50,048 bases of DNA from Porticoccaceae bacterium (GTDB lineage: Bacteria > Pseudomonadota > Gammaproteobacteria > Pseudomonadales > Porticoccaceae). The translations under genes were made by a program, and so were the position numbers. Within the stretch, counting starts at the first letter, position 1, and each line of letters begins with the position of its first letter. The stretch spans positions 1-50,048 of the forward strand of contig JABJEX010000033.1 in assembly GCA_018663035.1 (NCBI GenBank). The letters are read 5' to 3'. Below the pieces are notes generated by a model. That model was not told where the DNA came from, did no database searches, and saw only the letters and a program-made list of their open reading frames with translations. Positions 1 through 50,048 of the stretch are shown in pieces.

Positions 1-252
1 CTTCCTCTTTATAGGGTAGAGGCTAGTGCTGGTGACGAGTTGGTCAATGTGTATGTAAACCCCTATTCAGGGAAAATCGTTGCGGTGCGCTCGGACGCCT
101 GGCGCACCTGGGATTTTCTGTGGGGCCTGCATATTATGGATTGGAACGAGAGAGATGACTTTGGTAATGTATTTATTCGTTTCTTCTCTATTCTGGCCCT
201 AATCAGTTCGTTATCCGGCATCCTTTTATATTTCAAGATTCGTCGGCGCTAG
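1..252 (+). CDS. C-terminal end of a PepSY-associated membrane protein (partial)
   Basis: The reading frame is open from base 1 to the TAG at 250-252, so this is the 3' end of a gene that begins outside the window. The visible 83 residues include a stretch like the end of a PepSY domain (VNPYSGKIV, a beta-hairpin with a Gly turn), then the LWGLHIMDW stretch typical of PepSY-associated transmembrane proteins, then one hydrophobic helix (about FIRFFSILALISSLSGILLYF) and a short basic tail KIRRR. In that family such proteins often sit beside iron uptake or reductase genes, but nothing in the window confirms this role. It converges on the thioesterase gene with only 5 bases between the stop codons. 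The family call rests on pattern memory. Confidence 0.6.
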   Translation, partial: LPLYRVEASAGDELVNVYVNPYSGKIVAVRSDAWRTWDFLWGLHIMDWNERDDFGNVFIRFFSILALISSLSGILLYFKIRRR

Positions 253-257
253 TTACC

Positions 258-701
258 CTAGGGTCGCAACTCCTGCTGCTGTTCAAGAATATTCTCTCTG
301 TAAAAAGGCGGTATTGGCATTGACTGCCGGGTTTTAGGATCCACAAATACCTGGGTTAATCCGCCTTTGGCTAACAGGGTCCCGTCGGCATTATTATATA
401 GTTCAAACACCGCGTCGGCGCTGGATTTACCCAAGCGGCCGTATCCCGCATAGACTGCAATCTCAGAGTCTCCTGCAATTTCATTGAGATAGTCGCAGTG
501 AATATTCACGGTAAATATCAAACAGGGCGCGGAGAGAGGATCCATAATACTCAGGCCCAGTTGCTCCATATAGGCCCCCAGCACCTCATCGCCAAACACT
601 AGGTAGTTGGCAAAGTACAGATGCCCCTGAGCGTCCAGATCGCTGTACCTTACTTTGACAATTTCGCTAAAGGGTAGCTGGCTATTGATTGTGGAACCCA
701 A
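258..701 (-). CDS. Hotdog-fold acyl-CoA thioesterase, YbgC/4-hydroxybenzoyl-CoA type
   Basis: This encodes a small hotdog thioesterase that probably hydrolyses acyl-CoA. The signature VRYSDLDAQGHLYFANYL matches the YbgC/4HBT active-site helix (DTDAxGxVYxxNYL); the second Asp is the expected catalytic residue. The frame stays open upstream to an ATG at 779, but I prefer a TTG start at 701-699. It has a perfect AGGAG at 714-710 with 8-base spacing and gives 147 residues, the normal family length, whereas the longer form would add 26 residues with no family match. The gene is convergent with the PepSY fragment and divergent from the alpha-galactosidase. The substrate cannot be read from sequence. 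The family is clear; the start is moderately sure. Confidence 0.75.
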   Translation of the reverse strand: MGSTINSQLPFSEIVKVRYSDLDAQGHLYFANYLVFGDEVLGAYMEQLGLSIMDPLSAPCLIFTVNIHCDYLNEIAGDSEIAVYAGYGRLGKSSADAVFELYNNADGTLLAKGGLTQVFVDPKTRQSMPIPPFYRENILEQQQELRP

Positions 702-834
702 AATAACAACTCCTGTTATAGTTTGATTTACACCAGTATGATTAATAATATCTGGTCCTAGGCCCGGATAGTACGGCATTATGAATGGGCACCTAAGCCC
801 AAGTAAAGCAGCAGAACAATAAGAAGATTGCCCT

Positions 835-2967
835 ATGTCAGCAGCCGAAACGCCTTTCTATACAGTCCATAGTCGACACAGCAGTTTAGTGTTGGACTGC
901 GGCAGCAATGGTCCGGCTATAGTCTACTGGGGGGTGCGCCTAGACCAGGGCACCAGTCCGGAAATGCTGGCACTGCTGGCAACCCAACAAGAGGCGCCGG
1001 CCTGCCAACCTCAGGAGGCACCCATTTCCCTGTCACCAGAAATAGGTGCTGGCTTTCAGGGCAATCCGGGCATTCAGGTACATCGAGGGGGCACAGGTTG
1101 GGCGGTCAGTGCGCAGATTACCTCAGTAACCCAAGATAGCGATACCCATCTGACTATTGTATCTGTCTGTGAGGGCACTCAGATTCGCGTTACCCATAGA
1201 ATTGGCCTTGATGCTGACAGCGATCTGTTAACTGCTAGCACAGAGCTGTGCAATCTGGGTGATAGCCGTCTATGGGTAGAGCAATGCAATGCGCCTAGTA
1301 TCCCTGTGCCTGTGCACTACAATAAAATTCTTGGTTTTCAGGGCCGCTGGGCCAAGGAATTTCAGCTTCAGCCGGTGGACCGATTTATGGGCACCTATCT
1401 GCGGGAAAACCGATCTGGGCGAACCTCCCATGATTCATTTCCCGGTGTCATTATTCATACTGAGCAGACCAGCGAGAGTGTCGGCGCTGCCTATGGGCTG
1501 CATCTGGGTTGGAGTGGCAATCATCATCTTCGTGTTGAAGAGCAGTTTACCGGTCGTGCCTATGCCCAGTTGGGGGAGCTATTTTTTCCCGGTGAGCTGA
1601 GTCTTGAACCCAGCCAATCCTATTGCTCGCCGGTGCTCTATGGCGCCAGTACTAATAATGGATTATCAGAGTTATCCGGCTGCTTTCATCGCTATATCCG
1701 CTCCCATCTAACCGCTAGCCGTATGGCGGGTAAGGCCAAGCCGGTGCACTTTAATACCTGGGAGGCCATGTATTTTGACCTATCGCTGGAACGGCTTCAG
1801 GCTCTGGCGGACAGTGCCGCGGAACTGGGTGTAGAGCGTTTTGTGCTGGATGATGGCTGGTTTAAAAACCGCAAATCTGACCGCGCTGGGCTGGGGGACT
1901 GGACTGTGGATGAGACAGTTTTTCCCGATGGATTAGGGCCACTAATTGAAACTGTGCAGGCTAGGGGTATGGAGTTTGGCCTGTGGATTGAACCTGAGAT
2001 GGTAAACCCGGATAGCGATCTGTATCGCGCTCATCCGGACTGGATTTTGAGCACGCCACCAGCCCCATTAATTCTATCGAGAAATCAGCTGGTGCTGGAT
2101 TTAACCAGAGCAGAGGTTCAGGACTATCTGTTTAACTGCATTGATGGGCTGCTGAGCCAGTACCCCATTGCCTACTTAAAATGGGATATGAATCGGACGA
2201 TTAATCAGCCCGGCAATACCGAGGGGCGAGCGGAGACCCATTACCAGACAATGTCCCTTTATCAGTTGCTTGGTCGTGTTCGCGCGGCCCATCCACTGGT
2301 TGAAATTGAGAGCTGCTCCTCTGGGGGTGGCCGCGCTGACTTTGGTATTTTAGCTTATACGGATCGTATCTGGCCCTCGGATAGCAATGATTCATTGGAT
2401 CGACTGGCCATTCAAAAAGGCTTTTCAATGTTTTTCCCGGCAGAATTTATGGGTGCCCATGTGGGGCCCAAAGATTGTCATATCACTGGGCGCAGTATCA
2501 GCATGGCTACTAGAGCCGGGGTGGCACTGTTTGGGGATATGGGTATTGAGGCCAACTTACTGGATATGGATAAGGACGAAAAAGCCGAATTAACCGCCGC
2601 TGTGGCACTGCATAAGCAGCACCGTCAATTGATTCACAGCGGCGAGTTGGTGCGCTTGGATACTCAGGATTTTGAGAATAGTTTTGGGATAGTTGCCGAG
2701 GATAGAGAGGAGGCATTATTTTCCTATACGCTGCTAGCAAGCTCGCCCAATACTCATGCTGGTCGTCTGCATTTTTCTGGCCTGAATCCGGATAGGCTCT
2801 ATACAGTGGATATTATCTGGCCCCTAAAGCCGAGCAGTTCATCTCCATCCATTCTGGATAGGATAAATGGCGCAGTCATTAGTGGTGATGCCTTAATCCA
2901 TGCCGGGCTGCAGTTGCCGATTATGCAGCCCGAGACATTATTGGTTTTCCATCTTCAGCAGAATTAG
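835..2967 (+). CDS. Alpha-galactosidase, GH36
   Basis: This 710-residue enzyme has the length and motifs of bacterial GH36 alpha-galactosidases (AgaA/MelA/RafA type), which release terminal alpha-D-galactose from raffinose, melibiose or galactosyl-glycerols. An N-terminal beta-sandwich covers about residues 1-300 and the catalytic barrel about 310-620. The barrel contains FVLDDGWF, GLWIEPEMVNPDSDLY, YLKWDMNR with the expected nucleophile Asp451, and WPSDSNDSLDR with the expected acid/base Asp516; the 65-residue gap between them fits the family. The C-terminus is a beta domain. No signal peptide is seen, so the enzyme should act in the cytoplasm on imported sugar. Its stop codon overlaps that of the convergent symporter gene by 4 bases. 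It is likely part of the galactoside locus at 2964-11173. Confidence 0.93.
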   Translation: MSAAETPFYTVHSRHSSLVLDCGSNGPAIVYWGVRLDQGTSPEMLALLATQQEAPACQPQEAPISLSPEIGAGFQGNPGIQVHRGGTGWAVSAQITSVTQDSDTHLTIVSVCEGTQIRVTHRIGLDADSDLLTASTELCNLGDSRLWVEQCNAPSIPVPVHYNKILGFQGRWAKEFQLQPVDRFMGTYLRENRSGRTSHDSFPGVIIHTEQTSESVGAAYGLHLGWSGNHHLRVEEQFTGRAYAQLGELFFPGELSLEPSQSYCSPVLYGASTNNGLSELSGCFHRYIRSHLTASRMAGKAKPVHFNTWEAMYFDLSLERLQALADSAAELGVERFVLDDGWFKNRKSDRAGLGDWTVDETVFPDGLGPLIETVQARGMEFGLWIEPEMVNPDSDLYRAHPDWILSTPPAPLILSRNQLVLDLTRAEVQDYLFNCIDGLLSQYPIAYLKWDMNRTINQPGNTEGRAETHYQTMSLYQLLGRVRAAHPLVEIESCSSGGGRADFGILAYTDRIWPSDSNDSLDRLAIQKGFSMFFPAEFMGAHVGPKDCHITGRSISMATRAGVALFGDMGIEANLLDMDKDEKAELTAAVALHKQHRQLIHSGELVRLDTQDFENSFGIVAEDREEALFSYTLLASSPNTHAGRLHFSGLNPDRLYTVDIIWPLKPSSSSPSILDRINGAVISGDALIHAGLQLPIMQPETLLVFHLQQN

Positions 2968-4394
2968 ACTGCCTGCAAACCAATAAACTCTGCTTTGTTG
3001 CCCAGCACCAACCGGTTAATGGTCAGTGCTAATCCAACACAGATAAAGAAGGTGAAAAACATCATATGAATATAATGCAGCGGCATCCATAGCCAGATAA
3101 AACAGGCATACATCAGCACACCAAAGATCACTGCCGCAATAGCCGCACGATAGTCCACATTCTTAAAGAGTATACCCACAGCAAAGCAGGCCAGTATTGG
3201 CATACTAATCAGACCCCAGAGCTCTTGAAGCAGATTAATAATGCTATCCGATTGGGCATAGACCGGCACCATAGCCACGGCGATCAGCACAAACACCCCT
3301 GTAGCTATGCCGCTGAGTACCCGCACATTAGGTTTTTCATCAATATAGCGCTCGTGCAGATCACAGACATACATGGCCGCGGAACTATTGACCATACTGT
3401 TAAAGGAACTCAGCACTGCGGCTGCAATAGCAGCGGCAAATACTCCAGATAGCCAGCTTGGTAGCAAATCACCCACAATGCGCCCGTAGGCCTGATCGCC
3501 AATATCACCGTAGAGTTTAAAGGCAACAATACCTGGGATAACCACCATAGAAGGAATAAAGATCACCCGGATAAAGGCTGCGGCATACACACCTTTCTGA
3601 GCCTCTTTTACTGTGGGTGCCGCCATGGCACGCTGGGTAATAGTCTGGTTAGTGCTCCAGTAAAAAATCTGAATTAGGAACATACCGGTTAATAATGTAT
3701 GCCAGGGCACTGGCGAGTCGCTATCGCCAATCAGTGTTAGGCGCTCGGCCGGAATACCGCTGAGGTCAAAGTCTATAGCCATCAGCGATAACACCACCAC
3801 CAGAAGCCCCATTAGCAGCACCAGCACACCACCGTAGGTGTCGGACACAGCCACGGCGCGCAACCCACCCAGGACAGAATAAGCTGCACCCACCAAGGCA
3901 AAGGCAATGGCGATGGTCATCAGGTCCGCATCAATGCCAGTCATGGAAATCATAAATAGCGCGCCGGTATAAATCACCGCAGGCTGGAAAACAAATACAT
4001 TAATAAAAAGGAACATGGTGGAGACCAGTGCCCGAACATGTTTGCTATCGTAGCGTCGCTCCAGAAGCTCAGTGGTTGTGGTGCAGTTATTGCGGTAGTA
4101 CACGGGCAAAAACACCTTGGCTAGCACCATCAGGCCAACAAAGCCTGCCAGTTCCCAGATAGCCAGCAATAGCATCTGGTTGCCATTCATGCCCACGAGC
4201 TGATCTGTGCTCAGATTAGTCAATGTGATGGAGCCGGCCACAAAGACCCAGGTCAGGCCGCCCCCAGCGAGAAAGTATTCTTTATTTGAGTCTGTTGAAT
4301 GGCGGTTTTCGCCTGTGCATTTGATATAGGTGATCAATGCTATGGCACCTAGGACAAAACAGAATACCGCTAGTTGGATGGCTTGCTCGCTCAA
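2964..4394 (-). CDS. Sodium/sugar symporter, SSS family (SGLT-like)
   Basis: This is a 476-residue multi-pass inner-membrane protein of the solute:sodium symporter family, close in pattern to Vibrio vSGLT and E. coli YidK. It contains the TM1-type segment SITLTNLSTDQLVGMNGNQ, an AIWELAGF segment, and IFYWSTNQTITQRAMAA followed by the conserved KEAQKG loop. Gln65, Glu81 and the Tyr-Trp pair correspond to galactose-binding positions known in vSGLT; where vSGLT has Asn260 this protein appears to have Gln. It lies last in a minus-strand operon after the GH42 beta-galactosidase gene (53-base gap), so import of a galactoside with sodium is the likely job. The exact substrate is inference. Confidence 0.85.
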   Translation of the reverse strand: MSEQAIQLAVFCFVLGAIALITYIKCTGENRHSTDSNKEYFLAGGGLTWVFVAGSITLTNLSTDQLVGMNGNQMLLLAIWELAGFVGLMVLAKVFLPVYYRNNCTTTTELLERRYDSKHVRALVSTMFLFINVFVFQPAVIYTGALFMISMTGIDADLMTIAIAFALVGAAYSVLGGLRAVAVSDTYGGVLVLLMGLLVVVLSLMAIDFDLSGIPAERLTLIGDSDSPVPWHTLLTGMFLIQIFYWSTNQTITQRAMAAPTVKEAQKGVYAAAFIRVIFIPSMVVIPGIVAFKLYGDIGDQAYGRIVGDLLPSWLSGVFAAAIAAAVLSSFNSMVNSSAAMYVCDLHERYIDEKPNVRVLSGIATGVFVLIAVAMVPVYAQSDSIINLLQELWGLISMPILACFAVGILFKNVDYRAAIAAVIFGVLMYACFIWLWMPLHYIHMMFFTFFICVGLALTINRLVLGNKAEFIGLQAV

Positions 4395-4447
4395 GGGAGC
4401 CTCCTATTTATTATTGGTAGTATTTTGGGTCAGTTAGCAATGGCCAT

Positions 4448-6403
4448 TTAGCTGCGCCACACCGTTACCCCATGGGGCTCGATAATAGCACTGCCCAAAA
4501 TAAGCTCTGCTGCTTTATTCAGGGGCAGTGTCTGGGCTTGATCTGAGTAGTTAAAGGCAAACAGCAAATCGCCTCTCTGGCTCACTCTGATATTTTCTCC
4601 AAACCTAAAGGTTGGCACGCCAGCCTGCTGACAATGCTGCTGGAAAAAATCGAGCAAAAATTCTCGATTGGTCAATGTGCCAATATAGGTGGAGCGACCC
4701 TGACGCACCACAGCGGGCTCGCCGTTATCATAGCGGGCCAAGATCTCTGACTCTCCGGCATCGATTTGCTCGCACCAGCTGCCGCTCTGGTATTGCTGAT
4801 TATTCCAGCACAGCCCTTCCATACAGTCGGCGCGCAAGGTCTCGACCGAGAGCACGCGAATGGGAATTAGCTGCTGCAATAACCCAGGTGGCAATGTGGC
4901 GGGATAGCCAAACTCTGAGGTTTTGGCGCCAGCTCTGGGGCCAAAAATCAACTGGGCGCTGCTGGCTTGGCATTTATCCACAAAGGCCTGATCCACAATA
5001 GGTAGGCTGGGGGCAATAATTAAGGCGTAGGGCCCGAAGTCAGAATCCACTGAGATAAAGTCTATATTAACCCCTAGTTCCCGCAGTGCACTGTAGTAGG
5101 ACAGCTGAATCTGATTAAACTCATAGGCCTCTCCCTGCTTTTCTATATCGCTGACCCAGAGTCCCTCGGCGCCGGTAATAATAGCCACAGAAGCTGGCTG
5201 TAAAGGCTGGTTGGCAATATCCAGTGCGGTTACTTCTGCCATGGCCTGTTCTGCCTCTGACCAGGCTTCAGTTTTGGTGTTATCTGGACGTAGTAGGCCT
5301 GCGTGCATCTGCTCCTGGGCAAAGGGTGCCTGTCGCCAGCGGAAATAACAGACGCAATCAGCGCCATGGGCGAAGGCTTCCAGAGTCCAAAAGCGAATCA
5401 TGCCCGGTGCTGGGCGCGGGTTATTATTGGCCCAGTTTACCGGCCCCGGCTGTTGTTCCATAACCCAGAAGCCACGGTTTAACAGGCCGCGGGTTTGATC
5501 ATGGTAGTAGGTGGCAAAGTCCGGATGCCCGGTGCGCATATAGGGCATTAGCTGTTCTTTGGGGGCACCGGTTAGCAGCAGATCGGTGCGGCCCAGAGGG
5601 TAATTATCATAGCTAGTAAAATCCAGAGGTGCGGCCAGAGCAAAGTTGTCCACCCCGGTTTCATTCATGGGGATAAAATTATGGGTAATAAACTTGCCCG
5701 GCGCATATTGGCGAATAATTTCCACTATGGGATTGTGATAGGCAATGACCTGATCTGAGGAAAAGCGTCGATAGGCTAGACGATGGGCCGGGCTGGTTTC
5801 TGTCACTGCGCCTATGGGCAGTTCTATCTCGGTAAAGTCCCGGTACTCCATGGACCAAAATACATTGCCCCAGTCGCTGTTAAGCTGATCTATGCTGGTA
5901 TAGCGCTGGCGACACCAGTCCTGAAAAGCCTGTTTGGCCAGAGCCGAGCCACTGAGGGCCGTATCGTGGCAGCAGAGCTCATTGTCTGTCTGCCAGCCCA
6001 CTACCCCATCATGCTTGCCATAGCGAACTGCCAGGGCCTCGGTGATGCGCATTGATTCACGCAGATAGACTGCACTGGAAAAATCATAGTGGCGGCGGGA
6101 ACCAAAACCTCTGGTGCGGCCCGTATCTGGGTTTACAGGTAATATTTCTGGATGCTGGTCGATCAGCCATTTAGGCGGCGTGGCGGTGGGAGTGCCCATC
6201 ACCACTTTAAGACCGGCACTGGTCAGGGTAGCAATGGCATTATCCAGCCAGGCAAAATTATATTCCCCGGGGTTGGGTTCCAGTCTCGACCAGGCAAACT
6301 CGCCTATGCGCACATAGGTTAAACCCAGATCAGCCATCATTTTTGCATCTTGCTCCCACTGGGATTGGGGCCAGTGCTCTGGGTAGTAACAGACTCCGAA
6401 CAT
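4448..6403 (-). CDS. Beta-galactosidase, GH42
   Basis: This 651-residue enzyme is a GH42 beta-galactosidase. It starts with the family opening FGVCYYPEHWPQSQW and has a TIM barrel over about residues 1-390. WQTDNE carries the acid/base Glu142, and FWVMEQQPGPVNW carries the nucleophile Glu316; both positions agree closely with characterised GH42 enzymes. The trimerisation domain (about 395-590) and a short C-terminal beta domain follow, giving the normal family length. No signal peptide is present, so it should act in the cytoplasm. It sits in an operon between the exported hydrolase (16-base gap upstream) and the sodium symporter. GH42 enzymes usually act on short beta-galactosides rather than lactose, in keeping with a marine glycan or galactosyl-glycerol substrate. 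Confidence 0.95.
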   Translation of the reverse strand: MFGVCYYPEHWPQSQWEQDAKMMADLGLTYVRIGEFAWSRLEPNPGEYNFAWLDNAIATLTSAGLKVVMGTPTATPPKWLIDQHPEILPVNPDTGRTRGFGSRRHYDFSSAVYLRESMRITEALAVRYGKHDGVVGWQTDNELCCHDTALSGSALAKQAFQDWCRQRYTSIDQLNSDWGNVFWSMEYRDFTEIELPIGAVTETSPAHRLAYRRFSSDQVIAYHNPIVEIIRQYAPGKFITHNFIPMNETGVDNFALAAPLDFTSYDNYPLGRTDLLLTGAPKEQLMPYMRTGHPDFATYYHDQTRGLLNRGFWVMEQQPGPVNWANNNPRPAPGMIRFWTLEAFAHGADCVCYFRWRQAPFAQEQMHAGLLRPDNTKTEAWSEAEQAMAEVTALDIANQPLQPASVAIITGAEGLWVSDIEKQGEAYEFNQIQLSYYSALRELGVNIDFISVDSDFGPYALIIAPSLPIVDQAFVDKCQASSAQLIFGPRAGAKTSEFGYPATLPPGLLQQLIPIRVLSVETLRADCMEGLCWNNQQYQSGSWCEQIDAGESEILARYDNGEPAVVRQGRSTYIGTLTNREFLLDFFQQHCQQAGVPTFRFGENIRVSQRGDLLFAFNYSDQAQTLPLNKAAELILGSAIIEPHGVTVWRS

Positions 6404-6419
6404 ATGATTACCTGCTCAA

Positions 6420-7694
6420 TTATTGGCGGTAGAAGCGCAGGCCACTGGCCCAGAGATTTTTAAAGCCGGGCCAGGGGTCTCTATGCTGATTAAGGCTGCC
6501 TTGGTACTGCTGGCTGTCCTCCTCTGTGGGCAGGTAGTCGCATCTGGCAGGGTCGCCTTTCACATGGCAGTCTAAAAAGGCCAGGCTCATATGTTCCAGC
6601 ACCCGATTAATGGTTTCTATATCCCAGCTGGGGTCAAAGTAATGACCCAATTCAAAATCTGACTCAAAGGAGGCTTTTGGTGCCGGGTGCGGGCCGATAT
6701 TATGGCGGGCATTTTCAAATAGCAGCATATAATTATGCTTGCCACCAGTCTGTTTATAGAGCTTCTCTATCCCCTGAGTAAATCCGGAAGTATTGTCCTG
6801 ATCGCCGGCCACATAGAGGGTGGGGACGCTAATATTGGCCATAGCCTCGGCGCTGTGCACTGCGTATTCACCACCCCAGGGGGCAAATAGCTGCACTGCC
6901 TTCCAGCGAGGATCCTGTTGGTCTCGGCCGGCATAACAGGAGTTGAGGGCCAGTGGCATTACAAGTGCCAATGGGGCGGGCAGGCCAAAGTCATTGAGCA
7001 TTTTAAAGGTAAAATCAAAGCAGCCTCCCACTGTGTTAATGGCGCCAAAACCTCCCATGGAATGACCAATAATTGCTGCCCTGTCTGTATCCACAATAGT
7101 TTCTACTGGGCTGTTATGCTCGGTAAAGTAATCCAATAAAAACTGCTGGTCTCGGGCGCGGTTATACAATGTGCTGATAAAACCGGCAGGGCGATCATCT
7201 GGGCTCTTGATATCGGCATTGGTTGAGTCTGCATGGTCTATGCCTACCACCACATAGCCGTGACTGGCCAGATGCTCACCTAGATAAAACATCTGCGTGC
7301 GGTAGCCGGTAAAGCCGTGAGAGAGCAAAATAAGCGGAAAACTGCCGCTTTGCACAGCTGGCGCATCGCGGTAGGCGGTACCCTGAAGTTCAAAAGGCTT
7401 TTGTAGACGAGTAACATTTTTGTAGGTCGCTGGGGTAGCCGTTTCAGCTATCTGAGCTGGATACCAGACTTCCAGTACCAGTGCACGCTCTATGCTGGTT
7501 ATAAAGTTTGCTGTATTGAGGCGCTTGGGCTCAGTGGCAGTAATGGTAGTTACGCCGACACCATAGGCCCCTGCAAATGCCAGTTCTGGAGTGACAGCAG
7601 GCTGATCCCTGTACAGTTGCTCGGCACCAAGGCTGATACTGCTAGCGAGCGCAGCACTGATAATTGCGGCTATCCGCAGTACGTTGATAATCAC
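6420..7694 (-). CDS. Exported alpha/beta-hydrolase, PAF-acetylhydrolase-like
   Basis: This 424-residue serine hydrolase has an N-terminal signal peptide (hydrophobic segment about residues 4-23, likely cleaved after SLG-A). The core resembles the platelet-activating factor acetylhydrolase II/chlorophyllase-like group: a LEVWYPA strand, the oxyanion region LLSHGFTGYR, nucleophile Ser212 in GHSMGG, a probable acid Asp in AGDQDN (298 or 300) and His331 in NARHNIGPH. Family members cleave ester bonds of lipids or small esters. It is the first gene of the operon with GH42 and the symporter, so an ester-linked galactoside such as a galactolipid is a reasonable target, but that is inference. It is divergent from the galactose catabolic operon. 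The fold is sure; the substrate is not. Confidence 0.75.
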   Translation of the reverse strand: MIINVLRIAAIISAALASSISLGAEQLYRDQPAVTPELAFAGAYGVGVTTITATEPKRLNTANFITSIERALVLEVWYPAQIAETATPATYKNVTRLQKPFELQGTAYRDAPAVQSGSFPLILLSHGFTGYRTQMFYLGEHLASHGYVVVGIDHADSTNADIKSPDDRPAGFISTLYNRARDQQFLLDYFTEHNSPVETIVDTDRAAIIGHSMGGFGAINTVGGCFDFTFKMLNDFGLPAPLALVMPLALNSCYAGRDQQDPRWKAVQLFAPWGGEYAVHSAEAMANISVPTLYVAGDQDNTSGFTQGIEKLYKQTGGKHNYMLLFENARHNIGPHPAPKASFESDFELGHYFDPSWDIETINRVLEHMSLAFLDCHVKGDPARCDYLPTEEDSQQYQGSLNQHRDPWPGFKNLWASGLRFYRQ

Positions 7695-7819
7695 CTGTTA
7701 CCCCTGTAAAAGCCCGACAAGAAGTTTTTATTATTGCGCTCTGGGTTAGCGTTGTTGTTGCGTCAGAATCGCGTTATGGTTGAGGGTATATTAAAACAAA
7801 AGCCGACGGGTATACAGGT
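7693..7819. promoter_or_regulatory. Shared divergent control region with a candidate operator pair
   Basis: The 181 bases between the two divergent galactoside operons must hold both promoters. ACCTGTTACCC at 7693-7703 and GGGTATACAGGT at 7808-7819 form an inverted pair that matches except for one inserted base, and GGGTATA recurs at 7784-7790. A TATATT at 7787-7792 could be a -10 box for the plus strand, but no convincing -35 accompanies it. No regulator gene lies nearby. This is a weak candidate for a shared operator, judged by eye only. Confidence 0.25.
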
Positions 7820-7875
7820 TATGACGACAGTCTCTAGCCGACTCCCAAAGGTCTGTTTTCAGAGGGGGTCGTCCT

Positions 7876-8646
7876 ATGGGCGAATCAACAAAATATCCAA
7901 GCCTTGAAGGGCGCTGTGTCTTTATTACCGGCGGTGCCACTGGTATAGGCGCCGCTATGGTCGAGGCATTTGCGCAACAGGGTTCCAAAGTGGCCTTTGT
8001 GGATCTGGATGCAGAGTCTGCGGCCGCTCTCTGTGCCAGACTTGAGGATCGGACTGGCATCAGACCCTGGTTTAGGCAGATTGATGTGACGGATATGGAG
8101 GCTCTGCAAGAGGCTATTGCAGCGGCAGTACAAGAGCAGGGCCCATTGCAGGCCCTGATAAATAATGCCGCCAATGATAATCGTCATTCCCCCGCAGAGG
8201 TCACGACCCAAAGTTGGCGTGACTGTATGGCAATCAATCTGGATGCGGCATTTTTTGCTGCTCAGGCCGCCGCCCAGCTTATGGTTGCGCAGAATCATGG
8301 CGGTTCGGTGATTAATTTCAGTTCAATTAATGCATTGCTTGGCCCCGCCAATATGCCCGGCTATGTGACAGCCAAAGCTGGTGTCGTAGGGATGACCAAG
8401 GCGCTCGCTCGGGACTATGGCGAGTCCCAAATACGAGTCAATGCTATTTTACCTGGATGGGTGGTAACTGAGCGTCAGCTCAATACCTGGCTGACCCCTG
8501 AGGCTGAAGCAGACTGGATGAAACAGGTAGCGCTCAAGGAGCGGCTGCAGCCCTCTGAGGTGGCTAATTTAGCGCTCTTTTTAGCGGCAGACGATAGCCG
8601 CATGATTACTGGTCAGAGCTTTACAATCGATGGTGGCAGGACTTAG
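7876..8646 (+). CDS. SDR-family sugar dehydrogenase, probable D-galactose 1-dehydrogenase
   Basis: This 256-residue classical short-chain dehydrogenase has the nucleotide motif TGGATGIG near residue 19, an acidic residue at the end of beta-2 (FVDLD) that favours NAD+ over NADP+, INNAA for the NNAG motif, and the catalytic Ser149/150, Tyr163 and Lys167 (YVTAK). The C-terminal ITGQSFTIDGGRT is typical of the family. It is the first gene of a tight operon with 2-keto-3-deoxygalactonate kinase, KDPGal aldolase and a lactonase, so it most likely oxidises D-galactose to galactonolactone. Related SDRs oxidise L-arabinose or L-fucose, so the sugar is assigned by context. AGGGGG precedes the ATG at suitable spacing. 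Confidence 0.75.
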   Translation: MGESTKYPSLEGRCVFITGGATGIGAAMVEAFAQQGSKVAFVDLDAESAAALCARLEDRTGIRPWFRQIDVTDMEALQEAIAAAVQEQGPLQALINNAANDNRHSPAEVTTQSWRDCMAINLDAAFFAAQAAAQLMVAQNHGGSVINFSSINALLGPANMPGYVTAKAGVVGMTKALARDYGESQIRVNAILPGWVVTERQLNTWLTPEAEADWMKQVALKERLQPSEVANLALFLAADDSRMITGQSFTIDGGRT

Positions 8647-8649
8647 TTT

Positions 8650-9609
8650 ATGTCTGAGCCTGTATTTATTGCTGGGGACTGGGGAAATACCAACCTGCGT
8701 CTCTATCTCTGCTGTGTCAGCCCTAGCTCTGGTGCAGCAGAGATATTAGCCACTCAGAGCGGCCCTGGCTGCATGGCTATAGATAATAATTTTGAGAATA
8801 TCTTCTTTGACCTAGTGGCTGACTGGCTTGAACAGCACGGCCCTGTACCAGTTATTCTGTCTGGGGCCGTGGGTTCTAATATCGGCTGGCACAATGTGCC
8901 CTATTTAGACTGTCCGGTTAGGCCAGAGCAGATTGCTGCGGGCACCACAGTGCTTCATTCTCGTGGCTTGGATATCTGGATACTGTCGGGGCTGCAAACC
9001 CAGACCGCACTGGGCACCGCAGATATGATGCGTGGTGAGGAGTTACAGTTGCTGGGTTGGATGCTATCGGAGAATCAGAAAAGCTCAACTGGCGAACAGA
9101 TTGTGGTGTTGCCCGGCACCCATAACAAATGGGTTCGGGTAGTGGAGGCTGAGGTAGTCAGCTTTGTTACCGCCCTTACTGGGGAGCTATATGCTGTATT
9201 AGAGCAGCACAGTATCCTGCTGACCCAGCCCATGGCCGAGCATTTTTCTAAGACGATATTTTTACAGGGTGTTGCACTGGCAGAGACTCTTGAGACGGGT
9301 CAGTTGCTCAATGCGCTGTTTACTGTTCGCAGCCGGCAGATTGCAGGCGATCTGACAGCAGAGGCTGCAGGGTCCTATTTATCGGGTCTATTGGTGGGCT
9401 CCGATATTATTGGCTCAATGGCTCTGCTAGGTCAGGCAGGGGCAGAGCCCCCTGAGGTGGTGATTATTGGTAGTCAGATGCTCAGCCATGCCTATCAGTT
9501 AGCGCTGGGGTCTCTGGGTATCGCAGCACAGATCTGTGATCCAACTCAGATCGCAGTAACAGGCTATCAGACCGTTTATCAATCTCTTAAAAGAGACAGA
9601 GAGCAATGA
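8650..9609 (+). CDS. dgoK: 2-dehydro-3-deoxygalactonokinase
   Basis: This 319-residue kinase should phosphorylate 2-keto-3-deoxy-D-galactonate to KDPGal in the De Ley-Doudoroff pathway. The DgoK pattern is clear: an N-terminal phosphate-loop region FIAGDWGNTNLRLYL, the central GTADMMRGEE, and the hallmark VVLPGTHNKWV followed by FVTALTGELYAVL. The length is normal. It begins 3 bases after the SDR stop, and its own stop overlaps the aldolase start as ATGA at 9606-9609, so translational coupling is likely. The match is to DgoK rather than to the KDG kinase (KdgK) type, which marks this as a galactose/galactonate route. Confidence 0.92.
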   Translation: MSEPVFIAGDWGNTNLRLYLCCVSPSSGAAEILATQSGPGCMAIDNNFENIFFDLVADWLEQHGPVPVILSGAVGSNIGWHNVPYLDCPVRPEQIAAGTTVLHSRGLDIWILSGLQTQTALGTADMMRGEELQLLGWMLSENQKSSTGEQIVVLPGTHNKWVRVVEAEVVSFVTALTGELYAVLEQHSILLTQPMAEHFSKTIFLQGVALAETLETGQLLNALFTVRSRQIAGDLTAEAAGSYLSGLLVGSDIIGSMALLGQAGAEPPEVVIIGSQMLSHAYQLALGSLGIAAQICDPTQIAVTGYQTVYQSLKRDREQ

Positions 9610-10241
9610 CAGAAAAATTAGATAGTTGGTTTTCCCAGATGCCGGTGATTGCCATACTGCGGGGCGTGCGCCCAACCGAGGTGTTGGACATTGGCGAGGC
9701 TCTGTATCAGGCCGGGATTGGTATAATTGAGGTCCCCCTTAACAGTCCGGAGCCATTAGCTAGCATCTCAGTATTGGCAAAAACCATGGGTGACCACTGT
9801 GTGATTGGTGCAGGTACCGTCCTAACTGAGGCCGATGCAGTAGCTGTTGCCAGTGCAGGAGGTGAAATCGCCGTTAGCCCCAATACTAATCCTGCGGTTA
9901 TACAGCGCAGCCTGGAGGCGGGGCTGGTGCCTATGTCGGGCTGGGCCACTGCGACTGAGGCTTTTGCCGCCTACGGTAGTGGCGCCCGTTATTTAAAGTG
10001 TTTTCCTGCGGCTACCTATGGCTCCGGCCATATTAAAGGGCTGAGAGCCGTTCTGCCTGGCGACTGCCGGCTATTAGCTGTGGGCGGTATTGGTGCTGAG
10101 GTGGCGGCTCAATGGTTGCAGGCTGGCGTGGATGGCTTTGGTATTGGCTCTGACCTTTATAAGCCCGGTGACAGTGCCGAGCAGGTTTATCGGGCTGCCC
10201 AGTCAGTGGTTAGTGCGATAACAGCGGCTCGGGCGGACTAG
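9606..10241 (+). CDS. dgoA: 2-dehydro-3-deoxy-6-phosphogalactonate aldolase
   Basis: This 211-residue class I aldolase of the KDPG/KDPGal family splits KDPGal into pyruvate and glyceraldehyde-3-phosphate. It has IIEVPLNSPEP with catalytic Glu42, VIGAGTVLT, and the Schiff-base Lys131 in ARYLKCFPA. The sequence after the lysine (TYGSGHIKGLRAVLP) is of the DgoA kind rather than the Eda kind. The gene overlaps dgoK by 4 bases and is followed 14 bases later by the lactonase. Its position after dgoK settles the choice between KDPG and KDPGal. Confidence 0.92.
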   Translation: MTEKLDSWFSQMPVIAILRGVRPTEVLDIGEALYQAGIGIIEVPLNSPEPLASISVLAKTMGDHCVIGAGTVLTEADAVAVASAGGEIAVSPNTNPAVIQRSLEAGLVPMSGWATATEAFAAYGSGARYLKCFPAATYGSGHIKGLRAVLPGDCRLLAVGGIGAEVAAQWLQAGVDGFGIGSDLYKPGDSAEQVYRAAQSVVSAITAARAD

Positions 10242-10255
10242 GTGCGGGAGTTATT

Positions 10256-11173
10256 ATGGTTATTGCCAGCTTAATAGATAAACTAAAAGTCGAAAATGAA
10301 CTGGGTGAGGGGGTGATCTGGGATGCCGCCGGTGCTGCTGTTTGGTGGACTGATATTGAAGGCAGCGCCCTGTATCGGTTTAGTCCGCAAGACAGGCAGT
10401 TGCAGCGCTGGGCTACACCTGAGCGCCTGGGGTCGTTTGCTCTAGTAGCTGATACTGATGATTTAATCTGTGGTTTTGCCAGCGGTTTTGCCTATTTTAA
10501 TCCGCTGAATGGGTCTATCCAGTGGCTCAGTCGGATAGAGCAGGATATCCCGGGCACCAGACTCAATGATGGTCGGGCAGATCGTCAGGGGCGATTTTGG
10601 GCTGGTAGCATGATGGAGTCAGGGGTGGTTTCAGGCGAGCAGGGCGTAGGCGCCCTTTATTGTCTAGACCATCAGCTGCGGGTTTCCAGTCAGATCGCGG
10701 GGCTGTCAATTTCAAATGGCCTGTGCTGGAGTCCAGATGCCAAAACGCTATACCACACAGACACTCCTTCTCGATGTATTTACCGCTATGACTTTGAGCC
10801 AGCCACTGGCGTCATCTCGAATCAGCGGTTACTGGTGCGCACCGAAAAAGGCTGTTTCCCCGATGGAGCGACTATTGATGAACAGGGTTATCTGTGGAGT
10901 GCTCAGTGGGGGGCTAGCCAGGTGGTGCGCTACAGTCCGGAGGGGGAGGTGGATTTTATTCTGCCTCTACCGGTGAGTCAGCCAACCTGTGTTGCCTTTG
11001 GTGGACCGCAACTAAATCAGTTATTTATAACCAGTGCCTATCAGGGGCTCAGTGAAGCGACGCGGCAGGCCGAGCCAGACGCCGGCAATGTATTGGTTTT
11101 TCAGACGAATATTCGAGGGTTGCAGGACCCGCGTTTTTGCCCAGCTCAGTCGATTAGGCTATCTCAGCCTTAG
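10256..11173 (+). CDS. SMP-30/gluconolactonase-family sugar lactonase (probable galactonolactonase)
   Basis: This 305-residue six-bladed beta-propeller lactonase has the metal-binding Glu18 in LGEGVIW, RLNDGRADRQGRFWAGSM and SNGLCWSPD, which supply the Asn/Asp metal ligands of the SMP-30 family. No signal peptide is seen. As the last gene of the SDR-dgoK-dgoA operon it should open the galactonolactone made by the dehydrogenase. Other family members act on glucono- or arabinonolactone, so the sugar is assigned by context. The start has GGGAG at proper spacing. It converges on the CsoR gene, with 13 bases between stops and no visible terminator. Confidence 0.85.
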   Translation: MVIASLIDKLKVENELGEGVIWDAAGAAVWWTDIEGSALYRFSPQDRQLQRWATPERLGSFALVADTDDLICGFASGFAYFNPLNGSIQWLSRIEQDIPGTRLNDGRADRQGRFWAGSMMESGVVSGEQGVGALYCLDHQLRVSSQIAGLSISNGLCWSPDAKTLYHTDTPSRCIYRYDFEPATGVISNQRLLVRTEKGCFPDGATIDEQGYLWSAQWGASQVVRYSPEGEVDFILPLPVSQPTCVAFGGPQLNQLFITSAYQGLSEATRQAEPDAGNVLVFQTNIRGLQDPRFCPAQSIRLSQP

Positions 11174-11186
11174 ACCTTACTGCCAC

Positions 11187-11450
11187 CTAATTGCGCTTGA
11201 GTATTTTTACTAACTCTGCGATTTTGCCATCCATCTGGTCTTGGCTCTGTATTGAGTCTCGCACGCATTCCTCAATATGTTTTTCTAATATCTTTGCCTC
11301 TACCGTGGCGATGGCAGATTTAGCCGCCTTAAGTTGATTCAATATATCAATACAGTACTGGCCACTATCAATCATTTTGCCAACACCATTAATCTGCCCA
11401 GAAATGCGATTGATATTAGGGATTAATTTTTTATGGCAGGAATGTGGCAT
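11187..11450 (-). CDS. CsoR/RcnR-family metal-sensing repressor, Cu(I)-type ligand set
   Basis: This is an 87-residue all-helical repressor of the CsoR/RcnR/FrmR family. The family core NRISGQINGV is followed by Cys33, then His58 and Cys62. The 25- and 4-residue spacings equal those of the Cys36-His61-Cys65 triad of Cu(I)-sensing CsoR. Extra potential ligands His3, Cys5 and His6 lie at the N-terminus. RcnR (His at the third site) and FrmR (no second Cys) differ here, so copper, or another thiophilic ion, is the likely effector. It is the last gene of a four-gene minus-strand operon, 9 bases after the MerT-like gene. The operator at 12869-12885 suggests it represses its own operon. Confidence 0.88.
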   Translation of the reverse strand: MPHSCHKKLIPNINRISGQINGVGKMIDSGQYCIDILNQLKAAKSAIATVEAKILEKHIEECVRDSIQSQDQMDGKIAELVKILKRN

Positions 11451-11459
11451 GACTTGTCC

Positions 11460-11825
11460 TTATATAAAGTTGGGGACTATGTAGGTAAATATGCTGGCAA
11501 ACAGAAATATGGCGACAGAGATATTATAGATTTTTTGTGACCTTTTTCTGGTCGTTAAGCAGGCTCTGCCCAGCTCTGGGTCTGCTGGGCAGGGCATGCG
11601 GGCTGTGCGGTAATTGACTATGCCCGCCAGAACAATCATCGCCAGTGCAAAGAGGCTAATGGCGACCTTGTACTGAGATAGCACAATCAAAAAGGGGAAT
11701 ACCCCTATAAGGCTCGCAAAGCTGGCTCCTGCCCCTAGGCTGACAAACAGGGCAGGCAGGGCGCAACAAATCAATGTCGACGTGGAGGCAAAGAGGGAGA
11801 AGAAGCTACTGGCTTTGTCCTGCAC
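11460..11825 (-). CDS. MerT-like membrane metal transport protein
   Basis: This 121-residue inner-membrane protein has about three transmembrane helices. The first carries a vicinal Cys20-Cys21 pair in LICCALPALFVSLGAGAS, closely like the CC pair in MerT helix 1. A loop between the later helices has Cys79 (MPCP) and Cys89 (RAC), like the second MerT cysteine pair. MerT passes Hg(II) inward, but no merA, merP or merR is near. With a CsoR-type repressor and an HMA protein next door, the metal could be copper or mercury. The start lies 1 base after the HMA gene stop, so the two are translationally linked. Confidence 0.7.
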   Translation of the reverse strand: MQDKASSFFSLFASTSTLICCALPALFVSLGAGASFASLIGVFPFLIVLSQYKVAISLFALAMIVLAGIVNYRTARMPCPADPELGRACLTTRKRSQKIYNISVAIFLFASIFTYIVPNFI

Positions 11826-11826
11826 C

Positions 11827-12249
11827 TCAGTCTCCTAAAACTTGGATAGCTGTAGTATTTAGGCCGTTGTTCAAAATTTGCTTTTCTATATAAGCTTGAT
11901 CTATTTCTGCATCTGACTGAAAACCTAGCAGTACTTTACCGGATGCCAGATCCACATCTATTTTGCTGATCTGGTTGTTCTTGCCGAAGCTTTTTTCTAT
12001 GCCTCGCGCACAGAAATCACACACCATGCCCTGAACGCTGACCACAGCAATTTTGTCACCGGGAATATCGCTCACAAAATTATCGAATCGCTCCACATCG
12101 ACCTCAAGAGCTTTACCATCGACCATTTGCTCGTGCATATGACCCTCGTGGGAGTGCATATCATGCATATTGTGGTGGTGCTGAGCCTGGCTGGTCGATG
12201 CCAAAAATATCAGAGTTGCGCCTAAAATAAGTGTAGTTTTCATAGTCAT
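11827..12249 (-). CDS. Exported His/Met-rich protein with an HMA metal-binding domain
   Basis: This 140-residue protein begins with a signal peptide (hydrophobic residues about 5-18, likely cut after SQA). The mature N-terminus is strikingly metal-binding, with eight His and four Met between residues 24 and 42. A C-terminal heavy-metal-associated domain follows, with SVQGMVCDFCARGIEK holding Cys77 and Cys80 in the GMxCxxC position. The design suggests a periplasmic metal chaperone, like MerP fused to a His/Met-rich tail; Met-rich segments favour copper. A second ATG two codons in (12243) is an equally good start. It sits between the outer-membrane-type gene and the MerT-like gene in one operon. 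Confidence 0.78.
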   Translation of the reverse strand: MTMKTTLILGATLIFLASTSQAQHHHNMHDMHSHEGHMHEQMVDGKALEVDVERFDNFVSDIPGDKIAVVSVQGMVCDFCARGIEKSFGKNNQISKIDVDLASGKVLLGFQSDAEIDQAYIEKQILNNGLNTTAIQVLGD

Positions 12250-12267
12250 CTCTATTTTTTGTAATGG

Positions 12268-12870
12268 TTAGAATCTATACATCAGATGCACATCCCAGTC
12301 GGTCTTTTTATGGTAACCGATCTCGACTAATGCACCTCCCTTAAACAATCGCAGCACAGGATAGGTTGTGCGTCGATCGTCAAAATCATTTTTCTTAGTT
12401 TCTATCATCAACCAGGTATGTAGGTCACCGTAATCCCCCAGATAGGGCGCAACACCCAGCTTAAATGTTTGTTCAAACAGATCGTAGCCCTGGCCGGACT
12501 GCTGTTGAGCTGAGAAGCCGACAAACAGTCGTCTGGTCTCCCAATCTCCGGCCAAACCATAAAAATGATTGTCGCTATCATTGAGTCCCACCCCAGACTT
12601 GAGATACAGGTTGCGCTGGGAAGTCGCTGTATTTTTGCGGTGCAGCAGATAGGTGAACCTTGCAGAGGCAAAAGACTGCTCAGTAATTTTATCTTCTTGG
12701 TAATCAATGCCTAGGGAGTACTTAATATTCGGTGTGTAGTGCCAGTAGATTTTATCTGCCTGAGCATTGGAATAGGCCATTAGTGTATGGCCACCCACAT
12801 AGGAAATGGGCCTGCTCTGTGCAGTTGAGACCAGTAGAAGGCAGCAAATTAATAATAAGGGATGTTTCAT
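12268..12870 (-). CDS. Small outer-membrane beta-barrel-type protein of unknown function in a metal operon
   Basis: I do not recognise this family. The 200-residue product starts with a clear signal peptide (hydrophobic LLLICCLLLVSTA, likely cut after AQS), has alternating aromatic and polar residues throughout, and ends in the aromatic residue Phe (HLMYRF), as outer-membrane beta-barrels do. The frame stays open to a TTG at 12900, but that would add 10 residues before the signal peptide and run through the operator, so I chose the ATG at 12870. It is the first gene of the operon with the HMA, MerT-like and CsoR-type genes. A role in metal passage across the outer membrane, or in metal stress, is inference from context only. 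Confidence 0.65.
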   Translation of the reverse strand: MKHPLLLICCLLLVSTAQSRPISYVGGHTLMAYSNAQADKIYWHYTPNIKYSLGIDYQEDKITEQSFASARFTYLLHRKNTATSQRNLYLKSGVGLNDSDNHFYGLAGDWETRRLFVGFSAQQQSGQGYDLFEQTFKLGVAPYLGDYGDLHTWLMIETKKNDFDDRRTTYPVLRLFKGGALVEIGYHKKTDWDVHLMYRF

Positions 12871-12885
12871 ACCCCCCAAGGGTAT
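12869..12885 (-). promoter_or_regulatory. CsoR-type operator at the start of the metal operon
   Basis: ATACCCCCCAAGGGTAT is a perfect 6+6 inverted repeat (ATACCC/GGGTAT) around a 5-base centre. It is the GC-tract flanked by A/T that CsoR/RcnR-family repressors bind. A TATACC at 12886-12881 on the minus strand could be the -10 box, so a bound repressor would cover the transcription start. The operator touches the ATG at 12870, leaving little room for a leader. Confidence 0.7.
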
Positions 12886-12935
12886 ATGTCGATGGTCCAA
12901 AAAGCAATTAGTTTTGGAGATAAATCAGGGGTTAA

Positions 12936-12965
12936 AAAAAGGGGTGCCAATAGGCACCCCTTTTT
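12936..12965 (-). terminator. Rho-independent terminator after the TonB-dependent receptor gene
   Basis: AAAAAGGGGTGCC (12936-12948) and its exact complement (12953-12965) make a 13-bp stem with loop AATA. On the minus strand it is followed by seven T residues (12940-12934), so it ends the receptor transcript and insulates the metal operon. The plus strand has a T5 run, so it may work both ways. Confidence 0.9.
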
Positions 12966-12997
12966 GTACTGCTTTGTAGCTTACTTCTAAATAAAAC

Positions 12998-15517
12998 TTA
13001 GAAGTTGTAACCGGCTTTCAGATACCAGAACGAACCTTCGATACCAAATGGAGAGGTCTCGTAGAAGATTGCGCCCAGAACGTTACCAGGTACGCCTTCG
13101 GCAACAGCACCAGCTGAACCGTCGATGCGCTCTGCATCTTGGTCAAACATGTTCTGTGCACCCAGGCTGATGTCAAAGCTGTCGTTTACACGATAGGTCA
13201 TTTCCATGTCTACAGTGATAGCTGCATCAGCGTCAGTACCGAACCAGTCAGCATGTACTGCGTAGTACTCGCCGTAGTAGTTAGCACGAACAAATGCGCT
13301 CAGGTTTTCGGTAGCACCGAAGCCTGACTGAGCCATTGTGAAAGTAGCACGGTGGTTAGGCAGGCCTTCTTCAAGACGCTTAACTTTGCTATCGCTAGTT
13401 ACGTTACCCTGATCAGATACTTCTGTATCAGTGAAGTTGTAAGCAGCGCTAAAGTCAGTAGAGCCACCGAACATCTCAGTGCTGTAAGTTGCAACAACGT
13501 CTAGACCAGTAGTGCTAGTGTTGAAGTCGTTGGTGAAGTAGTTAACTTCGCCGATTAGCTCTGGGTTAGGAATACCAGCAGCACCCATGGCGATACGTTG
13601 CGCAGGGGTAGGAGCAGCATTACTAGTTAGAGCGATACGGTCTTCAACATCAATGTTGAACCAGTCAGCAGTAAGTTCAACTTCGCCCAGAGACATAACC
13701 ACACCAAACGCGTAGTTTACAGACTCTTCTGGCTGAAGCTGACCAGCGCCTAGCTTAAAGCCTGGCAGAGTTTGAGCCTGAGTTAACTGACCATTAACCA
13801 GCGTGGTCTGAGTGTTAACAACGTTAGCCTGACCCTGAGTAGGAGCGCGGAAACCTGTGCTGTGCGAGCCACGGAATGCAACATTGTCAGTCGCCTGATA
13901 GTTGAAAGTTACTTTGTAGTTAGCAGTGTCACCGAAGCTTGTGTAGTCCTCATAACGCAGAGCACCACCAACCAACAGATCGTCGCTTACCTGAGATTCA
14001 ACGTCTACATACATCGCGTAGTTACGACGAGAGAATGCACCGGCAGAATCTGGAGAGAATCCAGCAAAACCGTGTGAACCAACGTTGAAGCCTTGCTCAG
14101 CGTAGTCACCCACTTTCCAAGAAGCTTCTTCACCAGAAACAACTTCAAAAGTAGTCTCACGCCATTCCGCACCAGTAGCAATACTTGTGTTGCCATACTG
14201 CTTCTGAAGATCCAAGTTAAAAGTCTTTTCTAACTGAATGTAGCTACCAGTGTAGAAGTCACGCTTAGAATCTGGACCCATAGATGGGTTGAACGTGTTG
14301 TTCAGGCCGAAGTCAGCTTCGTTACGACCAACAGAGCCGCTGATGTCGTAGCTTACGCCGTCCATCTTTCCGCCAGTGATCTCACCGCGAGTACCAGCTG
14401 TGAAAGAGGTATCGGTGATATTGCCGGTGAAGCGCGGAGTGTAACCGCCAGGAGCCTGTTCGTTGTGGATGTAGCAGTTAGGGTTAGCCATGATTGCATC
14501 ACGCAGCGCGTAGTCAGAAGGATCTACGTCAACTGGGCAGTTACCAGACATATCGCCAGTAACGTCTGCAATCAGACGGTTGCCGTCACCGTTAGTGAAT
14601 ACTCCACCACGGCTGTCTGGATTACGGTAGTAGAAACCACCATCCACGTCGCGCTCAGAGTAGTTACCAAACATGTAAGCTTCTGCACCATTGCCCAGAT
14701 CAAGACCTGAGTTAAAGAAGAAAGTTACGTCGTCATCAATTTTAGGCGCACCCCAGATCTGTGCTGGATCTGTAACAGCAGTGTTACCTGCGTCGATCAG
14801 AGCCTGAGCGTCTGGACGCTGAACAGAACGAGAAGTGTCGTCAGCCTGCTTAACCTGGAAGCTCATGTTAACAAAGCCAGCATCAGTTAAAGGCATACCG
14901 ATGTTACCAGCAACAGTAGTTGTGGTGCCGTCGCCTTCGCTGTACTCACCCTGCTTAACAGAGATAGAGCCGCCTTCAGAAGCGTCATTAAGAACGAAGT
15001 TCATTACACCGGCAATCGCGTCAGAACCGTACTGAGCGGCTGCACCGTCACGCAGAACTTCAACCTGCTTAAGAGCAACGCTTGGGATTACAGAGATGTC
15101 TGCACCCTGAGAACCATCGTTTACACCGCCGCCCTGGAAGGCGATAACTGATGCACGGTGACGACGCTTGCCGTTAACCAGAATCAGGGTGCTGTCCGCA
15201 GACAGGCCACGCAAGTTAGCTGGACGGATCATAGATGCTGCGTCACTGATGGGCTGAAGGTGTACGTTTAGAGAAGGAATAGCGCCCTGAAGCTGCATCA
15301 GCAGATCAGTTGAGCCTGCGCGACCCAGCTCATCAGAGCTCAGTACGTCGACAGGAACTGGAGACTCAGCAACAGTGCGAGGAGCACCACGTGAACCTAC
15401 AACTACTACTTCTTCCAGTGCTGCTTCTTTAGCGAAAGCAACTGTAGGAAGCGCAGTGCTTCCCGCAATTACTGCTGCAGCAATTGTGTTCATTTTCCAA
15501 AAGGTATTAGATTTCAT
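12998..15517 (-). CDS. TonB-dependent outer-membrane receptor
   Basis: This 839-residue receptor has a signal peptide (cut near AFA-KEAA), a TonB-box-like EEVVVVGS, a plug domain (about residues 45-165, with LRGLSADSTLILVNGKRR and VEVLRDGAAAQYGSDAIAGVMNFVL) and a 22-strand-type barrel that ends in the aromatic residue Phe (AGYNF). No N-terminal signalling extension is present, so it does not control its own sigma factor. The substrate cannot be read from sequence and no transport partner is adjacent. GGGGGAG lies 5 bases before the ATG. Codon choice (GGT, ATC, TTC, TAC, AAC) looks more biased than in neighbouring genes, which suggests high expression. It follows epmB on the same strand after 226 bases and has its own terminator. 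Confidence 0.93.
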   Translation of the reverse strand: MKSNTFWKMNTIAAAVIAGSTALPTVAFAKEAALEEVVVVGSRGAPRTVAESPVPVDVLSSDELGRAGSTDLLMQLQGAIPSLNVHLQPISDAASMIRPANLRGLSADSTLILVNGKRRHRASVIAFQGGGVNDGSQGADISVIPSVALKQVEVLRDGAAAQYGSDAIAGVMNFVLNDASEGGSISVKQGEYSEGDGTTTTVAGNIGMPLTDAGFVNMSFQVKQADDTSRSVQRPDAQALIDAGNTAVTDPAQIWGAPKIDDDVTFFFNSGLDLGNGAEAYMFGNYSERDVDGGFYYRNPDSRGGVFTNGDGNRLIADVTGDMSGNCPVDVDPSDYALRDAIMANPNCYIHNEQAPGGYTPRFTGNITDTSFTAGTRGEITGGKMDGVSYDISGSVGRNEADFGLNNTFNPSMGPDSKRDFYTGSYIQLEKTFNLDLQKQYGNTSIATGAEWRETTFEVVSGEEASWKVGDYAEQGFNVGSHGFAGFSPDSAGAFSRRNYAMYVDVESQVSDDLLVGGALRYEDYTSFGDTANYKVTFNYQATDNVAFRGSHSTGFRAPTQGQANVVNTQTTLVNGQLTQAQTLPGFKLGAGQLQPEESVNYAFGVVMSLGEVELTADWFNIDVEDRIALTSNAAPTPAQRIAMGAAGIPNPELIGEVNYFTNDFNTSTTGLDVVATYSTEMFGGSTDFSAAYNFTDTEVSDQGNVTSDSKVKRLEEGLPNHRATFTMAQSGFGATENLSAFVRANYYGEYYAVHADWFGTDADAAITVDMEMTYRVNDSFDISLGAQNMFDQDAERIDGSAGAVAEGVPGNVLGAIFYETSPFGIEGSFWYLKAGYNF

Positions 15518-15743
15518 AAATCTCCCCCGAGATAATAGTGGGTAAAACTTGGGTTTTATTGTCAGTATTGAAAGATGATTTTATTCTTATCCATCTTGTC
15601 AGAACTTTTCTGATTCCTACACTGCACAGACTACATGGGATCTTACGCGGATACCCATTGGTTAGTTTACGCTAATTAAATTTATTTTTCGATAGTTGTT
15701 TTTAGGTAAGAGATAGTCGTCTCGAGCCCTGTAGGCTAGGCTA

Positions 15744-16757
15744 TCAGCAGATCAAAGTTTTGGACTTTTCGCCGGCAACTTCACGCACTAGCCGCGGGAC
15801 TAAAAAGCCTGGTAGCCGAGTTTGCAGGTCGGCGTAGATATTTTGAGCAAAATGCTGGGGAATATCAAAATGGCTAGCACCTTGAACCTGGTCTAAAAGG
15901 TGTAAGTAGTAGGGCATAGCGCCAATATCGAATAGCTTCTCACTGAGCTGGGCTAATGTTTCAGCATTATCGTTGACGCCCTTCAACAGCACCGTCTGGT
16001 TCATTACCCTAATACCTAGATTGGTCATTCGCTGTACTGCCTCCGTCACCTGCAGATTAATCTCGTTGCCATGATTAATATGCAATACCACCAGAGGCTT
16101 TAGTCTGGTGCTGCTGGCCCAGCGCAAAAAACCCTCATCAATTCGTGAGGGGATGACCACTGGAAGTCTGGTATGAATTCGCAGGCGCTTAATATGTGGG
16201 ATCGCGGCAATCTGTTCGCAGAGCCAGCCTAAGAAGTTATCGTTAGCAGCCAGTGGGTCTCCACCACTAAAAATCACTTCGTTAATCTCTTTGGCTTTAG
16301 CTATATAGTCTATGGCCTGTCGCCACTGCTGTTTACTCTGGCGGTTTTCTTGGTAGGGAAAGTGGCGGCGAAAACAGTATCTGCAGTTGATAGCGCAGCT
16401 TGGGCTGACAATAAGAAGCAGGCGATTGCTATATTTATGTACAATGCCCGGTGCGGGATTATGATCCGCCTCATGCAGGGGGTCTAGGCTGTAGCCGGGC
16501 ATAGATTGCATTTCGGCCGCAACTGGTAGTACCTGTGCTAACAGCGGATCCAAAGGGTTGCCTGGCTCCATGCGCTGCGCAAAAGACCGAGGTACTCGCA
16601 GGGGAAATTCCGAAATTGCCGCTGGGCTAATATTCAGTTGGTTGGGGTCCAGATTTAAATAGTCCAGTAACCTGTCAATAGACGTGAAGCTTTGGCTGAG
16701 CTCAGCCTGCCAGTTGGCTTGGATCTGGATAGGCTGGCTGTGGATGTTGGCGGACAT
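15744..16757 (-). CDS. epmB: EF-P beta-lysylation protein EpmB (lysine 2,3-aminomutase-like)
   Basis: This 337-residue radical SAM enzyme converts (S)-alpha-lysine to (R)-beta-lysine for attachment to elongation factor P by EpmA. The radical SAM motif CAINCRYC holds Cys121, Cys125 and Cys128, and FSGGDPLA binds SAM. The short length and the N-terminal NWQAELSQSF pattern are of the EpmB/YjeK kind rather than the longer catabolic lysine aminomutases. epmA and efp are not in the window. It is divergent from tadA, with 84 bases between the starts. Confidence 0.9.
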   Translation of the reverse strand: MSANIHSQPIQIQANWQAELSQSFTSIDRLLDYLNLDPNQLNISPAAISEFPLRVPRSFAQRMEPGNPLDPLLAQVLPVAAEMQSMPGYSLDPLHEADHNPAPGIVHKYSNRLLLIVSPSCAINCRYCFRRHFPYQENRQSKQQWRQAIDYIAKAKEINEVIFSGGDPLAANDNFLGWLCEQIAAIPHIKRLRIHTRLPVVIPSRIDEGFLRWASSTRLKPLVVLHINHGNEINLQVTEAVQRMTNLGIRVMNQTVLLKGVNDNAETLAQLSEKLFDIGAMPYYLHLLDQVQGASHFDIPQHFAQNIYADLQTRLPGFLVPRLVREVAGEKSKTLIC

Positions 16758-16841
16758 AGTAGCTGGTCTTTTAGAGGACTAAGGGAACGGGGTTATATTA
16801 CGCTATTTCCGTGGCCGCAGTGGATAAAGAGTGAGAATAGA

Positions 16842-17303
16842 TTGAGTACTGATGAGATTTTTATGAGCAGGGCGCTGGAGTTGGCCAGGCAGGCCGCTGC
16901 AGAGGGCGAAGTCCCAGTAGGTGCGCTGGTGGTCAAAGACGGCCTAGTCATTGCTGAGGGTTACAATCAGCCTATCTCCGGCTTTGACCCCACTGCCCAT
17001 GCTGAGATTGTGGCGATGCGTAAAGCCTCTGCCAACCTCAAAAATTACCGGTTGAGCGGCTGTGATCTCTACGTCACTATCGAGCCCTGTACCATGTGCG
17101 TTGGCGCTATGATTCATGCGCGCATCGAACGTTTGGTTTTTGGCGCAGCAGAGCCAAGGGCTGGCGCAATAACCAGCAAGTTATCTCTTATGGAGCACAG
17201 CCACTTTAATCACGATATTAAGTGGCAGGGTGGTTTGCTGGCTGAGCAATGCGGAAATCTAATGAGTGACTTTTTTCGCAGTAGGCGCGGCAAAAAAAGC
17301 TGA
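16842..17303 (+). CDS. tadA: tRNA-specific adenosine deaminase
   Basis: TadA converts A34 to inosine in the anticodon of tRNA-Arg(ACG). The zinc deaminase motifs are present: PTAHAEIVAM (His ligand and catalytic Glu) and EPCTMCVGAM (two Cys ligands). EVPVGALVV and NYRL also match E. coli TadA. The frame is open far upstream into epmB, so the start has to be chosen. TTG at 16842 gives 153 residues with a short lead like that of E. coli TadA and has a GAGTGAGA stretch upstream; ATG at 16863 is the alternative. mltF follows, convergent, with its stop 5 bases away. The order tadA-mltF-purL matches E. coli. Confidence 0.92.
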   Translation: MSTDEIFMSRALELARQAAAEGEVPVGALVVKDGLVIAEGYNQPISGFDPTAHAEIVAMRKASANLKNYRLSGCDLYVTIEPCTMCVGAMIHARIERLVFGAAEPRAGAITSKLSLMEHSHFNHDIKWQGGLLAEQCGNLMSDFFRSRRGKKS

Positions 17304-17307
17304 CCGT

Positions 17308-18765
17308 CTATAGCGAGGGCAGATCATCTAGTCTCCACTCGATGGCTTCTACTCCATTGGTCTCTGGTATCTCTGGTTTATCGGTCTGTTGCGATAATGA
17401 GTGTAATCGCAGAAAGGTTCTGTAGTACTGAATATTGTCTACGTAGACTACCGGCTCGTTGCCTCGAGCATAGCCATGCCTGAGTGTTGAATAAAACTTT
17501 TTATCACTGAGCTTGGGTAAGTGCAGGCGGACATCTGCCCAGACATCCGGGTTCTTGCCGTTGCGTTGGGTTAGGATGCGTGCATCCTCTAAATGACCAA
17601 AGCCAACATTGTAAGCAGCTAGCGCCAGCAGCGTGCGATCTGGATCAAGAATCCGTTTCGGCAGGCGTGCCTTTAGCTTTAGAAGATAGGCCGTGCCTCC
17701 CTCAATGCTCTGTGCTGGGTCAAGCCTGTTGCTGACATTCATCTCTCGCGCTGTATCCAGCGTCAACATCATCATGCCTCGGACTCCGGTAGGCGATTTT
17801 GCTCTCGGATTCCAGTGTGACTCCTGATACGACAGTGCAGCCAAGAGATGCCAGTCGACATTAAACTGAGCAGCGGTCTGCCTAAAAAGTGCTTCGTAAG
17901 CAGGCAGCCTTGTAGCTGTCAGCCTGCTCAGGCGCTGGGAATCTGCCGCTGAAAAGTTTTCGGTCTGAGCCAGTAGCTCCTCAGTCATATTGTCGAGCTC
18001 GCCTGACTCTATATAGTCGCTGAGAAACCCATTGGCCGCGGCCAATAAAGTACCGTCATTGTGTGTGGCAAAGGCCCAGGCCATCTGCTGAGGTTCAGAT
18101 ATATCGAAGGCTCTGCGAGCCCTGGGGTAGAGGTGCCGGCTGATCAAATAGGCAAGGGAGTCTACGATGGTGTACTTAATTTCGCCTTCGTGAACTCGAC
18201 GAATTAGATCACTCATTTCCGCTTGATCCTGTTCAACCCAGCTAAGGTTTGGATATTTAGTCTGTAGTTTTTTCAGTTGTTCACTGTGGGATGAATCAGC
18301 AATCACTATTAGTTCGCCATCTAGGTCATTCAGTGATTTTGGCCGCTTGCTGCCACTTCGATACACCAGCTGTTGAGTGACGTTCAAATAGGGGGTGGCA
18401 AAACTCAGTGACTGGTTGCGCTTAGCCGTCTTGACGATATTGGCAGCCGCAAAATCTCCCTGCGGAGTACCCACTGAAAGCAGCAGCCGACGCAGCGTCG
18501 GCTTAGTATTTACCACCAGCTCAACGCCAAGGCTGTCAGCAAAGGCTTTGGCCAGCAGATAATCAAAGCCATTTTTGCCGTGGCCGTCCTCAAAGTAAGT
18601 GGTGGGCCCCGGCATGGTGATCATGGTCAGCTGGCCGCTGGCCTGCACTTTTTGTAGGTCGCTGAGGCTGGTACTGCTGGCCATAAAGATAGAAAACAGC
18701 ACAAGAACCGGAATCAGAATAATCCGATTGCGCAGCTTTCTTGTTCTGTTGGAGAGTTCTCGCAT
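17308..18765 (-). CDS. mltF: Membrane-bound lytic murein transglycosylase F
   Basis: MltF cleaves peptidoglycan glycan strands and forms 1,6-anhydro-muramyl ends. The 485 residues show an N-terminal hydrophobic segment (about 15-31), a solute-binding-protein-like domain (about 45-265) that acts as a regulatory module in the family, and an SLT domain (about 285-440) with catalytic Glu315 in SYQESHW, then GVRGMMMLT and LALAAYNVGFGH. I see no clear lipobox; the N-terminal segment could serve as an uncleaved anchor. It is divergent from purL, as in E. coli. Confidence 0.92.
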   Translation of the reverse strand: MRELSNRTRKLRNRIILIPVLVLFSIFMASSTSLSDLQKVQASGQLTMITMPGPTTYFEDGHGKNGFDYLLAKAFADSLGVELVVNTKPTLRRLLLSVGTPQGDFAAANIVKTAKRNQSLSFATPYLNVTQQLVYRSGSKRPKSLNDLDGELIVIADSSHSEQLKKLQTKYPNLSWVEQDQAEMSDLIRRVHEGEIKYTIVDSLAYLISRHLYPRARRAFDISEPQQMAWAFATHNDGTLLAAANGFLSDYIESGELDNMTEELLAQTENFSAADSQRLSRLTATRLPAYEALFRQTAAQFNVDWHLLAALSYQESHWNPRAKSPTGVRGMMMLTLDTAREMNVSNRLDPAQSIEGGTAYLLKLKARLPKRILDPDRTLLALAAYNVGFGHLEDARILTQRNGKNPDVWADVRLHLPKLSDKKFYSTLRHGYARGNEPVVYVDNIQYYRTFLRLHSLSQQTDKPEIPETNGVEAIEWRLDDLPSL

Positions 18766-18927
18766 TATTTTACAGCCACCTCTTGGAGATCTGTATTTTG
18801 CTTTTTTACGAATGTAGCCGCGAACAAAATAAATGTACAGTCTTTGCTAAATTCTGTCTGCCTAAACGCAGTTTTTTCGGCTAGAATAGCGCCCTTTCCC
18901 TAATGACGACTTTTGAGACCAGCCTTC

Positions 18928-21900
18928 ATGATCATCCTCAACGGCGCACCATCTCTATCCGCCTTCCGACGTCGAAAATTGCTTTCGAGTTTACAAAAAG
19001 CTGTACCAGCGGTTACCTCAGTAGTGGCCGAGTATGTGCATTTTGCAGAGGTGCGTGGCAGCCTGTCAGCAGCTAAAAGATCTACATTAGAAGCGCTGAT
19101 GACCTACGGTCCTAGGCAGGAATCTGGTTCAACTGAGGGCACTCTATTGCTGGTGGTGCCGAGACCGGGAACCATTTCCCCTTGGTCCAGCAAGGCCACA
19201 GATATAGCTCATAACTGCGGTCTCGACGACGTGGTGCGTGTTGAGCGAGGCATTGCCTACTATATTGGGGCCAGCGAGACCCTCTGTGAAGACAGCTTGG
19301 CACAGCTCTCTCAGGAGCTGAGTGACCGGATGGTTGAGTCAGTGTTTACCGAGCTTGAGCAGGCCGAGGCTCTGTTTACTCATCATCAGCCCAAGCCGTT
19401 AACACAGGTGGATATTTTGGGTGGTGGTGCCAAGGCTCTTCAGCTTGCCAATGTTGAGTTGGGTCTAGCGCTAGCCGAAGATGAAATTGACTATCTGGTT
19501 GCCAGCTTCGAAGAGCTTCAGCGCAACCCATCAGATACAGAATTAATGATGTTTGCTCAGGCAAACTCAGAGCACTGCAGGCACAAAATTTTCAATGCCA
19601 GTTGGACGCTGGATGGTGTAGATCAGGAACACTCGCTCTTTGGCATGATCCGCAACACCAACAATCTAGGTGGGGAAAACGTTCTCTCTGCCTACTCCGA
19701 TAATGCCGCAGTGGTCACCGGCTCGCTGGGCGGGCGTTTTTATCCCGACCCTGAGACTAAAGAATATGGCTATAGTCAGGAGCCTGTGCACCTACTAATG
19801 AAGGTGGAAACCCATAATCACCCCACGGCAATTTCTCCATACTCTGGTGCTGGCACTGGCTCTGGGGGGGAGATTCGTGACGAGGGGGCTGTGGGTCGTG
19901 GCTCTAAACCCAAGGTTGGGCTGGTTGGCTTTACAGTGTCTAACCTGCAGATCCCTGGATATGTGCAGCCCTGGGAACAGGATTATGGTAAGCCTGAGCG
20001 AATAGTTTCGGCTTTAGATATTATGACCGAGGGCCCCATTGGTGGCGCTGCCTTCAACAATGAATTTGGCCGTCCCAATATCTGTGGCTACTTTAGGAGT
20101 TTTGAAGTCGACTTTGCTGGCGAGCGTCGCGGTTATCACAAACCAATCATGATTGCCGGTGGATATGGCAATATCCGTGAAGAGCACATTGATAAGCCTG
20201 AATTTGGACCCGGCGCCATACTGGTTGTGCTTGGTGGGCCTGCTATGTTGATTGGTCTGGGTGGCGGTGCAGCATCCTCCATGACCACTGGCAGTAGCTC
20301 TGCGGATTTAGACTTTGCCTCGGTGCAGCGCCAGAACCCCGAAATCGAAAGACGCTGTCAGGAGGTCATTGACCAGTGCTGGCAGTTGGGTGATATCAAT
20401 CCCATCGCCTTTATCCATGACGTGGGTGCTGGTGGTCTGTCGAACGCATTGCCAGAGCTGGTTAAAGACGGCGGCACTGGTGGTCGTTTCGACCTGCGCA
20501 AGGTGCCGAACGACGAGCCTGGCATGTCGCCAGTGGAGATTTGGTGTAATGAGGCTCAAGAGCGTTATGTACTGGCGATTAAGCCAGAGGACGTAGAGCG
20601 CTTCACCTCCATCTGTGAGAGAGAGCGCTGCCCCTATGCTTTGGTGGGTGAAGCTGTCGCAGAAAAGCACATTACCCTGACCGATGATCACTTCGACAAC
20701 AACCCAGTTGATCTCCCTATGTCGGTGCTGTTTGGCAAGCCACCAAAAATGCACCGCACAGCCACTAAGCTAGATCTGCCGAGCAGTCCATTTGCGCCAG
20801 AGAATTGCGATATCAACGACGCAGTTTTCCGTGTTCTCAGGCATCCAGCCGTGGCTAGTAAAAACTTTTTGATTACCATCGGTGATCGCTCGGTGAGCGG
20901 TATGGTGGCGCGCGATCAAATGGTTGGCCCCTGGCAGATTCCGGTAGCTGATTGCGCTGTAACCACCGTGACTTACGACTCCTGTGCTGGTGAGGCAATG
21001 GCTATGGGCGAGCGCACACCGCTGGCCCTTATCGATGCTCCTGCCTCTGGCCGTATGGCAATAGGCGAGGCGATTACTAATATCAGTGCTGCGCGCATTG
21101 GTAGTCTGGTCGATATCAAACTATCGGCCAACTGGATGTGTGCCGCAGGTTCACCGGGTGAAGACGAAAAGCTCTACCGTACAGTTGAAGCCGTGGGTAT
21201 GGATCTATGCCCCAAACTTGGCATTACAGTTCCCGTTGGCAAAGACAGTATGTCCATGCGTACCGCCTGGCAGGATGAGAGCGGCGACAAGTCTGTGACT
21301 GCGCCACTGTCACTGATTATCACTGGTTTTTCGCCGGTTCTGGATGTTCGCAAAACTCTGACACCCCAGCTGCGCACTGATCAGGGTGATACAGAGCTAC
21401 TGCTTTTAGATCTGGGTGCCGGTGCTAATCGCATGGGCGGCTCTATTCTGGCTCAGGTGTTTTCAGAGTTTGGTGATGTGGCCCCAGATGTGGATGACCC
21501 AGAGGCGTTAAAGGGCTTTTTCTATACATTGCAGGCGGCTCTTGAGCAAGGCGATATTCTCGCTTACCACGATCGCTCCGATGGTGGACTCCTGGCCACC
21601 TTGGCAGAGATGAGCTTTGCCGGCCATGTCGGTATAGATGTCAGCCTAGACGCACTGGATAGCAACTGGATGGCTGCGTTGTTTAATGAAGAGCTGGGTG
21701 CTGTTATTCAGGTGCGCTGTGAGCAGAGTCAGCGATTACAGGCAGAATTTAGCAGTGCTGGCGTCAATGTTCATCATTTGGGAACGTTAAATGCTAGTGA
21801 CAACCTCAATATTCGTCGTGATGGACAGATGCTGTTCTCGCAGAGCAGAGCTACCCTGCAAAAATCTTGGAGCGAGACATCCTATCAGGTGGCATCACTG

Positions 21901-22800
21901 CGTGATAACGCCGAATGTGTAAAAGAAGAATTCGAGCGTATCACCCAGGCCGATGATGGCCTATCGGCCAGCCTAACTTTTGATCCTGCCGAGGATATCA
22001 GTGCGCCCTACGTCAAAACTGGGGTAAAACCCAGAGTGGCAATTGTCCGTGAGCAGGGTGTCAACAGCCACCTAGAGATGGCCGCGGCATTTGATCGCGC
22101 TGGCTTTACAGCTGTGGACGTGCACATGAGTGATCTATTAGCTGGTCGTCGCTCGCTGACAGATTTCTCCGGCATGGTTGCCTGTGGTGGGTTCTCCTAT
22201 GGCGATGTGCTTGGGGCGGGTGAAGGCTGGGCTAAAACCGTATTATTTAATGAGCAGATTCGCGACCAGTTCCAGCAGTTCTTCCATCGTCCTGAGACCT
22301 TTAGTTTGGGTGTCTGCAATGGCTGCCAGATGCTGAGTAATCTCAAGCCGTTAATTCCCGGCGCTGAACTATGGCCGCGATTTGTCCGCAACCTATCCGA
22401 GCAGTTTGAGGCGCGCTTCTCATTGGTAAGAGTTGAAGAATCGCCGTCTATATTCCTGAAGGGTATGGCTGGTACTCATATGCCTATCGCTGTATCCCAT
22501 GGTGAGGGCCGTGCCGAATTTGCCAGTGCCGAGGCCCTTGCGCAGCTACAGCAAACCGATCAGATTGCGATGCGCTTTTTAGAGAATGATCTCTCTGTAG
22601 CCTCGCGCTACCCAGCTAATCCCAATGGTTCGCCTGATGGAATTACTGGGGTTACCAGTGCCGATGGTCGTGCCACATTAATGATGCCGCATCCTGAGCG
22701 AGTATTCCGTACCGTTCAAAATTCTTGGCACCCAGATAATTGGGGTGAGGATAGTGGGTGGATGCGACTCTTCAGGAATGCCCGCACCTTTATTGATTAA
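18928..22800 (+). CDS. purL: Phosphoribosylformylglycinamidine synthase
   Basis: This 1290-residue large-type PurL carries out step 4 of purine synthesis (FGAR + Gln + ATP to FGAM). It has the N-terminal PurS-like region, two AIR-synthase-type repeats ([66 protein letters not shown]) and a C-terminal glutamine amidotransferase with the nucleophile Cys in GVCNGCQML and the closing MPHPERVFR. The frame opens at a TTG at 18913, but ATG at 18928 starts exactly where E. coli PurL does (ILxGxPxLSAFR). It is divergent from mltF and followed 25 bases later by a small conserved gene. Confidence 0.97.
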
Positions 22801-22825
22801 CCAACAAACACTGAGGGCCTAACTA

Positions 22826-23089
22826 ATGAAGAAGATTGAAAATGAAGATCAGTTAGTAAAAAAGGCCCTACAGGTTGGCGCTGTCTATGCTAAAAAGCGT
22901 GCCTATGGTGAGATTGAAGCTCAGGACTCGGTTAAGCTGAAGGTGGAGTTTATCTATAAGGTGTTGGTTGAAGATAAGCTAATTCAGCCTTTGGCTAAAG
23001 ACCAGATCAGTGATCCCAATATGCGCCACAAGCTAGCGCTGTGGATTTCTCGGCAGCTTCCAGCAGACCACCCTCTTTTAACCGAGTAA
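22826..23089 (+). CDS. Small conserved protein, resembles DUF5062
   Basis: This is an 87-residue charged, mainly helical protein of unknown function, with no signal peptide or membrane segment. The pattern KKIENEDQLVKKAL at the start, VEFIYKVLVEDKLIQPL in the middle and RHKLALWISRQLPADHPLL at the end resembles the DUF5062 family of marine gammaproteobacteria as I recall it. No cofactor or metal motif is seen. It lies 25 bases after purL on the same strand and may be co-transcribed. Real coding is supported by length and composition; the family name is only moderately sure. Confidence 0.65.
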   Translation: MKKIENEDQLVKKALQVGAVYAKKRAYGEIEAQDSVKLKVEFIYKVLVEDKLIQPLAKDQISDPNMRHKLALWISRQLPADHPLLTE

Positions 23090-23104
23090 AAATAATTTCC
23101 ACTC

Positions 23105-23156
23105 ACCCAAATGTCATCCTGAGCCTAGTGAAGGATCTGTTGTGGATATTTTGGGT
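23105..23156. repeat. Hairpin repeat with a TCATCCTGAG...GAAGGATCT core
   Basis: ACCCAAA (23105-23111) pairs with TTTGGGT (23150-23156), and ATCCT (23116-23120) with AGGAT (23132-23136). The core at 23115-23138 matches a short interspersed sequence that recurs in many unrelated bacterial genomes. It lies just after the gene at 22826-23089 and is the first of three hairpins in this gene-free stretch. Confidence 0.55.
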
Positions 23157-23180
23157 TAACTTTTTATAGGGCAGGCTTAT

Positions 23181-23255
23181 CTGCCTCTTGGGCCTTTCAA
23201 GACACGACGTGAATACATCCCTGCTGGCCAGAGTCTTAAAACGCCCAAGAGACAG
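23181..23255. repeat. Imperfect inverted repeat, 23-nt arms
   Basis: Arms 23181-23203 and 23233-23255 are complementary with 3 mismatches. The 29-base loop contains GACGTGAATACATCCCTG (with the adjoining arm), a string I recall from interspersed repeats in marine gammaproteobacteria. No ORF here looks real. A REP-like or MITE-like origin is inference. Confidence 0.6.
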
Positions 23256-23311
23256 TTAAGCTTAAATATCGAGCATAATTGTAGTTTTATCTGATGTGCT
23301 GCGGTATTTCT

Positions 23312-23482
23312 GAAGTGTTCGGGTAGATCCTTGAGATCGGTCCCATGGGTACAGGTATTTTCAGCGTTCGCACAACTCGCGTTTCTCTTCGAGAAAAGCT
23401 CAGACAAGTACTCTCTCAATCTGAAAATACCTGCACCCATAAGCGGGCCCTGATTGATCTCAAGGATCTACCCGAACACTTC
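23312..23482. repeat. 171-bp palindromic element upstream of rnpB
   Basis: The outer arms 23312-23338 and 23456-23482 are perfectly complementary over 27 bases. The inner arms 23345-23364 and 23421-23440 match in 19 of 20, and GGTCCC (23339-23344) nearly pairs with GGGCCC (23445-23450). The 56-base centre holds a further small hairpin, TTTCTC/GAGAAA at 23382-23396. The element ends 36 bases before the mature rnpB 5' end, so it overlaps the likely rnpB promoter zone. Both strands carry short open frames that share a peptide only because the DNA is palindromic. Confidence 0.85.
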
Positions 23483-23518
23483 CCCCACCTCACTTCAACC
23501 TATGGTATCCTTCGCGCC

Positions 23519-23900
<382 letters not shown>

Positions 23901-23910
23901 GATAGAAAAC

Positions 23911-23947
23911 AAAAAGGGCCAGCACTTTTGTGCTGGCCCTTTTTGTT
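23911..23947 (+). terminator. Rho-independent terminator of rnpB
   Basis: A perfect 14-bp stem pairs 23911-23924 (AAAAAGGGCCAGCA) with 23931-23944, around loop CTTTTG and ending in T5. It begins 10 bases after the rnpB 3' end and separates rnpB from the mraZ promoter. Confidence 0.95.
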
Positions 23948-24197
23948 AGTTTGGCGATCAGCCTGACAAATTTTATCCGCAGAGACTTATTTTTATATGC
24001 TTTTATGGTCTAAAAAATACATCAACTAAAAATAATTATTCTTAAAAACCCCTAAACCTCGAAGTTACTTTAAGTTGTGGCCTTAGGGTCATGTTTTATA
24101 TTGCTAATTATTTTCTCCCCTCATCAGGCTCCGAACCAATCTCGCAACATTAACGGAACCTACTGATTTTATTAACTTTTTTAGTGTTCCCCTAGCA
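23948..24197. other. AT-rich gene-free stretch between rnpB and the mraZ promoter
   Basis: I see no gene, RNA or clear repeat here. The stretch is AT-rich with several A and T runs, which could favour bending or promoter activity. It ends at the -35 box of the mraZ promoter. Confidence 0.6.
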
Positions 24198-24226
24198 TTG
24201 ACATTGGTCTTGGATCACCATAATCT
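24198..24226 (+). promoter_or_regulatory. Sigma70 promoter of the mraZ/dcw cluster
   Basis: A consensus -35 TTGACA (24198-24203), a 17-base spacer and a -10 TAATCT (24221-24226) form a strong promoter. Transcription should begin near 24233, about 60 bases before the mraZ ATG. The TTG of the -35 box happens to open the mraZ reading frame and should not be taken as its start codon. Confidence 0.85.
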
Positions 24227-24242
24227 GCACAGATGGATAAAA

Positions 24243-24279
24243 GTGGCGAAAAGTGGCGATTTTAGGTTAACAAGTGGAG
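24243..24279 (+). promoter_or_regulatory. MraZ direct-repeat operator
   Basis: GTGGCG at 24243 and 24253 and GTGGAG at 24274 are repeats in register with a roughly 10-base period; a weaker AGGTTA fills the missing slot near 24264. MraZ is known to repress its own operon by binding several TGG-type repeats one helical turn apart between promoter and gene, which is the layout here. Confidence 0.75.
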
Positions 24280-24293
24280 ACAAAGGGCTAAAA

Positions 24294-24761
24294 ATGTTCA
24301 GAGGTAGTGATCCAATCAATATGGATGCTAAGGGCCGGATGGCAATTCCGACTCGCTACCGTGCTCTGCTCGAAGATATTTGCTCCAACGACCTAGTTAT
24401 CACTATCGATATGAAGTCTACCTGTTTGACGCTCTCTCCGCTTCCGGAGTGGAGAAAATTTGAAGAGAAAGTGGCCTCGCTGCCAGCGATGGACGAGCTT
24501 GGTGAAATGCTGAGCCGATTTGTTGTGGGTCAGGCCAAAGACTTGCAGGTTGATGGTAGTGGGCGAATTCTCATTCCAACAGAGCTGCGCGGATACGCGG
24601 AGCTGGAAAAGAAGCTGGTGTTGGTAGGTCGTACTCAGCGCTTAGAGATTTGGTCAGAAGATAACTGGAACGCCGAGCGCGAGAAGTCTCAAGAAAATTA
24701 TCGCAGCATGTTGATGGGTAAAGACAACATGTCCGACGCTCTCAAAAACCTTTCCTGGTAA
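24294..24761 (+). CDS. mraZ: Transcriptional regulator MraZ
   Basis: MraZ is a ring-forming DNA-binding protein with two SpoVT/AbrB-like repeats that controls the dcw cluster. The repeats are visible as NMDAKGRMAIPTRYR near residue 9 and QVDGSGRILIPTELR in the second half. The start at 24294 gives 155 residues and MFRG, as in E. coli. The open frame extends upstream to a TTG at 24198, but that is the -35 box, and the extension runs through the operator repeats. rsmH begins 10 bases after the stop. Confidence 0.95.
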   Translation: MFRGSDPINMDAKGRMAIPTRYRALLEDICSNDLVITIDMKSTCLTLSPLPEWRKFEEKVASLPAMDELGEMLSRFVVGQAKDLQVDGSGRILIPTELRGYAELEKKLVLVGRTQRLEIWSEDNWNAEREKSQENYRSMLMGKDNMSDALKNLSW

Positions 24762-24771
24762 GAGGCCTGTT

Positions 24772-25713
24772 ATGGATAGTACCGAACAGACTATGCATAC
24801 CACAGTGTTACTACATGAGGCGGTCGACGCCCTGATGGTTGACCCGGATGGTTTTTATGTCGATGGCACCTTTGGTCGCGGCGGCCACAGTGCGGAGTTG
24901 CTGGCGAGACTTTCAGATCAGGGTTCGGTGATTGCAATCGATAAGGACCCTCAGGCCATTGTCGAAGGCCAGCAGCGCTTTGCCAATGACAGCAGATTAT
25001 CGCTAGTGCACGGCAGTTTTGCCGAACTATCAGAGATTGTTGCCCAGGCCGAAAAAGCTGGCAGCCTTTCTGGTGTTTTGCTGGATCTGGGCGTGTCATC
25101 CCCTCAGCTGGATCAAGCGGAGCGAGGATTTAGTTTTATGCGCGACGGACCTCTGGATATGCGCATGGATACCAGTAGAGGTCTGTCGGCGGCGGACTGG
25201 ATAGCCAGCGCTGAAGAGCAAGACATTGCCCGAGTGCTTAAAGAGTACGGTGAGGAGCGCTTCGCTCGGCGGATGGCCGGAGCCGTGGTAAAAGAGCGCG
25301 CTAAAAATCCGATCACCAGCACAGTGCAGTTGGCAAAAATATTGGCTGCGGCCCACCCTGCTTGGGAGCGCGGCAAGCATCCGGCGACCAAGGCGTTTCA
25401 GGCTATCAGAATTTTTATTAACCGCGAGTTGGATGATCTAGAGGATTTGCTTGCGCAGATAGTAGATACCTTAAAGGTAGGCGGCCGTCTGGTAGTTATC
25501 AGCTTTCACTCCCTAGAAGACCGACGTGTAAAACGTTTTATTCGTGATCAGGAGCAGGGCATCAAGTTACCTAAAAATCTTCCTGTCCGTGATGTTGATC
25601 GCGGAGTACGCTTGGTCAAGGTAGGTAAGGCGATTAAGCCGGCCAACACTGAGGTTGATCTCAATATCAGGTCGCGCAGTGCAGTAATGCGCATTGCGGA
25701 GCGAGTTGCCTGA
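24772..25713 (+). CDS. rsmH: 16S rRNA m4C1402 methyltransferase
   Basis: RsmH (MraW) methylates N4 of C1402 in 16S rRNA near the P site. The 313-residue protein has the SAM-binding motif YVDGTFGRGGHS near residue 30, GVLLDLGVSSPQLD, the helical insert with ERFARRMAGAVV, and the C-terminal VVISFHSLEDRRVKRFIR. The length is normal. ftsL begins 1 base after its stop codon. Confidence 0.97.
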   Translation: MDSTEQTMHTTVLLHEAVDALMVDPDGFYVDGTFGRGGHSAELLARLSDQGSVIAIDKDPQAIVEGQQRFANDSRLSLVHGSFAELSEIVAQAEKAGSLSGVLLDLGVSSPQLDQAERGFSFMRDGPLDMRMDTSRGLSAADWIASAEEQDIARVLKEYGEERFARRMAGAVVKERAKNPITSTVQLAKILAAAHPAWERGKHPATKAFQAIRIFINRELDDLEDLLAQIVDTLKVGGRLVVISFHSLEDRRVKRFIRDQEQGIKLPKNLPVRDVDRGVRLVKVGKAIKPANTEVDLNIRSRSAVMRIAERVA

Positions 25714-25714
25714 G

Positions 25715-25993
25715 ATGAGGTTTGCGGCCAGTCCGCTGCTTATAGCGCTGATGTGGTTGGCGGTGGTGGCAACAGCTTTAGGCGTGGCATTAGTAAGCCA
25801 TATATGCCGCCAGCAGTATGCAGAGTTAACCGCCATGGAGCGCGCGGCTAACCAGATGGATGTTGACTACGGTAGATATTTGCTTGAACAGAGTGCCTGG
25901 GGTTCATTGCAGAGAATAGAAACCATGGCAGCGCAGAAACTGGATATGCGCAGCCCGCAACCAGAAGAAATTTTAATGGTGAAGCGCAACTAG
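25715..25993 (+). CDS. ftsL: Cell division protein FtsL
   Basis: This 92-residue bitopic protein has one N-terminal membrane helix (about 6-28) and a periplasmic coiled coil (about 30-75, with the repeat pattern YAELTAMERAANQMDVDYGRY). It should join FtsB and FtsQ at the septum and help activate FtsW-FtsI. The frame opens at a TTG inside rsmH (25694), but ATG at 25715, just after the rsmH stop, gives the usual size and topology. The sequence is poorly conserved in the family, so the call rests on topology and its place between rsmH and ftsI. Confidence 0.9.
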   Translation: MRFAASPLLIALMWLAVVATALGVALVSHICRQQYAELTAMERAANQMDVDYGRYLLEQSAWGSLQRIETMAAQKLDMRSPQPEEILMVKRN

Positions 25994-26068
25994 CTCGCCG
26001 CAGACTGTAAAAAAATAAGCAAGAGCGGGATTTGCTCTCAACGATAGATAACAGGGTTAAGTAATAAA

Positions 26069-27823
26069 GTGGCTAAAAAATCGCTGCAGAAAGTTATACC
26101 GCGCTGGCGTTACTATTTAGTAATGACTGGGTTGGTCGCTCTGCCGATTTTGCTGGTTGGGAAGGTGGCTCAGTTACAGGTGATGCCCAGTGAGGAGCAG
26201 GGTGTCGACTTCTTGCAGACCCAGGGGGACGTGCGCTCAATTCGCAGCGAAGTCATTCCTGCCTATCGTGGCCTTATTACAGATCGCAACGGTGAGCCCC
26301 TAGCGGTCAGCACGCCGGTTACCACGTTGGTTGCCAATCCTCAGCATATCCAAGAGCTGGCTACAGAAGATGACCTCAAGCGTCTGGCCGCAGCTCTGGA
26401 TACGTCGCTGACTCAGCTGAAGAATCGACTCCAGCGCTACCGCAATAAATCATTTATGTATTTAGCCCGTCAGCTGCCACCGGTTGAGGCAGAAAAAATT
26501 CTCAGCCTGCGTATTCCTGGCATCAGTGGTCGGCAGGAGACCAAGCGCTTTTATCCCGCAGGAGAGGTTACTGCTCAGCTGGTGGGCTTTACCGATATCA
26601 ATGACGACGGCCAAGAGGGCATGGAGCTAGCTTATAACAGCTGGCTGACAGGAGAGGCGGGCGCAAAAAAGGTGGTCAAAGATTTGGCTGGGCGCATTAT
26701 TAAGGATATCTCTCTGGTTAAACCTGCCCGTGCTGGTGAAGAGTTACGTCTGAGTATCGATCTGCGTGTTCAGTATGCAGCTTACCGAGCCCTCAAGGCC
26801 TCGGTGCAAAAGCATCAGGCCAAGTCGGGATCTGTTGTGGTGCTAGATGTGGCTACAGGTGAAGTGTTGGCAATGGCCAACCAGCCTTCGTTTAATCCTA
26901 ACGACCGTTCAAACTTACGCCCCGATTCGATTCGCAACCGTGCTATGACGGATATGATGGAGCCTGGATCTACCGTCAAGCCTTTCACTCTGCTGGCGGC
27001 TCTTGAGAGTGGCAAGTTTGAACCTAAGACACAGATTGATACCAGTCCAGGTTATTTAAAGGTTAACTACAAAACCTTTGTCGACCCTAAAAACTATGGC
27101 GTTTTGGATTTGGCCGGCATTCTCACTAAGTCTAGCCAGGTGGGTACCACAAAGCTTGCACTGGAGCTCGACCCAGATGCTACTCGCGATCTCTACGAGC
27201 GCGTCGGCTTTGGTGAGCCAGTAGGCAGTGGCTTTCCTGGTGAAACCCTTGGCAACCTGCCAGGCTATCGCAAATGGGATCCGGTCACTCAAGCGACCTT
27301 CGCCTTTGGTTACGGCCTTAGTGTTTCATCGCTGCAGATGGCTCGGGCTTACGCAGTACTCGCCAACGACGGTTTGCGTAGAGAAGTCTCCCTGCTTGCT
27401 ATCGATGAAACGCCCGAGGCTATTTCGGTAGCTAATGCCGATCTGGTTCGAGATGTGCGCTCCATGCTAAGCGAGGCAACGGGTGTCAGTGGCACTGGTA
27501 AGCGAGCCATGATTGATGGGTACTCGGTGGGCGGAAAAACAGGCACTCTTCACAAGGTCAAGGTTGGTGGCGGCTATGACGATAATAGGTATATGTCGGC
27601 CTTTGCGGGACTGTCGCCGGTGGATAATCCGCGGCTAGTGACAGTGGTAGTTATTGATGAGCCCCGTGAGGGCACCTATTTTGGTGGGCTGGTTGCTGCG
27701 CCGGTATTCTCTGAAGTCACCGGCAATGCGCTGCGTCTGCTGCAGGTTACGCCGGATCAATTAGACTCCGATCGCACCATCGCCAGCCTTCTAAAGCTGC
27801 CTAAAAAGCGAGGGGACTCATGA
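26069..27823 (+). CDS. ftsI: Peptidoglycan D,D-transpeptidase FtsI (PBP3)
   Basis: This 584-residue septal transpeptidase has one N-terminal membrane helix (about 16-35), a pedestal domain that begins with AYRGLITDRNGEPLAVS, and the penicillin-binding domain. Catalytic Ser301 is in STVK and KTG is at 490-492. The second motif is Ser355-Ser356-Gln357, where most FtsI proteins have SSN, so the Asn is replaced by Gln. The start is GTG at 26069. Its stop overlaps the murE ATG as ATGA. A 75-base gap separates it from ftsL. Confidence 0.96.
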   Translation: MAKKSLQKVIPRWRYYLVMTGLVALPILLVGKVAQLQVMPSEEQGVDFLQTQGDVRSIRSEVIPAYRGLITDRNGEPLAVSTPVTTLVANPQHIQELATEDDLKRLAAALDTSLTQLKNRLQRYRNKSFMYLARQLPPVEAEKILSLRIPGISGRQETKRFYPAGEVTAQLVGFTDINDDGQEGMELAYNSWLTGEAGAKKVVKDLAGRIIKDISLVKPARAGEELRLSIDLRVQYAAYRALKASVQKHQAKSGSVVVLDVATGEVLAMANQPSFNPNDRSNLRPDSIRNRAMTDMMEPGSTVKPFTLLAALESGKFEPKTQIDTSPGYLKVNYKTFVDPKNYGVLDLAGILTKSSQVGTTKLALELDPDATRDLYERVGFGEPVGSGFPGETLGNLPGYRKWDPVTQATFAFGYGLSVSSLQMARAYAVLANDGLRREVSLLAIDETPEAISVANADLVRDVRSMLSEATGVSGTGKRAMIDGYSVGGKTGTLHKVKVGGGYDDNRYMSAFAGLSPVDNPRLVTVVVIDEPREGTYFGGLVAAPVFSEVTGNALRLLQVTPDQLDSDRTIASLLKLPKKRGDS

Positions 27824-29364
27824 TGAGCCTGTCGCAAAACTGGAGCATGACTCTGGCAGAACTTTTGGCTGATTATATCGCCTCAGACAGCCTACCAAAT
27901 GTGTCCATTAAAGGTATGACGTTGGATAGCCGTGAGGTTCAGCCCGGTTATCTATTTGTAGCTATCAAGGGCAATGCCGCCAATGGCGTCGAGTTTATTG
28001 CACGGGCGATAGAGCGGGGTGCCGCTGCTGTTTTGGTCGAGCAAGACCAGGTCAGCCAGATAGTAGATGCTGAGGTTCCAGTCATTGGTGTCGAGCAGCT
28101 CGGCGAATATGTCTCTGATATCGCAGGCAAATTCTTTGGTAACCCGTCGGCTAGCATGCAGCTGAGTGCAGTAACTGGTACCAACGGTAAAACTACCTGC
28201 TCTAGACTGTTGGCTGAACTCATAGAAGGTATGGGCACTAATAAGGCGGCCTTTATAGGTACGCTGGGTTACGGCATGGTTCAGGATGCCGGGCATGCCG
28301 ATACAGGCATCAAGGACACTGGTTTAACCACGCCGGATGCAATTGCTATGCAGCGTATTCTCGCGGAGTTGGCGGGCCGCAGTGCCAGCACCGTTGCGCT
28401 GGAGGTTTCTTCTCACAGTTTGGTGCAGCGTCGCGTTGCCGGGCTAAAAATCAATACGGCTATATTCACTAATTTAAGCCGCGATCATCTGGATTACCAC
28501 GGCGATATCAATGCCTATGCTGCCGCTAAATCGAGACTATTTGCTATGCCTGGCTTGCAGCAGGCGGTGATTAATATTGATGACTCAGTGGGCCGCATTA
28601 TTCTTGCCAATCTCAGGCCTGAGGTGCGCGGCATTAGCTTTAGTCTAGAAAACAGCCAAGCTGATATCTATTGCTCGACCATCGGTCTTTCACCTGAGGG
28701 TTTGCGTGCATCTCTAGTTACGCCCTGGGGTCAGGAGGAGCTCAATTCGCCTCTTCTGGGCAAGTTTAATCTAGCCAACCTGCTGGCAGTGATTGGTGCA
28801 GCAGGTGCCCAGGGTTTTGCATTACAGGATATTGTTCGGGCTATTCCCAATCTGCGCGCTGTGCCTGGTCGCATGGAGTTGGTGGATGCGAACGCTGAGC
28901 CGGCGGTAGTTGTCGATTATGCCCATACTCCAGATGCGTTAGAAAAGGCTTTAGAGGCCTTGAGAGTGCACTGCCAGGGCCAGTTGTGGGTAGTTTTTGG
29001 TTGTGGCGGCGACAGAGATATTGGCAAGCGCGCTGAGATGGGTGAAATCGCCCAGCGCTGTGCCGACCAGATTGTGGTGACCAGTGATAATCCACGCACC
29101 GAGTCCCCAGAGCAGATTATTAAGCATATTCTTCAGGGTATCAGTTGCGATGTCATCGTTGAGTCAGATCGACGCGCAGCTATCCGCAAGGCTATTTTTT
29201 CGGCGGATAAAAATGACGTGGTGCTGATTGCAGGCAAGGGTCACGAGGACTATCAAATCCTCGGTGTAGAGCGCCTGCCTTTTAGTGATCAGGCCGAAGC
29301 GCGTCTGGCGCTGCGTGGCCTTGAGCAAAAGTATCGCGACGATCTGTCAGGGAGTGTCAAATGA
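27820..29364 (+). CDS. murE: UDP-MurNAc-tripeptide synthetase MurE (meso-DAP adding)
   Basis: MurE adds meso-diaminopimelate to UDP-MurNAc-L-Ala-D-Glu in the cytoplasm. The 514 residues show the three Mur-ligase domains: TLDSREVQPGYLFVAIKG at the N-terminus, the ATP loop AVTGTNGKTTCSRLL, and the C-terminal VVTSDNPRTESP. The DNPR motif marks meso-DAP rather than lysine specificity. AGGGGA precedes the start, which overlaps the ftsI stop; the next codon (27823) is also ATG. The stop overlaps murF by 4 bases. Confidence 0.97.
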   Translation: MMSLSQNWSMTLAELLADYIASDSLPNVSIKGMTLDSREVQPGYLFVAIKGNAANGVEFIARAIERGAAAVLVEQDQVSQIVDAEVPVIGVEQLGEYVSDIAGKFFGNPSASMQLSAVTGTNGKTTCSRLLAELIEGMGTNKAAFIGTLGYGMVQDAGHADTGIKDTGLTTPDAIAMQRILAELAGRSASTVALEVSSHSLVQRRVAGLKINTAIFTNLSRDHLDYHGDINAYAAAKSRLFAMPGLQQAVINIDDSVGRIILANLRPEVRGISFSLENSQADIYCSTIGLSPEGLRASLVTPWGQEELNSPLLGKFNLANLLAVIGAAGAQGFALQDIVRAIPNLRAVPGRMELVDANAEPAVVVDYAHTPDALEKALEALRVHCQGQLWVVFGCGGDRDIGKRAEMGEIAQRCADQIVVTSDNPRTESPEQIIKHILQGISCDVIVESDRRAAIRKAIFSADKNDVVLIAGKGHEDYQILGVERLPFSDQAEARLALRGLEQKYRDDLSGSVK

Positions 29365-30752
29365 TTCCCGAAATGCGACTGACTGACGCAGCTGTGCGCT
29401 TTGGTGGCACATTGTTAAACCCAGATTGTCATTTTGATCAGGTCTCCATCGATAGCCGAAATCTGTCAGAGGGCGACCTGTTTGTAGCTCTGATTGGCGA
29501 GCACTTTGATGGTCATCAGTTCTTGCCTGAGGCTGCCAAGGTTGCCGGTGGATTGGTCGTTTCTGTTGCCGATAAAAGCCTGCCGCAGCCACAGTGGGTG
29601 GTTGAAGACACAACTCAGGCGCTGGGTCAGTTGGCCCAGTTGCGGCGCGAAAATTTTCAGGGTCCTGTGATTGCCATTACAGGTAGTACCGGGAAGACAT
29701 CAGTTAAAGAGATGACAGCTGCTATTTTACGCAACTGGGGTTCGGTACATGCTACTTCAGGTAATCTGAACAACCATATTGGCGTGCCCCTGACTCTGTT
29801 ATCAATGGATGAAGACGCCGAGGTGGCGGTGGTCGAGATGGGTGCCAGTGCTGCTGGCGAGATCGCTTATCTCTGCTCTATCGCAATGCCAGATATTGCG
29901 GTAATAAATAACGTGCAGTCTTCTCATATTGAGGGTTTTGGCAGTGTCGAGGCAGTGGCTGCCGCCAAGGGCGAGATTTACAGCTGTCTCAAGCCCAGTG
30001 GCGTTGCTCTACTGAATTTAGATCAGCCATGGTGTGAAGAATGGCAGCATCTGATTGATGAGCGACCCTGTTTAACGTTCTCAGTTAAGGATAATGCTGC
30101 GGATATCAGTGCCAGTAATATTCAGGTTATGGATAACGGCTGTTGCAGCTTTATTCTCTGCGTCAATCTTATCTCCGGTCAGCCAGTGTTGCAGCAGGAC
30201 ATTCAGCTGTCAGTTCCAGGACGCCATGCGGTCAATAATGCTTTGGCAGCCTCTGCCTGTGCACTGGCAGCAGGTGCTGATCTCCAGCAGATCGCCGCAG
30301 GTCTTGCCGCCGTGGCTCCTATAGCGGGCCGTTTGCAAACTCGACTGTTAGCCAATGGCGCCAGCCTAATAGATGACAGCTACAACGCCAGCCCCAGTTC
30401 CTTTGAGGCGGCGATAGATGTGCTGGCTAATAAGACAGGGCGCCGGATTTTAATTATGGGTGATATGGCTGAACTGGGTGAGGACGCATCTGCGCTTCAT
30501 CGCCAGGTGGGCCTCTATGCCCAGCGCGCGGGTATAGACGCTATGTTCGGTGTGGGCACGCTTACCGCAAACGCTTGTGAAGCCTTTGGCGGGCAGCATT
30601 TCGCCAATAAACAGGCGCTGGTCACGGCTCTAGAGGATGAATTTAGCGCGGCTGGTGGAGATCAGGGTGCTGTGCATTATTTAGTTAAGGGATCTCGCAG
30701 TGCAGGTATGGAGCAGGTTGTTGAAATGTTAACTACCCGAGGAGAAATCTAA
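29361..30752 (+). CDS. murF: UDP-MurNAc-pentapeptide synthetase MurF
   Basis: MurF adds D-Ala-D-Ala to the UDP-MurNAc-tripeptide, the last cytoplasmic step before MraY. The 463 residues have an N-terminal [18 protein letters not shown], the ATP loop [26 protein letters not shown], and [16 protein letters not shown] at the start of the C-terminal domain. The first base of the mraY ATG is the last base of its stop codon (TAATG). Confidence 0.97.
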
Positions 30753-31834
30753 TGTTGGTTTGGCTTGCAGACTATCTGAGTCAATTTTATAGCGCGTTTT
30801 CGGTAGTTCAGTATTTGACACTGCGTGGCATATTGTCAGTGCTAACCGCTCTGGCAATCTGTCTGATCGCAGGCCCAATTGTTATTCGCCGGCTCAACAG
30901 TTTGCAGATGGGCCAGGCAATTCGAACCGATGGCCCTAAAACGCATTTGAGTAAAGCGGGTACCCCAACCATGGGGGGTGCTTTAATTTTGCTGGCTCTT
31001 TTTGTTAGTACGCTGCTGTGGTCTGATCTCGGTAATCGCTACGTCTGGATCGTGCTGGGTGTGACCTTTAGCTTTGGCCTTATTGGCTGGGTTGATGATT
31101 ACCGCAAGGTCGTAGAAAAGAATCCCCGTGGATTGCCGGGGCGTTGGAAATACTTTTGGCAGTCGGTCTTTGGTTTAGCTGCAGCCTGGGTCCTGTATTC
31201 GACAGCTCAGAGCCCTGCAGAGCTGGAGCTTATAGTGCCATTCTTCAAGAATGTCGCGCTGCCGATGGGTGTCTTCTATGTAGTGTTTACCTATTTTGTC
31301 ATTGTAGGCACTAGCAACGCCGTCAACCTAACCGATGGTCTGGATGGTCTGGCAATTTTGCCAACTGTTCTGGTTAGTGGTGCTCTGGGCATTATCGCCT
31401 ACCTGACAGGTAACTATCAGTTTGCAACTTATCTGCATATTCCCTATATCAGTGGCGCTGGTGAGATGCTGATCTTTACTGCGGCCCTCTGTGGCGCTGG
31501 TCTTGGTTTTTTGTGGTTTAACACCTATCCCGCAATGGTCTTTATGGGTGATGTGGGTGCACTGGCACTGGGTGCTGCGCTAGGTGTGGTAGCGGTGATT
31601 GTGCGTCAGGAAATCGTGCTGGTGATTATGGGCGGCGTGTTCGTCATAGAAACCCTGTCGGTGATTTTACAGGTAGCCTCTTTCAAGCTTACTGGCAAGC
31701 GTATTTTCCGTATGGCACCGCTACATCATCACTATGAGTTAAAAGGCTGGCCAGAGCCCCGGGTGATTGTACGTTTCTGGATTATTACCGTAATGCTAGT
31801 GCTGTTTGGTCTAGCCACATTAAAACTACGCTAA
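30752..31834 (+). CDS. mraY: Phospho-MurNAc-pentapeptide transferase MraY
   Basis: MraY moves phospho-MurNAc-pentapeptide to undecaprenyl phosphate to form lipid I. The 360-residue protein has ten membrane helices by pattern. Conserved cytoplasmic motifs are [31 protein letters not shown] with the Asp pair, [13 protein letters not shown], and the His cluster [12 protein letters not shown]. The length equals that of E. coli MraY. Confidence 0.98.
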
Positions 31835-31841
31835 CAGATTG

Positions 31842-33227
31842 ATGAGTATAGCAATGACAGAAGTAATCGCGACTAACCGCAAGACAGTTATCCTGGGCAT
31901 GGGTGCCACGGGTCTGTCTGTGGCGCGTTTTCTGTCATCCCTAGGCGAGTCCTTTGTGTTCGCCGATACCCGCAACGAGCCGCCTAGATTACAAGAGGTA
32001 ACGGATCAGTATCCGGGCGTTAAGATAGTGCTCGGGGCCTTTGATTCTGATCTGCTGGTCAATTTTGATCGGGTGATTGTCAGCCCGGGAATTGCGCTTA
32101 GCGAGCCTGCTCTAGTCAATGCTGCAGAGCTTGGCATTGAGCTATTGGGTGACCTAGAGCTATTCCTAGAGCACGCCAAGGCACCGGTTATTGCGATCAC
32201 TGGGTCTAACGGAAAGAGCACTGTAACTACGTTGGTTGGCCAAATGGCTAACGACAGTGGTCTTGAGGTTGGAGTGGGTGGCAATCTTGGCACTCCGATG
32301 CTGGATTTACTGGACGACAGGCACCAGCTCTATGTTTTGGAGCTATCTAGCTTCCAGCTAGAGCTCCTTAATGATGCCCGCGGTGCTGTGGTGGCACTGC
32401 TTAATGTAAGTCCTGATCATATGGATCGCTATGCTAACTTGCAGCATTACCATGCAGCAAAGCACAGAATTTTTAGGGGCGCTGGAAAGGTCGTAGTCAA
32501 TCGTGAAGACCTGTTGACCAAGCCGTTGATATCATCGCAAATAAGTCTTTCTAGCTTTGCGCTAAACCAGCCTGATCTGGGTGATTTTGGCATATTGGAA
32601 GGGCTTGAAGAGGGCTACCTTGCCTATGGCATAGAGCGGCTGATGCGTATCTCTGAGGTCAGCATTAAGGGTATCCACAATCTCGCAAACGCCCTTGCGG
32701 CCCTAGCATTGGGATACGCCATTGATCTTCCTATGGCCTCAATGTTGCTGACCCTTAAAAACTTTAAGGGGCTGCCCCATCGCTGTGAAAACATTGCTGA
32801 AATTAATGGCGTTCTCTACATCGATGACTCAAAAGGCACCAACGTAGGTGCTACGCAGGCGGCCTTGCAGGGCTTTGGTTCAGGACTGCGCAAAAATCTT
32901 ATTCTGATCGCTGGGGGACAGGGCAAAGATCAAGATTTCTCCGGCTTAAAGGCTCCTGCACAGAAATATGTGAAACAGGCGCTATTGTTTGGCGAGGACG
33001 CTCAGCAGATAGCCGACAGCCTAGCTGGCCACTGCGACAGTACTCTGGTGGATTCTTTGCCACAGGCGGTTCAGCGGGCGAGCGAAATGGCTATGGCGGG
33101 GGATATTGTGCTGTTGTCACCGGCCTGTGCCAGCTTTGATATGTTCTCTGGTTTTGTCGAACGCGGTCTGTGCTTTCAGCAGGCAGTTGCCGACCTGAGT
33201 AAGAATGGGGGACAGGCATGCAGCTAG
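31842..33227 (+). CDS. murD: UDP-MurNAc-L-alanine:D-glutamate ligase MurD
   Basis: MurD adds D-glutamate to UDP-MurNAc-L-Ala. It has an N-terminal Rossmann-type VILGMGATGLSVARFL, the ATP loop ITGSNGKSTVTTLVG, LELSSFQLE, and YIDDSKGTNVGATQAAL. The start is uncertain between ATG at 31842 (461 residues, chosen) and ATG at 31854; a TTG at 31839 also opens the frame, and none has a strong ribosome site. It overlaps ftsW by 10 bases. Confidence 0.96.
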   Translation: MSIAMTEVIATNRKTVILGMGATGLSVARFLSSLGESFVFADTRNEPPRLQEVTDQYPGVKIVLGAFDSDLLVNFDRVIVSPGIALSEPALVNAAELGIELLGDLELFLEHAKAPVIAITGSNGKSTVTTLVGQMANDSGLEVGVGGNLGTPMLDLLDDRHQLYVLELSSFQLELLNDARGAVVALLNVSPDHMDRYANLQHYHAAKHRIFRGAGKVVVNREDLLTKPLISSQISLSSFALNQPDLGDFGILEGLEEGYLAYGIERLMRISEVSIKGIHNLANALAALALGYAIDLPMASMLLTLKNFKGLPHRCENIAEINGVLYIDDSKGTNVGATQAALQGFGSGLRKNLILIAGGQGKDQDFSGLKAPAQKYVKQALLFGEDAQQIADSLAGHCDSTLVDSLPQAVQRASEMAMAGDIVLLSPACASFDMFSGFVERGLCFQQAVADLSKNGGQACS

Positions 33228-34390
33228 TTTTACCCCTACATAACCTAGGTCTAGGTCGGTCTTCGTGGTATCTGGATATGCGCCTTTTGATACCTGCACT
33301 GGCGCTCATTTCTCTCGGCCTGATTATGATTGCCTCGGCATCGTTTAGCTTTGCTGAATATAGGTATGGCGATCAGTTTTATTTTCTAAAACGCCATATG
33401 GCTTACATGGTTATTGCTTCGTTGGCTATGGCGGTAGGATTCTTTGTGTCACCGCAGGTATGGTCGAACTACAGCCGACTATGGATGCTGTTGTCAGTGG
33501 TTTTATTAATTGCTGTTTTGATTCCCGGCATTGGTCGCGAAGTAAATGGCAGCCGTCGCTGGTTGAGCCTAGGCGGCTTTACTCTGCAGGTCTCGGAGTT
33601 GGTAAAGGTTGCTACCGTAGTCTTTTTAGCTGCTTACCTAAATAAGTATCGTGAAGAGCTTAGCCAAAACGGGCTGGAGTTTGCCAAGCTGATCCTGATG
33701 ATCGTCGTGTTAGCCGTTTTGCTGTTGCTGGAGCCAGATTTTGGTTCAACTGTGGTACTGACCTGTACTTTTATGGCACTGCTGTTTTTAGGTGGCTCGA
33801 GAATGAGCCACTTCACTCTGGTAACTATTGTAGCTGTGTCGGCCCTACTTTTATTGGCTGAGGCAGCACCTTACAGGCTTGCGCGACTGGCTTCATTTAT
33901 GGACCCTTGGTCCGATCCTTTTAACTCCGGCTACCAATTAATTCAGTCGCTGATCGCTTTTGGTCGCGGTGAATGGTTTGGTGTAGGTCTTGGACAATCG
34001 GTTCAGAAGATGCTCTATCTGCCTGAGGCTCATACAGATTTTGTATTTGCGATTTTTGCCGAAGAGTTCGGCTTTGTAGGTGTTATCTGCCTGTTGGGGC
34101 TCTACACCGCAATGATTATCAGGATTTTTCAGCTGGGTAGGCAGGCTATGGCGATACAGAGCTGGTATGCCGCCTTTGTGCTGATGGGTTTTGGTATGCT
34201 GATTAGTGGCCAGACGTTTATCAATCTTGGCGTCAATGCCGGATTGCTTCCGACCAAGGGTTTGACTCTACCGTTTGTCAGCTATGGTGGAAGTAGCCTG
34301 CTAGTCTGTTGCGGAATGGTCGGCATGATGATGCGCCTCAGCCATGAGTTGAATACTCCGGAAGAGAGGAGGCCTCGTTATGCAAGGTAA
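33218..34390 (+). CDS. ftsW: Septal peptidoglycan polymerase FtsW
   Basis: FtsW is a SEDS-family glycosyltransferase that works with FtsI at the division site. The 390 residues contain about ten membrane helices. Typical motifs are VNGSRRWLSLGGFTLQVSEL, the VLLLLEPDFGSTVVL segment, AEEFGFVGVI, and NLGVNAGLLPTKGLTLPFVSYGGSS (in two adjoining parts). Its place between murD and murG supports FtsW over the paralogue RodA. It overlaps murG by 11 bases. Confidence 0.96.
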   Translation: MQLVLPLHNLGLGRSSWYLDMRLLIPALALISLGLIMIASASFSFAEYRYGDQFYFLKRHMAYMVIASLAMAVGFFVSPQVWSNYSRLWMLLSVVLLIAVLIPGIGREVNGSRRWLSLGGFTLQVSELVKVATVVFLAAYLNKYREELSQNGLEFAKLILMIVVLAVLLLLEPDFGSTVVLTCTFMALLFLGGSRMSHFTLVTIVAVSALLLLAEAAPYRLARLASFMDPWSDPFNSGYQLIQSLIAFGRGEWFGVGLGQSVQKMLYLPEAHTDFVFAIFAEEFGFVGVICLLGLYTAMIIRIFQLGRQAMAIQSWYAAFVLMGFGMLISGQTFINLGVNAGLLPTKGLTLPFVSYGGSSLLVCCGMVGMMMRLSHELNTPEERRPRYAR

Positions 34391-35489
34391 CTTAGCCTCT
34401 CATAGTCATTGCAAAGTGATGGTTATGGCTGGTGGCACCGGCGGCCATGTTTTTCCCGCTCTTGCTGTGGCACAAAAACTTCGTCAACTGGATGTCAAAA
34501 TCGCCTGGCTTGGCACCAGAGCCGGTATAGAGGCCGAGCTTGTACCAGCAGAGGGGTTCGAGCTGCACTATTTGGATATAGAGGGTATTCGCGGCCGCGG
34601 ATTTTCCGCTTTATTGAAGGCACCTGTATTGCTGTTACGTTCGCTGTTTCAGGCTCTTTCGGTGTTATCAAAGTACAAGCCTACCGTGGTTTTAGGTATG
34701 GGTGGCTTTGCTTCAGGTCCTGGCGCTGCGGCGGCAAAATTAAAGGGTATTCCGCTGGTTATTCACGAGCAGAATTCTGTGGCTGGCACGACCAACCGCA
34801 TTTCAGCAAAAATTGCTCATCGCGTGATGCAGGGTTTCCCCGATACGCTGGCCGGGGGTGAATGGTGTGGTAATCCTGTACGTCAGGCGATTGCCGAATT
34901 GCCAGCGCCCCAGGATCGTCTAAACAACCGACAGTCGAGAACAAGACTGCTAGTGCTGGGTGGCAGCCGAGGTGCTCTGGGAATCAATAAGCTGGTTCCT
35001 GAGGCTCTAGCCAAGCTAGATAGCAGCAGACGCCCTGAGGTGATGCACCAAACTGGCAAGGCTCATTTTGAAAGCACCAAACAGCAGTATCAGCAGTTGG
35101 GTATCAATATCCAACCAGAGATCAATCAGGTGCTACCTTTTATCGACGATATGGCTGCTGCCTACAACTGGGCTGATTTTGTGATCTGTCGCGCTGGAGC
35201 CCTAACCATAGCGGAGTTAACTGCCGCCGGGCTAGGTTCGCTGCTAATTCCGTATCCCTTTGCCATTGATGATCATCAGACCGCAAATGGCCAGTTACTC
35301 GTCAAGCAGGGAGCGGCTCGATTGATACAGCAAGCGGATCTTAGTGCCGATATTCTCGCTGAACAGATGGCCGAGATAATCAGTTCCCCCAAGTTGCGTC
35401 TTGATATGGCCGTGCGCGCCAGAGAACTCGCCAAAAATAATGCTGCGCAGCGTGTAGCTGACGTCTGCTTGGAGGTGGCCCATGGTTAA
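34380..35489 (+). CDS. murG: Lipid II synthase MurG
   Basis: MurG adds GlcNAc to lipid I on the inner face of the membrane. The 369-residue GT28 enzyme has the N-terminal [39 protein letters not shown], and in the C-terminal UDP-GlcNAc domain [23 protein letters not shown] and [16 protein letters not shown] ribosome site in the ftsW end precedes the ATG. It overlaps murC by 8 bases. Confidence 0.97.
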
Positions 35490-36924
35490 TACAACTAACT
35501 TCCAGGTACCAGAGATGCGTCGCATCAGACGTATTCATTTCGTTGGTATAGGTGGCAGCGGCATGTGTGGTATTGCCGAGGTATTACTAAATCAAGGCTA
35601 TGAAATAACCGGTTCGGATATAGGGGTTAATCCCAGTGTTAGACGCCTGATAGATGCTGGTGCTGAGGTGTTTATTGGACACAGTGAAAGCCATATTCAG
35701 GGTGCCGATGTGGTGGTTAAGTCCTCCGCAGTAACCTTGGAGAACCCTGAGATTGCCAGTGCCCGTGCCAATGGTATTCCAGTGGTACGGCGCGCTGAAA
35801 TGCTGGCCGAATTAATGCGCTACCGACATGGTATTGCTGTTGCTGGCACTCATGGCAAGACTACTACCACCAGCTTAATTACCGCGATACTAGCTGAAGA
35901 TGGTCGCGACCCGACCTTTGTGGTGGGCGGTCGGGTCAACAGTGTTGGTACCAATGCCAAGCTGGGTGGCAGCCGCTATCTGGTCGCTGAAGCCGACGAG
36001 AGTGATGCATCATTCTTGCATCTACAGCCCATGGTGTCCGTTGTAACCAATATTGAAGCCGACCATATGGAAAACTATGGTTTTGATTTTGAGGTGATGA
36101 AAAAAACGTACATCGAGTTTCTTCACAATCTGCCGTTCTATGGGCTGGCAGTGATGTGTGTAGACGATGAGGTTATTCGTGGCCTACTGGTTGAAGTGGC
36201 CCGCCCATTGCTGACGTACGGATTTAGCGAAGATGCCGCCTATCGTCTGCGCGATCTAACTGCCGATAAACGCCAGTGCTGCTTTGTAATCGATCGTCCC
36301 GATGGTCACAAGTCGTTGAATATTTGCCTAAATATTCCCGGTCGCCACAACGCTTTAAATGCGGCGGCTGCCATTGCGGTGGCTACCGACGAAGGTATCT
36401 CAGATGAAGCCATAATAGCCGGGCTAGAGAAGTTCTCCGGTGTGGGACGTCGCTTTGAAATGATTGGTGACTATGCTGTTGCTGGCGGCTCCGCCATGCT
36501 AGTGGATGACTATGGTCACCATCCTACCGAGGTAAAGGCCACTGTTGATGCTGTGCGTGCCGGCTGGCCAGACAAGCGATTGGTGATGGTTTTTCAGCCT
36601 CATAGATATACCCGCACCCGTGATCTCTACGAAGACTTTGTGCAGGTTCTCTCAGAGGTAGATGTGCTTCTAGTGCTGGATGTTTATCCCGCAGGTGAGG
36701 ATCCTATTCCAGGTGCTGGCAGCAAAAATATCTGTGGCAGTATTCGCCAGCGCGGTGGCCTTGATCCAATTTATGTGGAGCACATTGAGCAGGTTCCTAA
36801 TCTGATTGCAGAGTTAGTTCGCGACAATGACTTGGTGCTTACTCAGGGCGCTGGCAGCGTCAGCAAGCTGGTAGCCATGCTGGCGGAGAGTGAACTGCAG
36901 CCGATTCAGGAGGGCGACCAATGA
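35482..36924 (+). CDS. murC: UDP-MurNAc:L-alanine ligase MurC
   Basis: MurC adds the first amino acid, L-alanine, to UDP-MurNAc. The 480 residues begin with the nucleotide-sugar loop [16 protein letters not shown], then [11 protein letters not shown], the ATP loop [26 protein letters not shown], and [13 protein letters not shown] in the C-terminal domain. The length and order match the family. The stop overlaps ddlB by 4 bases (ATGA). Confidence 0.97.
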
Positions 36925-37841
36925 GTCCTACTGACGTCGCTAAGTTCGGTCGTGTTGGGCTGCTCTATGGTGGTTCATCCTCAGAGCGCGAAGTGTCCTT
37001 GATGAGCGGCAAGGCGGTACATCAGGCGCTGATTAATTTGGGCGTGGATGTCGTAGCCATTGATGTTCAGGAAGATCTGTTGCAGCGACTGCCCGGCCAT
37101 AATTTAGATCTAGTGTTTATTGCGCTGCATGGTCCTGGTGGTGAGGATGGCACCTTGCAGGGGGCCCTTGAATACCTTGGTTTGCCTTATACCGGCAGCG
37201 GTGTACTGGCTTCAGCGCTGGCCATGGATAAGCTGCGCTGCAAGCAGATGTGGCAGGGTATTGGCCTGCCGACCGCAGACTTCGCCATTCTGAACCAAAA
37301 TTCTGACTGGGCAGCAATCATGCAGAACCTTGGCGGCAAGGCTATTGTGAAACCTGCCTGCGAAGGCTCCAGTATCGGTATGAGCCGCGCCGAGAGTGCT
37401 GACCAGCTTAAACAGGCTTGGGCTGCAGCCGCCGAGTTTGGTACTGAAGTGCTAGCGGAGCCGTTGATGGAAGGCGAAGAATATACGATCGCGATTTTGG
37501 GTGATCAGGTGCTTCCCTCAATCCGCATTCAGTCCAATGCGACATTCTACGATTATCAGGCCAAGTATTTTTCTGATCAGACTCAGTATTTCTGTCCCGC
37601 CGGCTTATCTGAAGCCCGCGAGGCCGAACTGCGCAAACTTTCAATGGCGGCATTTAAAAGTGTCGGATGTTCTGGCTGGGGGCGTGTCGATGTGATGGTC
37701 GACAATAGCGGCGAGTTCCAGTTATTGGAGATAAATACTGTGCCTGGTATGACCAGCCATAGTCTGGTGCCCATGGCGGCCAAAGCTGCATCGCTGAATT
37801 TTGATCAGCTAGTGCTGGCCATTCTTGAGGAGGCTCTGTGA
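36921..37841 (+). CDS. ddlB: D-alanine:D-alanine ligase, DdlB type
   Basis: Ddl joins two D-alanines for MurF. The 306-residue ATP-grasp enzyme has the N-terminal [34 protein letters not shown], the central [12 protein letters not shown] loop, EYTIAILG, and the C-terminal [16 protein letters not shown] with metal-binding residues. Its short length and place between murC and ftsQ mark it as DdlB. Its stop shares a base with the ftsQ ATG. Confidence 0.96.
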
Positions 37842-38650
37842 TGGCTGTTCAACATCGCCGCGGTGCCAACCGCAAGCCAGAGACTCAGGGTAGCCGTTTA
37901 GATAGCTTGATGGAGAAGCTATCCAACCTCTTCATGCTGGTCTTGGTGGTCGCCGTAACGGTTGGCAGCGTCTTAGTTTACAAACAGATTGATAAGCCTT
38001 TGACCAAAATCATGGTGGGTGGTGAGTTCAACCATATGCAACGCCAAGAGCTAACCGATCTAGTTATTCAACAGATTGACGGTGGTTTCTTAAGTGTCGA
38101 TCTCAATCGACTGCAACTGGTGCTCGAGAGCCACCCATGGGTTGACCAGGTCAGTATCCGTCGCCAGTGGCCGTCCAGCCTGAATGTGGAAGTGATCGAA
38201 GAGGTGCCAATTGCACGCTGGGGAGAGCAGGGCTTTCTCAATCGTCTCGGCGAAGAGCTAGTGATTGCCGATAACAGCAAGCTTAGTAGTCTTCCCGTAC
38301 TGCGCGCCCAATATGGCACCTCAGCAGAAATGATGCAGCACTATCAACTGCTGGCCGAGCTGTTACTGCCCACCGGATTGAAGCTGATAGAGCTGCAGCG
38401 TGACAATCTAGGTGCCTGGCGAGTCGATACCGCTGCAGGCATCAAACTGGTGCTAGGGCGCAAGCAGATAGGCGAAAAAATTAAGCGTTTGGCGCTAGTC
38501 TGGGATTCTGGCCTGAGCCAACAGATAAATAAAATTGAAACTATAGATCTGCGTTATCCAAATGGATTAGCCGTGGCCTGGAAGCAGGGCGTGCTAGCTG
38601 GGGTATTTCAGACTTTTGAATCGAACACAGTTTCTAATGTGCGGGGATAA
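37841..38650 (+). CDS. ftsQ: Cell division protein FtsQ
   Basis: FtsQ is a bitopic scaffold of the divisome that binds FtsB and FtsL. It has a cytoplasmic basic N-terminus, one membrane helix (about 30-48, LFMLVLVVAVTVGSVLVY), a POTRA domain (about 53-125, with PWVDQVSIRRQWPSSLNVEV) and the beta domain. ATG at 37841 (269 residues) has GAGGAGG 8 bases upstream; a GTG one codon earlier is less well placed. ftsA starts 23 bases after the stop. Confidence 0.95.
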   Translation: MAVQHRRGANRKPETQGSRLDSLMEKLSNLFMLVLVVAVTVGSVLVYKQIDKPLTKIMVGGEFNHMQRQELTDLVIQQIDGGFLSVDLNRLQLVLESHPWVDQVSIRRQWPSSLNVEVIEEVPIARWGEQGFLNRLGEELVIADNSKLSSLPVLRAQYGTSAEMMQHYQLLAELLLPTGLKLIELQRDNLGAWRVDTAAGIKLVLGRKQIGEKIKRLALVWDSGLSQQINKIETIDLRYPNGLAVAWKQGVLAGVFQTFESNTVSNVRG

Positions 38651-38673
38651 AAGCAAGTTGCTGAGGAAAAATT

Positions 38674-39909
38674 ATGGCTAGTGCAAATGAAGAAAACATG
38701 ATTGTTGCTTTAGATATTGGTACCTCCAAGGTGGTCGCCATTGTCGGAGCCATTAGTTCCAATGGTGACCTTGAGATAGTTGGCACCGGAATGCATCCAT
38801 CATCTGGCCTAAAGAAGGGCGTGGTGGTCAATATTGAGGCCACAGTCAACTCGATTCAGCGCGCTATCGAAGAGGCAGAGTTAATGGCGGGTTGCTCAAT
38901 ACATTCTGTATATGCGGGCATAGCTGGCAGTCATATTCGCAGTCTCAACTCCCATGGGATTGTCGCGATCCGCGATCGCGAGGTGCAGCCACTGGATGTT
39001 GAGCGTGTTATAGACGCAGCACGTGCTGTCGCTATTCCAGCAGATCAGGAAATCCTCCATGTGCTGCCCCAAGAATACATTATCGATGACCAAGAGGGTG
39101 TCCATGAGCCTATTGGTATGTCGGGTGTGCGCTTAGAGGCCAAGGTTCATCTGGTCACCTGCGCCGCTAATGCAGCACAAAATATTAAAAAGTGCATCCG
39201 CCGCTGTGGTCTAGAGGTAGATACCGTGGTGCTGGAGCAGCTGGCTTCTAGTTATGCGGTACTCACCGATGACGAGAAGCAGCTTGGCGTTGCGCTGGTT
39301 GATATAGGTGGCGGTACCACAGATATCGCCATCTTTACCGAGGGGGCCATCCGCCACACCGGTGTGATTCCCATAGCTGGCGACCAGGTTACCAATGATA
39401 TAGCTATGGCGCTGCGCACTCCGACTCCCCACGCTGAGGAGCTGAAAGTCAAATACGCCTGTGCGCTGGCCAAATTGGCTCGTCCAGAGGAAACGGTCAA
39501 GGTTCCCAGCGTTGGCGATCGCGACTCTCGTGATATGTCGCGTCAGCTCTTAGCTGAAGTGGTAGAGCCCAGATACGACGAGCTATTCACTCTGGTGCAG
39601 GCCGAACTGAGACGTAGTGGGTTCGAAGAATTAATCGCTGCCGGCGTGGTGTTAACCGGTGGTACAGCGAAGATGGAAGGCGTAACCGAATTGGCAGAGG
39701 AGATTTTCCATATGCCAGTGCGAATCGGCGCGCCAACAAAAGTCAAAGGCCTGTCGGATATTGTTAATAATCCAATTTATTCCACAGGTGTTGGTCTGCT
39801 GCATTACGGCGCTCAGGAACAGTCAAAAAATGAGCGTTCAGAAAAAAGCACAGCAAAAACCGGCGGTGCTCTGAGCCGCTTTAAAAGTTGGATTCAGAGT
39901 GGTGTGTAA
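38674..39909 (+). CDS. ftsA: Cell division protein FtsA
   Basis: FtsA is the actin-like protein that ties FtsZ filaments to the membrane. The 411 residues show the phosphate loop VALDIGTSKVVAIVG, the 1C subdomain around GCSIHSVYAGIAGSHI, the second phosphate loop LVDIGGGTTDIAIF, and GVVLTGGTAKMEG. The C-terminus SRFKSWIQSGV fits the amphipathic membrane-targeting helix. GAGGAAA precedes the ATG. Confidence 0.97.
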   Translation: MASANEENMIVALDIGTSKVVAIVGAISSNGDLEIVGTGMHPSSGLKKGVVVNIEATVNSIQRAIEEAELMAGCSIHSVYAGIAGSHIRSLNSHGIVAIRDREVQPLDVERVIDAARAVAIPADQEILHVLPQEYIIDDQEGVHEPIGMSGVRLEAKVHLVTCAANAAQNIKKCIRRCGLEVDTVVLEQLASSYAVLTDDEKQLGVALVDIGGGTTDIAIFTEGAIRHTGVIPIAGDQVTNDIAMALRTPTPHAEELKVKYACALAKLARPEETVKVPSVGDRDSRDMSRQLLAEVVEPRYDELFTLVQAELRRSGFEELIAAGVVLTGGTAKMEGVTELAEEIFHMPVRIGAPTKVKGLSDIVNNPIYSTGVGLLHYGAQEQSKNERSEKSTAKTGGALSRFKSWIQSGV

Positions 39910-39978
39910 GTAACGCTGCCGTTGAGTTAACGGCGGTAAAAATGATTTTTAATTGTGAGGCGCAAAAAGGGGAAACCT

Positions 39979-41154
39979 ATGTTTGAACTAGTAGACAGCA
40001 TTCCAAAGAATGCAGAAATCAAAGTAGTTGGCGTTGGCGGCGGCGGTGGTAACGCAGTTCGCCACATGATGAACAGTAATATTGATGGCGTGCACTTTAT
40101 CTGCGCCAATACTGACGCCCAGTCACTCAACGACCTGGAAAATGCCACTGTATTGCAACTTGGCGGCACATTGACCAAAGGTCTGGGTGCCGGAGCCAAT
40201 CCTGAAGTAGGACGTCAGGCTGCTCTGGAAGACAAAGAGCGTATTGCTCAGGTGCTAGAGGGTGCAGATATGGTGTTCATTACCGCCGGTATGGGTGGTG
40301 GTACTGGTACTGGTGGTGCACCAGTAATCGCTGAAGTGGCCAAGCAGATGGGTATTTTGACCGTGGGTGTTGTTACCCGCCCATTCTCTTTTGAAGGTCG
40401 CAAGCGCATGGCGATTGCCGATGAGGGCATAGCTCAGCTTAAAGAGCGCGTTGATTCGTTAATTATTGTCCCCAACGAGAAGCTGCTCCAGGTTCTGGGC
40501 AAAGATATGACAGTGCTCAATGCCTTTAAACAGGCTAATGATGTTCTATTTGGCGCAGTTCAGGGGATTACTGATCTAATCCTGCTAGACGGTCTTATCA
40601 ATGTGGATTTCGCCGATGTGCGCACAGTAATGTCCGAGATGGGTATGGCCATGATGGGCACAGGTGAGGCCAGCGGTGTTGATCGCGCCATGGTGGCAGC
40701 TGAAGGCGCAATCAAGTGCCCTCTGCTGGAAGATATCAACCTGCAGGGTGCCAAAGGTATTCTGGTTAATATTACCAGCGGTTACGACCTGACTCTGGGT
40801 GAATTCGAAGATGTGGGTAACACTATTCGCGAGTTTGCCGATGAAGATGCCACAATTATTGTCGGCAGTGTGTTTGATCCTGAGCTGGAAGATCAGCTGC
40901 GCGTTACTGTGGTAGCAACAGGTCTGCGTGCTCCAGGTGCTAAAACTGGCCCTAGAGGTGTAGTTGTGGATAATCAGCCGCCGCGCAAGATAGGCGGTGA
41001 TATTGATTACAATCGTCTCGATAAGCCCACTGTTAATCGCCGCAATACCAGTATTGTAAGCGGTGATGCGACAGCGCGTAAAATTGATGCTCAGCCAGAT
41101 CCAGAAATGGATTATCTGGATGTGCCAGCCTTTTTGCGCAAACAGGCCGACTAG
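39979..41154 (+). CDS. ftsZ: Cell division GTPase FtsZ
   Basis: FtsZ is the tubulin-like GTPase that forms the Z ring. The 391-residue protein has [12 protein letters not shown], the GTP signature [13 protein letters not shown], the T7 loop [11 protein letters not shown], and the conserved C-terminal peptide [12 protein letters not shown] that binds FtsA and ZipA. The frame opens 24 bases earlier, but ATG at 39979 has AAGGGGA upstream and gives the usual MFEL start. Confidence 0.98.
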
Positions 41155-41183
41155 TTTTTAGCCTCTAGATAACTGGCTAAACC

Positions 41184-41231
41184 GCCCTCCGTCATCACGC
41201 CTCAGATTTTAAAATCTTGGTGATGGGGGGC
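41184..41231 (+). repeat. Long hairpin between ftsZ and lpxC
   Basis: GCCCTCC (41184-41190) pairs with GGGGGGC (41225-41231), ATCAC (41194-41198) with GTGAT (41220-41224), and the centre AGATTTTAAAATCT (41204-41217) is a perfect palindrome. No T run follows, so it is not a classical terminator. It could slow transcription, affect mRNA stability or limit read-through into lpxC. Confidence 0.45.
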
Positions 41232-41245
41232 TTGTCTGTTAATAT
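41217..41245 (+). promoter_or_regulatory. Candidate lpxC promoter with an extended -10
   Basis: TTGGTG (41217-41222), a 17-base spacer and TAATAT (41240-41245) preceded by TG form a possible extended -10 promoter. Transcription would begin near 41252, about 22 bases before the lpxC ATG. The -35 overlaps the hairpin. This was judged by eye. Confidence 0.35.
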
Positions 41246-41273
41246 CTGCGCCTTATAAATCAAAGGTGTAGTG

Positions 41274-42179
41274 ATGATTAGGCAACGCACGTTGAAAAAC
41301 GTAATACGTGCTACTGGCGTGGGTCTCCACACCGGCGAAAAAGTATATTTAACCCTCCATCCTGCAGAGCCGGACAGCGGTATTGTTTTCCGGCGCACTG
41401 ATCTGGATCCCATGGTGGAAATTGTCGCCAAGGCAGAAAATGTTGGCGACACTACATTGTCCACAACCCTTATGAATGGGGATGTGCGTGTCTCTACAAT
41501 CGAACATTTACTCTCTGCTCTTGCTGGTCTGGGCATCGACAATATCCTTATAGATGTGTCGGCACCAGAGATTCCGATTATGGATGGCAGTGCCGGCCCC
41601 TTTGTATTTTTACTTCAATCCGCTGGTATCCTAGAGCAGGATGCACCAAAGAAATTTATCCGCGTCAAACGGCCGGTCACTGTAAAGCAGGACGACAAAG
41701 TCGCCACCTTTAAGCCCTTTAATGGATTTAAAGTTAATTTTGCCATTGACTTTGATCATCCAGTATTCAAACATCAGGCCTTGAACGCGAGTATCGACTT
41801 TTCCAGTACCTCCTTCGTTAAAGAAGTCAGTCGAGCCAGAACCTTCGGCTTTATGCACGAATTTGAATATCTGCGCTCCAAAGGTTTGGCTCGTGGGGGC
41901 AGTTTAGAGAATGCCATTGTGGTAGACGAGTTCGAGATTTTAAACGAAGATGGCCTGCGCTATGAGGATGAATTCGTCAAACATAAGATTTTGGATGCCA
42001 TTGGTGACCTCTATCTACTGGGAAATAGTCTGATCGGCGAGTTCGAGGCTCATAAATCAGGCCACGCACTTAACAACGCTTCATTGAGAGCGCTAATTGC
42101 TGATACAGATGCCTGGGAAGTCGTAACATTTATCGACAATCCCCAGGACGTTCCCATTGCGTATATCCAGGCGAGCTAA
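41274..42179 (+). CDS. lpxC: UDP-3-O-acyl-GlcNAc deacetylase LpxC
   Basis: LpxC is the zinc deacetylase that commits UDP-acyl-GlcNAc to lipid A. The 301 residues begin with [17 protein letters not shown], as in E. coli, then [18 protein letters not shown] with a zinc His and the catalytic Glu region, and [14 protein letters not shown] with the other zinc ligands. ATG at 41274 is preferred over the GTG one codon before, by match to E. coli. Confidence 0.97.
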
Positions 42180-42217
42180 AAACTCTAATAACAGGTGAGA
42201 CAGGGTATTAACCTCCA

Positions 42218-43159
42218 GTGAAAATAATTCTTATCAACAGTCGAGCAGATAGGGTTAGAACGCTTAGCCTTAACAGCTGGGCCAAAGGTTTGCTGTCTGT
42301 GTTGCTACTGGGTATTCCGGTGGCGGCTGGCACTTTCCTGGGCGTTAAGATTGCTGATGGTCGTTGGGAAATACTCTTTGATAACAGTATCAACGAGATG
42401 CAGCACCAACTTGTCGAGCAGCGCAGTGAACTTGATGCCAGCCGCGAACAGGTAGCTGACTCGGTTACAGCCATGACCCTTAAGTTGGCACAGATGCGCT
42501 CGAGACTGGTGCGCCTGGATGCACTGGGCGAACAGCTTACGCAGATCGCCAGTCTGGAAGATGGTGAATTCGACTTCTCGGTGGCGCCGGGGCTGGGTGG
42601 TCCTGATACCAAGCTCGTCAAAGAGTCTGCAAAGTCTATGGATATGCAGGAAGAGCTGGGTACCCTATTTGCGCGACTCGAGAGTAGTCTTGACAGTCGC
42701 GAGTCTCAGCTACAGGTATTGCAGTCTATGTTGTCTGACAACAGGCTAAAGACCGAACATATGGTAGCCGGTAGACCTATTACCAAAGGCTGGATGTCTT
42801 CTCCCTACGGCATGCGCACTGATCCCTTTCACGGTGACCAACGCTGGCATGCTGGCGTAGATTTTGCTGGCAGACAGGGCGCAGATGTTATTGCAGTGGC
42901 CTCTGGAGTAGTAACCTGGTCTGGAGAGCGAAGCGGCTACGGAATGATGGTTGAACTTAACCACAGTGATGGTTTTGTTACTCGTTACGCTCACAACGAA
43001 AAAAATGTCGCTGAACTGGGCGCCATTGTTAAGAAGGGCGACATTATCGCCACGATGGGTAGTTCCGGTCGCTCAACCGGCCCCCATGTGCATTTCGAAG
43101 TATTCAAGAATGGTCGCACCGTCGACCCCGCCTCCTATATCCGCCGTACCCCCCGCTGA
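42218..43159 (+). CDS. Envelope M23-family peptidase with coiled coil
   Basis: This 313-residue protein has an N-terminal membrane anchor (about 26-46), a periplasmic coiled coil (about 60-180, Gln/Glu/Arg-rich) and a C-terminal M23 domain (about 200-310). The zinc residues are present: His and Asp in RWHAGVDFAG and the HxH motif in GPHVHFEVF, so it looks catalytically active, not degenerate like EnvC. It should cut peptide cross-links of peptidoglycan. The start is GTG. A similar gene lies between lpxC and secA in Pseudomonas. The precise target bond is unknown. Confidence 0.85.
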   Translation: MKIILINSRADRVRTLSLNSWAKGLLSVLLLGIPVAAGTFLGVKIADGRWEILFDNSINEMQHQLVEQRSELDASREQVADSVTAMTLKLAQMRSRLVRLDALGEQLTQIASLEDGEFDFSVAPGLGGPDTKLVKESAKSMDMQEELGTLFARLESSLDSRESQLQVLQSMLSDNRLKTEHMVAGRPITKGWMSSPYGMRTDPFHGDQRWHAGVDFAGRQGADVIAVASGVVTWSGERSGYGMMVELNHSDGFVTRYAHNEKNVAELGAIVKKGDIIATMGSSGRSTGPHVHFEVFKNGRTVDPASYIRRTPR

Positions 43160-43237
43160 TTCAATACAGAAACTAGTCTATTCTGGAGGGTATAACTGAC
43201 CCTTTGATTGTTTTGTTTTTGTCTATGGAAAATTGTA

Positions 43238-46030
43238 ATGTTTGGTAATATCCTGAAAAAAATATTTGGCACCAGCAATGACCGAGAAATACGCAAAATG
43301 CGTAAAACGGTCAATAAAATCAATGCATTAGAAGAAGGTCTTCAGTCGCTATCAGACGCTGACCTACGAGCGCAGACCGGTATTTTAAGAGAGCGCTTAG
43401 CTACAGGCGAAACGCTAGACGATGTGCTCGCAGATGCATTTGCGGTCGTTAGAGAGACCTCCTGTCGGGTGATGGGTATGCGTCACTTCGACGTCCAGAT
43501 GATCGGCGGTATTACATTGCATCAGGGAAAAATTGCCGAGATGCGCACCGGTGAGGGTAAGACATTGGTTGCTACTCTAGCAGCATATCTCAATGCGCTG
43601 CCCGGCACTGGGGTACATGTCATTACCGTAAACGACTATCTGGCTAAGCGCGATGCTCAGTGGATGGCACCACTTTATCAGGCGCTTGGACTTTCTGTGG
43701 GCGTTATCCAATCATATCAGGGCCCAGAGACAGCCAACTCTTTCAGGCTCAACCCAGATGAAGAGGCTGAACTAAAACCATCTACTCGTCAGCAGGCCTA
43801 TGCTGCTGACATAACCTATGGCACCAACAACGAGTTTGGCTTTGACTATCTGCGCGACAATATGGCGCTCCGTCTGGAAGACAAATCCCAGCGAGGTTTA
43901 GCATTTGCGATTATTGATGAAGTCGATTCCATTCTGATCGATGAAGCGCGAACGCCATTGATTATCTCTGGTGCTGCTCAGGACAGTTCAGTGCTCTACA
44001 AGACTATGAACAGTATTGCGCTTAAGCTTGCCCCCCAGACCGATAAAGAGGTAAGTTCGGAAGAGTCAGAGGGCGCCGAGTTGGTCGGTGATTTTATTAT
44101 CGATGAAAAAACCCGCGGCGTTGACCTAACCGAAGATGGTCACCAAAAGGTCGAAGAAATTCTTATTAAGGAAGGCCTGCTGGATGAAGATGACAGCCTC
44201 TACCAGGCATCTAACCTAGGGCTAGTTCATCACCTGCATTCAGCTTTGCGAGCTCATTATCTATTTCATAAAGATGTGGAATATATTGTTGAGCAGGGTG
44301 AAGCCGTGCTGATTGACGAACACACAGGCCGCACCATGCCCGGCAGACGACTGTCGGAAGGTCTGCACCAGGCGATTGAAGCAAAAGAAGGACTCAACAT
44401 TCAGCAGGAAAGCCAGACGCTGGCGTCTACGACCTTCCAGAATTATTTCCGTCTCTACCAAAAGCTGGCCGGTATGACCGGTACCGCGGATACCGAAGCC
44501 TACGAATTCCACCAGATTTATGGTCTTAAGGTGATGGTTATCCCAACCAATGTGCAGGTTCAGCGCAAAGACCTCAATGATCTTATTTATCTAAGTCAGG
44601 AACAGAAATTTCAGGCTGCTATCGAGGATATTAAAGAGATTGTTGATTCTGGCGCACCAGTGTTGGTGGGTACTGCGTCGGTAGAAGCCTCAGAGCTGCT
44701 CTCGGGCCTGCTTAAAAAAGCCAAGATCAAGCACAGCGTGCTCAACGCAAAACAGCACGAGCTAGAAGCTAATATCATCGTTAATGCCGGTCGCCCCGGC
44801 GCTGTGACCATTGCGACCAATATGGCGGGTCGCGGTACAGATATTGTACTAGGTGGTAACCTTGAGGCCGAACTCAAAGAGCTCAAAGAAAAGGGTAACG
44901 ATACAGACGCCAAAATTGCAGAGGTAAAAGCTGACTGGGAAGAGCGCCACAGAGTTGTGATCGAAGCTGGTGGTTTGCACATAATAGCTACCGAACGTCA
45001 CGAGTCCCGTCGTATCGACAATCAGCTGCGCGGTCGCTCAGGGCGTCAGGGTGATCCTGGTGTTTCGAGGTTCTATCTGTCACTGGAAGATCCTCTGATG
45101 CGACTTTTTGCATCAGATCGCGTAAAGAATATGATGCGAAGTCTAGGTATGGATGACGGCCACGCAATCGAACACAGCATGGTCACCAACTCCATTGTTA
45201 AGGCCCAGCGTAAGGTTGAGGGGCGTAATTTTGATATTCGTAAACATCTGTTGGAATACGACGACGTAGCCAACGACCAGCGTCAGGTGATCTATCAGCA
45301 GCGCAATGACCTGTTAGAAGATGAAGACATCTCTGAGGTGATTACCAATGTACGTGAAGATGTTGTGGACTCCTGCATCAGCGGTTTTATACCGCCCCAG
45401 AGTCTTGAAGAGCAATGGGATATCGAAGGTCTAGAAAAAGCCCTTGCCAGAGATTTTGCGACTAATATTCCAGTTCAGCAGTGGCTAGATGAAGATAATC
45501 GCCTTGAGGAAATGGTGTTGCGCGACAAAATAATTGCGCAGGTACAGGCCGCTTATGAGCAGCGCTATGCTCATGTTGGCGAGCAGATGCGCGAAGTTGA
45601 ACGCCAGATTATGTTACAGATACTGGATAACCTCTGGAAAGAGCATCTTGCTAGCATGGACCAATTGCGCCAAGGAATTGGTCTGCGTGCTTACGCTCAG
45701 AAAAATCCCAAGCAGGAATACAAGCGAGAGTCATTCGCCCTTTTTGAAAGTCTGCTAGACAATATTAAATATGAAACCATTCGCTATCTCAGCCATCTAG
45801 AAGTGGCTACCAGAGAAGATATGGAGCGTCTCGAGCAGCAGCGTCGCGACGAGCAAAAAAATCGCGAATACCAGCATGCGCAGGCAGCAGCTCTAGATAA
45901 TGATTCAGGCTCCAAAGGGCCAGATGGGCAGCAGCCTATTCAGCGACCTGGGCCGAAGGTGGGCCGCAATGACGCCTGCCCCTGTGGATCAGGCAAAAAA
46001 TATAAACAATGTCATGGAAAAATTCAGTAA
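43238..46030 (+). CDS. secA: Preprotein translocase ATPase SecA
   Basis: SecA drives proteins through SecYEG. The 930 residues carry the Walker A stretch [29 protein letters not shown], the [23 protein letters not shown]-like motif, the second nucleotide domain with [13 protein letters not shown] and [11 protein letters not shown], the wing and scaffold domains, and the C-terminal zinc finger [13 protein letters not shown] used to bind SecB. The frame opens 30 bases earlier, but ATG at 43238 gives the normal [11 protein letters not shown] start. The argJ ATG overlaps its stop by one base. Confidence 0.98.
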
Positions 46031-47238
46031 TGGCTACAGGTAATTCAGAGTTTCCAATAATGCACCCAGTAACTGGTTTTAGACTGGGTACCACCAGTGC
46101 TGGCATTAAAACACCTGGTCGAGCAGATCTCGTGGTGATGGAAATTGCTGAGGGAAGTACTGTGGCAGGGCTATTTACCCAAAATGCCTTTTGCGCAGCA
46201 CCGGTCAGCCTCTGCAAACAACATATGGGTGAAGCTGAGCCTAGATATCTGCTGACCAATACCGGCAATGCCAACGCTGGCACTGGTGAGCAGGGACTAA
46301 TAGATGCCAAGCAAAGCTGTGAGTCTCTGGCCGCGGCTGCTGGCCTTGCCGCTAATCAGGTACTGCCTTTTTCAACTGGTGTAATCGGCGAGCCTATGCC
46401 GATGGATAAGTTGCTGGCAGCTATTCCCAGTGCACTTAATAAACTCTCGGAACAGGGATGGGCTGAGGCTGCTCAGGGTATTCTAACCACGGATACCCGA
46501 CCCAAGGGAGCCAGTCTGATTTACCAAACAAATCAGGGGGCCGTCACAATCACCGGCATATCCAAAGGTTCGGGTATGATCAAGCCCAATATGGCGACAA
46601 TGCTGGGTTACGTAGCAACAGATGCCGTTGTGGATACTGAACTACTGCACAGAGCACTGAGGCTGGCGACCGACAAATCCTTTAATCGAATCACCGTGGA
46701 TAGCGACACCTCTACTAATGACTCGATTATGCTGGTTGCCACAGGTGCCAGCGATGTGGTCATTGATGAGCAGTCTTTTGAGTATTTTGTAGAACAGCTT
46801 AGTCAAGTCTTTATAGAGCTGGCTCAGGCCATAATTCGAGATGGTGAGGGTGCCAGTAAGTTTGTCTCTGTGGTTGTAGAATCGGCGGCAGATACTCAGG
46901 AGGCGCTAGCTGTAGCCTACTGTATTGCCGAGTCACCTCTGGTAAAAACAGCGCTGGCAGCCTCAGACCCCAATTGGGGAAGAATACTAGCAGCTATTGG
47001 GCGTGCCGGAGTGAAGGCGCTAGATGTTAGTCAGGTGCAGCTGAGGCTTAACGCCGTACTTATAGCTGAGCAGGGTGGCAGAGCGGCGGGTTACACAGAG
47101 CAAGCTGGCCAACAGGCAATGCAACCTGAGGATATAGAAATCTTAGTGTCGCTCAATCGTGGTGAGGCGCGGGAGACTGTCTGGACCACAGATCTGACCT
47201 ACGAATATGTGCGCATAAATGCCGAGTACCGAACCTAA
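46030..47238 (+). CDS. argJ: Bifunctional ornithine acetyltransferase/N-acetylglutamate synthase ArgJ
   Basis: ArgJ moves the acetyl group from N-acetylornithine to glutamate and so recycles it in arginine synthesis. The 402-residue precursor is cut by itself before Thr190 in KPNMATMLG to form two chains. Other motifs are TNTGNANAGTG, ITVDSDTSTNDS, and SDPNWGRILAAIGRAG. The start forms TAATG with the secA stop, and the open frame 21 bases upstream is within secA. The terminal NAEYRT is also typical. Confidence 0.97.
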   Translation: MATGNSEFPIMHPVTGFRLGTTSAGIKTPGRADLVVMEIAEGSTVAGLFTQNAFCAAPVSLCKQHMGEAEPRYLLTNTGNANAGTGEQGLIDAKQSCESLAAAAGLAANQVLPFSTGVIGEPMPMDKLLAAIPSALNKLSEQGWAEAAQGILTTDTRPKGASLIYQTNQGAVTITGISKGSGMIKPNMATMLGYVATDAVVDTELLHRALRLATDKSFNRITVDSDTSTNDSIMLVATGASDVVIDEQSFEYFVEQLSQVFIELAQAIIRDGEGASKFVSVVVESAADTQEALAVAYCIAESPLVKTALAASDPNWGRILAAIGRAGVKALDVSQVQLRLNAVLIAEQGGRAAGYTEQAGQQAMQPEDIEILVSLNRGEARETVWTTDLTYEYVRINAEYRT

Positions 47239-47251
47239 AAGGTATTCAGTC

Positions 47252-47662
47252 ATGAAGCGTATCCATGTGGTAGCCGCGGTCATTTATAACAGCGACGCAG
47301 ACGCCATTTTAATTTCGAAACGCCCAGATCACGTTCATCAGGGAGGGTTTTGGGAATTTCCCGGCGGTAAAGTCGATCCGGGCGAGCAAGCTAATCAGGC
47401 TCTCGAAAGAGAGCTTTATGAAGAGTTAGCAATCAGTGTCACAGTGGCTTCGCCCCTGATGCAGGTTTCCCATGACTACAGCGATAAACAGGTGCTCTTA
47501 GATATCTGGCAAGTCGATGATTTTCAGGGCCAACCGCAGGGAATGGAAGGGCAGCTGTGGCAATGGGTGGAACTCAAAACGCTGCTCGTCGAGAACAGCC
47601 AGTACCAGTTTCCTGCAGCTAATCAGCCTATCTTGGATAGGCTCGCCTCAATGCTCATCTAG
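47252..47662 (+). CDS. mutT: 8-oxo-dGTP diphosphatase MutT (Nudix)
   Basis: This 136-residue Nudix hydrolase should clear 8-oxo-dGTP. The Nudix box GGKVDPGEQANQALERELYEEL is shown at about residues 38-59 with the required Gly, Glu, Arg-Glu and Glu-Glu positions. KRPDHVHQGGFWEFPGGK also matches MutT. It lacks the extra ThiE-like domain found fused to the Pseudomonas homologue. ATG at 47252 has AAAGGT upstream. Its 3' end overlaps convergent yacG by 15 bases. Confidence 0.93.
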   Translation: MKRIHVVAAVIYNSDADAILISKRPDHVHQGGFWEFPGGKVDPGEQANQALERELYEELAISVTVASPLMQVSHDYSDKQVLLDIWQVDDFQGQPQGMEGQLWQWVELKTLLVENSQYQFPAANQPILDRLASMLI

Positions 47663-47845
47663 CGACTCTTGACCCATTAATTCTGGGTCTAATACTGCCT
47701 CTCCAGCAATACTGTAGCTCTCAGTGGCCCAGTCCCCGAAGTCGATCTGCTGACAGCGTTGCGAGCAAAAGGGTCGATGGGGGAATTTATCGCTCCACTC
47801 CACATTGGCTTTGCAGCTAGGGCATTGCAGGTTGGTTGTTTTCAT
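47648..47845 (-). CDS. yacG: DNA gyrase inhibitor YacG
   Basis: YacG is a small zinc protein that binds GyrB and blocks gyrase. The 65 residues hold the four zinc Cys as CPSC near residue 8 and CSQRC near residue 27, followed by the family stretch IDFGDWATESYSI. It is downstream of coaE on the same strand with a 4-base gap, as in many gammaproteobacteria. Confidence 0.95.
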   Translation of the reverse strand: MKTTNLQCPSCKANVEWSDKFPHRPFCSQRCQQIDFGDWATESYSIAGEAVLDPELMGQESLDEH

Positions 47846-47849
47846 AGGG

Positions 47850-48506
47850 CTACTCGGTTGTCTCGGACTGTTCAGATTTCTGCTTGGCTAGCTCTAGTAA
47901 CTGCTGGTGCAGCGTTAAAATTGTTGGCGCAAGGGCGGTTATATCCCCTGAATTATCTACCACATGCTCTGCTTTCTTGAGCTTTGCCTGTCTCGGCAAC
48001 TGGGCTGCAATGATACTCTGGATCTCTGCCGGTTCATTGTCATCTCTAGCAGAGGCTCGTTGAATCTGAAGCTCAACTGGCACATCAACCAACACTGTTG
48101 CATCCACTAGCAGGTGCTGATCAGTTTCAAAGAGCAGTGGTGATTCAAGAATTACATAGTCACTGGTAGCAGCCTGAAGCTGAGTAACAATCCAGTCCCG
48201 AATTAAGGGGTGGAGCAGTGCTTCAAGCCACTGTTTGTGAGCAGGATCAGAGAATATAATCCTTCGCAGAGTGGGGCGATTTAGCTGTCCATCAGGGAGT
48301 AGTATCTCGGCGCCTAGCTGCGCGGCCACAGGACCAAAATACTGTTTAATACTCGCCAGAGCCGGTGCCCCGGGCTCGACCACAGCGCGTGATGCTTGGT
48401 CTGCATCTACGGATTGAATACCCAGAGCTGTAAATAGCTCGGCAACTGTGCTCTTACCACTGCCAATACCGCCAGTCAGGCCGACTATCAAAGGGTCTTT
48501 TTTCAC
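47850..48506 (-). CDS. coaE: Dephospho-CoA kinase
   Basis: CoaE performs the last step of coenzyme A synthesis. The 218-residue kinase has the P-loop GLTGGIGSGKSTVAELF at the N-terminus, VDADQASRAVVEPG, HPLIRDWI and ESPLLFET in the expected order. The C-terminal 15 residues are charged and variable. pilD lies 29 bases upstream on the same strand, as in Pseudomonas. Confidence 0.96.
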   Translation of the reverse strand: MKKDPLIVGLTGGIGSGKSTVAELFTALGIQSVDADQASRAVVEPGAPALASIKQYFGPVAAQLGAEILLPDGQLNRPTLRRIIFSDPAHKQWLEALLHPLIRDWIVTQLQAATSDYVILESPLLFETDQHLLVDATVLVDVPVELQIQRASARDDNEPAEIQSIIAAQLPRQAKLKKAEHVVDNSGDITALAPTILTLHQQLLELAKQKSEQSETTE

Positions 48507-48535
48507 ATTTATTCTCTGGGTCGAAGTGATGTCGC

Positions 48536-49405
48536 TTATAGGTTAAATAAGCCCAAATAACTGCTTAGAATCTTATCACCCCAGACAAAGGCAATCCAAC
48601 CAGCGGCCGCCAGAAAGGGGCCAAAGGCAATAGGCATCTCTTTGTTGCGACCGACAAAAATAATTCCCGCAACACCGATGATAGCTCCGGCTGCTGTGGA
48701 AATCAGAATGATTAGCGGCAGCATTTGCCAGCCCATCCAGGCGCCCAGAGCGGCAAGTAATTTAAAGTCGCCGTACCCCATACCCTCTTTGCCAGTGATC
48801 AATTTAAAACTCCAAAATACCAACCACAATGAAAGATAACCCCCGATGGCTCCCACAACTGCCTCGTCAAGGCTGACAAAAGTCCCGCTAAGATTGGCAA
48901 AAAGACCTAGCCACAGCAGGGGCAGAGTAATCTGGTCGGGTAAAAGCTTTTCATGAAGGTCTATGCCTGTAAGTACCAGCAGGCTATAGGAGAACAACAG
49001 GCTATAGAGGGTGGTAATACTCAGTCCATACTGGTAGACAAAAAACGCTGCCAGCAAAGCAGCCAGCAGTTCCACTAGGGGGTATTGCAGAGAGATAGGC
49101 GCAGAACATGCTTTACAGCGGCCTTTTAAGTACAAAAAACTAAACAGAGGAATATTATGTTGCGGCTTGATAGCAGCACCGCAGGCTGGGCAGCGTGATG
49201 CTGGCTTGGCTATGGTTACCTGATCTACGGATTCTGGCTCAAGCCCGAGAAAATCCCTTGAGTCGCGTCGCCAATCGCTATTTAGCTGAATTGGCAGGCG
49301 CAGTATCACCACATTTAAAAAGCTTCCCAGAACCAGGCCAAATAAAAATCCGATCCCAGCTAGGCCTGATTGAGAGAGTCCTAAATCGATTTCCATACTG
49401 TGCAT
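48536..49405 (-). CDS. pilD: Prepilin peptidase/N-methyltransferase PilD
   Basis: PilD cuts the leader of type IV prepilins and type II secretion pseudopilins and methylates the new N-terminus. The 289 residues have GSFLNVVILRLP, the zinc cysteines Cys72/75 and Cys97/100, the catalytic Asp149 in GIDLHEKLLPD and Asp213 in GYGDFK. About eight membrane helices are seen. It lies between pilC and coaE. An ATG three codons later is an alternative start. Confidence 0.95.
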   Translation of the reverse strand: MHSMEIDLGLSQSGLAGIGFLFGLVLGSFLNVVILRLPIQLNSDWRRDSRDFLGLEPESVDQVTIAKPASRCPACGAAIKPQHNIPLFSFLYLKGRCKACSAPISLQYPLVELLAALLAAFFVYQYGLSITTLYSLLFSYSLLVLTGIDLHEKLLPDQITLPLLWLGLFANLSGTFVSLDEAVVGAIGGYLSLWLVFWSFKLITGKEGMGYGDFKLLAALGAWMGWQMLPLIILISTAAGAIIGVAGIIFVGRNKEMPIAFGPFLAAAGWIAFVWGDKILSSYLGLFNL

Positions 49406-49470
49406 TCCCTGATGATTTTACGAGGCCTCTTGCTCAATAACAGAGGAACCCAGCAAACGCTGGGATCATA

Positions 49471-50048
49471 CTATACAACGTTGCCGAGCTGAAATATTGG
49501 TAAGTACATAGCAATGAGCAGGCCGCCCACCAGCACTCCCAGCACCGCCATAATCATTGGCTCCAACAGGCTGGTAAGGTTGTCTACTGAATTATCTACT
49601 GCTTCCTCATAGTGTAGCCGCCTTTTCAAGCATTTCATCAAGGGCCCCCGACGCCTCACCAATGGCCGCCATCTGATGCAGTAACGTTGGGAATAGTTTG
49701 CGAGTTTTTATTGCCTGCTGAAGCTGTATTCCAGTCATCACCTCATCTCGTACCTCTAGTATGGCGTTGGCATACAGGCGGTTGCCAGCAGCGCCGGCGA
49801 CCGATGTCAGCGCATCCACAATAGGGACACCTGCAGAAAAAGTGGTAGCTAGACTGCGAGAGAATCGCGCAATAATTGAGTTGTAGATAATCCGGCCGAC
49901 AACCGGCAGGCGCAGCATATACTGGTCAACCAAATAGGCAAATTTCGCAGATCTAAATCGCGCCTCACGAAAACCGATCAATGCAGCACCAATACCCAGC
50001 AACACCCACAGCCATGAATTTTGTAGGGATTCCGACAGCCCCAATACC
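49471..50048 (-). pseudogene. pilC: pilC, type IV pilus inner-membrane platform protein, frameshifted (partial)
   Basis: This is the 3' part of pilC; the 5' end lies beyond the window. One frame encodes VDQYMLRLPVVGRIIYNS through [15 protein letters not shown] and then meets TGA at 49609-49607. The family continues with [21 protein letters not shown] and the final helix to LGNVV, which is present in another frame down to 49471. The shift falls at about 49610-49617. Restoring two bases would give ATYYEEAVDN, the length seen in Pseudomonas PilC. Either the gene is broken here, losing its last membrane helix, or the base sequence has an error. Everything else looks well conserved, which fits a recent change or an error. 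Confidence 0.85.

Follow-up and report, generated by a model that had tools for sequence, protein, structure and literature searches.

The recombination sites of integron cassettes (attC) are used as folded hairpins, and on one strand only. REPINs are predicted to form hairpins in single-stranded DNA or in mRNA, and compensatory changes of their arms are common in spacers, according to the excerpted parts of PMC3116915, and TnpA-REP of Escherichia coli needs a bulge of the folded single strand (PMC8266576, likewise an excerpt). Further stem-loop families, among them PU-BIME, ERIC and BoxC, have been clustered by sequence similarity (PMC2267715, in the parts compared).

The stretch of DNA analysed here, hereafter the window, comprises 50,048 nucleotides of a Porticoccaceae bacterium (assembly GCA_018663035.1, contig JABJEX010000033.1) and carries a large palindrome upstream of rnpB. 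Of the known kinds, the REPIN is the closest to this palindrome and its relatives, which form a family that shares the logic of REPINs but not their marks. The likeness to REPINs and their RAYT enzymes lies in dispersed extragenic palindromes, a single-strand fold and compensating arm changes (PMC3116915, in excerpt), and that to the E. coli REP in one-sided bulges, comparable with its bulge-dependent recognition of a single strand (PMC8266576, in excerpt). The present family differs in its length of about 155–171 nt from arm to arm, its conserved apex and one-sided bulges, the absence of a GTAG/CGTC tag, its 1–20 matches per carrier genome and a RAYT in only 5 of 22 carriers. With the stem-loop families it shares that the repeats are intergenic and able to fold; it differs in preserving structure and loops across families with stems that are free in sequence, and the compared parts of PMC2267715 hold no description of it.

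The palindrome at the rnpB locus

The outer arms of the palindrome (23312–23338 and 23456–23482) are complementary at 27 of 27 positions and the inner arms at 19 of 20, as found by a palindrome search of the window (Table 1). The 171-base palindrome is real, with arm matching far beyond chance. Folded as RNA, the minus strand reached -98.6 kcal/mol (z -13.2) and the plus strand -89.4 kcal/mol (z -12.3), none of 200 shuffles being as low in either case; with DNA folding, the minus strand gave -57.4 kcal/mol (z -12.7). The sequence-only reading, which had described a near-perfect palindrome with a very stable fold, was reproduced on this recomputation. The short stem of the window copy reads GGTCCC/GGGCCC with one mismatch, and compensating pairs substitute for it in other copies. 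Its apical hairpin (23379–23399) carries a 14-base extension relative to most copies, and the tip of this hairpin was read by eye as GAA at 23388–23390. A coding role of the element was rejected, the frames being broken by one-base length differences and by stops, as judged by eye from the alignment.

Table 1. Coordinates of the hairpin element and of neighbouring features in the window.
Feature	Positions	Strand	Basis
Whole hairpin element	23312–23482	-	Arms, fold, family model; strand from family mismatch bias, not R1 score
Outer arm distal to rnpB, 23 bp, sequence varies among copies	23312–23334		Arm complementarity, copy comparison
GATC, near-invariant in genus, pairs with 23456–23459	23335–23338		Family alignment
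Short stem, pairs with 23445–23450	23339–23344		Covariation, helix 2
Inner stem, 19/20 with 23421–23440	23345–23364		Arm complementarity, covariation
Conserved apical region (ATTGAGAGA, TGTCTGA, GAGTT, GAACG on minus strand)	23365–23420	-	Family alignments
Inner-stem partner of 23345–23364	23421–23440		Arm complementarity, covariation
Second one-sided bulge, GCTT on minus strand	23441–23444	-	Family alignments
Short-stem partner of 23339–23344	23445–23450		Covariation, helix 2
Conserved one-sided bulge, AATCA on minus strand	23451–23455	-	Family alignments
GATC, partner of 23335–23338	23456–23459		Family alignment
Outer arm adjoining rnpB, 23 bp	23460–23482		Arm complementarity, copy comparison
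Likely -10 of rnpB (TATCCT), outside element	23506–23511	+	Sequence and relatives' comparison; inference
rnpB, RNase P RNA class A, neighbour outside element	23518–23901	+	RF00010, 325.9 bits

The end of the palindrome is separated from the start of rnpB by 35 bases, and an 87-aa ORF (22826–23089) precedes it. Judged by the ORF translations, we take the gene ending further upstream to be purL and those after rnpB to be mraZ and rsmH. The suggestion that the palindrome must touch or replace the rnpB promoter stood in one part only: its end at 23482 adjoins the place of a -35 hexamer (about 23483–23488), but it does not reach the likely -10. A TATnnT directly before rnpB is common to the relatives whose upstream regions were compared, and a consensus promoter scan gave no site at all upstream of the window rnpB. 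We see no reason to call the palindrome part of the rnpB promoter. It replaces upstream DNA that strains lacking a copy have at this place, and the window copy probably leaves rnpB unaffected, or at most shields its upstream side; a local effect on rnpB in the window strain is conceivable. Just 3' of rnpB, a perfect 18-bp inverted repeat (23908–23947) is perhaps its terminator and is absent from the terminator-scan list.

Distribution and placement of the repeat family

That the palindrome is one copy of a multicopy dispersed family is well supported. Its own genome (G000) holds two copies, that of the window and one behind sucD (contig C77, locus L002). A blastn search found matches in 16 of 56 relatives, own genome included, all of them among the 35 genomes of the genus, which we take to be the SAR92 clade, and none among the 21 of other genera. 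The covariance model R1, built from 63 copies on the minus-type strand, matched 179 times within the genus, in 22 of the 50 genomes searched (1–20 per carrier, summed over rows); for the 28 genomes lacking a match, the filters were strict and some of the genomes are incomplete. The search for copies in the genome and its relatives, called for by the sequence-only reading, was thereby answered, and the same reading's non-autonomous mobile element agrees with a multicopy dispersed family, movement itself not having been observed. Across the order, R1 matched 22 of 293 genomes and 8 of 118 genera, with 19 genomes outside the genus; the matches were strong (E < 1e-9) in seven of the 19 (G037, G093, G144, G209, G222, G270 and G281, from four other families) and weak in the remaining 12. 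Searched against 369 genomes of the class, the broader model R2 added 17 genomes with matches, weak and mostly in the apical half; in a 398-genome sample of the phylum it matched, at low sensitivity, the own genome only. Both R2 searches used strict filters with 7–8 candidates scored per genome, and that of the phylum missed G109 and G142, weak already in the order-level search, so that absence there is weak evidence.

Because part of the copies are orthologous, neither alignment cells nor copies are independent; in addition, the majority of the genomes are split into many contigs, and misassembly of palindromes is possible. As a sign of dispersal, L168 and L169, both from one genome, share 91% identity over 286 bp, and by eye their flanks are unrelated. 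At the gathering threshold of Rfam 15 the family had no match, the window giving RNase P only and 19 distant loci nothing, and in a permissive scan only sub-threshold miRNA-precursor matches touched the element. Open-licence papers, judged from titles and the starts of abstracts, yielded no description of the family, and it has apparently not been described before. Carriage by phages or plasmids was rejected: a pattern scan for viral contigs gave 0, single plasmid queries with L160 and L006 had no match, and L006 had none in phages.

Genomic placement was read from the ORFs around 87 copies, 75 of which had both neighbours. Relative to the minus-type strand, the upstream gene was co-directional and the downstream gene opposed in 42 of the 75, the other classes being (-,-) with 22, (+,+) with 6 and (-,+) with 5 copies. 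The downstream neighbour was opposed in 69 cases and sense in 15 (p 2e-9, the copies not all being independent). Copies therefore tend to sit past the 3' ends of genes. Behind sucD, after its terminator, copies lie close by at 5 of 30 loci (G000, G018, G022, G056 and G057), some of the 30 being cut at contig ends.

A full copy stands upstream of rnpB at 9 of 38 loci (G000, G001, G008, G017, G022, G033, G057, G058 and G070), 17 of the 38 belonging to carriers. These loci were drawn from 45 genomes with an rnpB match, and two (L111 and L135) have fewer than 500 bases upstream; no intact copy is present in the DNA examined at 29 of them. The copy is opposed to rnpB in six genomes and has the same orientation in three. 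With G029, in which a contig ends in a copy behind the same 87-aa gene, the site is occupied in 10 of 18 testable carriers, four carriers being untestable. The rnpB-locus copies differ in arms and orientation; by eye, G016 has half a copy, and G018, G010 and G028 have an arm-like remnant only. At one locus (L126 of G057), three tandem copies spaced 190 bp apart lie directly upstream of rnpB. The copies at this site may have been inherited vertically with turnover, inserted repeatedly, or both. The recent arrival once suggested by the near-identical arms finds no support in this occupancy, nor in the well-matched arms seen family-wide, even between divergent copies; more probably, the window copy has long resided where it is, with the 87-aa gene on one side and rnpB on the other.

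Several other repeats occur near or around the copies. In G270, six copies (L160 and L168–L172) of about 280 bp each lie inside inverted GGGGAC...GTCCCC repeats, and at L169 both enclosing repeats differ from those of the other copies in a matching way. Within the genus, inward GTCATY...GATCT repeats stand beside copies on 34 sides versus 7 in the control orientation (86 copies), and on both sides of a copy in only 5 of the 86. The window also holds a second, different palindrome (23175–23261) with 29-nt arms (86%) and the core GTGAATACATCCCTG; by eye, G033 has a similar core with other arms upstream of rnpB (L132), as have G010, G021, G012 and G015 behind sucD, and this looks like another family with variable, complementary arms. 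The sequence TGTCATCCTGAGCCTAGTGAAGGATCT at 23112–23138 belongs to a short repeat that is common in the loci examined; the hairpin loop of this repeat is often GAGCGNAGCGA, in 37 of 69 distinct copies under a loosely defined pattern, and resembles the tip of the large element. Short hairpins with a TGTCTGAGCGAAGCGAGTT apex, mostly devoid of bulges and several per genome, were seen at L181 (G142) and L182 (G109); this apex is a module common to different repeats. At L089, L048 and L008, copies of the large element occur in pairs, either adjacent to each other or flanking a small gene in inverted orientation. The inverted pair of L089 flanks a 273-aa ORF and was considered as a possible autonomous unit; inspection by eye found no transposase-like ORF.

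Conserved structure, folded strand and apical loop

Along the minus-type strand, the element consists of an outer arm of about 23 bp, GATC, the bulge AATCA, a six-base stem, the bulge GCTT and an inner stem of 19–20 bp ending in ATTTTCAG; the loop strand ATTGAGAGA, a four-base stem and TGTCTGA follow, and after these a two-pair hairpin, GAGTT, GAACG and the return strand. In alignment A2, comprising the 64 of 90 copies left after removal of near-duplicates, 91.5% of 3520 cells are paired versus 73.6 in shuffles, and double-sided changes occur at 40 of 55 pairs. Compensating cells number 646 versus 195 in shuffles, and covariation is 0.453, compared with 0.129 in shuffled and at most 0.092 in slid alignments. 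Across families, 43 of 45 pairs are replaced in compensation (778 compensating cells versus 204), in an alignment fitted to the covariance model that leans toward pairing, and CAATCAGG, CGyTTA, TGTCTGAGC/GCGAGTT and ACCG are largely kept by eye. The stems are thus shown to be replaced by compensating changes, with bulges and apical loop conserved.

The outer arms follow the same pattern. Among 89 copies, the arms of one copy share 20.4 identities on average versus 5.2 when right arms are swapped among copies; 17 matches lacking an anchor, several of them repeats of one another, were left out. Arm length falls within 20–27 in 72 of the 89 (median 23 bp, extremes 2 and 54). A MITE of a DDE insertion sequence would have fixed terminal inverted repeats and a target duplication; the arms here are not fixed in sequence between copies. 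No target duplication showed in an unsystematic inspection, and no clean empty site or excision was seen. The idea that insertion had produced the arms by inverted copying of the target DNA, as G018 and G028 had been read, was rejected on account of this clustering of lengths; these two and G010 are better read as deletion derivatives that kept one arm. At the end of contig C26 of G029 (L022 / L099), the arms match over 54 bases to the contig end instead of the usual 23, possibly an assembly effect at the palindrome. A chimera at rnpB in G058 (L105:2270-2426 / L125), which alignment A4 omits as L105, has halves from different subfamilies and arms that have lost their pairing (6 bases), as if recombined within the conserved apex.

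The mismatches that remain in the stems are unevenly distributed between the strands. In plus orientation, the imperfect cells of the 64 copies comprise 145 A·C and 36 G·T (p about 1e-16), the excess being 35 versus 6 by columns and 50 versus 7 by copies; on the minus-type strand of 23 distant copies, G·T outnumbers A·C by 30 to 9, in an alignment fitted to the model. An A·C cell seen from one strand is a G·T cell seen from its complement, so it is the minus strand that keeps its fold better, and the bias runs counter to the orientation used in drawing the structure. The minus-type strand is also the more stable in 60 of 64 copies, with RNA and DNA parameters alike, and in the consensus fold (-83.2 versus -70.5 kcal/mol), a difference that is partly the same signal as the mismatch bias. 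One main statistical signal thus supports the minus strand as the strand whose folding would be kept, and such a bias is not expected of a cruciform using both strands alike. As a control for G·U, the rnpB fold gave 281 to 3 for the sense and 223 to 15 for the antisense strand, and is uninformative because folding itself picks G·U pairs; by the same procedure, the element in plus orientation gave 129 A·C versus 33 G·U. The R1 scores of the two window strands (141 versus 40 bits) are not strand evidence, because R1 was built on the minus-type strand. In G022 and G017, this strand runs against the fork in 18 of 26 listed copies, which is not significant and assumes a terminus opposite dnaA; such an orientation would not place it on the lagging-strand template.

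The apical tips of the 64 copies are GNA in 31, GNNA in 24 and others in nine, five of which are AAA, AAC or ATA; they were read from alignment columns, and three extended tips, the window copy among them, were not peeled by the script. The GNA and GNNA tips are closed by C-G in 50 of 55 cases, and the RNA-type GNRA accounts for only 3 of the 24 GNNA. On at least two G-C pairs, loops of these two types form extraordinarily stable DNA mini-hairpins, such as GCGAAGC with its melting point of 78 °C (PMC4686876, in excerpt). The family resembles them in that most of its tips are GNA or GNNA, usually on two G-C pairs, and differs as a genomic element from the oligonucleotides in which they are described there. 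The loop type moderately supports folded single-stranded DNA, rather than RNA, as the form that would be selected; the loop might also be preserved through binding of a protein, and the strand evidence would fit a transcript equally.

Candidate enzymes and competing explanations

We put at roughly 0.5 the probability that the palindrome is an undescribed REPIN-like, non-coding, non-autonomous dispersed element recognised as folded single-stranded DNA, a reading that is favoured by the GNA/GNNA loop type. The selected form would then be a folded single strand of DNA, the minus strand in the window. A putative single-strand nuclease, transposase or recombinase would recognise the one-sided bulges and the GNA/GNNA-capped tip, and would copy or move the element with a preference for gene 3' ends. 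Re-templating of one arm from the other is a candidate step, which would explain arms that vary yet still match, and other small palindromes may serve the elements as insertion sites or as companions in movement. A RAYT as the mobilising enzyme is not supported: its domain, Y1_Tnp (PF01797), is missing in 17 of 22 carriers and present in the other 5, and also in 3 of the 28 genomes with no match to the family, which makes 8 of 50 in the genus; the window's own genome lacks it, as do 7 of the 10 genomes with at least nine copies. The REPIN tag GTAG lies within 15 nt of the palindrome in 1 of 90 copies upstream and 1 of 90 downstream, not above shuffled flanks, and CGTC in 0 of 90 on either side.

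An attC site would share with the element a strand-specific folded hairpin with one-sided extrahelical bases, and among the carriers G010 encodes an intact integron integrase and G057 a fragment. The integrase passes the cut-off in only 1 of 50 genus genomes, however, and is not supported as the mobilising enzyme; in addition, the stems are far longer than attC boxes and, by eye, A2 has no conserved columns resembling the GTT/AAC core boxes, so that an attC is scarcely credible. Control of rnpB in cis, for instance by an insulator or attenuation hairpin, could draw on the full upstream copy at 9 of the 17 carrier loci, on the tandem triplet and on G029. As a general role, it is made unlikely by the 28 of 50 genus genomes with no match, by the 29 of 38 rnpB loci lacking an intact copy, by the varying orientation to rnpB and by the recurrence of copies behind sucD and in many other intergenic places; the element, moreover, ends before the -35 position, and we regard such control, proposed in the sequence-only reading, as very improbable.

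Structured non-coding RNA genes are a weightier competitor, although still unlikely: the minus strand would be transcribed, and its RNA would act either in trans or within 3' untranslated regions. Classic marks of RNA are present in the covariation, the conserved internal loops and the one-strand preference for G·T (G·U), and a -10-like GCGATAAT precedes the arm in one subfamily. That motif, however, is missing in the other subfamilies and in the window, the apical loops follow the DNA rule (GNA, GNNA) and are seldom GNRA, and with 0–20 matches per genome the family leaves 28 of 50 genus genomes with none. A passive palindrome, in which template switching between arms during replication rather than selection keeps complementarity and spread is by chance, would account for arms that differ at many positions between divergent copies and yet match, and for outer arms showing all four Watson-Crick pairs with few intermediates. 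Arm copying alone would not give bulges and an apical loop conserved across families, strongly strand-biased mismatches or an arm length held to 20–27 in 72 of 89 copies, and this explanation is improbable; arm copying may act together with selection.

Beyond the REPIN-like reading itself, we offer a wider picture as a tentative and rather doubtful one: that Gammaproteobacteria harbour a widespread mobile hairpin DNA inherited as structure, of which one strand, with a DNA-type tip and one-sided bulges, would be read by a putative enzyme that is neither a RAYT nor an integron integrase, and each new copy of which may re-template one arm from its partner, leaving the arms free to diverge while they still match. 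The locus is a warning that a palindrome lying beside the rnpB promoter can belong to a resident repeat family. Covariation, the usual mark of functional RNA, may here mark functional single-stranded DNA, and loop type together with the G·T/A·C bias is suggested as a help in telling strand and molecule apart. If the proposed mechanism holds, a new enzyme of single-stranded DNA would act in these bacteria.
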